Below are positions 1 through 52,884 of a stretch of DNA of 52,884 nucleotides, in pieces. Numbering within the stretch: the stretch's first letter is position 1; each line of letters opens with the position of its first letter. The translations under genes and the position numbers were made by a program. The notes under the pieces were generated by a model. The model saw only the letters and a list, made by a program, of their open reading frames with translations, was not told where the DNA came from and did not search any database. The stretch comes from an uncultured Muribaculaceae bacterium (GTDB lineage Bacteria > Bacteroidota > Bacteroidia > Bacteroidales > Muribaculaceae), in assembly GCA_947625935.1 (NCBI GenBank), contig CANQQE010000025.1, positions 1 to 52,884 on the forward strand, given 5' to 3'.

Positions 1-44
1 GCGGCAAATGCAGCCTGAATCTTCAGATTTTGTCTATAAAATAG

Positions 45-75
45 AGACTGCCTAACTTTGGTTGTTAGACAGCCT
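45..75 (-). terminator. Intrinsic terminator of the histidine phosphatase gene
   Basis: A 12-bp inverted repeat (45-56 and 64-75, two G-U pairs when read on the minus strand) encloses a 7-nt loop. On the minus strand a T-rich stretch follows it. It lies about 75 bp downstream of the phosphatase stop codon. The same AGACTGyCTAAC-type hairpin recurs at 52809-52839. Confidence 0.7.
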
Positions 76-150
76 CCGCCGATGAGTTTGGGCTTATTGG
101 CGATAGTTATGCAACACCCTCTTGTTTTCAGGCAAGAAAAGCAAGGATGT

Positions 151-1410
151 TTAAGGCTGATAGTAGATGGGTACGCAGCGCGTCATGTAGTCGCGGGCCT
201 CACCCCAGGGGATAATGACGCGTGAATCGTTGGGGATAAGCGTGACAGGCTTCTCGTTGAGGTCGAAACGCACATAGTAGCGGCCTTTGGCAGATTTGAA
301 CAGAATAATCTGCAGATTGGCAGCCATAGGAACGACATCGAAATCGCGCCAATGCAAGGCCACGGTGTCAAAATAGTTGGTCAGATAGTAACAGCCTGGC
401 AATCTGAGCAACGAAAGCAGAGGCATCAGAGTCTCGGCATGACCGAAACGCAAATCGACCGTGGCAGGATTACTCCCGGAGATAAACCCGTCGGTGCGGG
501 CAACGATGTCGAGTACAAGGTCAGAGGCGATGTCGGCGGGAACTGACGAAACCGTCGAAGCCACACGCTGCAGATACTGGCGCAGGTTAAATGTCGACCA
601 CAGTGCGTTATACTCGGCCGACGTGAAATAATCGAGAGCGTTGATTTCAACCCCCATCGCGCTCATTCCGGCCAGCACATAATACTCCATCAGAGCGATG
701 TCTTTAGGGTCAGTGTCGCCATATGGGTAGTTCTTGCCGAGCACGCGCTCTATTGCCGTCACAGGCACGGTTTGAGTCATATAGTCATCGTAGACCTTCT
801 TCCATCCGTCAGAAGCTCGGAATTCCTTGTAGTCATTGCTCAAATCAAAGGGACGCATAAGTTTTGAATTTTGACGCCCGGTCGATGTTATCACTTCGAC
901 AGAGTTGTTCAGGCGGTCGAGCTGATGCACAAACGAGAACATACTCATCATGCAGCGCGGTGAGTAAGACGACATCGCATAGACCGACCCCGAGCGGAAC
1001 GGTTCGGGAAAATTCATAAACATCCTTGATGCGATTCCGCGCTGCTCGGCCATACCGAGCGAGTCGAGCGCACCCCAACGGTTATGACTCACAGCTATGA
1101 CATAATCCGTCAACGCCGCCAGTCTCCGACCTAACGGGGTAATGGTCTTGGCGGAGTCAGCGCGCTGCAGAGCCTTACGCAACGCCGCTGAGTGGGAGGG
1201 GCCTGCGGGGAAGCGCGCGCCGTGTCGTCCAACATGGCTTATATAGACAGGCTTTAGTGAGTCGGGGTATTCAAATGATTTTTCAGGGACGGGATATGGT
1301 TTCAGGCTGCCTTGGCAATCGGCGGCAGAATAGTTGGTTGCCGTGGGATCGGCGGCGACAAGCGTCAGCAGCGAGAACTGGCAGACAATCGAAATTAAGA
1401 ATCGGCGCAT
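151..1410 (-). CDS. Histidine-type phosphatase, MINPP-like (putative phytase), secreted
   Basis: This is a clade-2 histidine phosphatase predicted to act on phosphomonoesters outside the cytoplasm. The phospho-histidine motif RHGARFP is at residues 62-68 (His63). A distal GHAE motif has its His near 324. The HAE form, rather than HD, is typical of multiple inositol polyphosphate phosphatases, so inositol phosphates are likely substrates. The start is placed at 1410 because MRRFLISIVCQF begins a clear signal peptide (cleavage likely after VAA). The longer upstream reading adds 20 residues that would spoil it. No lipobox is seen, so a periplasmic or secreted location is likely. About 419 residues is normal for bacterial MINPPs. 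The exact substrate is inference. Confidence 0.85.
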   Translation of the reverse strand: MRRFLISIVCQFSLLTLVAADPTATNYSAADCQGSLKPYPVPEKSFEYPDSLKPVYISHVGRHGARFPAGPSHSAALRKALQRADSAKTITPLGRRLAALTDYVIAVSHNRWGALDSLGMAEQRGIASRMFMNFPEPFRSGSVYAMSSYSPRCMMSMFSFVHQLDRLNNSVEVITSTGRQNSKLMRPFDLSNDYKEFRASDGWKKVYDDYMTQTVPVTAIERVLGKNYPYGDTDPKDIALMEYYVLAGMSAMGVEINALDYFTSAEYNALWSTFNLRQYLQRVASTVSSVPADIASDLVLDIVARTDGFISGSNPATVDLRFGHAETLMPLLSLLRLPGCYYLTNYFDTVALHWRDFDVVPMAANLQIILFKSAKGRYYVRFDLNEKPVTLIPNDSRVIIPWGEARDYMTRCVPIYYQP

Positions 1411-1428
1411 TGTAAAGGATGTTTTTAT

Positions 1429-1436
1429 TATCTTTG
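1429..1436 (+). promoter_or_regulatory. Bacteroidota-type promoter (-7) of the TPR gene
   Basis: TATCTTTG matches the TAnnTTTG -7 consensus and lies 28 bp upstream of the TPR start codon. A weak ATTG at 1409-1412 is a possible -33 element, but the 16-bp spacer is short. The element sits just upstream of the divergent phosphatase start. Confidence 0.55.
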
Positions 1437-1464
1437 GCTCAAAAATAAGAAAAAGTAGACGGTC

Positions 1465-1728
1465 ATGCAAAAAATAGATGAACTAATCACCCAAAACCGG
1501 CTTGATGAGGCAATAAGACTTCTTGGCAAACAAGTAGATGCCGGTAACGCCGACGACAACACTTACTTCACCATGGGAAAATTGCTGTGGCGGCTTGGAC
1601 GGCGCAGCGAAGCCATGGATGCCTACAACAGAGCCGTCTCTATCAACCCCGACAGCCCGGCAAATGTAGCGATAGAACAAGCAAGGGCCATTTTTGACTT
1701 CTACAACCCCGACCTGCTAAACCCATAA
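1465..1728 (+). CDS. Small tetratricopeptide-repeat protein
   Basis: This is an 87-residue cytoplasmic protein consisting almost entirely of TPR helices. A first helical pair lies near residues 5-30. A well-formed TPR (TMGKLLWRLGRRSEAMDAYN then RAVSINPDS) covers about 35-68. There is no signal peptide or membrane segment. Such minimal TPR proteins are protein-binding adaptors, and the partner is unknown here. It is transcribed divergently from the phosphatase with its own TATCTTTG promoter, and it converges with the PAP2 gene (25 bp between the stops). Function beyond protein-protein interaction cannot be read from the sequence. Confidence 0.8.
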   Translation: MQKIDELITQNRLDEAIRLLGKQVDAGNADDNTYFTMGKLLWRLGRRSEAMDAYNRAVSINPDSPANVAIEQARAIFDFYNPDLLNP

Positions 1729-1753
1729 AAGCGTTTATTTTAAATTTTTACAA

Positions 1754-2467
1754 CTAAAGGCAGCGCATGGCCGATGCGACAGCGATATACGCCGCCGTAA
1801 GCATGCCGGCGGTAACAGTAACAGCCGTGTCGTTGAACGATAAGCGGCGACCCGCGATAGTAAAACTCAGGTGATGCCAATGGGGAGCGGGGGAGTCAAT
1901 CAGAGAGGCGACAAATCGTGCGGAGAGAAACACTATGCAACCGACAGCCGACCCGATAACAGCGCCTACGAGGAGATCGCCCGGATAGTGCACTCCGAGA
2001 TAAACCCTTGTATAGCAATTGAGTAAACCCCACAGCATTATAAACAGAGTGAACCGCCACCGCCTTACCATCATGGCCATGAACGAGGCGAAAGCCAAAG
2101 AATTGGCGGCATGACACGACGGAAACCCGTAGGAGCCGCCGCGATATCCGTCGACCACCTGAGTCAAAGCCGACAGCGGATTTTCGAGATTGGACGGGCG
2201 CAACCGCGCTACATAGGGCCTGATCCAACTCGCGCACGCCTGATCGGCTATGGTGATGGTCAAGGCTATGGCAAGCAGGTAGATAGTGGCCGTGCGCCAA
2301 CCGAATGTGCGATAGAGAAGAAACAACACAGTGGCATACATCGGCACCCAGATGAAACGTCCGGAATACATCGACATGAAATAGTCCCAAAACAGGGCGT
2401 GCATACCGTTAAAGAACAGAAACACGTTTGTATCGACATCTATCAGAGCGTTCAGTATCGAGTCCAT
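1754..2467 (-). CDS. PAP2-family membrane phosphatase
   Basis: This integral-membrane lipid phosphatase has 237 residues and five or six hydrophobic segments. The three PAP2 motifs are present in order: RPYVARLRP (near residue 82), FPSCHAANS (near 115, with PSCH instead of the usual PSGH) and RVYLGVHYPGD (near 155, with catalytic His and Asp). Family members remove phosphate from undecaprenyl pyrophosphate, phosphatidylglycerophosphate or lipid A. The substrate cannot be assigned. It lies 31 bp downstream of the LtaS-like gene on the same strand, so the two probably form an operon acting on lipid head groups in the envelope. The Gly-to-Cys change in motif 2 is conservative but worth noting. 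Confidence 0.85.
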   Translation of the reverse strand: MDSILNALIDVDTNVFLFFNGMHALFWDYFMSMYSGRFIWVPMYATVLFLLYRTFGWRTATIYLLAIALTITIADQACASWIRPYVARLRPSNLENPLSALTQVVDGYRGGSYGFPSCHAANSLAFASFMAMMVRRWRFTLFIMLWGLLNCYTRVYLGVHYPGDLLVGAVIGSAVGCIVFLSARFVASLIDSPAPHWHHLSFTIAGRRLSFNDTAVTVTAGMLTAAYIAVASAMRCL

Positions 2468-2498
2468 GGCATCTTCAGTTTAGGTAATTTGTCTACAA

Positions 2499-4346
2499 TC
2501 AACGGCGGTCAAGGTCATCATAAAGAATCTGCAGGAACGCCTTGGCATCATCAATAGCGTCATTGACAGCGGGGCCTCTCCCCTTTATCACCCTGTCATC
2601 CGCCAATCCGTAAACAACAGTATCGGTCGGTGTCACCCACCCTATCAGCGAGGGATCGGTGAACACGGCGAATTGCTTGCGCCCCGCGGCGAATATATCT
2701 TTGCTAAATTTGAAATCGGAGTGGTCAATGCCCATCTGGCCAAGCAGTGTAGCCACAATATCGACTTGAGAGGCGGGAATCCGAATCTCACCTTTGCGTG
2801 CGAGCGCGCCGCCGGTCATAACAAGAGGGACGTGGTGGCGGTCAAGCATCAAACCGAGATTTTTAGGATACGCCCCATAATGGTCGGGCACTACGACGAC
2901 CAGCGAGCGGTTCCATCGAGGTGACTCGCGCAAGCGGTTTACAAAGGCCGTCAGGCAACTGTCGGTATAGGCGAACGCATTGGCCGCCGGGTCGGTCAGC
3001 GAAGGGTTGTTATAAGGGACATCAAATGGCTCGTGGCTGCTTGAGGTCTGCACCACCACGAAACGAGGCTGTTGTCCCTTCTTCCATGAATCAGCGTTAC
3101 AGTCAGCCGCCCTGTCAAGCACCTTGTGGTCGACAACCCCCCACTTCGACATCCGGTCGACAAGCGGGAAATCCTTATCTTCGATGATTGTCTCAAAACC
3201 GGCCGAAACCAAATAAGCTTTCATGTTAGTGAAATTGGCATCGCCGCCATAATAATAGGCGCAATCATAGCCCTCGGCTTTAAGCGAACGGGGAATCGAA
3301 GGCAGCGACTCGGCTTTCTTGACATATTTCATGATGCTCGTAGTGGGCTGACCGGGATAGCCGCTGAGAATGGCGGGGATTGCACGATCGGTACGATAGC
3401 TCGACGCATAGAAGTCTGTCCACAACAGGCCGCTACGGGCTATGCTGTCGAGACCGATAGCGATATTCTCTCCACCCATTGAAGGCATCAGATGGGTAGA
3501 GAAACTTTCAAGAATTATGAGATAGATGTCAGGACGCTTCATCGTCAGCAGCGGCACGACCGTATCGGTAGGCACCGAATCAACCGCCATCAGACGCGAG
3601 AAGCGCGCGGCGGCCTCATCATCGTCAAAATAACGGAACTGTTTGCTGAAATCACTTTGATGGGTGGCTGAGTACATGAGGCTGAAAGCCGGATTGACAG
3701 CGGCGTGGTTCAGACGCTGGTCCGGACTGAAATAGACCGCGCTCAGGTTCATGGTGGCGACAGTGAATCCGCCCCTTATGGGGATAAAAAGCAATCCCGT
3801 AACAAACATGAGTACAGCCGTCCGAATCCACCTGACAGATAGACGGGAAGCATAGTCTATACCCATTCTGATAACTCCGAAATAGAATGCGGCGTAGTAA
3901 ATCGCCGCAAACAGCAGCATGACCCCGATGCCACAGGCCACATACCAACCCGAAACGCTCGCGAATGCCGCACCGGGAGATGTCATGAAATAAAAAAACG
4001 GAGTTGTATCGAGTTTGGCGCCCCAAAAGCTGTAGAGCACCGCATCAATAACAAAAATTGCCGAAAGCAGCACTGAAACTAAACCAAAGTAAACTTTCTG
4101 CGCTATTGAAAACCATCGTCCCTTGACCCACTGAGCCACGATAAGCATCAATCCGGGCACAACAGACAGATAACCCGCCAACGAAGCGTCGAGAGGCTTG
4201 CCATGCGACATCACCTGGCGGTAGGCATCCCAACCATATTCGCCATATATCCCACTGTTAAACAGCATGAAAAGCGGCTTTTGCAGCATAAATATCAGCA
4301 TCAGCAACAGATAACAGAAGGCATATTTAATCAATGACTGTTTCAC
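2499..4346 (-). CDS. LTA synthase/sulfatase-family membrane phosphotransferase
   Basis: This 615-residue protein has about five N-terminal TM segments (residues 1-190) followed by an extracytoplasmic alkaline-phosphatase-superfamily domain. Visible motifs are DIYLIILESFS (metal-binding Glu), SSYRTDRAIPAIL (its Thr sits at the nucleophile position of LtaS-like enzymes) and VVPDHYGAYP (metal-binding Asp/His). Gram-negative relatives transfer phosphoethanolamine or phosphoglycerol to lipids and glycans. Lipoteichoic acid itself is not expected in this phylum. The downstream PAP2 gene suggests joint action on phospholipid-derived groups. The start is the first Met before the hydrophobic segment, with a TATCTTTG promoter about 30 bp upstream. 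The actual acceptor is unknown. Confidence 0.85.
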   Translation of the reverse strand: MKQSLIKYAFCYLLLMLIFMLQKPLFMLFNSGIYGEYGWDAYRQVMSHGKPLDASLAGYLSVVPGLMLIVAQWVKGRWFSIAQKVYFGLVSVLLSAIFVIDAVLYSFWGAKLDTTPFFYFMTSPGAAFASVSGWYVACGIGVMLLFAAIYYAAFYFGVIRMGIDYASRLSVRWIRTAVLMFVTGLLFIPIRGGFTVATMNLSAVYFSPDQRLNHAAVNPAFSLMYSATHQSDFSKQFRYFDDDEAAARFSRLMAVDSVPTDTVVPLLTMKRPDIYLIILESFSTHLMPSMGGENIAIGLDSIARSGLLWTDFYASSYRTDRAIPAILSGYPGQPTTSIMKYVKKAESLPSIPRSLKAEGYDCAYYYGGDANFTNMKAYLVSAGFETIIEDKDFPLVDRMSKWGVVDHKVLDRAADCNADSWKKGQQPRFVVVQTSSSHEPFDVPYNNPSLTDPAANAFAYTDSCLTAFVNRLRESPRWNRSLVVVVPDHYGAYPKNLGLMLDRHHVPLVMTGGALARKGEIRIPASQVDIVATLLGQMGIDHSDFKFSKDIFAAGRKQFAVFTDPSLIGWVTPTDTVVYGLADDRVIKGRGPAVNDAIDDAKAFLQILYDDLDRR

Positions 4347-4372
4347 AGAGACAAAATTGTTATTTTTGTCTA

Positions 4373-4380
4373 CAAAGATA
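4373..4380 (-). promoter_or_regulatory. Bacteroidota -7 promoter of the LtaS-like/PAP2 operon
   Basis: Read on the minus strand this is TATCTTTG, an exact TAnnTTTG match, 26 bp upstream of the start codon. No convincing -33 TTTG is found at the expected 19-21 bp spacing. Confidence 0.6.
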
Positions 4381-4510
4381 GATAATTCGCGGCAGGCGTT
4401 AAACTTTTTTAAAGCTAACTTGTCTAACGAAAATGAAAAGATTGTTTAAACCATATGGCACCTTTCTGTGTTCTATGGTTAATTGCATTAATTAACATTT
4501 CAATTTAGTT

Positions 4511-5035
4511 ATGAAAAAGTATTTACTTTTAATCGTTGCCGTTTTAGGCATGAGTTTGTGCGCATCGGCACAGAAAACCGAGATTCAAGTTGGTTACGGT
4601 GGCTACACCCAGATGGATGCCTGTGATTGCCACGACGGATGGGACAACGTGAACACCGCATGGGGTGCGCTGACCGCAGGGGTAAACTTCAAGATTTCCC
4701 CTAAAATGTGGCTTGGCCCGTCGTACACATTCTCAAGCACAAAGACCGACGGAGGCAAACACGCTTCAAAAATCGCCTATCACGCTATTATGCTTAACGG
4801 TCGCTATGAATACTACCGCAATTCAACCGTTTCGGTTTATGCGCACGTTGGACTCGGCGCAGTTGTCTCACATATGCAGCCCAAATATGCAGATTCCTAC
4901 AACTGCACATATTTCGCATTCCAGATTTCACCCGTAGGCGCACAGATCGGTCTGTCACGCAACATCAAGATGTTTGGTGAACTTGGCTTCGGCGCACAAG
5001 GTTTAGTTCAGGTAGGATTCCGCATCGGTATCTGA
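4511..5035 (+). CDS. Outer-membrane beta-barrel (porin-like) protein
   Basis: This is a 174-residue protein with a clear signal peptide (MKKYLLLIVAVLGMSLCASA). It then shows alternating polar/aromatic beta strands and a C-terminal strand ending in VGFRIGI, as expected of a small 8-strand barrel of the OmpA/OmpW/PorT-like type. An early insertion DACDCHDG has two close cysteines and two histidines, and could be a surface loop or metal site. It is monocistronic, with a strong terminator 39 bp after the stop. No ligand or partner can be named. Confidence 0.75.
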   Translation: MKKYLLLIVAVLGMSLCASAQKTEIQVGYGGYTQMDACDCHDGWDNVNTAWGALTAGVNFKISPKMWLGPSYTFSSTKTDGGKHASKIAYHAIMLNGRYEYYRNSTVSVYAHVGLGAVVSHMQPKYADSYNCTYFAFQISPVGAQIGLSRNIKMFGELGFGAQGLVQVGFRIGI

Positions 5036-5073
5036 TAACAGGTTTAAATTAAACGACATACAACAAACTTATC

Positions 5074-5114
5074 TTAGGGTCATCGCCGATTTTGGCGCAT
5101 GGCCCTAATTTTTT
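5074..5114 (+). terminator. Intrinsic terminator after the beta-barrel gene
   Basis: A stem (TTAGGG at 5074-5079 with CCCTAA at 5103-5108, plus inner pairing including GCC/GGC) is followed by six Ts at 5109-5114. It also shows that an ATG at 5092 inside the hairpin is an unlikely start for the next gene. Confidence 0.85.
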
Positions 5115-5181
5115 CAACAGTTTTCATGAACCTATCGACTTTAATAAACGTTTTATATTCAAAGATTCAACTATCAGATTT

Positions 5182-6390
5182 ATGAAAGGGAAATTCTGCT
5201 TGTTAATTATGATTGCGACATTAAATCCCTTGGGCGTTGATGCCCAGGGGATTGATGACGTTATAGACTCCCTCGCCAATGCTGACGGTTATCGTTCCCG
5301 TGTGACATACGAAGTGGTGATACCATCATTCAGCAACCCCATAATCTATGACATCGACATCGCATCAGCCAAATCAGACTGCGATACGTTATCACCCTGC
5401 TCATACCTGATTGACTGGCGTGTGCCGACCGTATCGGGTGAGAGCAACGGCTTCTCGGCCTACCACAACGGGCACCACTACCGCTACCGCGACAATCGTC
5501 TGCAAGAATATCATGTGGAGTGGGACTCCATACCATTCGGTCTCGGGAAACCACACCCGGCGGCATCAATAGAACGAGGAGTGCAAAACAACGCACAATT
5601 CACAGAAATCCTGCCTCAGTTCATGGCGAGGCAACTCGCTAAGATTAAGACCGACAGCACATACAGCTATAGCATCGCCCCCGACTCCCTTGTGGGTTCG
5701 CGGCATTTGACCGTGCTGAAAGCGTTGCAACGCTACAAAGGATATGACAGCAAGGAACTGACCTATTTTTTCGACCCCGCTACACTTATGCCCCTCAGAC
5801 TTGAAATCGAAAACAACCCCGGCTCAATAGGCGAGCAACAAATCACTGTAACATATACACCTTTCGACAACGCTGAAACGGTAGATTTTACAGAAAGCGG
5901 GCTTGTCGAACGCTATCCTGAAGCGTTTGAGAAATACAGACTCAGTTACTTCAAAGTGGAGAATCTGCCAGGGACGCAGCTACCGGGATTCTCGGCACCG
6001 ACCCCCACCGGCGAACGGTACTCCCGTGCCACCGGCGATAAATTCGCATCACCTACGCTTGTGGTGTTCCTTGACCCTAAGGTCGGAACGGCAAACAAAA
6101 CGATAGAACTTGTAAGAAAAGGTGTCGATTCACTCCCGATGTCGGCGGAAGTCATCTGGGCTTTCACAAGCAACAACATCAACGACATCGACAATGTCAT
6201 AATCAGGCCGAGGCCCGGCGAGCATATAGTGATGAGTGCGAAATCTCTCGCCCTCGACTGCGGCGTCTCAACTTTCCCCATAACATTAATTTGCGACACT
6301 TACGGTAAAATCAACGATGTGATCATCGGGTTCAACAAAAATATGGATTCCGATGTTATTCAGAAAACCGCGATTATCGGGAAACTCTAA
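5182..6390 (+). CDS. Secreted two-domain protein with a C-terminal redoxin-like fold lacking CxxC
   Basis: The start at 5182 begins a signal peptide (MKGKFCLLIMIATLNPLGVDA). The upstream in-frame ATG lies inside a terminator hairpin. The mature N-terminal half (about residues 25-250) is beta-rich and resembles LolA/DUF2092-like periplasmic folds. The C-terminal part (about 265-400) looks like an AhpC/TlpA redoxin: it has LPGFSAPTPTGERYS and LVVFLDP, and a cis-Pro-like TFPITL, but no CxxC or peroxidatic Cys where one is expected. A cysteine pair is therefore not available for ordinary disulfide exchange. It is followed 32 bp later by tpx, so a redox or scaffold role is possible. The domain assignment is by pattern and is moderate. 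Confidence 0.6.
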   Translation: MKGKFCLLIMIATLNPLGVDAQGIDDVIDSLANADGYRSRVTYEVVIPSFSNPIIYDIDIASAKSDCDTLSPCSYLIDWRVPTVSGESNGFSAYHNGHHYRYRDNRLQEYHVEWDSIPFGLGKPHPAASIERGVQNNAQFTEILPQFMARQLAKIKTDSTYSYSIAPDSLVGSRHLTVLKALQRYKGYDSKELTYFFDPATLMPLRLEIENNPGSIGEQQITVTYTPFDNAETVDFTESGLVERYPEAFEKYRLSYFKVENLPGTQLPGFSAPTPTGERYSRATGDKFASPTLVVFLDPKVGTANKTIELVRKGVDSLPMSAEVIWAFTSNNINDIDNVIIRPRPGEHIVMSAKSLALDCGVSTFPITLICDTYGKINDVIIGFNKNMDSDVIQKTAIIGKL

Positions 6391-6422
6391 CCCAAATCAG
6401 GAACAAAAAAACATATATAACA

Positions 6423-6935
6423 ATGGAGACTATTTATTTTAAAGGACAACCGTGCCACACCTGCGGCACCATTCCGCGCCCCGGAGAAAAAGCGCCCTGT
6501 TTCACATTCGTACGTCCCGACCTTACCGAGATACACTGCGCCGACTACCAGGGTAAACGAGTGGTACTCAACATTTTTCCAAGTCTTGACACCCCGGTGT
6601 GCGCCGCATCTGTGCGACGTTTCAACCAGGAAGCCGCCAAACTGAAAAACACCGCAGTACTGTGTGTGTCGATGGACTTGCCCTTTGCCGCCAGACGTTT
6701 CTGCACCACCGAGGGTATAGAAAACGTTACTGTGGGATCCGCTTTCCGTTCACCGGTTTTCGCTCAGAAATATGGCCTTCAGATGGTTGACGGACCGCTT
6801 GCCGGACTGCTCGCGCGTGCGGTCATCGTTCTCGACGAAGACCGCAACGTCATCTACAGCGACCTCGTTGAGGAGATTACTAATGAGCCTAAATATGATG
6901 AAGCTATAGAGGTTCTCAAACGGGAACAGGCTTAA
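6423..6935 (+). CDS. tpx: Thiol peroxidase (lipid hydroperoxide peroxidase)
   Basis: This is an atypical 2-Cys peroxiredoxin of 170 residues, the normal size for Tpx. The peroxidatic cysteine is in TPVCAAS (Cys60) and the resolving cysteine in RRFCTTEG (Cys94), matching the family's spacing. The family motif FPSLDTPVC is intact, and GPLAGLLARAVIVLDE matches the conserved C-terminal region. The enzyme reduces H2O2 and alkyl or lipid hydroperoxides using thioredoxin, and it has no signal peptide, so it is cytoplasmic. It may be co-transcribed with the preceding redoxin-like gene (32-bp gap). It converges on the aminotransferase gene with only five bases between the stop codons. Confidence 0.95.
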   Translation: METIYFKGQPCHTCGTIPRPGEKAPCFTFVRPDLTEIHCADYQGKRVVLNIFPSLDTPVCAASVRRFNQEAAKLKNTAVLCVSMDLPFAARRFCTTEGIENVTVGSAFRSPVFAQKYGLQMVDGPLAGLLARAVIVLDEDRNVIYSDLVEEITNEPKYDEAIEVLKREQA

Positions 6936-6941
6936 ACCTGT
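6926..6941. other. Short stem-loop carrying both convergent stop codons
   Basis: ACAGG (6926-6930) pairs with CCTGT (6937-6941). The tpx stop (6933-6935) lies in the loop, and the last base of the aminotransferase stop (6941) lies in the arm. There is no U-tract, so it is at best a weak bidirectional end signal. Confidence 0.3.
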
Positions 6942-8077
6942 CATTCAAACCTGTTGATGATCCGCGCTATCGCGCGGGCATCGTCAATGGAGGTGCATCG
7001 CGACACCGGGAGCGATAGTGCCTCCTTGCTTATTTTATCAGCCACGGGAAGCGATAATCCGCTATATGTCTCATAGCATGGCTGACGGTGTATGGGGGTC
7101 GGGTAATGGATATCGGTAGCCACCCCGCAGGCACGGAGATAGCGTTGAAGCTCATCCCGACGGGGAGACATCACCACATATTGATGCCACACCATAGAAT
7201 CATCATCGACAAAAACAGGCTTGACTACCAAAGGATTAGTTATCTCACAGCCATAAGTCGCCGCAATTCCCCGGCGATATCCGTTTTCTACAGCGACATA
7301 GGGCAATTTGACATTCAAGACGGCGGCTTGTACGGGGTCAAGACGGCAATTCCAACCGCGATAGATGTTATGGTAACGCGTGTCGGAACCATAGTTGGCC
7401 AAAGCCCTCACAGCGGCGGCAAGTTCGGGGTCAGATGTGGCGACTGCTCCGGCGTCGCCAAGTGCGCCGATATTTTTTGTTGGATAAAAGCTGAATGCGG
7501 CCGCGTGGCCGAGCGAGCCTGTCATGCGAGAACCCGCCGTCATCCCTTCTACCGGGGCGACAGCACCTATTGCCTGGGCGTTGTCCTCAATCACGATGAG
7601 CCCGTTATCACCGGCGAGCCGCTTCAAATCGGCATCCCAGGCCACACGGCCATAGAGATGCACCGTCATGAGAGCTTTTGCGTTGTTTTCATTCAACGCT
7701 TTTGCCACACCATCGGCATTGAGGTTGAAACTTTCAACCGACGGGTCAACAAAAATCGGCGACAAGCCGCAGTCAGTTATGGCCAACACCGAAGCTATAT
7801 AAGTGTTTGACGGCACGATAACTCCATCGCCGGGGCGTAAGCGGCCAAGCTCCATGTAGCCTCTCAGAATCATCCTCAGCGCGTCAAGGCCATTGCTTAC
7901 ACCGATGGCGCAGGATGCTCCAATCAGATTTCTGATATTATCCTCAAAACGAGCGACTTCATCGCCACCAACATAGCGGCCACTGTCGGCCACGCGCGCC
8001 AACGCCGCCTTAATCTCGTCAATATAGGGAGCGTTGACCGTGGCGAGGTCGAGAAAAGGGTATCTGATTTCAGTCAT
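6941..8077 (-). CDS. DegT/DnrJ/EryC1-family dTDP-3-keto-sugar aminotransferase (FdtB/QdtB-like)
   Basis: This is a PLP-dependent sugar aminotransferase of 378 residues. The PLP lysine is in FYPTKNIGALGDAGA. The family's nucleotide-sugar and PLP-binding segments are also visible: VGVSNGLDAL-like near 80, IEDNAQAIGA near 170, and NYGSDTRYHN-WNCRLDPVQAA. Sitting after two ketoisomerases, it most likely aminates C3 of dTDP-3-keto-6-deoxyhexose to give dTDP-3-amino-3,6-dideoxyglucose or -galactose. The ATG at 8077 overlaps the previous gene by 8 bp and is preferred to the GTG at 8086. It is the last gene of the operon. The acetyltransferase that usually follows (FdtC/QdtC) is not in the window. 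Confidence 0.85.
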   Translation of the reverse strand: MTEIRYPFLDLATVNAPYIDEIKAALARVADSGRYVGGDEVARFEDNIRNLIGASCAIGVSNGLDALRMILRGYMELGRLRPGDGVIVPSNTYIASVLAITDCGLSPIFVDPSVESFNLNADGVAKALNENNAKALMTVHLYGRVAWDADLKRLAGDNGLIVIEDNAQAIGAVAPVEGMTAGSRMTGSLGHAAAFSFYPTKNIGALGDAGAVATSDPELAAAVRALANYGSDTRYHNIYRGWNCRLDPVQAAVLNVKLPYVAVENGYRRGIAATYGCEITNPLVVKPVFVDDDSMVWHQYVVMSPRRDELQRYLRACGVATDIHYPTPIHRQPCYETYSGLSLPVADKISKEALSLPVSRCTSIDDARAIARIINRFE

Positions 8078-8519
8078 TGTTTTCACGTTTTGAAGCTGTC
8101 AGACTAAGATATCTGTCATAGTCATAGACATAATCGTCTGGGTCATAGTTGGTTGATGCGAGCGCAAGGCAAATGGAACCAGAGGAGAAATCATCGATTA
8201 CACGCCAGATACCGGCGGGTACATAAAGCGCCTCACACGGGCGGTTGAGCGATATGCGGCGTGTGTCGCGGCCATCGAAAAGCGTTACGGTGAAGCCGCC
8301 GGCCGCAGCTACAATCAGTTCCTCCATCTCGAAATGTGAGTGCCCTCCGCGTTCGGATCCTACAGGGACATCATAGATGTAAAACACACGTTTAATCGCA
8401 AACGGCAGTGTATCATCGTTTTGCACGGCTGTCAACGAGCCGCGCTGGTGACGGTGACGAGGGAAGTCGATGACTTTGCACTCGCTCAAAGATGAAACTG
8501 AGTGTCTATCTGGTTTCAT
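8070..8519 (-). CDS. Sugar 3,4-ketoisomerase, FdtA/QdtA-type cupin (intact histidine pair)
   Basis: This is a 149-residue cupin (WxcM-like/FdtA family). The family converts dTDP-4-keto-6-deoxyglucose to the 3-keto isomer, the step before C3 amination. The characteristic YIYDVPVGSERGGHSHFEMEE is present with both histidines, His60 and His62. The LYVPAGIWRVIDDFSSGSICLALASTNYD and DYVYDYDRYL segments are also family-typical. The start at 8519 is chosen because it overlaps the upstream gene by only 14 bp; the longer reading adds 16 low-complexity residues. C3- or C4-epimer specificity (Fuc3N or Qui3N route) cannot be told by eye. Confidence 0.85.
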   Translation of the reverse strand: MKPDRHSVSSLSECKVIDFPRHRHQRGSLTAVQNDDTLPFAIKRVFYIYDVPVGSERGGHSHFEMEELIVAAAGGFTVTLFDGRDTRRISLNRPCEALYVPAGIWRVIDDFSSGSICLALASTNYDPDDYVYDYDRYLSLTASKRENND

Positions 8520-8916
8520 TGATCTGTCGGAATTGGTTATAGTCATTGATGTAGTCGGCGGGGTCATACAACTCAGACGACAGTAACATAGCTACCGCAT
8601 TGGTAGAGAACTCTTTAAGATTGCGCCATACCATCGGGGGGAGGTACAGCCCCATGTCGGGACGGTTCAGGTGAAATGACGTAACTTCCTGACCATCATC
8701 TGTTTCCACAGTGAAACTACCTGACAGAGCGACTATCAGCTCAGATGAGGAGTAGAATGCGTGACCGTCGCGGTCCATGCCGGAGGGGACGTCGTAGATC
8801 CAATAGCATCGAGCGATGTTAAACGGCAGGTTATCAAGCGATTGAATAACTGACAGATTGCCTCTGGGGTCGGCTATTTTGGGTAGTTTAATTATCTGAG
8901 GTTTTGTCAATTCCAT
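8506..8916 (-). CDS. Second FdtA/QdtA-type cupin, one active-site histidine replaced
   Basis: This 136-residue protein is clearly paralogous to its downstream neighbour, sharing the order [33 protein letters not shown] and [17 protein letters not shown]. Where the neighbour has GGHSH (His60, His62), this copy has DGHAF: His52 is kept, but the second histidine is Phe54. In characterised FdtA/QdtA enzymes these histidines sit in the active site, so this copy may have a changed reaction, act as a binding partner, or be impaired. The start at 8916 overlaps the end of rmlA by 29 bp. It is translationally coupled in the operon, and its persistence argues for function. Confidence 0.8.
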
Positions 8917-9787
8917 TTTCAGCAAGAGCATTAAGATACTGTCCGTATGCGTTAAAAAACGTTAATTTTGCTAAGTTTTTCAGGGAAGCAGCATTGATAA
9001 AACCGCGCCTAAATGCTATTTCTTCGAGCGAAGCGACGTAAAGTCCCTGACGTTTTTGTATGGCTTCGATGAAATTTGAGGCTTCCATCAGCGAATCGAC
9101 GGTGCCTGTGTCGAGCCATGCGAAGCCTCGGCCAAATTTTTTGACAGTCAGACGGCCTTGTCTCATGAAGCATTCGTTGACTGAAGTGATCTCCAGCTCC
9201 CCCCGCGGAGAGGGTTTAATCATCTTGGCGACCTGCACCACATCGTTGGGGTAGAAATAGAGCCCCACGACTGCCAGATTGGATTTAGGCTCGGCGGGTT
9301 TCTCCTCGATGGATATGGCGTGGCCTGTCTCGTCGAGCGCCACCACCCCGTATCGCCGGGGGTCGTTGACGGGATAGGCGAACACGGTGGCTTCGCGTCG
9401 CGCTGAAGCTATCTCGCAGGCATCGAGCAACATACCGGTGAAACCTTGTCCGTAGAATATGTTATCGCCAAGCACGAGGCAGACATCATCGCCGCCGATG
9501 AACTCCTCGCCGATCAGGAATGCCTGGGCAAGCCCCTCGGGGCGGGGCTGTTCGGCATAGCAGAACTTCACTCCCAACTCCGCCCCGTCGCCAAGCAGGC
9601 GTCGGAACATGGGTAGGTCGTCGGGCGTCGATATAATGAGAATATCGCGTATGCCGGCGAGCATAAGCACGGAGATGGGGTAATATATCATCGGTTTGTC
9701 GTAGACGGGGATGAGCTGCTTGGAAATGCCCTTTGTGACGGGGTATAGACGGGTTCCGGCACCGCCGGCAAGTACAATACCTTTCAT
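8888..9787 (-). CDS. rfbA: Glucose-1-phosphate thymidylyltransferase
   Basis: This is the first step of dTDP-sugar synthesis: dTTP plus glucose-1-phosphate gives dTDP-glucose. The 299-residue protein has the nucleotidyltransferase signature [16 protein letters not shown] near the N-terminus, then [15 protein letters not shown], and [13 protein letters not shown] with the catalytic Asp. The C-terminal half has the family's [19 protein letters not shown] and [18 protein letters not shown]. Length and motifs are complete. It lies 16 bp after rmlB and overlaps the first cupin gene. No rmlC or rmlD is nearby, so the product of rmlAB here is committed to an amino sugar rather than rhamnose, at least in this operon. 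Confidence 0.95.
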
Positions 9788-9803
9788 AGTGGATTACAAT
9801 GTT

Positions 9804-10988
9804 TTAGCGGTTGGAATACATCTCGTCATAATATTTCTGATAGTCGCCTGACGCGACACTTTCAACCCACCGTGGATTGTCGAGATACCATTTCACGGTT
9901 AGCGCGAGCCCTCGGCTGAGGGGCGTTTCGGGATACCAACCAAGCTCGGTCGCAATCTTCGCCGGGTCAATAGCATAGCGCATATCGTGTCCGGGACGGT
10001 CGGCGACGAATGTTATCATCGAATAGTCGATGGGGCGGCCGGGGTCGGCGAACAGATCGAGGTAGGCGGGGTTCTCTTTGACGAGGTTGGCCACTGTATC
10101 AATAACGGTCTTCACGAGGTCGATGTTTCGTTCCTCGTTGAAGCCTCCGATGTTATAAATCTCACCTACCCTGCCGTTGCGCAACACCATGTCGATGGCT
10201 TTGGCATGATCGCGCACATAAAGCCAGTCGCGGACGTTGACACCCTCGCCATAGACGGGGAGGGGTTTGTTATCGAGTATGTTTTTGATAATCAGAGGTA
10301 TGAGCTTTTCGGGGAAATGATAGGGGCCATAGTTGTTGCTGCATCGGGTGATGTTGACCGGCAACCCGTAAGTGTCGTAATATGCGATAGTTATCATGTC
10401 GGCACCGGCTTTGGATGCCGAGTAGGGAGACCGCGGTGAGAGGGGGGTGGTCTCAACGAAGAAGCCTTTGCCGTAGCATTTGAGGTTGTCGCGCCCTTTC
10501 ACCACCTCAGAAAGCTCATCGGGGAGCGACAGTGGCCGAGGGGGGTCAAAGTCCTTTGACAGAGACCCATAGACCTCATCGGTGCTTATCTGTAGATATT
10601 TTTTTCCCGGTCGGTAACCACCCCCCGGCAAGGCCCACGAGCGACGGGCGCAATCGAGCAGGTTCTGTGTGCCTAAAATATTGGTTTCCAGAAATAAACG
10701 GGGGTTGCTTATGCTACGGTCAACATGGCTCTCAGCGGCGAAATTGACGACATAGTCGGGGTCGAACCGCTGAAAAATATCATCGACGACTGAGGTGTCG
10801 GCGATGTCGCCTTTGACAAATGTGACACGGGGGTCTTCAAGTTCCTTTTTTATCGTCAGAAGATTTCCGGCATAGGTCAAAGCGTCGAGAATAACCACCC
10901 GGGCAATATCGTCGTGCTTTGAGAGGATGTATTTAACAAAATTGGCGCCGATAAATCCGGCACCGCCGGTAACCAGATAATTTTTCAT
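9804..10988 (-). CDS. rfbB: dTDP-glucose 4,6-dehydratase
   Basis: This SDR-family enzyme converts dTDP-glucose to dTDP-4-keto-6-deoxyglucose. The NAD-binding GGAGFIGANFVKYIL is at the N-terminus. The catalytic STDEVYG loop and YSASKAGAD (Tyr/Lys pair) follow, then NNYGPYHFPEKLIPL and GEGVNVRDWLYVRDHAKAI. At 394 residues it is somewhat longer than the usual 340-360. The extra residues include an insertion between the TDEVYG and YSASK motifs (about residues 150-185) and a longer C-terminal part, as in other Bacteroidales copies. It is the promoter-proximal gene of the amino-sugar operon, and a palindrome overlaps its promoter. Confidence 0.95.
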   Translation of the reverse strand: MKNYLVTGGAGFIGANFVKYILSKHDDIARVVILDALTYAGNLLTIKKELEDPRVTFVKGDIADTSVVDDIFQRFDPDYVVNFAAESHVDRSISNPRLFLETNILGTQNLLDCARRSWALPGGGYRPGKKYLQISTDEVYGSLSKDFDPPRPLSLPDELSEVVKGRDNLKCYGKGFFVETTPLSPRSPYSASKAGADMITIAYYDTYGLPVNITRCSNNYGPYHFPEKLIPLIIKNILDNKPLPVYGEGVNVRDWLYVRDHAKAIDMVLRNGRVGEIYNIGGFNEERNIDLVKTVIDTVANLVKENPAYLDLFADPGRPIDYSMITFVADRPGHDMRYAIDPAKIATELGWYPETPLSRGLALTVKWYLDNPRWVESVASGDYQKYYDEMYSNR

Positions 10989-11014
10989 CGTGGAGTCACA
11001 GTTATAATTTCACC

Positions 11015-11047
11015 GCAAGTTACTACATTTTGCCAAAATGGCAAAAT
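11015..11047 (-). promoter_or_regulatory. Promoter and palindromic operator candidate of the amino-sugar operon
   Basis: On the minus strand a -33 TTTG (11042-11045) and a -7-like TAACTTGC (11015-11022) are separated by 19 bp, which is good spacing for this phylum. A 9-bp perfect inverted repeat (ATTTTGCCA at 11027-11035, TGGCAAAAT at 11039-11047, 3-bp centre) covers the -33 element and spacer. That position suits a repressor site. The predicted leader is about 20 nt. Confidence 0.5.
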
Positions 11048-11093
11048 AATCAATGCAGAGAGGGGTGACGCGGAACTTCGGGGAGGGAAGGGG

Positions 11094-11134
11094 AAAAAAG
11101 AAATGGCGATGCCGCGGAATCGGTATCGCCATTT
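11094..11134 (-). terminator. Terminator of the first porin-like gene
   Basis: A 10-bp perfect stem (AAATGGCGAT at 11101-11110 with ATCGCCATTT at 11125-11134) is followed on the minus strand by a U-tract (the As at 11094-11099). It is homologous in core sequence (ATGGCGA/TCGCCAT) to the terminator of the paralogous gene at 12037-12076. Confidence 0.9.
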
Positions 11135-11156
11135 ATGGTGAACAGGTTGCCGGGGA

Positions 11157-11849
11157 TTAGAAATTGTAGCCCACGGAAACCGAGAAGTTGCTGTTTTTGC
11201 CACCCGTGTGGTTCACAACCTTTGTCAGGCCGAAATCATATTCCAATCCGATGAATATTTTGTTCCAGACCACGCCGGTGCCTACACCGAGGCCCATGTC
11301 GAAACGTTTGCCGCCGAAACCGTCTTTGCCAAGGTGGGTCTCTCCCGTGGCGGGATCAGATTCCAAGCCGCCGCCAAAGAAATCAAAATCATCTTTCTCT
11401 GAGCCCATCTCGGCTTTTAATTTACCTCCGACACCAACGGCGAAGTAGGGGCCGAAGTTGAGCTGCCATTGCAAATTGTCGGTGAAGTTATAGCGGTAGG
11501 AGGCCATAACGGGGATTTTGATATACATGGGTGTGGCGGTGTATTTCAAGCCGTTTCCCGAGTACTTCGCACCCTGCATGGAGAACAGCACGCCTGAGTT
11601 GATGTAGAATGAGCGCATCAATGCGAAATCGACCGAGACACCGCCGACGAAACCGCAACGCGACTCATCGAGTATGTCGCCGAGGTCGCCGGTGAAGCCT
11701 GAGACGTTAAGACCGGCTCGCACGCCGAAATTCACAAGTTTCTCAGGTTTAGAGCTGTCGAAGAATGTGGCTTCTGAATCGGACGCGCGTTGCGCCGACA
11801 TTGACAGCACGCAGGCCGCACAGGCAAGTGGGAGTAAAATTTTTTTCAT
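11157..11849 (-). CDS. Porin-family outer-membrane beta-barrel (PorT-like), copy 1
   Basis: This is a 230-residue protein with signal peptide MKKILLPLACAACVLSMSA, cleaved before QRASDSE. It then has alternating beta strands (FGVRAGLNVSGF, YIKIPVMASYRYNF, LNFGPYFAVGVGG, FDMGLGVGTGVVW) and a C-terminal VSVGYNF ending in Phe. This is the outer-membrane beta-barrel/PorT-like family. The start at 11849 is set by the signal peptide; the longer reading adds 31 implausible residues. It is closely related to the gene at 12114-12779. A distinctive insertion (KDDFDFFGGGLESDPATGE) likely forms an acidic surface loop. The exact role is unknown. Confidence 0.85.
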   Translation of the reverse strand: MKKILLPLACAACVLSMSAQRASDSEATFFDSSKPEKLVNFGVRAGLNVSGFTGDLGDILDESRCGFVGGVSVDFALMRSFYINSGVLFSMQGAKYSGNGLKYTATPMYIKIPVMASYRYNFTDNLQWQLNFGPYFAVGVGGKLKAEMGSEKDDFDFFGGGLESDPATGETHLGKDGFGGKRFDMGLGVGTGVVWNKIFIGLEYDFGLTKVVNHTGGKNSNFSVSVGYNF

Positions 11850-11893
11850 TGTTAAATGTGTATTATATATGTATGCGTTAATGTGATATGTGG

Positions 11894-11901
11894 CAAATTT
11901 A
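11894..11901 (-). promoter_or_regulatory. Probable -7 promoter of porin-like copy 1
   Basis: The minus strand reads TAAATTTG, matching TAnnTTTG, about 45 bp upstream of the chosen start codon. Because this promoter lies inside the longer upstream reading, it supports the start at 11849. No clear -33 element is seen. Confidence 0.5.
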
Positions 11902-11960
11902 TACAATTTAACCCATTGGGTGCCGAGATTCATTGTTAACAAACGATAAAATCCAATAGG

Positions 11961-11973
11961 GGGCTGGCCCTAC
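11961..11973 (-). repeat. Possible short or degenerate GTAG-REP
   Basis: The minus strand reads GTAGGGCCAGCCC. This matches the outer half of the neighbouring REP (GTAGGGCnnGCCC) but lacks its second half. It lies 26 bp from a full copy, in the same orientation. Confidence 0.35.
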
Positions 11974-11998
11974 AGGCAACGAGTCCGCGATAAACGGC

Positions 11999-12022
11999 GG
12001 CTTGCCCATGGGCAAGCCCTAC
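11999..12022 (-). repeat. GTAG-REP palindrome, copy A
   Basis: A perfect 20-bp palindrome (GGCTTGCCCATGGGCAAGCC, 11999-12018) is flanked by CTAC. On the minus strand this is GTAG immediately 5' of a palindrome, the architecture of REP elements mobilised by RAYT (TnpA-REP) transposases. The same 24-mer occurs twice at 48156-48252. Confidence 0.7.
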
Positions 12023-12036
12023 CCTGGAGGGGATGG

Positions 12037-12076
12037 AAAAAGATATGGCGACCCCGCCAAGCGGAATCGCCATATC
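12037..12076 (-). terminator. Terminator of the second porin-like gene
   Basis: A 10-bp stem (GATATGGCGA at 12042-12051 with TCGCCATATC at 12067-12076) is followed on the minus strand by a U-tract (As at 12037-12041). Its core matches the terminator at 11101-11134, so gene and terminator appear to have been duplicated together. Confidence 0.9.
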
Positions 12077-12113
12077 GTTAAATTATATGGTTGTTTGAAA
12101 CGTCTAACAGAGA

Positions 12114-12779
12114 TTAGAAGTTGTAACCAACTGACACTGAGAATGCGCTGTTTTTACCCTTCATTTCTCTTTCTTTTGCATCTTTAACCACATTAGTCAA
12201 ACCGAAGTCATATTGGATGCCGAAGAAAATCTTGTTCCAGATGATGCCGGTACCTACACCGAGACCCATGTCGAAACGCTGGCCGCCAAATTGGTCGTCA
12301 TCATCGCCGAAGAAATCAGCCTTCACTTCCTCTCCTTCATATTCAGCTTTAGCTTTACCACCTACGCCGAATGCGAAGTAGGGACCGAAGTTGAGCTGCC
12401 ACTGAAGATTCTCGTTGAAGTTGTAGCGATAAGATGCCATTACGGGAATCTTGATATACATGGGGCTGTAGTTTAACTCGTAACCATCTTCATCATATTT
12501 GGCACCGTTCATCGAGAAGAACACACCAGAGTTGATGTAGAAAGACTCCATCAGAGCGAAGTCAGCAGACAGACCGCCGACGAAACCGCACTTAGAATCC
12601 ATATCTTCGCCGAGGTCACCGGTGAAGCTGGCCACGTTGAGACCTGCGCGAACACCGAGGTGAACGAGTTTTTCGGGTTTAGAGCTGTCCCAGAAAGTTG
12701 ACTCTGAATCAGATGCGCGTTGTGCTGACATCGAGAATACGCTGGCCACGCAGGCGAGCGAAAGTAAAATCTTTTTCAT
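12114..12779 (-). CDS. Porin-family outer-membrane beta-barrel (PorT-like), copy 2
   Basis: This is a 221-residue paralogue of the preceding barrel. It has the same signal peptide pattern (MKKILLSLACVASVFSMSA), the same QRASDSE mature start, nearly identical YIKIPVMASYRYNF and LNFGPYFA strands, and the same VSVGYNF end. The loops differ: here an acidic EGEEVKADFFGDDDDQFGG replaces the insertion of copy 1, and VKDAKEREMKGKNS replaces VNHTGGKNS. Conserved strands with diverged loops suggest surface diversification after tandem duplication. It lies 51 bp downstream of the propeller gene and may be co-transcribed with it. The ligand is unknown. Confidence 0.85.
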   Translation of the reverse strand: MKKILLSLACVASVFSMSAQRASDSESTFWDSSKPEKLVHLGVRAGLNVASFTGDLGEDMDSKCGFVGGLSADFALMESFYINSGVFFSMNGAKYDEDGYELNYSPMYIKIPVMASYRYNFNENLQWQLNFGPYFAFGVGGKAKAEYEGEEVKADFFGDDDDQFGGQRFDMGLGVGTGIIWNKIFFGIQYDFGLTNVVKDAKEREMKGKNSAFSVSVGYNF

Positions 12780-12830
12780 TGCTTAAAAGGTTTATTGGTT
12801 AATAAAAAAGAGAATTATTTTTTTAGATTA

Positions 12831-13841
12831 TTACATATTGAAGTCCATCTTCCACACATTGTATACCTTGCCGGCGGTGCCGCGCTCAGAAAGGAAGTAG
12901 ATTGCCTTTCCGTCAGGCGCCCAGATAGCCGAGAGGTCGTTACCGGGGTGGTAGGTCAACTGTGTGAGCTGTGTGCCATCGGTGCGCACCGCGAATATAT
13001 CGGTGTTGATGCGCTTGTTTTTCTCGGCCTGTGTGGTGCCGGTAACCAAGAGCCATTTGCCGTCGGGCGACAACTGGGGTGTGGTGAAGCTACGTCCTGG
13101 CAATCCGAGAATCAGCTCCTCGACGCCTGTGCTGAGGTTGAGTCGCCAAATCTCGCTCTCTTTTTTGTCGGTGAAACGTGCGCAGTAAATCACATCTTTG
13201 TCGCGCGGGTCGAGCACGGGCGACATACCGCGGGAATAGTTTGAAAAAAGGTTGTTCTTGCGGTCCCAGCTCCAAAGCGAGTAGGAGTTGAAGCCCTCGC
13301 CGCGGTGGAAGAAGATGGTGTTGTTGTCTTTTGAAATCTGTCCGGCGTAGTCGTTGTCGGTGCCGTTTGACACCTGCCGAACAACGTTGCCCTGCACGGC
13401 GTCAACGAGATAGATGCCGTAGTGACCGCTGCGCCACTCGGTGAAGCAGATGGTGGATCCATCGGGACTGAGGGTGAAGTCGCGGACATTGGTGCGGAAT
13501 GTGCGCTGCACGCTCGCGCCACCTTTTTTGGCATCCTTTACCATGACATTGGTCGTCTGGTTCTTATCGTTGATATAAGCGATTTTTTTACCGTCGGGGG
13601 TCACGGCGATTTGCGGGTTAACCCACCAGTCAATCATCGTTTTTTTGCCATTGCCGAAGAACGATGTGCCTTTTTTAAGAACGAAATCGGTGCTGACAGC
13701 GTCGGCATCCTCGGTGATGCGCTCAAATTTGACACCGCCCTCCTCGGGAACCGAGACGATAGTATAATCAACTTTGGGTTTGGCAGCACTTGCAGACAGG
13801 ACGATTGCCGCGGCCGCCGCTATTGTGAAGATTTTTTTCAT
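12831..13841 (-). CDS. TolB-like PD40 beta-propeller, periplasmic
   Basis: This is a 336-residue protein with signal peptide MKKIFTIAAAAAIVLSASA. Repeated PD40/WD40-like blades follow: AVTPDGKKIAYIND, TLSPDGSTICFTEW, QISKDNNTIFFHRG, PVLDPRDKDVIYCARF, QLSPDGKWLLVTG and WAPDGKAIYFLSE. This resembles the propeller domain of TolB and other periplasmic interaction scaffolds. The TolB N-terminal domain and Tol-Pal genes are absent here, so it should not be named tolB. It is the first gene before the two barrels on the same strand, which may point to a periplasmic partner for outer-membrane proteins. It has a well-formed promoter about 85 bp upstream. Confidence 0.8.
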   Translation of the reverse strand: MKKIFTIAAAAAIVLSASAAKPKVDYTIVSVPEEGGVKFERITEDADAVSTDFVLKKGTSFFGNGKKTMIDWWVNPQIAVTPDGKKIAYINDKNQTTNVMVKDAKKGGASVQRTFRTNVRDFTLSPDGSTICFTEWRSGHYGIYLVDAVQGNVVRQVSNGTDNDYAGQISKDNNTIFFHRGEGFNSYSLWSWDRKNNLFSNYSRGMSPVLDPRDKDVIYCARFTDKKESEIWRLNLSTGVEELILGLPGRSFTTPQLSPDGKWLLVTGTTQAEKNKRINTDIFAVRTDGTQLTQLTYHPGNDLSAIWAPDGKAIYFLSERGTAGKVYNVWKMDFNM

Positions 13842-13925
13842 AATCTGTTGACTTCGTGTATATTACTATATTCTTTAAGGATAATTCAAGGTTATTGACA
13901 CCAGTTTTACGGCATCAGAACATTG

Positions 13926-13957
13926 CAAAGGTATGTGAAACGATGGAAATAAACAAA
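13926..13957 (-). promoter_or_regulatory. Promoter of the propeller gene
   Basis: On the minus strand a -33 TTTG (13954-13957) and a -7 TACCTTTG (13926-13933) lie 20 bp apart, an excellent match to the Bacteroidota consensus. The -33 element sits inside the U-tract side of the aroB terminator. The predicted leader is about 75-80 nt. Confidence 0.8.
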
Positions 13958-13994
13958 AAAATTGGCGTTAAATTTGCAATTAACACCAATTTTT
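13955..13994 (-). terminator. Terminator of the aroB operon
   Basis: An 11-bp stem with one mismatch (ATTGGCGTTAA at 13961-13971 with TTAACACCAAT at 13980-13990) is flanked by A6 and T5, so it can act in either direction. On the minus strand it ends the aroB transcript just before the next gene's promoter. Confidence 0.8.
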
Positions 13995-14023
13995 GTTTAT
14001 TCTATCCGTTACATCGCCTGCGG

Positions 14024-15091
14024 TCACAGGTGCATCAGGTCGCGGTATATGTCGAGAGCGGCCTTGATTTGCTCACTGTCGGCGGTGCAGTCGATTTTCA
14101 CGTCGCCCACATCCTTGAGCAGGGTGAAGTTTATCTCCCCCGCCCTGACATTTTTCTTATCATGGCCCATGAAACGCAACAGTTCGTCGTAGTCGGAGCA
14201 ATCGATTTCAAACGCTCCGTAGTTGTCATAGACATATGCCGCGAACCGCTGCAGCTCGTCGCTCGGAAATCCAAGCTGCATATGCGACAGTATCAGCTCC
14301 ACCACAAGCCCCCACGCCACGGCGTAGCCATGAGGGATGGGCGATTTTCGCTTCATGGCCAGCGACTCGAAGGCGTGGCCTATGGTGTGGCCAAGGTTCA
14401 GGGCGCGGCGTATGCCGTGCTCCGTGGGGTCCTGACTGACTATGTCGTTTTTGACCTTGACACTTTCCTCAAGCAACCGCAACAGATGGTCGGGGTCGGA
14501 CTGAGCGATGCGATAGGCGAGCAGATCCCGGTAGATGCGTTTGTCGGCTATCAGACCGTGTTTCAGCATCTCGGCATATCCCGAAAGCAGCTCCTGCTGG
14601 GGCAGCGTGTTGAAAAATGTGGTCGATATGATGACGGCGTCGGCTTCACTGAACGCCCCCACCTCGTTTTTATATCCGTTGAAGTTGATGCCCGTCTTCC
14701 CGCCGACCGACGCATCGACCGCACCGAGAAGTGTGGTGGGTATATTCAGGCAGCGTATGCCTCTTTTGAACGTGGCTGCGGCAAACGCCCCCATATCGGT
14801 CACGACGCCCCCACCCACATTAATTATAAGGGCATGGCGCGTCCCTCCGCGGTCGCCAAGCTGACGCCAAATCGAGGCGAGCGCCTCAAGGTCTTTGTTG
14901 ACATCGCCGGCTTTCACCGTAATGACCTCGGCATCGGCAACGGTCTTTGACATCGCCTGCAGGCGGGGAAGCACAAATGACGCCGTGTTGACATCAACAA
15001 GCACAAACAGTTTCGAGGGATTCATCGCCACGACAAGCCGGTCGATGGTCTCGGCTACATGATTGGTGAAAATAAGATCTTGTCGTTCCAT
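14024..15091 (-). CDS. aroB: 3-dehydroquinate synthase
   Basis: This is step two of the shikimate pathway, converting DAHP to 3-dehydroquinate with NAD and a divalent metal. The 355-residue protein has the family's INVGGGVVTDMGAFAA, NIPTTLLGAVDASVGGKTGIN and SGYAEMLKHGLI motifs. LNLGHTIGHAFE supplies the metal-binding histidines. The C-terminal segment (FMGHDKKNVRAGEINFTLL) matches the family's conserved HDKK...R...LL. It is cytoplasmic. It is the last gene of a minus-strand operon with HAD, AsmA-like and DUF5715-like genes, 12 bp after the HAD gene. Confidence 0.95.
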   Translation of the reverse strand: MERQDLIFTNHVAETIDRLVVAMNPSKLFVLVDVNTASFVLPRLQAMSKTVADAEVITVKAGDVNKDLEALASIWRQLGDRGGTRHALIINVGGGVVTDMGAFAAATFKRGIRCLNIPTTLLGAVDASVGGKTGINFNGYKNEVGAFSEADAVIISTTFFNTLPQQELLSGYAEMLKHGLIADKRIYRDLLAYRIAQSDPDHLLRLLEESVKVKNDIVSQDPTEHGIRRALNLGHTIGHAFESLAMKRKSPIPHGYAVAWGLVVELILSHMQLGFPSDELQRFAAYVYDNYGAFEIDCSDYDELLRFMGHDKKNVRAGEINFTLLKDVGDVKIDCTADSEQIKAALDIYRDLMHL

Positions 15092-15103
15092 AAAATCAAT
15101 CGG

Positions 15104-15853
15104 TTAAAACGCGTTAAACAATCGCGGCAACGCTGCCGCACACTCCGTCATCGACGGGAAAACCAAGTCGGCTCCGGCTTCTACAAGAGCCTGGCGCGGC
15201 ACGGGCCCCGTGGTGACCCCTATGGTGAAAGCCCCCGAGGCAGCTCCCGCCTCGACTCCCAACGGAGCGTTCTCAAGCACTATGGCCTGCCAAGGCTCTA
15301 CGCCGGCGAGCGACATCGCTTTGAGGTATGGCTCGGGATGGGGTTTTCCCCGGGTCACATCGCGCGCCGTGATCATATCCCCGGGGTTGAAAGCTCCGGG
15401 AAAATCCTCGGCGAGCCGACCTATCAGCGAGCTTTGCCCGGAGCCGGTGACCAGCACCCGACGCACGCCCTCCGAGGCCAGAAAATCCAACATTTCAGCC
15501 GCCCCCGGCATTGGATTGACCGCAGGCAGCTCTGTAAAGTAAACAGTCTTGCGGTGATAAAGTTCACCCACCTCCCCGGCTGTGGCATCACGATCGAAGG
15601 CCCGCCGGAAAAGCAGATTAATGGTCGCCGCGCCGGTCATCCCCTCATAAAGGAAGAACTCATCGCGGGTGGTGGCCACCCCCAGCTCGGTCATCATACG
15701 GTGCCACGCATCGGCGTGGTTGCCCATGGAATCATAGAGAGTCCCGTCCATGTCGATCAACGCCGCCCGGGGAGCGACGCGGCTGAACCCCGCGCGCCGC
15801 TGGTAACGGCTGATAGCCGCCGTAATCATATCATCGTCTTTTAGCATTGTCAT
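15104..15853 (-). CDS. HAD-superfamily hydrolase (phosphoglucomutase/phosphatase-like)
   Basis: This is a 249-residue haloacid dehalogenase-like enzyme of the beta-phosphoglucomutase/GPH branch. The nucleophile loop is LIDMDGTLYDSMG. The cap holds AWHRMMTELGV, motif II is VLVTGSGQSSL, the motif III lysine is in TRGKPHPEPYL, and motif IV is VLENAPLGVEAGAASG. The acidic motif IV reads EN rather than ED, so one Mg ligand is altered. The substrate is probably a small sugar phosphate but cannot be named. Its ATG overlaps the AsmA-like stop as ATGA, so the two are translationally coupled, and aroB follows after 12 bp. Confidence 0.8.
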   Translation of the reverse strand: MTMLKDDDMITAAISRYQRRAGFSRVAPRAALIDMDGTLYDSMGNHADAWHRMMTELGVATTRDEFFLYEGMTGAATINLLFRRAFDRDATAGEVGELYHRKTVYFTELPAVNPMPGAAEMLDFLASEGVRRVLVTGSGQSSLIGRLAEDFPGAFNPGDMITARDVTRGKPHPEPYLKAMSLAGVEPWQAIVLENAPLGVEAGAASGAFTIGVTTGPVPRQALVEAGADLVFPSMTECAAALPRLFNAF

Positions 15854-18800
15854 TTTCGTTTTCGTTTCGGCTTCTTTTTGACAGTGGCCGTCGTGTCGGG
15901 CAGGAAGGAGGGGGGAGCTTCGAGCAGGCCCTCTTTTATGAGCATCAGCGAGTCAGACCGCGACAGCGTGTCGGCTTCGGCGGGCAGCAGCGGCGCCTGA
16001 CCTCCACCGCCTATGTTAAGCCGTCCGAGCCGGGCGGCTGTTACGCCCCGACGGAACACCGCCGACATCTGTTTTATGAGGTTGACACGGGTGGTGTCGA
16101 CTATCTCGCGACGCTCCACCACCATGTTTTCCTTAAACTTGGCCCCACCCATGCGTATCTTCATATTGTCGGGTGTGCCGCGGAGATTTATGCCGAACTT
16201 GAACGGCAGCGGCGACTTCAACACCGATATATGGTAGTCGTAGTTGAGAGCGAGGTCGTTGTGGCCCATCACTCCGAGACGGTAACGGTCGATGTCGAAC
16301 ATGAATGGGAACAACTCAAGCTGTGAGTTCTCGACCACGGCCTCAACGCTCATGTGGTTGATCATGTTGTGTTTCTTGTCTTTGAAGAACAGCCACTTGG
16401 ACAGCATCCTGAATGTGTCGGCATCGAGCAGCACAAGGCTGTCGCCCTCCACTTTGATGGCGGCGCGGAGCGTGGGCACCACGAAGTTCATCAGCGTGTC
16501 GATGTTGGTTGTGGCGGCAATGTCGGCGTTGACTATCCCGGAAATATCTTTAAGCATCGGCATGATGGTGTCGATGGAGGGGAACATCGTCAGGAAGCGG
16601 TCGATGTGGAAATCCTTGATTTTCACGCCGAACCCAAACTCCATGCGCTCGCGGTCGGGCGCAGAATAGAGAGCGGAAAGGTCAACCGACCCCAAATCGG
16701 TGCGCGCCGATAGACGGTTGAGATTGATGGCACCGTCGTAGACATCGATAACCCCGCGAAAACGCTTCAGAAGCATATCGGCGTAAATTATGTTGCGGGC
16801 GCGCATCCTCAGCGAAGCCTTAATGTTGTGTGGCACGAGGAAGGGACCCGATATGGTGTCGCTCTCGGCCGATATGGCCCTTTCAAGAGCCGCGTCGTCA
16901 TCTATCCGGTCGAGGTCGAGCACCGGGCGGTCGGAGTTGAGACGGTCGGCGTAGGCACCCCCGGCAAAGATGGCCCTGACCAGCTCGTTGACGTTAATGG
17001 TGTCGGACTGCAGATTGAAGTCAATCTCGACAGGCACATGACGGCGGGAGGTCATGGCGCGGCGCAGGTTAGAGACAGTGCCGTTGATCAGGAAGTCGCT
17101 ATGCCCCACCTTGTACTTCACGTCGCGCAGCACGAGCGAGTCAGTGGAGAACTCGATGTCGATGTCGCTGAGTTTGTTGCGCAGCGGGAAATAGGGGGTG
17201 AACACGCGCCCCGACTTGGCTTTGACCGAACCATGCACGCCCCAACGCCGCAGCAGTTCCTTCATCTTTGAGTCGAGGCCAAACTCGACCACCTCCTTGT
17301 CGGCACCGCCGTCGACGCTGCCGCGCGCGGCTCGTTGCCTCCGCCGCTCGGCGCGGGCGAGAGTCAGCAGCGAGTCGGCCGACAGCTCGGGATGCAGGGC
17401 TGCTATGGAGTCATAGACGGCCTGTGTCCTGGCCCCCATCTTTTTCTTTGGCTTTATGTGGGCTATTATGTCGATGTCGCTCTCGCGCAGGGAGTAGCGC
17501 GAACGGGGGTTGCCGGCACTGATGCGCCGCGCCGTCATCTTTAGAGCGAGCTCGGGTATGCGGCGTTCACCCTCAAACCGCTGCAACGAGCCTCGGCAGG
17601 CGAAGTCGCGCAAGCGCAGACGGCTTGAATCGGCCGGGGAAATCACGTTGAGCCTGCCGATGCGCACCGCGCCCCCGAACGGATTGATGGCAGAGGTGTC
17701 GGCCGACTCGCGGCGGTTTGTGCTGCCCACCCCCGCGGCAAACCGCGACAACGTCACTTCCATTCCGTCGGCATTGACCGAGGCGGTGTCGACCTTGACC
17801 GAAGCGGTCAGCAGCGAGTCGACGCGTTGGTCATCGCGCACGAAACTCTTGCTCGTGCCAAACTCCACCACAACCTCGCGCAACCACGCCGTCAGATCGC
17901 TCTCGGGCATCGACACGTCAAGGTCGGTCCCGCGCAGACTACCGTCGATTTTGAGTTTATGGAATCGGTTGCGGCTCATGTAGCTTTTGCGTCCCTTGAC
18001 CGCAAGGTCGGCATGAAGCCGTCCGCTGACAGCGACAGGAATCAGTCTTTTCAGCTCGGCCGGGAGCCGGTCGAGGGCCATGTCGGCCTTCATGCGGAAA
18101 TCGACGGCGGGGCCGCTAAGAAGCGACGTAGCAGTCCCGTCGATGCCTATAGAGGTGGCCGGTCCCTCCACCACGAAGCGTTTCAGATCAACGACACTCT
18201 TGTCGGGATTACGTCCATCGAAGCTGACGGCGACATCCGCGCCGAACCGTCTGAAGTGTGCCCGGCCATAATCGACCCGGCAGTCAGGAATCTTCAGGCG
18301 CGCCTCAAACGAGGGCACGGCGGCGGTGTCGGTCAGGCAATAGGGCGACGTAAGCCGACCTTGCAGATCGATCACCATATCGGTGCGCAAAGGTTTGACA
18401 GCCTTGGCATAGGCCGCAGGGAAATGGGCTGCGAGCGACTGCACTCTGACCGGGGAGAGCCTGAGGTCGAACGTCCTGACGGTCAACGAGTCGGTGAAGT
18501 CAATGTCGGTGTCGATGTTTGCCTTGATCTCATCCACATCGACAATCAAATCTTTGACGCCAATCTGGCGGGGATGTTTTTTGTCCCAGAAGAGACTGCC
18601 GTCAAGCCCCATGACAATCTTATCGAAGTTAAATTCCTTGAGCAACGGAGAGCCCAGATCGCCTCGCAGCTCCACGTCATAGACCGGCGCGCCCTTGCCG
18701 CCAAACTCCACCCTGCTCAGCGTCACGCTCCCGGCAATAGAATCGGCGAGCGACCTGTAGCTGAATGTCTCGGCGTTGACGATGGCAAAACGGTCAATAG

Positions 18801-19350
18801 AGAAATCGGGAATAATCACCGGCGCGGCGGCGGTGTCGGGCTCAGATGGCGGGACGATGTTGAAGTTGGCCACCGAATCGTTGACACTGACGAGATTAAT
18901 CATCGGGCGGTCAATCACCACATCATAAAGAGCTATGCGGCCCAACGGCAACTGAGCGAGATTGACGCCCCCCGAGAAACCGCGGACCGTCAGCAGCGTG
19001 TCGGCCCCGGCGGGCAACGAAGCGCGCTCAGCCTCCGACAGCGGCGTAAGCGACCTGCTGACGACATTAAGCGAATCGACCTCAAGCGTCAGCCGCGGAA
19101 AGGTGTGCCAAAACGTAAGCTCGACCCTCGCAGCTCTGACATCGGCCCTGAGATAGGTCGACGCACAATAATTGACGAGCGGCGTCAGCCGCTCGGGTGT
19201 GAGCAGCTTGACAGCGGTGGTCACCATGCCGACAGTCAGCAACACCAAGGCCACAACCGCCCATAAAATCGTCAGTAAGCACCCTTTGGCCACACGCCAC
19301 AGAGGGCCGCGGCGAGTGGGCCCCGCATCATATTTCGGTCTTTTCGACAT
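15850..19350 (-). CDS. AsmA-like envelope protein
   Basis: This is a 1166-residue protein with one N-terminal membrane anchor (about residues 18-45, ending MVTTAVKLL) and a very long, beta-rich periplasmic region. The AsmA-family N-terminus is clear: LTPERLTPLVNYCASTYLRADV and VELTFWHTFPRLTLEVDSLNV. The C-terminal AsmA_2-type domain includes DALMNFVVPTL-like and LNYDYHISVLKSPLPFKFGINLRGTPDNMKIRMG. The tail is basic (KKKPKRKRK). AsmA-like proteins form groove-shaped bridges implicated in phospholipid transport to the outer membrane. It overlaps the upstream gene by 23 bp and the downstream HAD gene by ATGA. Confidence 0.85.
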   Translation of the reverse strand: MSKRPKYDAGPTRRGPLWRVAKGCLLTILWAVVALVLLTVGMVTTAVKLLTPERLTPLVNYCASTYLRADVRAARVELTFWHTFPRLTLEVDSLNVVSRSLTPLSEAERASLPAGADTLLTVRGFSGGVNLAQLPLGRIALYDVVIDRPMINLVSVNDSVANFNIVPPSEPDTAAAPVIIPDFSIDRFAIVNAETFSYRSLADSIAGSVTLSRVEFGGKGAPVYDVELRGDLGSPLLKEFNFDKIVMGLDGSLFWDKKHPRQIGVKDLIVDVDEIKANIDTDIDFTDSLTVRTFDLRLSPVRVQSLAAHFPAAYAKAVKPLRTDMVIDLQGRLTSPYCLTDTAAVPSFEARLKIPDCRVDYGRAHFRRFGADVAVSFDGRNPDKSVVDLKRFVVEGPATSIGIDGTATSLLSGPAVDFRMKADMALDRLPAELKRLIPVAVSGRLHADLAVKGRKSYMSRNRFHKLKIDGSLRGTDLDVSMPESDLTAWLREVVVEFGTSKSFVRDDQRVDSLLTASVKVDTASVNADGMEVTLSRFAAGVGSTNRRESADTSAINPFGGAVRIGRLNVISPADSSRLRLRDFACRGSLQRFEGERRIPELALKMTARRISAGNPRSRYSLRESDIDIIAHIKPKKKMGARTQAVYDSIAALHPELSADSLLTLARAERRRQRAARGSVDGGADKEVVEFGLDSKMKELLRRWGVHGSVKAKSGRVFTPYFPLRNKLSDIDIEFSTDSLVLRDVKYKVGHSDFLINGTVSNLRRAMTSRRHVPVEIDFNLQSDTINVNELVRAIFAGGAYADRLNSDRPVLDLDRIDDDAALERAISAESDTISGPFLVPHNIKASLRMRARNIIYADMLLKRFRGVIDVYDGAINLNRLSARTDLGSVDLSALYSAPDRERMEFGFGVKIKDFHIDRFLTMFPSIDTIMPMLKDISGIVNADIAATTNIDTLMNFVVPTLRAAIKVEGDSLVLLDADTFRMLSKWLFFKDKKHNMINHMSVEAVVENSQLELFPFMFDIDRYRLGVMGHNDLALNYDYHISVLKSPLPFKFGINLRGTPDNMKIRMGGAKFKENMVVERREIVDTTRVNLIKQMSAVFRRGVTAARLGRLNIGGGGQAPLLPAEADTLSRSDSLMLIKEGLLEAPPSFLPDTTATVKKKPKRKRK

Positions 19351-20191
19351 AATCAGATCTGTTTTCGCCGCGCACCGTTATGTGGAAACATGACTGCTTT
19401 CGCTCATACTTCACATAGCAACGGCCGCTGTCGCGCATATCCACAAGTATTTCGGTCAGAAGCCCCTTGAGGTCAGACTGAGTACGCGGGACTTTCTTGG
19501 AATCACATATAAACTTCATATAACTGATGTCGAATGTCGTCCCATACTGATGGGCTGACGAATCGACAGCATTGCGGTTGCGACGGCGCAGCTTGGCGAT
19601 GGTCATGGGCGTGCGCAGCAGACTCGTGACCTTGATGCGATAATCGCCACCGCCGCGAGCCGCGAGCGAGTCGCGAAACTGCCGGCCTATGTCGCGCAAC
19701 AGAGTCTCAGCCTCAGGCACCAGGAACGGCAATGAATGGGTCAGCGTGTCGACAAAATAGTCGCCACACGACCTCACCTTAACCACCGGCCGACGCAGCC
19801 GCCACGCGTCGCGCAACGTGGCCACCGGCTCGAGGCCCATCGACGCGGCCGCCTGTAGCTGCAAATAATTACTGTCGTTGAACAGCCGCCCCACCGAGGG
19901 CACAGGCTTGTATCTGAGACGACGCCCCCCGGGAGGCATCTCGCCGAGATGGGCGTTGAAGTCACGACCCGGCCTATCGAGGAGAAGCACCGACACGACA
20001 CTGTCATCAGCCGTAAGGGCCACAGGCTCGGCAGCCTCAACACTGTCGCCCTCGGCGAACAGCCCCGAAGCCATGGCCGACTGAGCGCAACCGGCCGCAC
20101 CCCACGAGAGGGCGCCGACGGCCGTTATAGCCAATGCGACAAGCCCACACATTTTGAACCGCCGCACATCTTTATAATCCAATCCTTTCAT
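19328..20191 (-). CDS. DUF5715-like protein, putative lipoprotein with M15-peptidase-type HxxGxxxD motif
   Basis: The protein has about 287 residues from the start chosen at 20191 (MKGLDYKDVRR). A hydrophobic stretch ends in WGAAGC, a plausible lipobox. Starts at 20212 (ATG) or 20254 (GTG) are also open. The C-terminal part has SLLRT..., SAHQYGTTFDISYM (HxxGxxxD) and later SCFHITVRGE. This order resembles the zinc ligands of M15/VanY-type peptidases and agrees with DUF5715 as found in Bacteroidales. A role in peptidoglycan trimming is possible but unproven. It is first in the operon with AsmA-like, HAD and aroB, overlapping the AsmA-like start by 23 bp. Confidence 0.65.
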   Translation of the reverse strand: MKGLDYKDVRRFKMCGLVALAITAVGALSWGAAGCAQSAMASGLFAEGDSVEAAEPVALTADDSVVSVLLLDRPGRDFNAHLGEMPPGGRRLRYKPVPSVGRLFNDSNYLQLQAAASMGLEPVATLRDAWRLRRPVVKVRSCGDYFVDTLTHSLPFLVPEAETLLRDIGRQFRDSLAARGGGDYRIKVTSLLRTPMTIAKLRRRNRNAVDSSAHQYGTTFDISYMKFICDSKKVPRTQSDLKGLLTEILVDMRDSGRCYVKYERKQSCFHITVRGENRSDYVEKTEI

Positions 20192-20288
20192 AGACACCGT
20201 AAAGTTAGACATAATCCGCCAAACCACCGAGCAAAATCCCGCCGACAAGCCCACGTCGGATATTTTTTTAATAATTTTTGCTCAAAAA

Positions 20289-20320
20289 TTTGCACAGTTC
20301 AAAAAAACTCCATACCTTTG
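20289..20320 (+). promoter_or_regulatory. Promoter of tRNA-Lys
   Basis: A -33 TTTG (20289-20292) and a -7 TACCTTTG (20313-20320) are separated by exactly 20 bp. The mature tRNA begins 30 bp after the -7 element. This is one of the best consensus matches in the window. Confidence 0.85.
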
Positions 20321-20349
20321 CATCGCTTTTAACGGAAAGCCACAATGGA

Positions 20350-20425
20350 GATTCGCTAGCTCAGCTGGTAGAGCACAACACTTTTAATGTTGGGGTCCTG
20401 GGTTCGAGCCCCAGGCGGATCACCA
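20350..20425 (+). tRNA. tRNA-Lys (anticodon TTT)
   Basis: A 76-nt cloverleaf with encoded CCA. The acceptor GATTCGC pairs with GCGGATC (one T-G). The D-loop is AGCTCAGCTGGTAGAGC. The anticodon stem CAACA/TGTTG encloses CTTTTAA, giving anticodon TTT. The T-arm is CCTGGGTTCGAGCCCCAGG. The discriminator base is A and CCA ends at 20425. Its 3' end borders the AT-rich accessory region, a usual integration point for islands. Confidence 0.97.
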
Positions 20426-20428
20426 ATT

Positions 20429-20469
20429 AAATAAGCCAGATTGCTAATCCACAGCAGTTTGGCTTATTT
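20429..20469 (+). terminator. Terminator after tRNA-Lys
   Basis: A 10-bp perfect stem (AAATAAGCCA at 20429-20438 with TGGCTTATTT at 20460-20469) is followed by a pyrimidine-rich run. It starts four bases after the CCA end. Confidence 0.7.
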
Positions 20470-20535
20470 CTTTCCTTGAAATTGTCCTCCTTTTGTCTTC
20501 CTAATCCGGAGGCAGCGGATTTTAATAAAAAACTT

Positions 20536-20739
20536 ATGACAAACGAACCTCCTAAAGTAACTGAAACTGGTCTGTATAGTGTGAAAGAGGCTGCAAAGCT
20601 TCTTGGAGTTAGTTGTAGCAAATTATACAATGCAATAAAACGTGGAGCAAGACGTGGTGGAATTGACGCCAGAGTGCGATGCGATAACGGACGTCTACAG
20701 TTTACGGGCAAAGAAATTCTCCGCTACTGGCGAGGATAG
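20536..20739 (+). CDS. Small helix-turn-helix (excisionase/MerR-like) DNA-binding protein
   Basis: A 67-residue protein starting at MTNEPPKVTETG. The in-frame ATG at 20476 adds residues read through the tRNA-proximal spacer and is less likely. The HTH is GLYSVKEAAKLLGVSCSKLYNAIKRG (about residues 12-37), followed by a wing-like RVRCDNGRLQFTGKEILRYWRG. This is the layout of excisionase/DUF3853-type proteins of Bacteroidales mobile elements. Next to a tRNA gene it may be a recombination directionality factor or regulator. No partner integrase is in the window. Confidence 0.65.
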   Translation: MTNEPPKVTETGLYSVKEAAKLLGVSCSKLYNAIKRGARRGGIDARVRCDNGRLQFTGKEILRYWRG

Positions 20740-20873
20740 TGTTTCGGATATTCTAAACTCAGTTTTGTACACTAAAATAAGGATCTTTCGACTCAAGCCA
20801 TAATTGTCAACATTTTGTCAATGCCGTGGGGTGTTAGTGCATGGGCATCCCGAGTTATTATTATTTAGGGAAT

Positions 20874-21140
20874 TTATATTTTCATGTGTAAGATTACATC
20901 TCCGGCATAGCAATACCATTTGCCGTTCTGTTTAGAGGTTTTCTTTTCAACCCTAATCTTCCCTTGTTCAATCAATCTACCCAACTTGCCGCGTCCGCCC
21001 ACTAGTTTGGCCGCTACCGTCTTGCTAAATGTTATACCGTGCTTGTCAAACATAGTAGAAATTATCGCAAGTTTATATTCTGCTGTCATTTTGTATTCAA
21101 GACCAGCAAGCCTACCATTAGGCAATCTAATCGGACTCAT
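20874..21140 (-). CDS. Small hypothetical DNA-binding-like protein
   Basis: The protein has 88 residues if started at 21140, or 71 if started at the internal ATG at 21089 (MTAEYKLAII). The segment FSKTVAAKLVGGRGKLGRLIEQGKIRVEKK resembles a helix-turn-helix followed by a basic stretch. The end KWYCYAGDVILHMKI resembles small regulator proteins of Bacteroidales phages and conjugative elements. No family is recognised with confidence. It lies 34 bp downstream of rhuM on the same strand and could be the last cistron of the defence operon, or a separate element gene. Confidence 0.5.
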   Translation of the reverse strand: MSPIRLPNGRLAGLEYKMTAEYKLAIISTMFDKHGITFSKTVAAKLVGGRGKLGRLIEQGKIRVEKKTSKQNGKWYCYAGDVILHMKI

Positions 21141-21174
21141 TCGTTATGATTTTGCTGTTATTATTAGATCTTAG

Positions 21175-22182
21175 TTATGATTTCTTGCCTTCGAGACGCT
21201 TTCTTTCTGCTTCGAAGGCTTCGAGGAAGTGGATTTCCACGGGAGATAGTTGATACTGGGTACGCTCACGGAATTTATCGTATTCTTCATTGGCTTTCAG
21301 CTTGGCAACTTCGACTGAGACGCTTCCGGCATGGTTCAGCAATTCCTTACCCGACAGCTTTAGGAAATCGTCAAGTTTCTGAATCCAGTCTTTCATATAC
21401 ATCGGGACATGACTCTTGGCCTGAAGTTCGGCAAAGTCAAGATATAGGTTGACGATTCGGTTGAGCATATCGACCTCCTCCTCCGAAAGATAATTCTTCG
21501 CTATCTCAGCCTCATGTTTGGTCGGCATGGCACCCCGCCATGTTGTCAGCCCCATGAAATCCTTTTCGGCATCGGCACGGTCATAGATAACCTCTGCGGC
21601 AGTATGTCCGTGGGCGGCAAAGTGCATCTTGTTTTGAACCGTCTTGAAGAACTGTTGAGTGATGGAGGTGCGAGGGTCATAGTCGATGCTGAGAGCATAA
21701 ATCTCCAGCACCTTACGATAGAACACCTTCTCCGAACTGCGGATGTCTCGGATGCGGGCCAACAATTCGTCGAAATAGTTTCCTTGTCCGGCATTTTTGA
21801 GCAAATCGTCATTAAGAACGAACCCCTTAATCATATACTCCTTCAGCACCTGAGTAGCCCACTGGCGGAACTGCACGCCTCGATGCGAGTTGACACGATA
21901 GCCCACGCTGATAATCATGTCAAGGTTATAAATGGAAATCTTACGCTCAACCTGTCGTTTCCCTTCCGTTTGAACTTGTGCAAAAAATGCACAAGTTGAA
22001 TCGGCGGCCAGCTCACCTTCATCATAGATTCTTTTGATATGTCGTTGTATGGTTGAGCGGTCGCGCTGAAACAGCTCAGCCATCTGGTCGGCCGTAAGCC
22101 ACACGGTTTCATTGGAGAGCCGAACCTCAATCTTCGTCTCTCCGCCCTGCGTCTGAAATAATATTATCTGTCCGTTGTCCAC
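21175..22182 (-). CDS. RhuM-family protein
   Basis: This 335-residue protein starts with GTG; the start G is also the last base of the res stop (TAGTG overlap). The N-terminal domain is a DNA-binding-like winged fold typical of RhuM (WLTADQMAELFQRDRSTIQRHIKRI), followed by FRQWATQVLKEYMIKGFVLND. The C-terminal helical part (KNYLSEEEVDMLNRIVNLYLDFAELQA) is also family-typical. RhuM was named in a Salmonella pathogenicity island; its biochemical role is not established. Tight coupling to res suggests it serves the restriction system, for example as a regulator or accessory toxin. That is inference. Confidence 0.85.
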   Translation of the reverse strand: MDNGQIILFQTQGGETKIEVRLSNETVWLTADQMAELFQRDRSTIQRHIKRIYDEGELAADSTCAFFAQVQTEGKRQVERKISIYNLDMIISVGYRVNSHRGVQFRQWATQVLKEYMIKGFVLNDDLLKNAGQGNYFDELLARIRDIRSSEKVFYRKVLEIYALSIDYDPRTSITQQFFKTVQNKMHFAAHGHTAAEVIYDRADAEKDFMGLTTWRGAMPTKHEAEIAKNYLSEEEVDMLNRIVNLYLDFAELQAKSHVPMYMKDWIQKLDDFLKLSGKELLNHAGSVSVEVAKLKANEEYDKFRERTQYQLSPVEIHFLEAFEAERKRLEGKKS

Positions 22183-24896
22183 TATTTGAGTTTAGATTGT
22201 TGGAGAATGTAGTTGAAAGAGTAGGAGCGGTCAACAAGCGTGTGCGGAATTATGACGTAACGCCAGGGTTTGCCACCGTTTTGTGCAGTAAACTCGGAGG
22301 CTCGGCAGGAGAACTCGCTGGCGGCTTCTGCTTTAGCCAGTACGTCCGGATTATTGACATCATTAGCCGCTTTGGTTTCGCACATATAGATAGCATTGGC
22401 AGTTTCCACAATGAAATCCGGCTCATATTTCTTCGCTCCGCTCGACCAGTAGATATTGAACTGATTGGGTATGGGGCGAATCCATTTAAGCACCTCGTCG
22501 TTGGTTTCGAGAATGAATGAAAAATCAAGCTCGGTGGAACTGTCGAAACGATATTTGGTGTAATAAGATTTTTTGAAGCCTACATATACAAACTTAACAA
22601 CGGTTGATTTCTGAGTCGGTACAGGCTCATGAAAATCTAATGTACCCCAGTTGTTGACAATAATTTGTTGATCGAGGATTTTGGAGAAAGGAAGAACCTT
22701 ATTGATTTTGAACTCTCCCGGGATAATGCGATAGTGCTCTTTCATCTGCTTATAAATGTTGTCTGCAAGACTTTGTTTGAAAGCGTGAACACGTTCATTC
22801 AAATCATCATCTGAGATGCCTGAAGCAATGTTGCGGATAGCATTGACGGCTTGACCGACAAGTTTATAAAGCAGGTCTGAAACCTCGTCATAATCCACAT
22901 CGTCAAAGTCGATAAGCGTAGTAATGAGCTGTTCAACAGCAGGTCGTTTTGAGCTACCGGATTTACCTGCGATAACCTCGAAGTCTGAGGAGTCATGCAG
23001 GCCTTGACGGATAATCTCGCGATGCAGTTCATCAAGATTGTAGCCTTTGGAAGTATCAAGATCGAAATCTTCAAAGATTGCTTTGACATTCTGCTGCTCA
23101 ACCACGATACGCGGTATCTCGATTACATTTCTCTTGTAATCCTCGACAACAATGTTGATTACTTCATCAACCTGTTCAATCTGTTCGGCAGCATCCTGCT
23201 CGGCGAAAAGGCTGCATTTGACACTTTCTTTGATTGTTGCAATGGCTTTTTCGCGAAGTTTTTCCTTTATATCTTTCTTTTGGAGGTCGCCATAAGAAGC
23301 GACTCCTTCGGCGGCAATGTTTGAAATGGCGGATTCCACAGCTTTACCAACTTGGGTAACATACTGTTTAGCCTTTTCGCTGATTTCTCCTTTGATCTTT
23401 TCAATCTGATTCTGAATCTTTTGCTCTGTTGATGTCGGAGTGGTTTCCACCCGACCGCCTTGGTCTCTTTCGTCGCGATCTTCAAGCTTGATAAAAGAGA
23501 CTCGTTTGAGAAGCGAATTGCCCTTATTGGCTTCGTCGATAACTTTCTGGAAATTATCATGTGCGATAACAGTAAGCGTGTCGACGTCCTTGTTGCCGGT
23601 GCGCTGTCCGCCGTAAGGCAAACGCAAACCACGTCCGATTGTCTGCTCGATAAGTATAGCCGCATTTGAAGCGCGGAGGGGGATAATCGTATAAAGATTG
23701 TTCACATCCCAGCCCTCTTTGAGCATATTGACGTGTACGACAATTTCTATTTCGTTGTCAGGCGATTCGAGCGCGACAAATTGACGTTCGATATCTTCAT
23801 CCTTTTTCGAGCTGCTGTCAATGCGTAATACCTTACCCTTGTATGCTCCGTGATAAATTCGGTCGCTTTGCAATAACTCCTCAACTGACTTGGCGTGGTT
23901 GATATCACGACAAGCCACCAAAATGAATGGTTTAACGAGGGGCTGACCGTTCTGCTTGGCATACATCTCTATGGCGAGTTTTGTTCGCTCATGACTGGTA
24001 ATTCCGTCTTCAAGCTTGATAATTTCTATCTCGTCCGGAGTGTAATTGTCTTTGTTGAAATTGCGAGCCTTGGCGATAGCCGGATTTTTGACGTAAAGGC
24101 CATCATCGAGAGCTTCGGCGAGGTTATATTCAAACACAATATTCTTAAAGGCTTTCCCTTTTTCATCGAAGGGTGTAGCCGTCATTTCAAAACCAAGTAT
24201 CGGACGAAGTTCATTTATGGCTTTTTTAGAGGCGTCGCCGTGGTAGCGGTGCGCTTCGTCCATAAGGATTACGAGGTCGGGGAGCGAAGCGAGGTAATCG
24301 AAGTACGACTGGCCGAGATATTCGGAAAGTCGGCGCATCCTCGGTTGAACGGTAACGCCTCCCTTTTTGGTTGTCTTATTCTCGGTGTTGAACTTGGAGA
24401 TATTGAAAATATTGATTTCAATATCCGAGAATAAGCTGCCGGTGCGCTCATTGTAATTCTCCCCGGTAACGATTCTCGGCGGTTTGCCGACAAATTCACT
24501 TATTCCCTTGAAAACATATTTTGAATAGGATTCGTCGCCGAAATCCTTTATCAACTTCTCGTAGAGCGTAAGATTAGGAGCGAGAACAAAGAAGTGCTTG
24601 ATTCCTTTTTTAAGATATAGATATGCTATGATTGCCCCCATCAGTCGAGTTTTTCCAATGCCGGTGGCAATTGAAAAGGCAAGCGAAGGGAAGTCACGGT
24701 CAAAACCTTTGACCGTCGGCACGATAGATTTTACCTTTGCAAGCTCATCCGCGATGAACATTTCGAGCATATCCGGGTCTGTCGGTGGTTTCTTCAAAGA
24801 GAGCATGTCGGTCAGACGTGCGGTAAGCTCCAATGCTTTCGCCAGCGGTTTGCGAAGTGAGAGCCTTTGACGTATGTAGTTAACCTGTGAATCCAT
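22182..24896 (-). CDS. Type III restriction endonuclease, Res subunit
   Basis: This 904-residue SF2 helicase-nuclease cleaves DNA in complex with Mod. Walker A is ATGIGKT (77-83), and the DEAH box is in ILMDEAHRYHG (213-216). Motif III is FEMTATPFD, and the helicase C-lobe has VNMLKEGWDVNNLY with IGRGLRLPYG. A C-terminal nuclease domain shows PD at 826-827 and ETK at 840-842, a PD-(D/E)xK site. All catalytic elements are present. Its start overlaps the membrane-protein stop (TAATG) and its stop overlaps the rhuM start, so all three cistrons are translationally coupled. In standard type III systems res follows mod directly; here a membrane gene intervenes. Confidence 0.92.
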   Translation of the reverse strand: MDSQVNYIRQRLSLRKPLAKALELTARLTDMLSLKKPPTDPDMLEMFIADELAKVKSIVPTVKGFDRDFPSLAFSIATGIGKTRLMGAIIAYLYLKKGIKHFFVLAPNLTLYEKLIKDFGDESYSKYVFKGISEFVGKPPRIVTGENYNERTGSLFSDIEINIFNISKFNTENKTTKKGGVTVQPRMRRLSEYLGQSYFDYLASLPDLVILMDEAHRYHGDASKKAINELRPILGFEMTATPFDEKGKAFKNIVFEYNLAEALDDGLYVKNPAIAKARNFNKDNYTPDEIEIIKLEDGITSHERTKLAIEMYAKQNGQPLVKPFILVACRDINHAKSVEELLQSDRIYHGAYKGKVLRIDSSSKKDEDIERQFVALESPDNEIEIVVHVNMLKEGWDVNNLYTIIPLRASNAAILIEQTIGRGLRLPYGGQRTGNKDVDTLTVIAHDNFQKVIDEANKGNSLLKRVSFIKLEDRDERDQGGRVETTPTSTEQKIQNQIEKIKGEISEKAKQYVTQVGKAVESAISNIAAEGVASYGDLQKKDIKEKLREKAIATIKESVKCSLFAEQDAAEQIEQVDEVINIVVEDYKRNVIEIPRIVVEQQNVKAIFEDFDLDTSKGYNLDELHREIIRQGLHDSSDFEVIAGKSGSSKRPAVEQLITTLIDFDDVDYDEVSDLLYKLVGQAVNAIRNIASGISDDDLNERVHAFKQSLADNIYKQMKEHYRIIPGEFKINKVLPFSKILDQQIIVNNWGTLDFHEPVPTQKSTVVKFVYVGFKKSYYTKYRFDSSTELDFSFILETNDEVLKWIRPIPNQFNIYWSSGAKKYEPDFIVETANAIYMCETKAANDVNNPDVLAKAEAASEFSCRASEFTAQNGGKPWRYVIIPHTLVDRSYSFNYILQQSKLK

Positions 24897-25624
24897 TATG
24901 AATTAATTTGCTCAATTAAACCATTTTTCACTCTTTGATTTACATCTTTAACGAGATGTTTATTTGCCACAAGTCTGTCAAACGCAAGGTAGACAAGGAA
25001 AGAAGCTGAAATCTCTTTAGGAAAAGAATCAACGTTATAATAGAAACTCTTAGAATATACAATAACCAAAAAGACAAAATACAACATATATATAAGATAT
25101 CTTATCGCTCCGACATCATATTCTGCTGAAATTTTTGCTCTTTCCTTAAAAAATTTTTTCGTTAACGTAATTCTAACGATCATATTACCAAATTTATGAT
25201 TTGAGGCAAGAATTGCAGCCAATGTATATGAAACGAAATAGATTAATTCATTAGGCAAATTATATTCGCCTAACGTACTAACTATTCTAAGAACAAAAAT
25301 ACATAATCCAGCTGGAAAGAGGACCACAAATAAAAAATACATTAATTGTTGATGCCAAGGTAAGATTATTCTCAATAGTTGGATAGGAAAATAGAGGATC
25401 GCCGAGATAATACTTGCAAATTTACATTTATCACTGAATATTAGTGACAAAAATAATGCAATTATATACCCGACAACACACAAAAACGCAACAACTTCTG
25501 ATACAACTTCTTTAGTATGTCCATTTGCAATCTGATATTTTATGGAATAGTATATTCCAATAATCAGAGTACATAATACTATAAGAAATAATGTATTTAT
25601 AAGATAATCTTTCAGCTTGCTCAT
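24896..25624 (-). CDS. Six-TM hypothetical membrane protein between mod and res
   Basis: This 242-residue protein is not recognised. Six hydrophobic segments are visible at about residues 7-28, 42-63, 69-89, 94-115, 125-143 and 178-198. A charged cytosolic loop (KKFFKERAKISAEYD) lies before the last one, and a soluble tail ends KDVNQRVKNGLIEQINS. It is very AT-rich compared with mod and res. Its ATG overlaps the mod stop (ATGA) and its stop overlaps the res start (TAATG), so it is built into the operon rather than merely inserted. It could be a membrane effector or sensor tied to restriction; no catalytic motif is seen. Confidence 0.75.
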   Translation of the reverse strand: MSKLKDYLINTLFLIVLCTLIIGIYYSIKYQIANGHTKEVVSEVVAFLCVVGYIIALFLSLIFSDKCKFASIISAILYFPIQLLRIILPWHQQLMYFLFVVLFPAGLCIFVLRIVSTLGEYNLPNELIYFVSYTLAAILASNHKFGNMIVRITLTKKFFKERAKISAEYDVGAIRYLIYMLYFVFLVIVYSKSFYYNVDSFPKEISASFLVYLAFDRLVANKHLVKDVNQRVKNGLIEQINS

Positions 25625-27492
25625 TCTTCAAATAGCTTGAGTTGGTTTTCTGAATCTTTTGCTGAGTGTGTTTCATCTTTCATCAACTCAGCAATATCAA
25701 TTACAGTATCTGTGTCGTCGATTTCGGGTACTGACACGATGTTGAGGGAATAATCGTCGTGGTCGAACTCGCAGGTGTTGAGGAGGACTTTGGGGATTTT
25801 CTTGATGGTAATGTTCGGGAACTTGTTGCGACACTCCGGCTGGAATTTGGTGCAGCAAATGAGCAGCGATTCATCTTCGCTCAACTGCTCGTGGATTGTT
25901 TCGAGCATTTCGGCTGTTATAAGTTGAGTCGTCGTGAAGATAAAGTCGTGCTCTGAGCTGTACCCCTGCTTCCAATATTGCTCAGTATCGGGCGAATATG
26001 TGAAGCCCTGATGCTTTGCCATAGCCGCTGCAAGCATATCGGCATTATACTCCTTATTGATAACAAGGTTGCCGTACTTATCCTTATTGAGAAGGCTCGG
26101 CGCAAGTTCATAGAACCTAAAGCCGCCACCGCCTTGCCAATCTTCATCACTTGTGATTCCTCCTTTGTCATCTCCGTCAACGACACGATTTAATCGCGGA
26201 GCACAGTGGGTGTATGCATGGTTCCCCATTTCGATACCAATCCATCGACGACCCATTTTATGAGCCGTAGCAGCGGTTGTTCCACTACCTAAAAAACTGT
26301 CGAGGACAAGTTCTCCTTGCTCTGTTAGCATAGATAGAATCTGCGCAATGAGCTTTTCAGGTTTCTTACCTTGTGGGAATTCGACGTTTCCTTCTTTGGT
26401 GAGATTTTTCATCCAAGCATTCATATCCCAATAAGTACCCTGCAAGTCTTTTTTATACAATTCGCCTTTGATTATAACAGAAGTATCTTTGAGCCATACA
26501 AACAGCCTACACTTATCGCCTTTATAAAATTGTTCATAAATTTTACCCTTATTTTTGCCAGTCTTTGGGACATACTCAATAGACAAAACGTCTTCATCCA
26601 AGTTCTGTTCTTCGCGATATTCTATAATACGAGTACGAATAGATGATTGAGCATTTGTGGTCTGGAATATATTAACTCCGTAACGCTTGTAGGCTTCTTT
26701 CTCTGATATTCCATCTTGTTTGGCAAGTTGGCCGATTGACTTAATAATTGGATTCTTGCGAATATACACTTTTATTTCATTGCCATCGCCATCAACAGTA
26801 GAGCCAGCATAAACTTTTTCGCCTGGGTTAATTAGAACAGAAGTGTATTTCCAACTACGCCCATCTTCTTTATACTGCTGAATTAGATCAGACATTTCAG
26901 TATAAGAATATGGTCCGTTGAAAAGTTGCATTTTATCGTAATCCTTTGCGTAAATAAGGATATATTCACAGTTCTTTTTCAATCGTTTGTCTTCACCGCC
27001 ACCAGATGCTCCCGCGATATTTTTCATATTCACGGAGATCATATTTACAAAATTGGAACGACCAAAGACCTCATCGCATAGTACTTTGAGATACGCTTGT
27101 TCTTCATCACTTATTTGTATAAATATAACACCATCGTCAGTCAACAGTCGGCGAAGAATCTCAAGGCGAGGTTTAATGCGAGAAAGCCAGATACTATGCT
27201 CTACAAAATCATCATAGTGAACATTCATAGCATCAACATTATATGGCGGGTCGATGTATATACATTTAACCGCACCTGTAAAGTTTGCCTCAAGTGCGCG
27301 AAGCGCGAGAAGATTATCGCCGTGAATGAGCATATTGCCGGGCCATGGCTTCCCATTGGGGAGTGTGCCGGTTTCGATCTCCCCAAAACTATATTCCGGG
27401 GTGTCAAGGAGCAAACGAGGCTCAATGGCAAGCGGCTCGTCATCCTTGCCAATCCACGTCAGTTCCAATTTATTTATCTTATTCTGTATCAT
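25621..27492 (-). CDS. Type III DNA-methyltransferase, Mod subunit
   Basis: This 623-residue N6-adenine methyltransferase also provides sequence recognition for Res. Catalytic motif IV DPPY is at 81-84, and SAM-binding motif I is SFLGSGTTAATAHKMG (near 399-414). Motif IV before motif I, with the target-recognition region between them (about 150-370), is the beta-class order used by type III Mod. The C-terminal region holds a long acidic tail. It lies three bases downstream of the membrane-anchored gene and overlaps the next gene by ATGA. The recognition sequence cannot be inferred. Confidence 0.92.
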   Translation of the reverse strand: MIQNKINKLELTWIGKDDEPLAIEPRLLLDTPEYSFGEIETGTLPNGKPWPGNMLIHGDNLLALRALEANFTGAVKCIYIDPPYNVDAMNVHYDDFVEHSIWLSRIKPRLEILRRLLTDDGVIFIQISDEEQAYLKVLCDEVFGRSNFVNMISVNMKNIAGASGGGEDKRLKKNCEYILIYAKDYDKMQLFNGPYSYTEMSDLIQQYKEDGRSWKYTSVLINPGEKVYAGSTVDGDGNEIKVYIRKNPIIKSIGQLAKQDGISEKEAYKRYGVNIFQTTNAQSSIRTRIIEYREEQNLDEDVLSIEYVPKTGKNKGKIYEQFYKGDKCRLFVWLKDTSVIIKGELYKKDLQGTYWDMNAWMKNLTKEGNVEFPQGKKPEKLIAQILSMLTEQGELVLDSFLGSGTTAATAHKMGRRWIGIEMGNHAYTHCAPRLNRVVDGDDKGGITSDEDWQGGGGFRFYELAPSLLNKDKYGNLVINKEYNADMLAAAMAKHQGFTYSPDTEQYWKQGYSSEHDFIFTTTQLITAEMLETIHEQLSEDESLLICCTKFQPECRNKFPNITIKKIPKVLLNTCEFDHDDYSLNIVSVPEIDDTDTVIDIAELMKDETHSAKDSENQLKLFEE

Positions 27493-27495
27493 TTA

Positions 27496-28248
27496 TTATT
27501 GTATCTGAGTAGATAATTGAGTGTCAAACTTTACTGATTCATTAATAGCGGCATATAGACCGTAGAAAGAATTGCAATCTGCCAAATATTGTTTATGTAG
27601 GTTCCCAAGTAGAATTAAAGTAAATAAACTTTTATCTTGGTTATATTCTTCATCTATTATCGTATCAATTTTTGGTATAGATTTATGAAATATGTGCGTT
27701 GTTAAATACTTTTTCAATAATTCTTTGTCTTTAAGCAAAAGGATTCCTTTAATTATGGCAAAAGAATCACTTAAAAAATCGGTGTGCCATGTGAAACATT
27801 TAGATTCCAAAGATTTTATGTTGTCTGAGGCTAAATCATAATGCATGAGGAAAATGAGGTGATTTTGTAATACTTTTTGTTGGTGTTCTTTTAGTGTCTT
27901 TTGAATTTCATTAAGATCACTACAAAAGGAAAGAATTTCAAATATGCTCTTGGGTAAATAAGTAATCCCACAACTTAAGCATACATTCTTGTATTCTTGT
28001 AACGATTCTTTCTTTATTTGTTCTTTGCGGGCCTTTCTGTTTTCTTTTAATGAATAATAGCATACTGCAGAAGGAACTATTATCGCTATTATCACGCCTA
28101 AATACGATGACCAAAATCTAAGCCAATCTATGCTATTTCCAACAATTGGAGTGAACCTGGGAATAAGCAATAGGAAGTTAACTCCAATAGGAATCAGAAC
28201 TATGACAAATAGATAGCACCACCAATATTTCTTAATTAAATCCATCAT
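27496..28248 (-). CDS. Membrane-anchored hypothetical protein at the head of the R-M operon
   Basis: A 250-residue protein, not assignable to a family by eye. Two N-terminal TM segments (about residues 8-30 and 45-66) are followed by a basic helix (ENRKARKEQIKKES) and a helical cytosolic domain of about 180 residues rich in Lys, Leu and Asp. This two-TM plus helical layout resembles membrane-anchored abortive-infection-type proteins; that is an analogy only. The ATG at 28248 is preferred over the TTG at 28260 because it overlaps the stop of the upstream helicase remnant (ATGA). It is AT-rich and ends three bases before mod. Confidence 0.7.
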   Translation of the reverse strand: MMDLIKKYWWCYLFVIVLIPIGVNFLLLIPRFTPIVGNSIDWLRFWSSYLGVIIAIIVPSAVCYYSLKENRKARKEQIKKESLQEYKNVCLSCGITYLPKSIFEILSFCSDLNEIQKTLKEHQQKVLQNHLIFLMHYDLASDNIKSLESKCFTWHTDFLSDSFAIIKGILLLKDKELLKKYLTTHIFHKSIPKIDTIIDEEYNQDKSLFTLILLGNLHKQYLADCNSFYGLYAAINESVKFDTQLSTQIQ

Positions 28249-28411
28249 ACTATCTTCCAATGAAAGGTTATTAATTTGGTTTGCCCAATCTTTTGGGCGA
28301 GCATTGCTTCGACTTTGGCGAGAAGATTTTCTTTCTTCTCGTCAACTTCATCGACAGACTCCTTGTAAGCCAATAAGCGAAATATTTCTGTTGCGCTGCG
28401 GTCAGCTCCAT
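28245..28411 (-). pseudogene. Remnant of an internally deleted SNF2-type helicase gene
   Basis: A ribosome binding site (AGGAG at 28422-28426) and ATG (28411) start MELTAAQQKYFAYWLTR, which resembles the N-terminus of large SNF2/DEAD helicases found with Bacteroidales type III R-M genes. At about 28361 the match jumps to another frame. It continues as ESVDEVDEKKENLLAKVEA and KLITFHWKIV up to a TGA at 28245-28247, resembling the C-terminus of the same helicases. About 17 N-terminal and 38 C-terminal codons therefore remain, with everything between deleted and the frame broken. The terminal TGA still overlaps the next gene's ATG. The family identification rests on remembered similarity. Confidence 0.6.
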
Positions 28412-28433
28412 ATATAAAAAACTCCTGCGGCAG

Positions 28434-28544
28434 TTATCTGATGGCTGGCCGAGCCTTGAAACGACTGCTTGGGAGTTTCGGAATTTGATTCTTTGCGCAG
28501 CAAAGCGCTACGCGATTAGGTTTTTTGTTGGCTTCATCAGCCAT
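28434..28544 (-). CDS. Possible 36-residue leader ORF of the defence operon
   Basis: This ATG-started small frame (MADEANKKPNRVALCC then basic residues to RPAIR) lies between the TAACTTTG promoter and the helicase remnant, whose ribosome binding site follows eight bases after its stop. It contains a Cys-Cys pair and is basic. No family is recognised. A hairpin (CTTTGC/GCAAAG) lies within it. It may be a real small protein, a leader peptide or another decayed fragment. Confidence 0.25.
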   Translation of the reverse strand: MADEANKKPNRVALCCAKNQIPKLPSSRFKARPAIR

Positions 28545-28594
28545 TTGGATTTAACCTTGTGGCCATTTTCAGATGTTTATAATTTCTCTAATTA

Positions 28595-28602
28595 CAAAGT
28601 TA
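28595..28602 (-). promoter_or_regulatory. Promoter of the type III R-M operon
   Basis: The minus strand reads TAACTTTG, an exact -7 match. It lies about 50 bp before the 36-codon ORF and 183 bp before the helicase-remnant ATG. An ATTG further upstream is 26 bp away, longer than usual. No other good promoter is seen before the membrane-protein gene. Confidence 0.55.
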
Positions 28603-28643
28603 CACAATTTCTATGAGAATCTGACTGTCAATCGTAAATAATT

Positions 28644-29102
28644 TTAACGTCTGCTTGATATACCGCGTTTGGGTTGAGAGGGTTTCAGCATTCGGTGGGC
28701 TTGCATCATGCAGCGGTAGGCGAAGCGGCGATCGTCTTCATCCGGATTGCGTCCCCAAGGGAGGTCTGATGAGGTGCCTCCACCTCCGCATGACTGAGCG
28801 AATTGGGTTGCGCCATCGAGATAGCCGAGGAACAGATACATTGCACATTTCAATATCTCGTTGGGCGTTTCGGCTATAGGGCAACGCAATTCGGAAACAT
28901 CTCCGGCACCATTCTCGATGTCGGTCTTCAACTGAGCTATCTCGTCATTCAGTTTCAACTCCTGCCTTTCAAGATTCGCAATCATGGTCGTCAGACCTTT
29001 GACGCACGTTTCAGCCTTCTTGATTTGGTCTTCAAGTTGGCCCAACTGCCCGGGCCTGTGTATTAATCGAATAGAATTCGATACATTTGCAGCCGAAGAC
29101 AT
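28644..29102 (-). pseudogene. C-terminal fragment of a mobilisation (relaxase-type) protein
   Basis: A 152-residue reading from the ATG at 29102 (a longer upstream reading is improbable because it overlaps the opposite-strand winged-helix gene). Residues 20-65 form a coiled coil (LEDQIKKAETCVKGLTTMIA and so on). The end, ATQFAQSCGGGG then WGRNPDEDDRRFAYRCMMQA and HRMLKPS, resembles the C-termini of Bacteroidales mobilisation/relaxase proteins. The catalytic N-terminal relaxase domain is missing. It is probably a truncated trace of the element that brought the island, although expression as a short protein cannot be excluded. Confidence 0.5.
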
Positions 29103-29230
29103 AATGCGATGAAAACGATAGTGCCGTGTGCGATTCGTAAACAGGGTATAGTGCGGTATTGAGGGGCAAAGAGTCCTTTTTGATGGATTTTTTAGTAAAT
29201 TCGCGGGTGAAATGCAATCTATCCGACCGT

Positions 29231-29479
29231 ATGTATAGAGACAAGAATTTGCTGCCGCAGGCTCCGGCTGAAGGCAAGACTTCCGATAAAATCTTAGCGT
29301 TGCTCCGCTCTCACCCGACATTAAGCGCAGGCGACATCGCAGCCATAGTCGATATATCGAGAAAAGGCGTGGAGAAGCATTTCGCGCGGTTAAAACGCTA
29401 CGGTATGCTTCAACGGGTCGGTCCCGACAAAGGTGGGCACTGGGAGGTTACTTTCAAGCCAAACACCCCATCGTTTTGA
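29231..29479 (+). pseudogene. Winged-helix domain fragment (C-terminal part of a larger regulator)
   Basis: An 82-residue reading from the ATG at 29231 (MYRDKNLLPQAP). It holds a complete winged helix (KILALLRSHPTLSAGDIAAI, then SRKGVEKHFARLKRYGMLQR and GPDKGGHWEV). The form is typical of the C-terminal domain of AlbA_2/RecG-like ATP-binding regulators and some Fic proteins. The large N-terminal domain of such proteins is absent, so this is probably a leftover at the island edge. It overlaps on the opposite strand only with the improbable upstream extension of the mobilisation fragment. Confidence 0.45.
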
Positions 29480-29531
29480 GCTTCCACCCGACGCCGCACA
29501 TGGGTCGATGTGTGACAAATCGGTTTACTTT

Positions 29532-29564
29532 ATTGCGTTTTTTCATGGAATTTGCCTAACTTTG
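29532..29564 (+). promoter_or_regulatory. Promoter of the GH31 gene
   Basis: A -33-like ATTG (29532-29535) and an exact -7 TAACTTTG (29557-29564) are separated by 21 bp. The start codon follows 79 bp later, so the leader is about 70 nt. Confidence 0.7.
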
Positions 29565-29643
29565 CCGCCGAAAAACGAATGCCCCGTGAATTGGGGCCAA
29601 CAGTCAAGGCATTTATTTTATTAACAGGCAATTTCCATTATCC

Positions 29644-32600
29644 ATGAAGCATTTTAATTTACTGAGAAAAAGTCTCTTTTTGCTTGCATCAATCCCCGCG
29701 TTTCATCAATTTTCCGCGGCGGCGGAGTCGCGTCTGTGCTGGTATGAACCAACCACAGCCACCCAAAACGAACAGATCACAGTCTACTACAACGCCGCCG
29801 AAGGCAACAAAGGGCTGAAAGATTTCAGCGGCGATGTCTACACCCACTGCGGTGTGATCACGAACACGAGTACCTCTAACTCCGACTGGAAGCACGCGCC
29901 GAACTGGGGCAACAATTCCGACAAATACCTGATGACCCGCTCGGCCGACGACCCCAACATCTACACCCTGACGATGACGCCGTCGGTCTACTTCAACCTC
30001 GACGAAGGGGAAGTGATCAACAAACTCGCTTTCGTGATGCGCAGCAAAAATTGCGACAAAGAGGGCAAAACCGCCGGCAACGGTGACATAATAGTCGATT
30101 TCGTCAACCGTTCGACACCTTCGTCAGACAAAACTTTGGGCAAACTCATCTCTTACACCGACGACGGCACAACCGTGACCGTGACATCAGAACATGGAAC
30201 GATGGCCGTCACTCCCTACAACGACTATGTCGTCAAGGTATATCCAAAGCTGAGTTCAGCCGTGGCCGACCAGCGCAAATCAATAGCGGTCTGCGCCACG
30301 CCGCAATGCGACTACTCAATAACCGACAGTGACGACAATCTCATCATCTCGACATCAGGCGTAAAAGTCACCATATCAAAGGCCAACAGCAAAATCACAT
30401 TCACTGACTCCAAAGGGGCCACTACCATAACCGAAGACCCCTCGGCCGAGCTGATCAACTCTGATGGCTCGCGCGGATTCCGCTTTATCAACAACGGCGA
30501 CGCAGCCTTCTACGGCGGCGGCTATAACGGACGCGTGACCGACAACTCAAACCGCACCATAACAATCGACAACATCCAGAACTACGGTTGGGACCGCTAC
30601 ACCAAAAGCGACTACGCCAACAACATCTGCATCCCATTCATCGTTTCCACCTCAGGCTACGGACTTCTGTTTGACGACCATCACCGCGGCGCTAAAATAA
30701 ACCCGTCGGCCTCCGCCACACAATACACCACCCGAAGCAACACCCCCGTTGCCTACTACTATGTGGGTGGCGACGGCTCAATGGCTTCTGTCCTTGAAAA
30801 CTACACATTCCTGACCGGCCGCCAGGAACTGCCTCCTTACTGGGCTCTCGGCTACATCACGTCGAGATACGGATACAGATCACGCTCCGAAGCCGAGAAT
30901 GTGGTGTCAAGCATCAAATCAGCGCAACTCCCGCTCGACGGCATCGTATTCGACCTCTACTGGCAGGGCGACAACGAATGCTACATGGGCAACCTCGACT
31001 GGGACCTCAACAAGTGGCCCAACCCGTCGGAAATGATGGACAACTTCAAACGCCAGGGAGTCAGCACAATCTGCATAACAGAACCGTTCTTCACCTCACG
31101 CTCCAAAAACTATTCCACCCTTCAGCAGAAAGGCTACCTGGCCGATGACAACGTTCCAAATATGTCATGGCTCAACTCGCCCCAAGTGGGACTGATTGAC
31201 GCCACAAACCCCGACGCGCTTGACTGGTTCTGGAAATTCTATAGCAAGCGCACACTCGAAGGCATGGGCGGATGGTGGCTCGACCTGGGCGAACCTGAGC
31301 AGCACGACAGCAAATCCCACCATCTCGGAGGGACGGTCGATGAAGTCCACAACGAGTTCGGCAACCTTTGGATAGAGCGCGTCTACCGCGGTTACAAAGA
31401 AGAATTTGCCGACGTGCGGCCATTCATTATGCCGCGCGCCGGAGCTGCCGGAATGCAACGCTACTCCACTTTCCCCTGGACGGGAGACATCAACCGCTCG
31501 TGGGACGGTCTGCAGGCGCAGATTCCCGCTTTGGTAAGCGCCGGAATGTCTGGTGTCGGCTACATGGGCTCCGATGTGGGCGGTTTCGTGGCACAAAGCA
31601 CTAACGCCAACCTGTACCTGCGCTGGGTAGAGATGGCGACGTTCTCACCGATGATGCGCACCCACTCGACCAACCTGCCTGAGCCATACCAAAGCTGCTA
31701 TAGCTCGGTGCTGCCCGACGTGCGTAAATTCATCAATATGCGCTACAGCTACCTACCCTATACCTACACACTCGCATGGGAAAACGCCACCAAAGGCACA
31801 CCTCTGGCGCGCCCGGTAAACTTCCACAGCACCGACCCCGGCGAATTAAACGATTGCAACTCCCAGTACCTGTGGGGTCGCGACATTCTTGTAGCACCGG
31901 TGCTCGAAGACGCCACCTCACGCTCCATATCATTCCCCGAAGGTGAATGGGTAGACCTCAACAACCTTAAAGACACATATTCGGGCGGCTCTACCATAAA
32001 CTATCAGGCTCCGCTCGGATGCCTCCCCCACTTCGGACGCAAAGGCTCGTTCATCGCCCGCTTCTCACAGGAGACATACACCAACACCGGCGACATCGAC
32101 AACTCCCGACTGACGGTGACGTATCTCACAGCGAATCAGGGAGAAACCCACGCATCGATTTTCGACGACGACAAGACATCAACCTCATCGCTCGCCGACG
32201 AAAACTATATCATCACCCATCTGACCGGCTCGGCATCAGGCGATGACCACATCATCGACATCAACAACGAAGGCAAGGGCTACCCCGATATGCCCGAAAG
32301 CCGACTCTACACATTCGTAATCCCGGGATATACCAAAGCCATCGACCACGTCGAGCACATAACCGGCATCGCTGCCCGCAGCGTCGACAAGATGATGCAG
32401 GCCACCACCAAAGAGCAGTTTGACCAAGCCGAAGGCAACTGCTACCTGCTTGACAGCGACAAAACCCTCCACATCAAAGCCAATATGTCATCGCGCAACC
32501 CGGAACGCATCTTCGTAGCCTCGACTATCACGTCAGGCGTCGATGAAACAGGCTCAGCCGAAATGATGTCGCTCTCCTACGGAACATCGACAGCCACACT

Positions 32601-32820
32601 CTCCTACTCGGTTCCCGCAGGATGGGCCGACGCCTCAATCTCTGTGGTCAACCTCACAGGCGTGACACTGCGGCAGTTCGACGGCCTTAATGCCGACGGA
32701 ACCATCTCACAGATAGAGTTGTCGGAACTTGGCACAGGCATCTACATCGCCACCCTGTCGGCCACCGACCGCAATGGCAACCCCGTCAAGCGCGCCGTCA
32801 AAATCTCGGCCACACGCTAA
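29644..32820 (+). CDS. Secreted GH31 glycoside hydrolase (alpha-glucosidase-type) with N-terminal binding-like domain and C-terminal sorting-type domain
   Basis: A 1058-residue enzyme with signal peptide (LLRKSLFLLASIPAF, cleavage near SAAA). Residues 28-165 form a beta domain like the starch-binding modules of SusE/F-type proteins. The GH31 barrel follows. The nucleophile Asp547 lies in GWWLDLGEPE and the acid/base Asp615 in PWTGDINRSW; the GH31 segment FYGGGYNGR is at about 300. The C-terminal 80 residues end SELGTGIYIATL...KRAVKISATR, resembling type IX secretion sorting domains. It probably cleaves alpha-glucosidic or related bonds of dietary or host glycans outside the cell. No SusC/D pair is adjacent. 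Confidence 0.9.
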   Translation: MKHFNLLRKSLFLLASIPAFHQFSAAAESRLCWYEPTTATQNEQITVYYNAAEGNKGLKDFSGDVYTHCGVITNTSTSNSDWKHAPNWGNNSDKYLMTRSADDPNIYTLTMTPSVYFNLDEGEVINKLAFVMRSKNCDKEGKTAGNGDIIVDFVNRSTPSSDKTLGKLISYTDDGTTVTVTSEHGTMAVTPYNDYVVKVYPKLSSAVADQRKSIAVCATPQCDYSITDSDDNLIISTSGVKVTISKANSKITFTDSKGATTITEDPSAELINSDGSRGFRFINNGDAAFYGGGYNGRVTDNSNRTITIDNIQNYGWDRYTKSDYANNICIPFIVSTSGYGLLFDDHHRGAKINPSASATQYTTRSNTPVAYYYVGGDGSMASVLENYTFLTGRQELPPYWALGYITSRYGYRSRSEAENVVSSIKSAQLPLDGIVFDLYWQGDNECYMGNLDWDLNKWPNPSEMMDNFKRQGVSTICITEPFFTSRSKNYSTLQQKGYLADDNVPNMSWLNSPQVGLIDATNPDALDWFWKFYSKRTLEGMGGWWLDLGEPEQHDSKSHHLGGTVDEVHNEFGNLWIERVYRGYKEEFADVRPFIMPRAGAAGMQRYSTFPWTGDINRSWDGLQAQIPALVSAGMSGVGYMGSDVGGFVAQSTNANLYLRWVEMATFSPMMRTHSTNLPEPYQSCYSSVLPDVRKFINMRYSYLPYTYTLAWENATKGTPLARPVNFHSTDPGELNDCNSQYLWGRDILVAPVLEDATSRSISFPEGEWVDLNNLKDTYSGGSTINYQAPLGCLPHFGRKGSFIARFSQETYTNTGDIDNSRLTVTYLTANQGETHASIFDDDKTSTSSLADENYIITHLTGSASGDDHIIDINNEGKGYPDMPESRLYTFVIPGYTKAIDHVEHITGIAARSVDKMMQATTKEQFDQAEGNCYLLDSDKTLHIKANMSSRNPERIFVASTITSGVDETGSAEMMSLSYGTSTATLSYSVPAGWADASISVVNLTGVTLRQFDGLNADGTISQIELSELGTGIYIATLSATDRNGNPVKRAVKISATR

Positions 32821-32856
32821 AACGCCGCTGAACAGCTCAGACTCCCAACCATAACC

Positions 32857-32894
32857 GTCCTGCACCGCACCATCTATTTGATGCAGTGCAGGAC
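32857..32894 (+). terminator. Terminator after the GH31 gene
   Basis: A 9-bp perfect stem (GTCCTGCAC at 32857-32865 with GTGCAGGAC at 32886-32894) is followed by an AT-rich stretch, 36 bp after the stop codon. The U-tract is imperfect. Confidence 0.65.
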
Positions 32895-32940
32895 TTAATA
32901 TATCTCGCCGACAATATTTTATGCAATTTTGAAATAAAAG

Positions 32941-32971
32941 TTGGTTATTTTGAAGATATTGGCTAACTTTG
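32941..32971 (+). promoter_or_regulatory. Promoter of the DUF177-rpmF operon
   Basis: A -33-like TTGG (32941-32944) and an exact -7 TAACTTTG (32964-32971) lie 20 bp apart. The promoter falls inside the longest reading frame of the next gene, so translation must begin downstream, at the GTG at 32998. Confidence 0.75.
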
Positions 32972-32997
32972 CACAGTTTTTTCAACCATCAATTGCC

Positions 32998-33579
32998 GTG
33001 GGAAAGTTTTCAGAATTTAAACTACAGCTTAAAAGCATGCCCGAAGGTACCGAGAAATTCGACTACCACTTGGGTAAGACGTTTTTCACAAACATGGAAA
33101 GCGCCGATGTGCGTGAGGCCGACCTCGACGTAAAGCTCACTGTGGTTCACCGCGGCGGCATTTACAATCTCGATTTCGTAATCACCGGCAACGTCACGCT
33201 CCTGTGCGACCGATGCCTCGACGACCTCGTGCTACCTATCGACGCTACCTATCACATCGCAGTGAAATATGGCGACGACTACAACGACGAGTCAGACGAA
33301 CTGCTTGAGATACCCGAGAGCGACAACTATCTCAACGTGGCCTATATGATTTACGACACCGTGACCCTGGCCATACCCATCAAGCACGTCCACCCGCTCG
33401 GCAAATGCAACAGAGCCATGAGCGCGATTCTGAAAAAACACCGCGCCCGTCCAATCGATGACGACGAGCAGGCACTCGAAGACGAGCTTATCGACGAGAT
33501 GGACGATATGGGAGGCACGTCAGACATCCCCACCGACCCACGCTGGGACGAGCTAAAGAAACTGAATGACAATAACTAA
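32998..33579 (+). CDS. YceD/DUF177-family protein
   Basis: A 193-residue cytoplasmic protein. The start is set at the GTG at 32998 (GKFSEFKLQLKSMPEG) because the promoter occupies 32941-32971; ATG starts further upstream would precede transcription. The conserved LLCDRCLDDLVLPI (CxxC with Leu and Asp around it) is the DUF177 hallmark, and the C-terminal part is acidic. DUF177 proteins are almost always encoded just before rpmF, and plant and bacterial members are linked to 23S rRNA maturation. The gap to rpmF is 15 bp, so the two are co-transcribed. Confidence 0.85.
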   Translation: MGKFSEFKLQLKSMPEGTEKFDYHLGKTFFTNMESADVREADLDVKLTVVHRGGIYNLDFVITGNVTLLCDRCLDDLVLPIDATYHIAVKYGDDYNDESDELLEIPESDNYLNVAYMIYDTVTLAIPIKHVHPLGKCNRAMSAILKKHRARPIDDDEQALEDELIDEMDDMGGTSDIPTDPRWDELKKLNDNN

Positions 33580-33594
33580 ATAACAATAACTAAA

Positions 33595-33780
33595 ATGGCA
33601 CATCCTAAACGAAAACAATCAAAGACCAGAACTGCGAAGCGTAGAACTCACGACAAAGCAGCTATGCCCACACTGGCCGTTTGCCCCAACTGCGGCGCTT
33701 GGCACGTTTACCACACCGTCTGCGGTGAATGTGGTTACTATCGCGGAAAACTCGCCATCGAGAAAGCTGCCGCCGTATAA
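33595..33780 (+). CDS. rpmF: 50S ribosomal protein L32
   Basis: A 61-residue ribosomal protein of the large subunit. The N-terminus MAHPKRKQSKTRTAKRR is the basic rRNA-binding tail typical of L32. CPNCGAWHVYHTVCGECGYY carries a four-cysteine zinc-ribbon (CxxC...CxxC), so this is the zinc-binding C+ form. It follows the DUF177 gene in the conserved arrangement. In many bacteria plsX comes next, but here only a 207-bp spacer separates it from fabH. Confidence 0.97.
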   Translation: MAHPKRKQSKTRTAKRRTHDKAAMPTLAVCPNCGAWHVYHTVCGECGYYRGKLAIEKAAAV

Positions 33781-33834
33781 TCAGGCCGGCGTTCTTCGAT
33801 GAGTGCTGCTTTTTCACAAAAGAAATAAGATGAA

Positions 33835-33879
33835 CCTCCCCGCCGCAATTCCAGTCAAGGAGATTGCGGATGCGGGGGG
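33835..33879 (+). other. Strong imperfect hairpin in the fabH leader
   Basis: CCCCGC...GCAAT..TCC (33838-33852) pairs with GGA..ATTGC..GCGGGG (33859-33877), with a 6-nt loop and small bulges. No U-tract follows, so it is not a standard terminator. It could be a processing site, an attenuator or a mobile palindrome between rpmF and fabH. Confidence 0.5.
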
Positions 33880-33987
33880 CTATCTGTCACATACCCATTC
33901 CATTGCGAACAACGACAAAATTCTTCCTCCCGACCCGAAAAGCGGTCACGGCAGAATTTAACGTCACAACCTAAACATCAAATTTTT

Positions 33988-34971
33988 ATGCTGAACGCAA
34001 GAATTTCAGGCGTGGCCTCCTACGTTCCTGACGACATCCTCGACAACGAGATGCTGTCAAAGATAGTCGACACTAACGACGAATGGATTACAACACGCGT
34101 CGGAATCAAGCAACGCCGCATTCTGCGCCAGGAAGGCGCCGGGTCATCGTTCATGGGCATTAAAGCCGTAAACAGACTTCTTGAATCGACCGGAACAAAA
34201 CCCGAAGATGTTGACCTCCTGATTTGCGCCACATCCAACCCCGATTACCGTTTCCCCTCCACAGGCTCCATAATCGCCCACCAGTGCGGGCTGAAAAACT
34301 CATATGCCTACGACATTCAGGCCGCTTGCGCCGGATTTCTCGTCGCACTTCAGGACGCGGCAGCCTACATCAGATCGGGAATGCGCAAAAAAATAGTTGT
34401 CGTCGCTGCTGAAAAAATGTCATCGATGACCAATTACAACGACCGCTCCACCTGCCCGCTGTTTGGCGACGCAGCCGGAGCCATGCTAATCGAACCGACC
34501 GAAAAAGAGGTAGGCATCATCGACGGAGTGTTCCATGTCGACGGCGAAGGTCTCGAACACCTCGTGATGAAAGCCGGCGGGTCGGTAAAACCCGCGTCTC
34601 ACGAAAGCATTGACGCCGAGGAACACTTTGTGTATCAGGAAGGCCGCCATGTCTACAAGCACGCCGTGACCGATATGCTCACCTCGTCGCTCGACGTGAT
34701 GAAACGCAACAACCTGTCAGTCGAAGACATAAGCTACCTCGTCCCCCATCAGGCAAACCTCCGCATCATCGAGGCCGTCGCCGACCGCGCCGGTGTCCCC
34801 GCAGAGAAAGTGCTTGTCAACATCGAACACTACGGCAACACATCAGCCGCTTCGATACCTCTTTGCATCGACGAGTACAAGGAGAAGCTGAAAAAAGGGG
34901 ACAAAATAATCCTGACAGCTTTCGGCGCAGGTTTCACCTGGGGTGCCATGTACATCATCTGGGACATCTGA
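33988..34971 (+). CDS. fabH: 3-oxoacyl-[acyl-carrier-protein] synthase III
   Basis: This enzyme starts fatty-acid synthesis by condensing an acyl-CoA with malonyl-ACP. The 327-residue protein has the catalytic triad: Cys114 in QAACAGFL, the His in LVPHQANLRII, and the Asn in GNTSAASIPL. The N-terminal NDEWITTRVGIKQRR is the family's CoA-binding region (W/R). The length is normal. The upstream leader carries a strong hairpin, and a terminator follows 29 bp after the stop. Branched-chain or straight-chain primer choice cannot be told from the sequence by eye. Confidence 0.95.
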   Translation: MLNARISGVASYVPDDILDNEMLSKIVDTNDEWITTRVGIKQRRILRQEGAGSSFMGIKAVNRLLESTGTKPEDVDLLICATSNPDYRFPSTGSIIAHQCGLKNSYAYDIQAACAGFLVALQDAAAYIRSGMRKKIVVVAAEKMSSMTNYNDRSTCPLFGDAAGAMLIEPTEKEVGIIDGVFHVDGEGLEHLVMKAGGSVKPASHESIDAEEHFVYQEGRHVYKHAVTDMLTSSLDVMKRNNLSVEDISYLVPHQANLRIIEAVADRAGVPAEKVLVNIEHYGNTSAASIPLCIDEYKEKLKKGDKIILTAFGAGFTWGAMYIIWDI

Positions 34972-35000
34972 TTTCATCATATACGATAATTTTTCATACG

Positions 35001-35030
35001 AAATAGCATCTTTTTAGGTGCTATTTTTGT
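35001..35030 (+). terminator. Terminator after fabH
   Basis: An 8-bp stem (AAATAGCA at 35001-35008 with TGCTATTT at 35019-35026) runs into a T-rich tract. TATTTTTG at 35022-35029 also fits the -7 consensus and may serve era, overlapping the terminator. Confidence 0.8.
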
Positions 35031-35061
35031 TTTAAAAGCATAGAAATTAAAATTCAATAAC

Positions 35062-35952
35062 ATGGAACAACAACACAAAGCCGGATTCGTAAACATCGTC
35101 GGCAACCCTAACGTCGGCAAATCCACGCTGATGAACGACCTCGTGGGCGAACGCGTCAGCATAATCACGTCGAAGGCCCAGACAACCCGACACCGCATAA
35201 TGGGCATAGTCAACGCCCCCGACTACCAGATAGTTTTCTCTGACACCCCGGGAGTACTTAAACCCAAATATGGCCTGCAAGAGAGCATGCTGAACTTCTC
35301 GGAAGGCGCATTGACCGATGCCGACGTGCTGATCTACGTTACCGACGTAGTCGAAGACCCCACTAAAAACGCCGACTTCTTAGCCAAAGTGGCAAAAGAG
35401 AAAGTTCCGGTGCTGCTAGTCATCAACAAGATAGACCTGCTCAAGGGGGACAGCGACCTTCAGGCCATTGTCGAACGCTGGCACGGCCTTCTCCCGAACG
35501 CCGAGATATTCCCGACATCGGCCAAGGAACATTTTAACGTCTCCAACCTGATGACCCGCATAGTCGAGCTGCTACCCGTTTCGCCCCCTTATTTCGGCAA
35601 AGACGCGTTGACCGACAAACCCGCGAGATTTTTCGTGACAGAAATAATCCGTGAGAAAATCCTAACCAACTACGACAAAGAGGTGCCATACTCCGTAGAG
35701 GTGATAGTCGAGAAATTCGACGAGAAAGAGGGAGCCATCCACATCATGGCCGTCATTTATGTGGAGCGCGACAGCCAGAAAGGAATCCTCATAGGCAAAG
35801 GCGGCTCCATGCTCAAAAAAGTCGGGACCGAAGCGCGCAAGGATATCGAGACTTTCTTTGGCAAAAGAGTCTATCTCGAACTGTTTGTCAAAGTAGAGCC
35901 AAACTGGCGCAACCGCGAAAACAAACTCAAATCGTTCGGCTACATAGAATGA
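35062..35952 (+). CDS. era: Ribosome-assembly GTPase Era
   Basis: This 296-residue GTPase helps 30S subunit maturation by binding the 3' end of 16S rRNA. G1 is GNPNVGKST near residue 13, G2 lies in the KAQTTRHRI region, G3 is DTPG, and G4 is NKID with the G5 serine in PTSAKEH. The C-terminal KH domain (IHIMAVIYVERDSQKGILIGKGG then FFGKRVYLELFVKV) is complete. It has a start with good spacing from a possible promoter inside the fabH terminator. It is followed by der, as is common in this phylum. Confidence 0.97.
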   Translation: MEQQHKAGFVNIVGNPNVGKSTLMNDLVGERVSIITSKAQTTRHRIMGIVNAPDYQIVFSDTPGVLKPKYGLQESMLNFSEGALTDADVLIYVTDVVEDPTKNADFLAKVAKEKVPVLLVINKIDLLKGDSDLQAIVERWHGLLPNAEIFPTSAKEHFNVSNLMTRIVELLPVSPPYFGKDALTDKPARFFVTEIIREKILTNYDKEVPYSVEVIVEKFDEKEGAIHIMAVIYVERDSQKGILIGKGGSMLKKVGTEARKDIETFFGKRVYLELFVKVEPNWRNRENKLKSFGYIE

Positions 35953-35993
35953 CGCCACAGGCCGCGCGGCTATCTGACAACGAGTGACGAGTG

Positions 35994-36022
35994 TACGGCG
36001 GCCGTGACGACAGGTCGCCGTA
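35994..36022 (+). terminator. Possible terminator after era
   Basis: A 7-bp stem (TACGGCG at 35994-36000 with CGCCGTA at 36016-36022) is followed by AGATTTT. The loop is 15 nt and the U-tract is short, so it may only attenuate. Confidence 0.4.
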
Positions 36023-36026
36023 AGAT

Positions 36027-36057
36027 TTTGCAGTTATACCGAATTATATTAATTTTG
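36027..36057 (+). promoter_or_regulatory. Promoter of der
   Basis: A -33 TTTG (36027-36030) and a -7 TAATTTTG (36050-36057) are 19 bp apart, 27 bp before the der start codon. This is a full consensus match. Confidence 0.75.
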
Positions 36058-36084
36058 TAAAATAACAATAAAAAACTCACCGAT

Positions 36085-37404
36085 ATGGGACATCTCGTAG
36101 CCATCGTAGGCCGCCCCAATGTGGGGAAATCCACTCTGTTCAACCGACTGACACAGTCACGCACAGCCATTGTCGACGAGACAGCGGGCACCACACGCGA
36201 CCGCCAGTATGGCAAGGTCGACTGGAACGGCATGGAATTTTCAATCGTCGACACAGGCGGTTGGGTGGTCAACTCCGATGACGTTTTTGAATCAGAAATC
36301 AACAAACAGGTCGCTCTCGCCATAGAGCAGGCCGATGAAATACTCTTTGTGGTCGATGCCATGAACGGTGTCACCGACCTCGACGACCATGTGGCCGAGA
36401 TATTGCGCAAATCGCGCAAGCCTGTGATACTCGTAGCCAACAAGGTAGACTCCAACGACTGGCTCTACAACGTGGCCGAATTTTATAAACTCGGCCTTGG
36501 AGAGCCGTATCCCGTATCGGCCGTGAGCGGATTCGGCACCGGCGACCTTCTCGACGAGGTCGTGAAAAAATTCCCCGAAAAGCCACAGGATGAGGAGGAG
36601 CAGCTCGAGGACATCCCGCGCTTCGCCATCGTCGGACGCCCCAACGCGGGTAAGTCGTCGCTAATCAACGCGTTCATCGGGGAAGACCGCCACATCGTCA
36701 CCGACATTGCGGGAACCACGCGCGACTCCATCTACACGCGCTATGACAAATTCGGCTTTGATTTCTATCTTGTCGATACCGCCGGAATCAGGCGAAAGAA
36801 CAAGGTAAACGAGGATATAGAGTACTACTCGGTGATCAGAAGCATACGCGCGATAGAAGCCTCCGATGTGTGCATACTGATGATTGACGCGACGCGCGGC
36901 ATTGAGAATCAAGACCTGAACATCTTCTCGCTAATCCAGCGCAACAAGAAAGGTTTGGTTGTATGCGTTAACAAATGGGACTTGGTGGAGAATAAATCAC
37001 AGGAAGCTATCAAGCATTTCGAGGATGCGATACGCAGACGTTTCGCACCGTTCACCGACTTCCCCATCATCTTCACGTCGGCATTGACCAAGCAGCGCAT
37101 TTTCAAAGTTTTAGAGACAGCGAAAGATGTGTACAACAATCGTAAGCGGACTGTGCCGACGTCGCAACTCAACAACGTAATGCTCGAAGCCATAGCGAAT
37201 TACCCGCCGCCAGCGAACAAAGGTAAGTTTGTCAAGATCAAATATGTGACAATGCTGAAGGGATCGATGGTGCCGTCGTTTGTGTTCTTCTGCAACCTAC
37301 CGCAGTGGGTTAAAGAGCCTTACAGGCGTTACTTAGAGAACAAAATCCGCGAGAACTGGGACTTCTGCGGCACACCAATCAACGTGTTCATGCGTGAAAA
37401 ATAA
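36085..37404 (+). CDS. der: Ribosome-assembly GTPase Der (EngA)
   Basis: A 439-residue double-GTPase needed for 50S subunit assembly. The first G domain has [11 protein letters not shown] and DTGGW. The second has [19 protein letters not shown] and NKWDLVE. A C-terminal KH-like domain follows ([20 protein letters not shown], then [20 protein letters not shown]). Tandem G domains plus KH is unique to Der, and the length is normal. It has its own consensus promoter. Its end overlaps the following esterase gene by 11 bp, which starts with GTG in another frame. Confidence 0.97.
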
Positions 37405-38716
37405 GCGCCTCACACTGTTAATATGTGTTATAATAAGTAGTATTGCGGGCAATGCCGCTCTGAAATTATGGCACAAAATTGACGAATCGGAGGTATATCC
37501 GGGGAGTAGCCACGAATTTATGGTGTCGATTCCCGACAAATATGTCGGCGACACCCCCGCGGCCCTCTATGTGGGGCTTGACGGCCCGCTCTACCATGCC
37601 CCGGAGGTCATCGACACTCTCATAGCCGAGGGGGCCGTCCCGGTGATGATAGGTGTCTATTTCCAACCGGGTGTCATAGTCGGCTCGGACTCGACCGTGA
37701 CGCGCTATAACCGCAGCAACGAGTATGACGCGATCGACGGGCGGCTGGCCCGGTTCATCGAGACAGAGCTGCTGCCCGCGGTGACATCGCTCGTCACTCC
37801 CGACGGCCGTCGCATCATGATAACCGACAACCCCGACCTCAGGATGATCTCGGGCGCAAGCAGCGGGGGCATAGGCGCGTTTGTGGCGGCATGGTCGCGC
37901 CCCGACCTGTTCAGGAGGGTCTACGCGACTTGCGGGACTTTCGTGTCAATGAGGGGCGGGGATCTGTTGCCGGCCCTTATCAGGAAAACCGAGCCGAAGC
38001 CTCTGAGGATTTTCCTTCACGACGGCAGCAACGACGCTTGGAACCCTCTGTTCGGGCACTGGTATGAACAGAACCAACTGATGGCATCGGCACTAAAATT
38101 CGCGGGATATGACGTTGACTGCCGCTGGGACAACGGCGGCCACAGCATAGTCAACGGGGCGGCTCTATTCCCCGAAGTTATGAGATGGCTCTGGCGCGAC
38201 CACCCCGCCGCAATCACCCCCGGCAACAGCGGCAACTCGACCCTCAGCGCGACACTTATCGCCGGAGAGGGGTGGAGGCTGACCGACACCCTCATCACCC
38301 ACCCCGCGCCACTGTCGGCAACCACCCCCGACGGCAAAATCATCGTAGAGCCGGAAAGCGGCGGTTCATGCTGGCTTTTGGCTTCGACCGCGGCCGCCGA
38401 CGGCTCAAAGGCCAACACTCAGAAAGCGTACTTGCTCCACGACATAACCTTCTCAAACCCGGGGATTGCCGGGATAGCTTTTGACACAGAAGGGAATCTC
38501 TACGCCGCCACGTCAATGGGTGTCCAAATCGCCGACCAGAACGGCCGGGTGAGGGGAATCATCCCATGGCCGGATGAAGGACAGCCGCAGGCTTTCAGTT
38601 TCAGGGGCAACACTCTCAGCGTGAGCATCGGCGGCAAGACCTATGCCCGCAAAATAGCAGCCCATGCCGCCCCTGAAGGTGAGCGCATAGAGGTCAAATC
38701 GCAGGGACAAGCGTAA
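37394..38716 (+). CDS. Secreted esterase-like alpha/beta hydrolase with C-terminal beta domain
   Basis: A 440-residue protein starting with GTG inside the end of der. The signal peptide is [21 protein letters not shown]. The catalytic domain resembles the enterochelin-esterase/EstD family: the nucleophile Ser is in [14 protein letters not shown], the acidic residue in [11 protein letters not shown], and the His in [10 protein letters not shown]. After about residue 275 a second domain resembles SMP-30/NHL-type sugar-lactone or propeller folds ([22 protein letters not shown]). Such two-domain esterases often deacylate plant polysaccharides or siderophores. The substrate is not evident, and no carbohydrate locus is adjacent. 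Confidence 0.8.
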
Positions 38717-38768
38717 TTTTGGTATTTTTATGCGGTAAATTGGTAATCACATCGCCGACCGTGATTGT

Positions 38769-38776
38769 TATCTTTG
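38769..38776 (+). promoter_or_regulatory. -7 promoter element of the DXS-like gene
   Basis: TATCTTTG is an exact TAnnTTTG match, 26 bp before the start codon. A possible ATTG at 38739-38742 is 26 bp upstream, longer than usual. Confidence 0.6.
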
Positions 38777-38802
38777 CACAAACTAAAATTTAAAAACCTG
38801 TC

Positions 38803-40563
38803 ATGATAAATCTCAAAGCCATCAAATCGCCCGCCGATGTCAAGGCCCTGCCGGTCAGCGAACTGCCAACACTCGCCGAAGAACTCCGCGGAGTGCTGTT
38901 GCAAAAGCTTAGCCGCCGCGGCGGTCATGTGGGTCCAAATCTCGGATTTGTTGAAGCCACGGTGGCCCTGCACTATATATTCGACTCCCCTATCGACAAA
39001 ATAATCTATGACGTGTCGCACCAGAGCTACACGCACAAAATGCTCACAGGGCGCATCGAGGGATTTCTCGACCCTGACGACTACAGCATTGTCAACGGCT
39101 ACACCAACCCTGTCGAGAGCGAACATGACTTTTTCACCATAGGGCACACATCGACCTCCATCAGCCTTGCCTTAGGGCTTGCCAAGGCCCGCGACCTCCG
39201 CGGCGAAAAGGGGAACATCATAGCCGTGATCGGTGACGGCTCCCTAAGCGGCGGCGAAGCCTTCGAGGGGCTTGACAACGCGGCTGAGCTCGGATCGAAT
39301 TTCATAGTGGTGGTCAACGACAACCAGATGTCGATAGCCGAGAACCACGGCGGGATATACGACAACCTGACCCTGCTGAGGGAGACAGACGGCAAAGCCG
39401 ACAACAATTATTTCCGCGCCCTCGGCTTTGACTATATCTATGTTGCCGACGGCAACGATATCGCGACGCTTCTCGACACATTCAGCAAAGTCAAAGACTC
39501 GGCGAAGCCTGTAGTGGTGCATATCAACACCCTTAAAGGTAAGGGATACCTCCCTGCCGAGCTTCACAAAGAGCGCTTCCACTACTCAGGCCCGTTTGAC
39601 CTTGCGAGCGGTCAACCGCTCCACCCTTCGACCGGCGACACCTACGAGAGCCTGACTCGCGACTATCTGCTTGGGAAAATGAAATCAGACCCTACCGCTG
39701 TAGCCATCACCTCAGGCACTCCGGGCGTGATGGGCTTCGCCCCCGAATACCGCCGAGAAGCGGGGCGGCAGTTCATTGATGTCGGTATAGCCGAGGAGCA
39801 CGCCGTGGCCCTCGCCTCGGGGTTGGCCCGCGGCGGCGCGCGCCCGTTCTACGGAGTCTACAGCACATTCCTCCAGCGCGCCTACGACCAACTGTCGCAA
39901 GACCTCGCCATCAACGGCAACCCCGCCGTCATCGGGGTGTTCAGCGGTGGCGCAGAGGGGATGAACGACGTGACCCACCTCGGGTTCTGGGACATACCGA
40001 TGATATCCAACATCCCCGGCATCGTCTACCTGCTCCCGACGTGCCGGGAGGAGTATATGGCCATGCTCGACTGGGCAATGGAACAAAGTTCATATCCGGT
40101 GGCCATCAGGGTGCCGCTCGGCAGCGCAGCCCCCACCGGCAAGAGTTTCCCCACCGATTATTCAGACCTGAACCGCTTCGCCATGACCCGTAAAGGTGAG
40201 AAAGTGGCCATAATCGGCGTGGGCAACTTCCACCATCTCGCCGAAGAAACCGCCGAGCTACTCGGTTCGCGCGGGGTCAACGCCACCGTTATCAACCCGC
40301 GTTTTGTCAGCGGCCTCGACACTGAAATGCTCGACTCGCTCAAGACCATGCACTCCTTGGTTGTCACACTTGAGGACGGATCGGTCGCCGGTGGATTCGG
40401 GCAGAAGGTCGCCGCATATTATGGAGACTCGGCCAGCATGAAAGTCAAAGTCTACGGACTGCCGGAAAAATTCCTCGACCGCTACTCGGCCGCGGGACTG
40501 CTCGACGAGTGCCACCTGCGCGCCGACCTATTGACCGGCGACATAATGGCGGCTCTCGGTTAG
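38803..40563 (+). CDS. 1-deoxy-D-xylulose-5-phosphate synthase-like transketolase, divergent
   Basis: A 586-residue TPP enzyme with DXS architecture. The N-terminal RRGGHVGPNLGFVEATVALH and the TPP/Mg site GDGSLSGGEAFEGL...NDN are present. The Pyr domain has IDVGIAEEHAVALASGLARGG with its catalytic Glu, and the C-terminal transketolase domain carries TLEDGSVAGGFGQKV. It is shorter than usual DXS (about 620-640) and several DXS hallmarks are changed. DVSHQSYTHK stands where DVGHQ is typical, and VFSGGAEGMNDVTHLGFWD replaces the usual DRAGLVG.DGPTHHG region. It may be the housekeeping DXS of this lineage or a second DXS-like enzyme with another role. It is monocistronic with its own promoter. 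Confidence 0.75.
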   Translation: MINLKAIKSPADVKALPVSELPTLAEELRGVLLQKLSRRGGHVGPNLGFVEATVALHYIFDSPIDKIIYDVSHQSYTHKMLTGRIEGFLDPDDYSIVNGYTNPVESEHDFFTIGHTSTSISLALGLAKARDLRGEKGNIIAVIGDGSLSGGEAFEGLDNAAELGSNFIVVVNDNQMSIAENHGGIYDNLTLLRETDGKADNNYFRALGFDYIYVADGNDIATLLDTFSKVKDSAKPVVVHINTLKGKGYLPAELHKERFHYSGPFDLASGQPLHPSTGDTYESLTRDYLLGKMKSDPTAVAITSGTPGVMGFAPEYRREAGRQFIDVGIAEEHAVALASGLARGGARPFYGVYSTFLQRAYDQLSQDLAINGNPAVIGVFSGGAEGMNDVTHLGFWDIPMISNIPGIVYLLPTCREEYMAMLDWAMEQSSYPVAIRVPLGSAAPTGKSFPTDYSDLNRFAMTRKGEKVAIIGVGNFHHLAEETAELLGSRGVNATVINPRFVSGLDTEMLDSLKTMHSLVVTLEDGSVAGGFGQKVAAYYGDSASMKVKVYGLPEKFLDRYSAAGLLDECHLRADLLTGDIMAALG

Positions 40564-40660
40564 CCGACGCCGAGCCGCCTGACATTGATGATATGACGGC
40601 TTTTCGGGGTAAAGATGTGAAAACATTCTGTTTTAGGGTGGGCGATTGGCCGAAAATAGC

Positions 40661-40668
40661 TAACTTCG
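40661..40668 (+). promoter_or_regulatory. Probable -7 promoter element of ychF
   Basis: TAACTTCG matches TAnnTTTG at seven of eight positions, 27 bp before the ATG. No good -33 element is at the expected spacing. Confidence 0.4.
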
Positions 40669-40695
40669 CGGCACAAAACAACCGTTAACAATATA

Positions 40696-41799
40696 ATGTC
40701 ATTACAATGTGGTATAGTGGGGCTGCCAAATGTAGGCAAATCCACCCTTTTCAACTGTCTGTCAAACGCGAAGGCCCAGTCGGCCAACTTTCCGTTCTGC
40801 ACCATCGAGCCTAATGTGGGTGTCATTACCGTCCCCGACGACCGTCTCAACCGGCTTGTCGAGATGTGCCAGCCCCGCAGCGTGGTTCCGGCGACCGTCG
40901 AAATCGTCGACATAGCCGGCTTGGTCAAGGGCGCGAGCAAGGGTGAGGGGCTTGGCAACAAATTCCTCGCCAACATCCGCGAAACCGACGCCATACTCCA
41001 TGTGCTGCGTTGTTTTGACGACGACAACATAACCCATGTAGACGGCACGGTCGACCCTGTCCGCGACAAAGAGATTATCGACTTCGAGTTACAGCTCAAA
41101 GACCTTGAGACGATAGACAGCCGCATAGCCAAGACCCAGAAACAGGCCCAGACCGGCGGCGACAAGGTGGCCAAGATGCAGTATGAAGTGCTTGTGCGCT
41201 TCAAAGAGGCCCTTGAGGCGGGCCGCCCCGCCCGATCCGTGAGCTTCGACACCGTCGATGAACAGCGTTTCGCCCGCGACCTCTTTCTGCTCACCTCGAA
41301 GCCTGTGATGTATGTCTGCAACGTCGATGACGCTTCAGCCGTCGACGGCAATAAATATGTAGATGCAGTGCGCGAGGCTGTCAAGGACGAGGACGCCGAG
41401 ATACTTATCGTGGCGGCACAGACCGAAAGCGACATCGCCGAGCTTGACACCTGGGAGGAACGCCGCGAGTTTCTGGCGGAGATAGGTCTTGAGGAGTCGG
41501 GGGTGTCGCGTCTGATACGCGCCGCCTATTCACTGCTCAACCTACAGACCTATTTCACCGCAGGCCCTGACGAAGTGCGCGCGTGGACCTTCCTCCGCGG
41601 GAGCAAAGCCCCGCAATGCGCCGGTATCATCCACACCGACTTTGAAAAAGGATTTATCCGCGCCGAGGTGATAAAATATGAGGATTATGTGACTCTTGGC
41701 GGCGAAAAGGCAGTCAAAGAAGCCGGCAAAATGAACGTCGAGGGAAAGGAATATGTGGTGCAGGACGGCGACATCATGCACTTCCTGTTCAACGTGTGA
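40696..41799 (+). CDS. ychF: Redox-regulated ATPase YchF (OLA1 family)
   Basis: A 367-residue P-loop protein of the Obg-related family that prefers ATP. G1 is [15 protein letters not shown] near residue 8 and G3 is DIAGLVKGASKGEGLGN. The family-specific G4 variant is VCNVDD instead of NKxD. The C-terminal TGS-like domain (LQTYFTAGPDEVRAWTFLRG, then CAGIIHTDFEKGFIRAEVI and VEGKEYVVQDGDIMHFLFNV) is intact. YchF binds ribosomes and responds to oxidative stress. It is monocistronic between the DXS-like gene and gltX. Confidence 0.97.
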   Translation: MSLQCGIVGLPNVGKSTLFNCLSNAKAQSANFPFCTIEPNVGVITVPDDRLNRLVEMCQPRSVVPATVEIVDIAGLVKGASKGEGLGNKFLANIRETDAILHVLRCFDDDNITHVDGTVDPVRDKEIIDFELQLKDLETIDSRIAKTQKQAQTGGDKVAKMQYEVLVRFKEALEAGRPARSVSFDTVDEQRFARDLFLLTSKPVMYVCNVDDASAVDGNKYVDAVREAVKDEDAEILIVAAQTESDIAELDTWEERREFLAEIGLEESGVSRLIRAAYSLLNLQTYFTAGPDEVRAWTFLRGSKAPQCAGIIHTDFEKGFIRAEVIKYEDYVTLGGEKAVKEAGKMNVEGKEYVVQDGDIMHFLFNV

Positions 41800-41810
41800 G
41801 CCGCAGCGAT

Positions 41811-41842
41811 TTTGCAGATTACACATAATTGAGCTATCTTTG
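41811..41842 (+). promoter_or_regulatory. Promoter of gltX
   Basis: A -33 TTTG (41811-41814) and a -7 TATCTTTG (41835-41842) are separated by exactly 20 bp, a perfect consensus. The ATG follows 40 bp later. Confidence 0.85.
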
Positions 41843-41882
41843 TAACAACTTTTTAATGACCATCATTTAACGACAATTCAGG

Positions 41883-43415
41883 ATGGAGAATCAGGTCAGA
41901 GTAAGATTTGCCCCGTCACCCACGGGCCCGCTTCATATAGGCGGTGTGCGCACCGCTCTCTACAACTATCTTTTCGCCCGCCAGAACGGCGGCAAGATGA
42001 TACTCCGCATCGAGGACACCGATTCACAGCGATTCGTACCCGGAGCCGAAGATTACATCAACGAGGCCCTTCAATGGCTGGGTATCACCATAGACGAGGG
42101 GGTGCGCGAGGGGGGCGAATACGGCCCTTACAAGCAGAGCGAGAGGCGCGACATCTACCGCGAACACGTCGGGATGCTGCTCGACAACGGGCGCGCCTAC
42201 ATCGCATTTGACACCCCTCAGGAGCTTGAAGCCGCCCGCGCGGCAACGCCGAACTTCCAGTATGACGCCTCAACCCGAGGATCGATGCGCAACTCGCTGA
42301 CCATGGCCGCCGACGAGGTGAAACGCCTCATCGACGCCGGGGAGAAATATGTAGTGCGCTTCAAGGTCGAGCCGGGACGCGACGTCACCGTGAGGGATAT
42401 GCTGCGCGGCGATGTGACCATCAACTCCAACGTGCTTGACGACAAGGTGCTTTACAAAAGCTCAGACGACCTGCCTACCTACCACTTAGCGAATATCGTC
42501 GATGACCACCTGATGAAGGTGACCCATGTGATACGCGGCGAGGAGTGGCTTCCGTCAGCCCCGCTCCATGTGCTTCTCTACGAGGCATTCGGCTGGGCCG
42601 ACACCGCACCGCGCTTCGTGCATCTGCCTCTGCTGCTCAAACCCGACGGAAAGGGTAAACTGAGCAAGCGCGACGGCGACCGCCTCGGGTTCCCCGTGTT
42701 CCCGTTGGAGTGGCACGACCCCAAGAGCGGAGAAATCTCATCGGGCTACCGAGAGAAAGGGTACCTTCCCGAAGCAGTCGTCAACTTCCTCGCCCTGCTC
42801 GGCTGGAATCCCGGCGACGACACCGAAATAATGTCGATGCAGGAGCTTATAGAGAAATTCTCGTTTGACCATTGCTCGAAATCGGGTGCGAAATTTGACT
42901 TCGAGAAAGGGAAATGGTTCAACCATAAATATCTACAGGAAATGCCCGACGAGCGTCTCGCCGAGCTTTTCATCCCCGAGCTTGAGGCTCACGGGGTCAA
43001 ACCGTCCGACTTCGACATGGGATACATCACCCGCGCCGTGTCGATGGTGAAAGGGCGCGCCAATTTTGTGGGCGACCTCTGGGACCAGGCCCGATTCTTT
43101 TTCGTCGCTCCAAGCGACTACGACCCCAAGGCCGTCAAAAAGCGTTGGAGCGAGGATATGCCGGGCATCCTGACCGCTCTCGTCGGCCAGCTCAAATCGC
43201 TCCCCACGCTTGAGTCGGCACCCGCCGAGGAGAAAATCTTAGCATGGATCTCAGAAGGCGGCTACCATCTCGGCAATGTGATGAACGCCCTGCGCCTGAC
43301 CGTCGTCGGAGAATGCAAAGGCCCCCATATGTTTGACATCATCGAACTGATGGGTATCGACGAGATAGCCTCGAGAGTGGAGCGCGGAATAGCCAACATC
43401 AAGTTGCCCGAATAA
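41883..43415 (+). CDS. gltX: Glutamate--tRNA ligase
   Basis: A 510-residue class I aminoacyl-tRNA synthetase that charges tRNA-Glu. The N-terminal [19 protein letters not shown] carries the HIGH-type motif. DTDSQRFVP and the active-site [10 protein letters not shown] segment follow. The KMSKS-type loop is [11 protein letters not shown] near residues 257-262. The C-terminal helical anticodon-binding region is complete. The length fits bacterial GltX. waaA follows after 29 bp on the same strand and is probably co-transcribed from the strong gltX promoter. Confidence 0.97.
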
Positions 43416-43444
43416 TCCCTGACATTGACCCACGCGACAGCCGG

Positions 43445-44710
43445 ATGATGAACCCGCTTTACAACACAGGATTGCAACTCTATCGTCTTGGTGCCCGGAT
43501 TGCAGCCTCCCGGTCGGCTAAAGTCAAGAAAATGGTCGACGGGCAAAGCCGTGTATTCGACTACCTGTCACAACGCATCCGCCCCGGCGAGCGTTGGATA
43601 TGGATCCACGCGGCTTCGCTCGGCGAATTTGAGCAAGGGCGTCCCCTCATAGAGATGATAAAGGAGCGGGACCGGTCGGCCAAAATACTGCTGACGTTCT
43701 TCTCCCCCTCGGGCTATGAGGTGAGGAAGGATTACGACAAGGCCGACGCCGTCTGCTATCTGCCGTTTGACACCGCATCGCTCTCCCGCCGGTTCCTTGA
43801 CACGGTGAACCCTTCGATGGCCATATTCATCAAATATGAGTTCTGGGGGAACTACCTGACCGAATTGCGCCGCCGGGGAGTACCAACCTACCTTGTTTCG
43901 GCCATTTTCCGTCGCGAGCAATCATTTTTCAAATGGTGGGGCGGCTGGTTCAGGGAGATGTTGCGCTGTTTCACCCAGATTTATGTCCAAGACCAACATT
44001 CGGTGGAACTTCTCGCTTCTATCGGCATAAAAGATGTGTGCATCACCGGCGACACCCGCTTAGACCGGGTATCGGACGTTAAAAACAAACCGCTGAAGAC
44101 CCCGTCGCTCACCGCTCTCACCGCCGACACGCCCATGACGCTCGTGGCCGGCAGCAGTTGGGAGCCTGACGAGGATATATATATCCCATGGCTGAACAGC
44201 CACCCCGAAGTGAAGGCAATCATAGCCCCACATGAGTTTGACGACGCCCGGCTCGCCCGGCTGAAAGAACGGGTCGACGGGCGCGCCGTGCTTCTGTCGG
44301 AATGGTCGGCACATATGGCGGAAGGTGGCGACCCCGCAGATTTCGCTGACGTCAGAGCTGTCATTGTCGACTGCTTCGGTCAGTTATCGTCGCTCTACCG
44401 TCTTGGCGATGTCGCCTATATAGGCGGCGGCTTCGGTAAGAGCATCCACAATATCAACGAGGCCGCCGTCTATGGCATCCCGGTAGTTTTCGGGCCTCAC
44501 CACACCAAATTCAAGGAAGCCAGCGACCTGCTCCGCGCCGGAGGCGCATTCAGCGCATCGGACGCCACAGGAATCACAGCGGCACTCGATCGGCTGCTCG
44601 CCGACCGCGCCGCCCGCGCCGCCGCCGGGAAGGCCGCTTCAGACTACATCGCATCGCACATCGGCGCAACAGCGCAGATTTTCAACGAGCTTTTCCCGTC
44701 GCGCCGTTGA
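43445..44710 (+). CDS. waaA: 3-deoxy-D-manno-octulosonic acid transferase (Kdo transferase)
   Basis: A 421-residue GT30 enzyme that adds Kdo to lipid A precursors at the inner face of the cytoplasmic membrane. A short N-terminal membrane-associating segment is followed by the family core. IWIHAASLGEFEQGRPLIE holds the catalytic Glu. TFFSPSGYEV and FIKYEFWGNYL follow, with ITGDTRLDRV later. The CMP-Kdo-binding C-domain has VAGSSWEPDE, GGGFGKSIHNINEAAVYGIPV and FGPHHTKF. It may start at either of two adjacent ATGs. It is likely co-transcribed with gltX; argR follows after a 122-bp regulatory gap. Confidence 0.93.
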   Translation: MMNPLYNTGLQLYRLGARIAASRSAKVKKMVDGQSRVFDYLSQRIRPGERWIWIHAASLGEFEQGRPLIEMIKERDRSAKILLTFFSPSGYEVRKDYDKADAVCYLPFDTASLSRRFLDTVNPSMAIFIKYEFWGNYLTELRRRGVPTYLVSAIFRREQSFFKWWGGWFREMLRCFTQIYVQDQHSVELLASIGIKDVCITGDTRLDRVSDVKNKPLKTPSLTALTADTPMTLVAGSSWEPDEDIYIPWLNSHPEVKAIIAPHEFDDARLARLKERVDGRAVLLSEWSAHMAEGGDPADFADVRAVIVDCFGQLSSLYRLGDVAYIGGGFGKSIHNINEAAVYGIPVVFGPHHTKFKEASDLLRAGGAFSASDATGITAALDRLLADRAARAAAGKAASDYIASHIGATAQIFNELFPSRR

Positions 44711-44728
44711 TCCGGATGGCTCCACATG

Positions 44729-44813
44729 AATGTTCACAAATGTTCAGATTGCTTTCTGATTGCTTAAAAAACGTTCATTTATCTGTTAAATCCGATTATT
44801 ATTCGTAATTTTG
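44729..44813 (+). promoter_or_regulatory. argR promoter with three AAyGTTCA repeats
   Basis: A -7 TAATTTTG lies at 44806-44813, about 20 bp before the ATG. Upstream, AATGTTCA occurs at 44729-44736 and 44739-44746 (10-bp period), and AACGTTCA at 44770-44777 (31 bp further, about three turns). Same-face repeats upstream of a repressor gene suggest an operator, possibly for ArgR itself. They only partly resemble the E. coli ARG box. Confidence 0.45.
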
Positions 44814-44832
44814 CAAGGATAAACTCTGATTA

Positions 44833-45324
44833 ATGATGAAAAAACGGAATTCGCGGCTATCGGCGATTGCCGACATCCTGACGCACAATAAAATCGGGAG
44901 TCAGGAGGAATTATCGCAACTGCTCCTGGAACGGGGAGTAGAGGTGACGCAGGCCACGCTCTCCCGCGACCTGAAAACGCTCAAAACCATCAAGGTAACC
45001 ACTGATGACGGATACCGCTACATCATTGCCAACGACACTCTCCCATCGGGCGTCGCCACGGGCGACAGCCGCCACGCCACCACGCTGTCAATCGCTATTT
45101 CGGGCAACCTTGTGGTCATCAAGACACGCAACGGCTATGCCAGCGGTTTAGCCTACGATATAGACATGATGGACTCGCCCCATGTGCTTGGCACCATCCC
45201 GGGCGCCGATACGGTAATCGCCGTGGTCAACGAGAAGTCGACCCGCGCCGAGCTTTATCTTCTATTCTCGGCCATACTTCCCCAGACTGTCATGGAAGCC
45301 GCCAAACATCAATTTATCGATTAA
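44833..45324 (+). CDS. argR: Arginine repressor ArgR
   Basis: A 163-residue transcription factor with the ArgR two-domain layout. The N-terminal winged helix covers about 5-75 (LSAIADILTHNKIGSQEELSQLL, then VTQATLSRDLKTLKTIKV with the recognition helix). The C-terminal oligomerisation and arginine-binding domain ends GTIPGADTVIAVVNEKSTRAELYLLFSAIL. It heads a cluster with GNAT, argG and argC, which it likely controls together with itself. The start could be either of two consecutive ATGs. It is cytoplasmic. The gap to the GNAT gene is 41 bp, so the whole cluster is probably one transcript. Confidence 0.95.
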   Translation: MMKKRNSRLSAIADILTHNKIGSQEELSQLLLERGVEVTQATLSRDLKTLKTIKVTTDDGYRYIIANDTLPSGVATGDSRHATTLSIAISGNLVVIKTRNGYASGLAYDIDMMDSPHVLGTIPGADTVIAVVNEKSTRAELYLLFSAILPQTVMEAAKHQFID

Positions 45325-45365
45325 TTAGACAAAAAATAAAAAAGATAGTACGTTAGGTTAAAAAA

Positions 45366-45944
45366 ATGGAAGATTCACCATCGATTGAAGTTCTTGTAGC
45401 ATCGGAGCAACACATCCCATATGTTGAAGAGATTCTCGACACCATCACCCGCGCGGCAAAAGTCCGCGGCACCGGTATCGCGAAACGCTCCCCCGAATAT
45501 GTGAAGCAGAAGATGCTCGAACGCAAGGCAGTCATAGCCTTGTGCGGCGATGAGTTCGCCGGATTCAGCTACATCGAGTGCTGGAGCAACAAGGAGTTTG
45601 TTGCCAATTCGGGTCTAATCGTGGCCGACAAATACCGCGGCCTCGGACTTGCGACACGCATCAAACGACGAATTTTCCAACTGTCGCGCGAGATGTTCCC
45701 CAACGCCAAGATATTCTCGCTCACCACCGGCGCGGCAGTCATGAAGATGAACTTCGAGCTTGGTTACCGCCCCGTTACCTTCGACGAGCTGACGACGGAC
45801 GCCGCCTTCTGGCGCGGTTGCGAAAGCTGCGTGAACTACGACATACTGCAACGCAACGGCGGTCACAAATGCCTCTGCACGGGTCTGCTCTACGACCCCG
45901 CTGAGGTCAAATATCATCCCAACAACAACGAATCAAAAGAATAA
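45366..45944 (+). CDS. GNAT-family acyltransferase of the arginine cluster, cysteine-rich C-terminus
   Basis: A 192-residue GNAT protein. The acyl-CoA binding motif A is VADKYRGLGLATRIKRRIF (about residues 86-104). The C-terminal part has a cluster of cysteines (GCESCVNYDI, then KCLCTGLLYDP), suggestive of a metal site or redox control. Placement between argR and argG suggests it makes the first intermediate, N-acetyl- or N-succinylglutamate. In the Bacteroides relative the later pathway is known to use N-succinyl intermediates, so succinyl-CoA is a possible donor. No classical argA or argJ is in the window. The substrate is inference. argG follows after 13 bp. Confidence 0.75.
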   Translation: MEDSPSIEVLVASEQHIPYVEEILDTITRAAKVRGTGIAKRSPEYVKQKMLERKAVIALCGDEFAGFSYIECWSNKEFVANSGLIVADKYRGLGLATRIKRRIFQLSREMFPNAKIFSLTTGAAVMKMNFELGYRPVTFDELTTDAAFWRGCESCVNYDILQRNGGHKCLCTGLLYDPAEVKYHPNNNESKE

Positions 45945-45957
45945 CATCAAAATCAAT

Positions 45958-47166
45958 ATGGATAAGAAAAAAGTAGTCTTAGCGTTTTCAGGAGGCCTCG
46001 ACACCTCTTTTGCGGTCAAATATCTCTCGGAAGACTGCGGTTATGAAGTGTACACGGCCATCGCCAACACAGGCGGCTTCACGGTGGATGAGCTGAAAGA
46101 GATAGAGCGTCGCGCACTGGCACTCGGAGCTAAGGAGCACGCCACTCTCGACATAACTCATGAATATTATGAGAAGTCAATCAAATACATGATTTTCGGC
46201 AACATACTCCGCAACGGCACTTACCCGATATCGGTCTCGTCGGAGCGTATTTTCCAGGCGATAGCCATCATCGAGTATGCGAAGCGCGTCGGGGCCGACT
46301 GCGTAGCCCACGGCTCGACAAGCGCGGGCAACGACCAGATACGTTTTGACCTCACTTTCCAGATACTCGCTCCCGAGATAGAAATCATCACTCCTACCCG
46401 CGACATGAACCTCACCCGCGACTATGAGATAGACTATCTCAAGAAGCATGGGTATGAGGCTGATTTCAAGAAACTCGAATATTCAATCAACAAGGGTCTC
46501 TGGGGCACGAGCGTGGGCGGCAAGGAAACCCTCCACAGCGACCAGACCCTCCCCGAGGAGGCTTACCCGACACAGATGACCGCAACCGCCGACAGCCGCC
46601 TGACCATCGACTTCGAGCGCGGCGAAATCGCCGCCGTCAACGGTGAGCGCATCGATGACAAAGTAGCCGCCATACAGCGCATAGAGGAGCTTGTGGCACC
46701 CTATGCCATAGGCCGCGATATGCACATAGGCGACACCATCATCGGCATCAAGGGCCGCGTCGGTTTCGAGGCCGGCGCACCGCTGCTCATCATAGCCGCC
46801 CACAAGATGCTTGAGAAGCACACCCTGACCAAATGGCAACAATACTGGAAAGACCAGCTCGGAAACTGGTATGGGATGTTCCTGCACGAGGCGCAGTATC
46901 TCGAACCAGTGATGCGCGACATCGAGGCGTATCTCGACGAGTCGCAGCGCAACGTCACGGGGCGGGTCATCATCGACCTCAAGCCTTACCGCTACATACT
47001 CGTGGGCGTCCAGAGCGACTATGACCTGATGAAGACCAACTTCGGGGAGTATGGCGAGGTGAGCAAGGCATGGACCGCCGACGACGTCAAGGGATTCACC
47101 AAGATTCTCGGCAACCAGATGAAAATCTACCACAACATTCAGGAACGTAACAAGTCAAAGAAATGA
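45958..47166 (+). CDS. argG: Argininosuccinate synthase
   Basis: A 402-residue ATP-dependent enzyme joining citrulline and aspartate. The N-type ATP pyrophosphatase P-loop is VVLAFSGGLDTSFAVKYL near residue 6. Citrulline and aspartate contacts are in the AHGSTSAGNDQIRFDL region (near 120) and in GLWGTSVGGKETLHSD. The C-terminal helical region is complete. The length is normal for the shorter argG type. It overlaps argC by ATGA, so the two are translationally coupled. It is cytoplasmic and probably under ArgR control. Confidence 0.97.
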   Translation: MDKKKVVLAFSGGLDTSFAVKYLSEDCGYEVYTAIANTGGFTVDELKEIERRALALGAKEHATLDITHEYYEKSIKYMIFGNILRNGTYPISVSSERIFQAIAIIEYAKRVGADCVAHGSTSAGNDQIRFDLTFQILAPEIEIITPTRDMNLTRDYEIDYLKKHGYEADFKKLEYSINKGLWGTSVGGKETLHSDQTLPEEAYPTQMTATADSRLTIDFERGEIAAVNGERIDDKVAAIQRIEELVAPYAIGRDMHIGDTIIGIKGRVGFEAGAPLLIIAAHKMLEKHTLTKWQQYWKDQLGNWYGMFLHEAQYLEPVMRDIEAYLDESQRNVTGRVIIDLKPYRYILVGVQSDYDLMKTNFGEYGEVSKAWTADDVKGFTKILGNQMKIYHNIQERNKSKK

Positions 47167-48134
47167 TCAGGGCGGGCATCATAGGCGGCGCGGGCTACAC
47201 CGCAGGCGAGCTCATAAGGCTGCTCGTCAACCACCCCGACGTTGAAATAGCGTGGGTCAACTCGACAAGCAACGCCGGGAATCTTGTGTCGGACGTGCAT
47301 CAGGGTCTGATCGGGGAGACTTATCTCCGTTTCACGGACGGCACCCCATGGGATGACATCGACGTGCTTTTCTGCTGCACGCCTCACGGCAAAACCCGCG
47401 AGTTCATGGAGTCAACAGCCGTGCCTGAGCGTGTCAAAATCATAGACCTCTCCACGGACTACCGCATAGAGGACGGGACGCACGACTTTGTCTACGGGCT
47501 GCCGGAGCTTAACCGCAAGCGATTGGTGCGCGGGGCGACCCGCGTGGCCAACCCGGGATGTTTCGCAACCGCCATCCAGCTTGCGCTGCTGCCGTTGGCC
47601 AAAAACCTGCTTCTCAACTCGGACATCCATGTGACCGCCATAACGGGAAGCACCGGCGCGGGTGTGAAACCGTCGGCCACAAGCCACTTCTCGTGGCGCA
47701 ACGACAATGTGTCGATCTACAAGCCTTTCCGCCATCAGCATCTGGCTGAGATACGCCAGTCGCTGACCTCTCTGCAAAGCAGCTTCAAGACGGACATCAA
47801 TTTCATCCCTGTGAGGGGATGCTTCTCGCGAGGCATCATGGCTATCGTCTATATGGACTGCCCATTGGAACTTGAGGAGGTGAGAAAGCTGTATGAGGAT
47901 TACTATGACGACCATTCTTTCACCTTCGTCACCGATAAAGCACCGGACCTCAAGGATGTGGTGAACACCAACAAGTGCATACTTCACCTCGACAAGGTGG
48001 ACGGCAAGCTGCTCGTCACCTCTGTCATCGATAATCTGGTCAAGGGTGCGTCGGGGCAGGCGGTGCATAACATGAACCTCATTTTCGGGCTACAGGAGCG
48101 CGTCGGGCTGACTCTCAAGCCGTCGGCGTTCTGA
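47163..48134 (+). CDS. argC: N-acetyl-gamma-glutamyl-phosphate reductase
   Basis: A 323-residue NADPH enzyme reducing acyl-glutamyl phosphate to the semialdehyde. The N-terminal Rossmann motif is GIIGGAGYTAGELIRLL. The catalytic Cys133 lies in VANPGCFATAIQLAL. The substrate-binding TGSTGAGVKPSATSHFSWRN and FIPVRGCFSRGIMAIVY follow. The end, SGQAVHNMNLIFGL, is family-typical. In Bacteroides-type pathways the substrate may be the N-succinyl analogue. It is coupled to argG (ATGA). A REP cluster begins 21 bp downstream of its stop; the remaining arg genes (argB, argD and the transcarbamylase) are not in the window. Confidence 0.96.
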   Translation: MIRAGIIGGAGYTAGELIRLLVNHPDVEIAWVNSTSNAGNLVSDVHQGLIGETYLRFTDGTPWDDIDVLFCCTPHGKTREFMESTAVPERVKIIDLSTDYRIEDGTHDFVYGLPELNRKRLVRGATRVANPGCFATAIQLALLPLAKNLLLNSDIHVTAITGSTGAGVKPSATSHFSWRNDNVSIYKPFRHQHLAEIRQSLTSLQSSFKTDINFIPVRGCFSRGIMAIVYMDCPLELEEVRKLYEDYYDDHSFTFVTDKAPDLKDVVNTNKCILHLDKVDGKLLVTSVIDNLVKGASGQAVHNMNLIFGLQERVGLTLKPSAF

Positions 48135-48155
48135 TTTCTCACAATCGGCGGGGGC

Positions 48156-48327
48156 GGCTTGCCCATGGGCAAGCCCTACCCAGCCCGGTTCAAAATGACG
48201 ACGGGGCGGCGGGGGAAGTGTGCGGGGCGGCTTGCCCATGGGCAAGCCCTACCCAGCCCGGTTCAAAATGACGACGGGGCAGCAGGGCGGATTGCGCCGG
48301 GGCGGTCAGCCCATGGGCTGACCCTAC
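48156..48327 (-). repeat. Cluster of three GTAG-REP palindromes (copies B, C, D)
   Basis: Three palindromes, each followed by CTAC (GTAG on the minus strand), lie at 48156-48179, 48229-48252 and 48304-48327, with periods of 73 and 75 bp. B and C have the same 20-bp core as copy A at 11999. D reads GGTCAGCCCATGGGCTGACC: both arms changed so that pairing is kept. The spacers share GCCCGGTTCAAAATGACGAC. This layout is typical of REP elements moved by RAYT transposases. No RAYT gene is in the window. Confidence 0.75.
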
Positions 48328-48365
48328 CCAGTATGGCTCGCAATGGTGCGGGACGGCGGGGGTGT

Positions 48366-48727
48366 TTTTTCTGTTAAATAAGGTTAAGAAATGGGGGAGG
48401 GTAATTGTGGGAATATGGTAACTATAGAAAATAATACCGATATTTGCATTCTTACAATTCATCGACACTATATCAACCCTAAAAACGATTTATCTATAAA
48501 ACCGATATAAGTCTCTTGAATAATTGAACTGTTCCCATCACATTGTCTACCCATCGTTGTTTTTACGACGAAAAACCACATTACACGTCAAAAAGAATCA
48601 TCATGGAACCTCTCCTCGAGGACTATTTTGTCGTTAAGTTTTATCAACCCACAATCTAACAATCAAAACTAATTTAACTTTCACAATCATCAATTAATCC
48701 ATAAGATAACTATAACACCATCTCTCT
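48366..48727 (+). other. Gene-free AT-rich leader before the large secreted protein
   Basis: About 360 bp without a convincing gene. It holds a weak -7-like TAACTTTC near 48673 and a perfect 10-bp palindrome TCCTCGAGGA (48613-48622). An 18-codon frame (48603-48659) starts at an ATG and overlaps that palindrome. It could be a long regulatory leader. No riboswitch is recognised. Confidence 0.4.
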
Positions 48728-51700
48728 ATGAAAAATCATTACCACATAATTTTACTGTCGGCGGTGGGCTTGTTATTTAATGCCGCTCCCACGGCTCTCG
48801 CATCAGATTATAAGGCGGAAATCAACCCCACTCCACTATGGTCCCAGACCACGGGCTGCCCGACGGGCAGCAACGCGCGCTCGATGGCAGTATCGTCGGG
48901 GCGCATATACACCATGGATTACAAGACGAATGACATCTACTACACCGAGGGGGCGGGCTGGAAAACGATAGACAAGAGCGGTTTGCCAAGCGGAGTCACA
49001 ATCGGGAGTTCGTTTCTGTTAGCCTCAGACGACAATGGCGCTCTTGTGATTCCCGTGTCGCCCAGCTTCCCGGCGACCACAACGAATTATGATATGAAGT
49101 TTATCTTGCTCAAGCCGGGAGCTGAAGATTTATCTTCGGCAAAAGGGGGCGACGGGAATCTGAAATATCTCACAATCCCCACGGGCACTATCAGCAATGG
49201 TTGCCGCATAGATTTCATGTCGGCCGCGGGAAAACTGAGAACCGCGGGCGGCGGCTGGCTATACTTCTATCCAAGCGCCGGGTCAAATGCGGGCAAACTT
49301 GTCAGAGTGAAAGGGGTCAGCTCCACCTATGCCAACGTTGTGGAAACATATTCGGGCGGCTTGCCAACATCGGCCGTGACCGCATTGGCCAAGGGGGTCA
49401 AAGACGCTAACGGCAACGATCAGGTGCTGATCCAGACAGGCGGCAACACCAGCAAGGCCGCTCTTTATTCACTCAACGGGGGCACTCTCACGGTAGTTGA
49501 CGACGCCCCCTACACTTCGACCCTCTTGTCGGGCACGAAAGTGGCCAACCAATGTGGCGAGTTTTATGTTTATCCCGGTTACACCGCAACGGGGTGGAAC
49601 GTGTCGGAGGTGACACTCAACGTGAAGAATATCGCAAGCGGGGAGGTGAACAGCGTAAAGGTGAACACCAATGCGTGGAGCGCCTCGTCGGCGACGTGCG
49701 GCATGTGGGTCGACGCCAAGTTTGACGCGAGCAATCCAGAAATATTATATGCCTATTGCTACATTCCGGGACAGGGGGCATGGAAATACCAGGTCAATCT
49801 GTCGGTGGCCTCGCAGGCACCTGATGCTCCCGCCAATGTCACCGCATCCGTGATCACTCTCACAACCGGCACACCGGGCCGTCAGGACGCCGTCCTGAAA
49901 TGGGACGCCGTCGCCAACGCCGCACACTACGCAGTGGCTCGTAAGCCCGCATCGGCCGGCGATGACACATGGCAGGTCATAGCATCGAAAGTGACGGATC
50001 TGACCTACACGGATATCGATGTCACATCGTCGTTCTGTTACCGCGTGACGACATTCAGCGCAGAAGGGATCGAGAGCAATCCCACTCCAGAGCTTCTTTG
50101 CGAACCCCGATTCATTCCTCACGAGCCGGAATGGGAGGATATGCGCGTCTATGACTACTACGCTAAGCTGCAGTTGCTCTGGGACTTCACATATGGTTAC
50201 CGGCCGGACGCCTATGACATAATACGCGACGGTGAGGTCATAGCGAAGGATATCCCCGTGATGAATTTCATAGACAGGTACATACCCACGGGGCAGCGAA
50301 AGTATGAAATCGCATCGGTCTACTATATCTATGAGACAGACGCAGACGGGAAAACAGTCGTCAAAGGTCGGCGTCCTGAAAGCGCGCGCAGCTCGATAAA
50401 GGTGGCCGACGTGCTTCCTCGCAACACGGCCAATGAGCTATATGGCATCACGGAACTGTATAACTATGAGATAACGAAGGACTCGCCGCTCGCCAACACC
50501 TCAGTGCTCAGCGACTTCATCGACCAGAATCTTTATCGCCAGGCTGCTTTTCACGAAGGCAAATGGTACATAGCCCAGCGTCAGGACCGCTCGGACTATG
50601 CTGAATCGACGTCGGGGGGCATCATATGCGTTGACGCCAACGCCGGAAGCGCGACCAATATGGCGGCCACGGCAAAGAAAATCTACACCGCCAGCAAAGG
50701 GTCCAATGTGGGTATCGCTGTCGATGACGAAGGCACCTTCTTCATCAGGAACGGCGCAGAGGGACAATATGAGTTTGCCAAACCCGTGACTTCGGGCCGT
50801 CTGCTTAGATTCAACAACGATCTGTCGGTAGCCACAGACAAGGTCATCGATCTGTCGGGCGTGAAGGACGGCGGATATGTGATGACTTCCCGCGCGGACT
50901 ATTACACCATGAAGGGTGACGTGCTGAACGGCAGCGGCAAGCTGTACTTCGCCCCGTCAATGGCTAACGAGAGCACAGGTAAAAACGCGTGGATTGTCGA
51001 TATAGCAAACGGAGCGTACAAGTCAAGCCAACGTTTCTATTCGCACGTCGAGACCCAGGGCGGCGTGGAGAACTTCCTGTTCCCGCTCGACCAGCGCGAC
51101 GACGTGCTCCATCTGGTGCGTTCAAGCGGTTACTACCGTTTCAATCCCACCAACAGCTCGGACCACAAGCAGCTATACAAGACATTCAGCCGCATCAACA
51201 ACGCCGGCGGCGCATCGCTATGGTTCAACAACCATATGCTGATCATCACACCCCAGTCGCAGCAGTCGAAAAACATAGGCGGCTTCTTGGTGGCAAAAGG
51301 GACTCCCGATCCCGCGAAACTGCAGGAAGGTATGACAAAGGCGGCCCGCCCGGAGGATGTGCTTGTGGATTATGACAACATAATCCCGGTGCAGACGGTG
51401 GTTCAAAAGCGTAATGACAAGATCGATGCTCAAAACTCGAACGGGCTATGGTTTGGGCTGGAGCCATTCTACAACGAAGACGGGTCGGCTTCCCACGTCG
51501 ATATCTATCTTTATATCCCGGGAATGCGTTTCGCTAAATACCGTCTGTATCCGTTTATCAATATGCCTACCCCGCAGATTGAAATGAACGTGGACATCCA
51601 GTATAATCTTGACGACGATGGAAATAGAATAGACATCACGTCGTTCAAGGGTGTCGCATCGTGGAACCCGGTTGAATTTCATGGTGATATAAGCCTCAAG

Positions 51701-52753
51701 TCGTATAACCTGCAATTCATGAATATGCGTAACGAGGTTGTCGCCGAACACTGGTTTGACAAAGACGGCAATGAGACTGACGCCAACGGCACCCAAATCG
51801 GCAATCCGAAGAACGTCATGATGGCTGTCGACGGGACAGGGCGTGAGACCGACAAATTCTCATGTGAGATAGACGACCTTGACAGCCATGAATACCAGGC
51901 CCGCCTGACCGCGAAGTTCGACAGCAACAACGATAGCCGCTCATGGATTTCGGAGCCGAGCGTAGCTTCAGACATGACAGATTACGAACCCGACGCCCCT
52001 GTCGGCCAAATCAAGGTGATAAAGGAGAATAAGGTGTGGAGCGATAAGGATGATAAAAATATCTTGCGGCGCAACTATCGTCTCGACATAGATTTCAACG
52101 CTCCCGAGTTTAACTCGACCGGTGTGCCCTACCCCGTGACCTACTATGAACTGTGGTATTGCAAGCCTGGAGACCCGTCGGGCACCTACCCCAACCGTTT
52201 AGACGATTTCGCGGTAATGAACGGCGATGGTAAGGTAGAACAGCATCAGGATGTAGTCGCGGGGCAATTTGACTTCGACAACGCCAAACGCCAGGTTGTC
52301 GACGGCGAGGGTATCCCTGTCGTATGCTGCCGGTTCTTCCAGCCTCAGGTCAATAGCGATGGGGAGTTGCTCGACCCGAATGACGATCCGGCCAATTATG
52401 AGTTTGTTGTACGCGCGAAATATGCCGCTCTCGCCCGCAATAAGGCAATCGCCAAAGACCGCGAATCGCTCATGGCGACCTCTTTAGGGGGGACGACCGG
52501 CGTTGACGAAATCGCTGACGGGCTAAACGCCGGTAACACGGCTGTGTATCCCTCGCTGACCGAAGGGCCGCTGACTATCAGCGCGCACGAGCCTATAGAA
52601 TCGGTCGCTGTTTATGGGGCTGACGGCTCTTTAGTGAAGGGATTCGCCGGCCAAGGTGTACAGATGCTGAAAATCGACCTGTCGGGCCTACATCCGGGGC
52701 TTTATATGGTCAGCGTCAATGGAGGGAGTGGCCACAAAATAGTAAAACGCTGA
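48728..52753 (+). CDS. Very large secreted protein with FN3-like domains and type IX sorting-type C-terminus
   Basis: A 1341-residue extracellular or surface protein with signal peptide (HIILLSAVGLLFNAAPTALA). Residues 30-350 are beta-rich and propeller-like (repeated short blades with Gly/Ser turns). A fibronectin type III-like domain lies at about 365-460 (APANVTASV, then LKWDAVANAAHYAVARK and YRVTTFSAEGIESNPTPE). A second FN3-like domain reaches about 560. A further propeller-like region covers 600-960, then more beta sandwiches. The last 80 residues (VYPSLTEGPLTI, SVAVYGADGSLVK, LDLSGLHPGLYMVSV-type, KIVKR) match T9SS type A sorting domains. No catalytic motif is recognised; a binding or adhesion role is possible. 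Confidence 0.75.
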   Translation: MKNHYHIILLSAVGLLFNAAPTALASDYKAEINPTPLWSQTTGCPTGSNARSMAVSSGRIYTMDYKTNDIYYTEGAGWKTIDKSGLPSGVTIGSSFLLASDDNGALVIPVSPSFPATTTNYDMKFILLKPGAEDLSSAKGGDGNLKYLTIPTGTISNGCRIDFMSAAGKLRTAGGGWLYFYPSAGSNAGKLVRVKGVSSTYANVVETYSGGLPTSAVTALAKGVKDANGNDQVLIQTGGNTSKAALYSLNGGTLTVVDDAPYTSTLLSGTKVANQCGEFYVYPGYTATGWNVSEVTLNVKNIASGEVNSVKVNTNAWSASSATCGMWVDAKFDASNPEILYAYCYIPGQGAWKYQVNLSVASQAPDAPANVTASVITLTTGTPGRQDAVLKWDAVANAAHYAVARKPASAGDDTWQVIASKVTDLTYTDIDVTSSFCYRVTTFSAEGIESNPTPELLCEPRFIPHEPEWEDMRVYDYYAKLQLLWDFTYGYRPDAYDIIRDGEVIAKDIPVMNFIDRYIPTGQRKYEIASVYYIYETDADGKTVVKGRRPESARSSIKVADVLPRNTANELYGITELYNYEITKDSPLANTSVLSDFIDQNLYRQAAFHEGKWYIAQRQDRSDYAESTSGGIICVDANAGSATNMAATAKKIYTASKGSNVGIAVDDEGTFFIRNGAEGQYEFAKPVTSGRLLRFNNDLSVATDKVIDLSGVKDGGYVMTSRADYYTMKGDVLNGSGKLYFAPSMANESTGKNAWIVDIANGAYKSSQRFYSHVETQGGVENFLFPLDQRDDVLHLVRSSGYYRFNPTNSSDHKQLYKTFSRINNAGGASLWFNNHMLIITPQSQQSKNIGGFLVAKGTPDPAKLQEGMTKAARPEDVLVDYDNIIPVQTVVQKRNDKIDAQNSNGLWFGLEPFYNEDGSASHVDIYLYIPGMRFAKYRLYPFINMPTPQIEMNVDIQYNLDDDGNRIDITSFKGVASWNPVEFHGDISLKSYNLQFMNMRNEVVAEHWFDKDGNETDANGTQIGNPKNVMMAVDGTGRETDKFSCEIDDLDSHEYQARLTAKFDSNNDSRSWISEPSVASDMTDYEPDAPVGQIKVIKENKVWSDKDDKNILRRNYRLDIDFNAPEFNSTGVPYPVTYYELWYCKPGDPSGTYPNRLDDFAVMNGDGKVEQHQDVVAGQFDFDNAKRQVVDGEGIPVVCCRFFQPQVNSDGELLDPNDDPANYEFVVRAKYAALARNKAIAKDRESLMATSLGGTTGVDEIADGLNAGNTAVYPSLTEGPLTISAHEPIESVAVYGADGSLVKGFAGQGVQMLKIDLSGLHPGLYMVSVNGGSGHKIVKR

Positions 52754-52808
52754 ATCTCATGCTGATTTGTCATAGAAATATTACACAATCGTCTATTTAA
52801 CACTGTCG

Positions 52809-52843
52809 AGAGACTGTCTAACAAGTTTGGGCAGTCTCTTTTT
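52809..52843 (+). terminator. Terminator after the large secreted protein
   Basis: An 8-bp perfect stem (AGAGACTG at 52809-52816 with CAGTCTCT at 52832-52839) runs into five Ts. It resembles the hairpin at 45-75 in arm sequence and in the internal CTAAC. Confidence 0.88.
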
Positions 52844-52884
52844 ATAGTTCTTTTTATGGTTCTTTTTATAGTTTAAGCAGGCTA

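What the first reader, a model, noticed from the sequence alone, without database searches (positions are those of the whole stretch)
21175..28248. Type III R-M operon with membrane proteins built in before mod and between mod and res
Seen: five minus-strand genes joined by a 3-bp gap, ATGA, TAATG and TAGTG overlaps, in the order two-TM protein, Mod, six-TM protein, Res, RhuM. Both membrane genes are markedly AT-rich. Known: type III systems normally have mod directly followed by res. Inference: the membrane proteins may be part of the defence mechanism, for example a membrane-targeting effector released when restriction fails, or an anchor bringing the complex to incoming DNA. I know of no described system with this exact layout.
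Basis: partly seen in the sequence, partly recalled or inferred. Interest (0 to 1): 0.8.

Follow-up and report, generated by a model that had tools for sequence, protein, structure and literature searches.

The report
Type III restriction operon with swappable cargo
A gut bacterium's DNA-cutting defence operon carries two membrane-protein genes in places where related operons carry other anti-virus genes, so they are probably exchangeable extra weapons rather than parts of the cutting machine.

Summary
In detail: five packed genes, 2-TM protein, Mod, multi-TM protein, Res, RhuM. The layout is slot filling, not a unique system. In relatives the core is helicase-mod-res, a known type III variant (PMC8259958); the window keeps only a helicase scar. 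The mod-res gap is a cargo slot: of 31 loci (window included) 18 are filled, 13 empty. Fifteen of the 18 hold PADLOC-listed families (Septu, HEC-01, PDC-M29, PDC-S02, PDC-M04); the rest hold a SIR2-like gene, a Bro-like gene and the window's 6-TM gene. Cargo changes 16 times on a tree of 34 Res, though empty loci cluster. The 6-TM protein has no convincing relative in the searches run. The 2-TM protein has: its N-terminal hairpin module lies in R-M loci of types I, II, IIG and III (10 of 14 matches in 398 genomes) and, in at least 10 of 21 viral-collection contigs, just upstream of terminase or HNH genes. Both are most likely exchangeable accessory defence genes, not R-M subunits. New variant of a known kind; the 2-TM module is the most interesting part.

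The parts
28245..28429 (-). Scar of an SNF2/DrmD-like helicase gene: first about 19 codons joined, out of frame, to the last about 36 codons; about 2.7 kb missing relative to relatives
   Evidence: DNA matches 28478-28355 and 28352-28223 lie about 2.7 kb apart in L006 (791-917 and 3669-3796), in its helicase gene; same pattern in others; helicase named by PADLOC/Pfam in L009
27496..28248 (-). 2-TM protein P0001 (250 aa), slot 1: N-terminal TM hairpin module plus a C-terminal part that probably faces the cytosol
   Evidence: module family; contexts
25621..27492 (-). Mod (623 aa), type III beta-class methyltransferase, C-tail ends QLKLFEE
   Evidence: Pfam N6_N4_Mtase 3.2e-43, PADLOC MTase_III 1.3e-153; PDB relatives 6k0w Mod and EcoP15I Mod; motifs
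24896..25624 (-). Multi-TM (5-7 helices) orphan protein P0002 (242 aa), slot 2 cargo
   Evidence: no family, and no convincing relative:
22182..24896 (-). Res (904 aa), type III restriction helicase-nuclease
   Evidence: Pfam ResIII 8.3e-21, PADLOC REase_III 3.5e-161; motifs
21175..22182 (-). RhuM (335 aa), slot 3; PADLOC candidate PDC-S05
   Evidence: Pfam 6.6e-116, PADLOC 2.7e-150; also behind res in L012 and L030, fragment in L017
20350..20425 (+). tRNA-Lys bordering the AT-rich island
   Evidence: G+C profile

Best explanation
This is a type III R-M operon of the helicase-mod-res kind that has lost its helicase. Its gaps (before mod, between mod and res, after res) are cargo slots into which defence genes are swapped as co-oriented cassettes. 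The 6-TM gene is one such cassette: a one-gene accessory defence protein, most likely a membrane-acting effector that backs up restriction on its own. The 2-TM gene is another: a membrane-anchored accessory with a general N-terminal hairpin module and a varying C-terminal part that probably faces the cytosol. RhuM is a third, previously proposed to be a toxin. Shown: slot structure, exchange of cargo, recurrence of the 2-TM module in R-M loci, catalytic motifs in Mod and Res. Inferred: co-transcription, defence activity of the two membrane proteins, membrane-acting mechanism.
For: Mod-res gap in 31 distinct loci: 18 filled, 13 empty. 15 of the 18 hold PADLOC-listed families, six by direct HMM test (L006, L008, L012, L015, L065, L066) and nine by BLASTP to those. 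Cargo changes 16 times on a tree of 34 Res; shuffled mean 17.5, as low in 17 of 200. Empty counterpart L007: Mod 91%, Res 90% identical. The 2-TM gene lies in R-M loci in 10 of 14 matches across 398 genomes, among them between hsdS and hsdR. R-M operons with embedded toxins or defence genes are known (PMC12255303, PMC3710099, PMC12707154; passages).
Against: No convincing homologue of the 6-TM protein was found, so its defence role rests on position alone. Empty slots are clustered on the Res tree (6 changes, shuffled mean 11.5, as low in 1 of 500) and the slot was empty in 11 of 11 readable loci outside Bacteroidales, so filling is a habit of one lineage. Slot 2 was also filled once by a Bro-like gene with no defence label (L071) and once by a SIR2-like gene that PADLOC does not name (L011). 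No function was measured. The AlphaFold2 model of P0002 is too poor to use (pLDDT 51, pTM 0.26). The helicase loss may mean that the operon is decaying.
Confidence: 0.66

Rival explanations
1. The membrane proteins are working subunits of this R-M system: they anchor Mod-Res at the inner membrane to meet DNA as it enters, as the membrane-bound nuclease SNIPE does alone.
For: Tight overlaps with mod and res. The 2-TM module recurs beside R-M enzymes of several types. A membrane-anchored nuclease that cuts DNA at injection exists (PMC13190303, passages).
Against: Nearly the same Mod-Res pairs occur without either gene (L007) or with cargo that has no TM helix by the scan. The 2-TM module has no single R-M partner and also occurs in viral-collection contigs.
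Confidence: 0.12
2. PrrC-like guard: the 6-TM protein is a membrane toxin held inactive by Mod or Res and released when a phage blocks restriction.
For: PrrC embedded in a type I locus works so (passages in PMC12707154 and PMC3710099).
Against: Cargo swaps among Res relatives about 90% identical, and the Mod tails do not sort by cargo by eye. No inhibitor contact was tested.
Confidence: 0.12
3. The 6-TM gene is a passenger ORFan with no defence role, caught in a recombination hotspot.
For: No convincing homologue in any search; G+C 29%.
Against: Packed against mod and res and open for 242 codons. Other occupants are nearly all defence genes.
Confidence: 0.1

Closest known systems
Three-gene type III R-M systems with an SF2 helicase 5' of mod (Eco86II, BspHIV; PMC8259958)
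   Same: Helicase, then mod, then res is the core in relatives (helicase in 18 of 28 loci with sequence upstream of mod)
   Different: The window's helicase is only a scar; cargo sits between mod and res, which the abstract, passages and section 17 seen of that paper do not describe. Homology of the two helicases was not tested
Defence genes embedded in R-M operons (DarTG2 between hsdS and hsdR, PMC12255303; PrrC in EcoprrI, PMC12707154; 'guilt-by-embedding', Payne et al. 2024 preprint, seen only as cited)
   Same: Defence genes inside an R-M operon at a recurrent place
   Different: Here type III, between mod and res, with many alternative cargos in one lineage; the 6-TM cargo is new to the libraries searched
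RhuM / PDC-S05
   Same: Window gene is a full-length match; RhuM beside R-M genes is described and proposed a toxin (PMC3710099, passages)
   Different: Here directly overlapping res of a type III operon
SNIPE (membrane-bound nuclease, PMC13190303)
   Same: N-terminal membrane anchor plus cytosolic part; N-terminal part variable between homologues
   Different: No DUF4041 or GIY-YIG match in P0001; no evidence of nuclease activity

Membership tests
Type III R-M system | Beta-class Mod with DPPY before FxGxG | tested here: met
   DPPY at 81, FLGSG at 400; PADLOC MTase_III 1.3e-153
Type III R-M system | Res with SF2 helicase motifs and C-terminal PD-(D/E)XK | tested here: met
   GIGKT 79, DEAH 213, QTIGRGLR 418, PDFIVETANAIYMCETK 826
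Type III R-M system | mod directly followed by res | tested here: not met
   A 729-bp gene lies between. The order is mod-X-res in 18 of 31 loci, so this is a variant of the usual order
Type III R-M system | Site-specific methylation and ATP-dependent cleavage | not testable with these tools
   No methylome or activity data
Helicase-type type III (Eco86II kind) | SF2 helicase gene 5' of mod | tested here: not met
   Only a scar in the window; present in 18 of 28 loci
DISARM / BREX / Hma | Full gene set beyond a DrmD- or HmaA-like helicase | tested here: not met
   The relatives' helicase is DrmD-like. Among the five operon proteins scanned no DISARM, BREX or Hma name is shown; for Mod and RhuM only the best 25 of 66 and of 40 families were listed
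Embedded defence gene | Co-oriented, replaceable gene inside a defence operon | tested here: met
Embedded defence gene | Own anti-phage activity | not testable with these tools
   No phage assay
Known defence or Pfam families for P0001 and P0002 | Profile match above cut-off | tested here: not met
   Pfam, PADLOC, NCBIfam; PHROGs, only weak matches for P0001

The most novel reading that the evidence does not exclude
The roughly 70-residue 2-TM hairpin of P0001 is an undescribed, general membrane module of bacterial immunity: one anchor with swappable cytosolic domains, used by R-M systems of types I, II, IIG and III and by phages next to their packaging genes. It may tie defence to the membrane at DNA entry or trigger membrane damage when restriction fails. 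The 6-TM protein would be a second, lineage-specific membrane effector in the same operon.
Probability: 0.4. Interest if true: 0.75.

Novelty: new variant of a known kind. Interest (0 to 1): 0.52.

Why it matters
The mod-res gap of this lineage works as a natural trap for defence genes, so unknown cargo there is a short list of candidates for test; the 6-TM gene is one. The 2-TM module, without a match above cut-off in the Pfam, NCBIfam and PADLOC copies used for P0001, joins R-M systems of several types with phage-like contigs and makes the idea of membrane-linked restriction testable with one small gene.

Tried and rejected
Rejected: a unique new system, because relatives show the layout is slot filling. 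Rejected: a co-evolved subunit role for the 6-TM gene, because of the empty site and the swaps. Rejected: Mod C-tails matched to cargo; they vary, also in the empty L007, and do not sort by cargo by eye. Rejected: 2-TM and 6-TM proteins being relatives (hhalign 0.85%). Weak tblastn matches of P0002 (G305, E 5.5e-4, 20 bits; G434, G676, G688, E 0.004-0.006, about 17 bits) were taken as composition matches; this is a judgement, and the G305 one lies in a 538-aa frame.

Led nowhere: P0002 against PDB sequences, plasmids, phages and viral contigs; P0001 against PDB sequences, plasmids and phages. Same-genus genomes for an empty site: the left flank gene is there (52-58% identical) with no tRNA found beside it, and the right flank gene has at best 38-39% matches on other contigs, so there is no clean empty site of the island. 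No second copy of the tRNA 3' end in the window. AlphaFold2 of P0002 was too poor for a fold search, so none was run; AlphaFold2 of P0001 with A1 was never accepted (server busy).

Rows dropped before counts: L048-L055, L057 and L061 (taken as the same contigs as earlier loci, from equal contig lengths and gene contents); L010 and L062 (no complete mod on the stretch), L027 and L064 (partial res) from the 31. Outside Bacteroidales, six genome loci and six of 24 plasmid records were opened; L092 (mod broken by insertion sequences) was set aside, leaving 11. The Res tree has 34 rows: the 31 less L071, plus L010, L020, L021 and L022; it is a quick tree with long branches and 6 open forks, and L026, L028, L029 and L063 have half or less of the columns filled.

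Full report
OBSERVATION. The five minus-strand genes are real and packed as described. Mod and Res keep their catalytic motifs and are named by Pfam and PADLOC; Mod matches EcoP15I Mod in the PDB, Res matches no solved chain at E 0.001. The membrane genes have 30.5% and 29.1% G+C against 42-48% for the other three and 55% and 59% for two flanking genes. Neither membrane protein has a family above cut-off in Pfam, PADLOC or NCBIfam; in PHROGs P0001 has weak matches (best E 2e-4) and P0002 none.

WHERE IT LIES. The best-matched relative (L006) is titled Muribaculaceae, and its contig has the length of the contig of G546, a same-family genome, so the window is probably Muribaculaceae. The operon sits in an AT-rich island next to a tRNA-Lys.

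THE CORE OPERON. One scan of genome contigs with Res gave 24 loci; searches of 398 family and 393 order genomes gave 19 and 9 genomes with matches at E 1e-100 or better, window's own included in both; one viral-collection contig came. After removing copies and partial loci, 31 loci (30 from Bacteroidales plus that contig, L030) show both the end of mod and the start of res. An SNF2-type helicase gene, 971 aa in many of them and DrmD-like by PADLOC in the two tested, lies upstream of mod in 18 of 28 loci with upstream sequence (one of them, L018, cut by the contig end). It is there in L020-L022 (Bacillota) and was not seen in L023-L025, whose stretches are short or differ; five plasmid loci carry an annotated SNF2-related gene. 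A helicase gene 5' of mod is described for Eco86II and BspHIV (PMC8259958; abstract, passages and section 17 seen). In the window this gene is a scar: about 19 first codons joined out of frame to about 36 last ones. I describe it only. L007 also keeps only a short match to the helicase end.

THE MOD-RES SLOT. 18 of 31 loci are filled: HEC-01 three (in L016 the second gene is broken), PDC-M29 four (its second gene matches PADLOC only at E 0.002), Septu three, PDC-S02/YhcG three, PDC-M04 two, making 15 in PADLOC-listed families; one SIR2-like gene (Pfam E 0.003, below its cut-off, no PADLOC name), one Bro-like gene judged by eye (L071), and the window's 6-TM gene. 13 are empty. Of the 15, L006, L008, L012, L015, L065 and L066 were tested by HMM; nine were assigned by BLASTP to representatives. 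Outside Bacteroidales the slot was empty in 11 of 11 readable loci (six Bacillota, five plasmids). In the closer relatives DNA similarity to the window stops at about Mod codon 593 and resumes at the res start. It stops at the same place in the empty L007, so the variable Mod tail is not a mark of cargo exchange. On a quick tree of 34 Res the cargo label changes 16 times; shuffles give 17.5, as low in 17 of 200. Single cargo types are scattered (YhcG least so: 2 changes, as low in 41 of 500), but 'empty' is clustered (6 changes, shuffled mean 11.5, as low in 1 of 500). The nearest Res proteins of the window carry HEC-01 (L006, 92% identical) and PDC-M29 (L029, partial), with L006, L029 and the window in one starred set.

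THE 6-TM PROTEIN. No relative in 393 order and 398 family genomes beyond weak matches, in plasmids, phages or viral contigs or in the slots of relatives. Its role is inferred from place: nearly every other occupant is a defence gene, so I take it for a one-gene accessory defence protein, probably acting at the membrane.

THE 2-TM PROTEIN. A search of 398 family genomes gave 14 matches in 13 genomes. Ten lie in R-M loci: four of this type III kind (window, G689, G646, G139), one between hsdS and hsdR (G418), one near an Eco57I-type methylase with a ResIII domain (G431), one beside an MmeI-like enzyme (G761), and three beside a Vsr-like gene with a C5 or D12 methyltransferase nearby (G446, G500, and a second one in the window's own genome, weak but E 7.6e-13). 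Two are at contig edges, one (G673) is not by R-M genes, one (G605) looks spurious. Enzymes were HMM-tested, except that Vsr beside G500 and the own-genome copy was read by eye. In the type III set the module is in slot 1 of 7 of 28 loci (window, L012, L015, L017, L018, L030, L059); 21 lack it. Slot 1 of L008 and L013 holds a different 2-TM protein that the profile does not match. Twelve module proteins (eleven from R-M loci, one, L080, not) share an N-terminal hairpin of about 70 residues with invariant P20, W42 and F45; the C-terminal parts diverge. A viral-contig scan found the module in 21 loci. A profile built from the twelve rows alone recovers all 21 at E 5.4e-7 or better, also L030, L075, L079 and L081, and no reversed decoy among 5,486 frames; since the 21 were first picked with a pattern from the same alignment, this is a check of consistency. 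Fourteen of the 21 against the twelve: hhalign 98.9%, E 1.8e-17 over 68 columns. In 10 of the 21, chosen by eye because they looked so, the first or second gene downstream is a terminase small subunit or HNH nuclease by PHROGs; the other 11 were not tested. Lysines before TM1 and a basic stretch after TM2 suggest that both ends of P0001 are cytosolic (inference). No control for chance closeness to R-M genes was run; my rough estimate for a random gene is a few percent.

RHUM. Full length in the window; behind res also in L012 and L030, a fragment in L017. It was proposed to be a toxin in R-M neighbourhoods (PMC3710099, passages).

READING. The operon is best seen as an R-M core with exchangeable defence cargo. 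Embedding of defence genes in R-M operons is known: DarTG2 between hsdS and hsdR (PMC12255303, passages), PrrC in EcoprrI (PMC12707154, passages), and a 'guilt-by-embedding' survey seen only as cited. In the listings seen of four searches for mod-res cargo in type III systems (two of them list only 10 of 1,383 and 8 of 27 papers) no title or abstract start describes it. The library holds no bioRxiv preprints, so this is not proof of novelty. What seems new is the slot in type III operons of Bacteroidales, the orphan 6-TM cargo and the breadth of the 2-TM module. The odds of the three rivals were lowered slightly in checking, only so that all add to one.

Noticed in passing
window 25621-25720; Mods of 34 loci: Mod C-tails are acidic and 23 of 34 have LF within the last 14 residues (2.2% in random 14-mers of the same proteins; the Mods are related, so not independent). 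Window QLKLF and L021/L022 QLELF resemble the sliding-clamp binding motif (recalled).
   Followed up: partly
L018 1916-7980: One operon (Phocaeicola) carries HEC-01 before mod and Septu between mod and res.
   Followed up: no
L030 (IMG/VR contig of 70 kb): A contig of the viral collection carries helicase, 2-TM gene, mod, res and RhuM, so the island may travel on a mobile element.
   Followed up: no
L072 (own genome C97): A second, distant Mod-Res pair (Res 34-37% identical) with no cargo between, in the same genome.
   Followed up: no
L081 (own genome C45): A second 2-TM gene beside a Vsr-like gene (by eye) and a C5 methyltransferase in the same genome; the first match lies in a 54-aa frame, so the gene may be broken.
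   Followed up: partly
window 20476-20739 (+): Small excisionase-like HTH gene next to tRNA-Lys (TIGR01764, 25.2 bits, below its cut-off of 28.8).
   Followed up: no
L116 5890-9248: A viral-collection contig with two 2-TM module genes close together.
   Followed up: no
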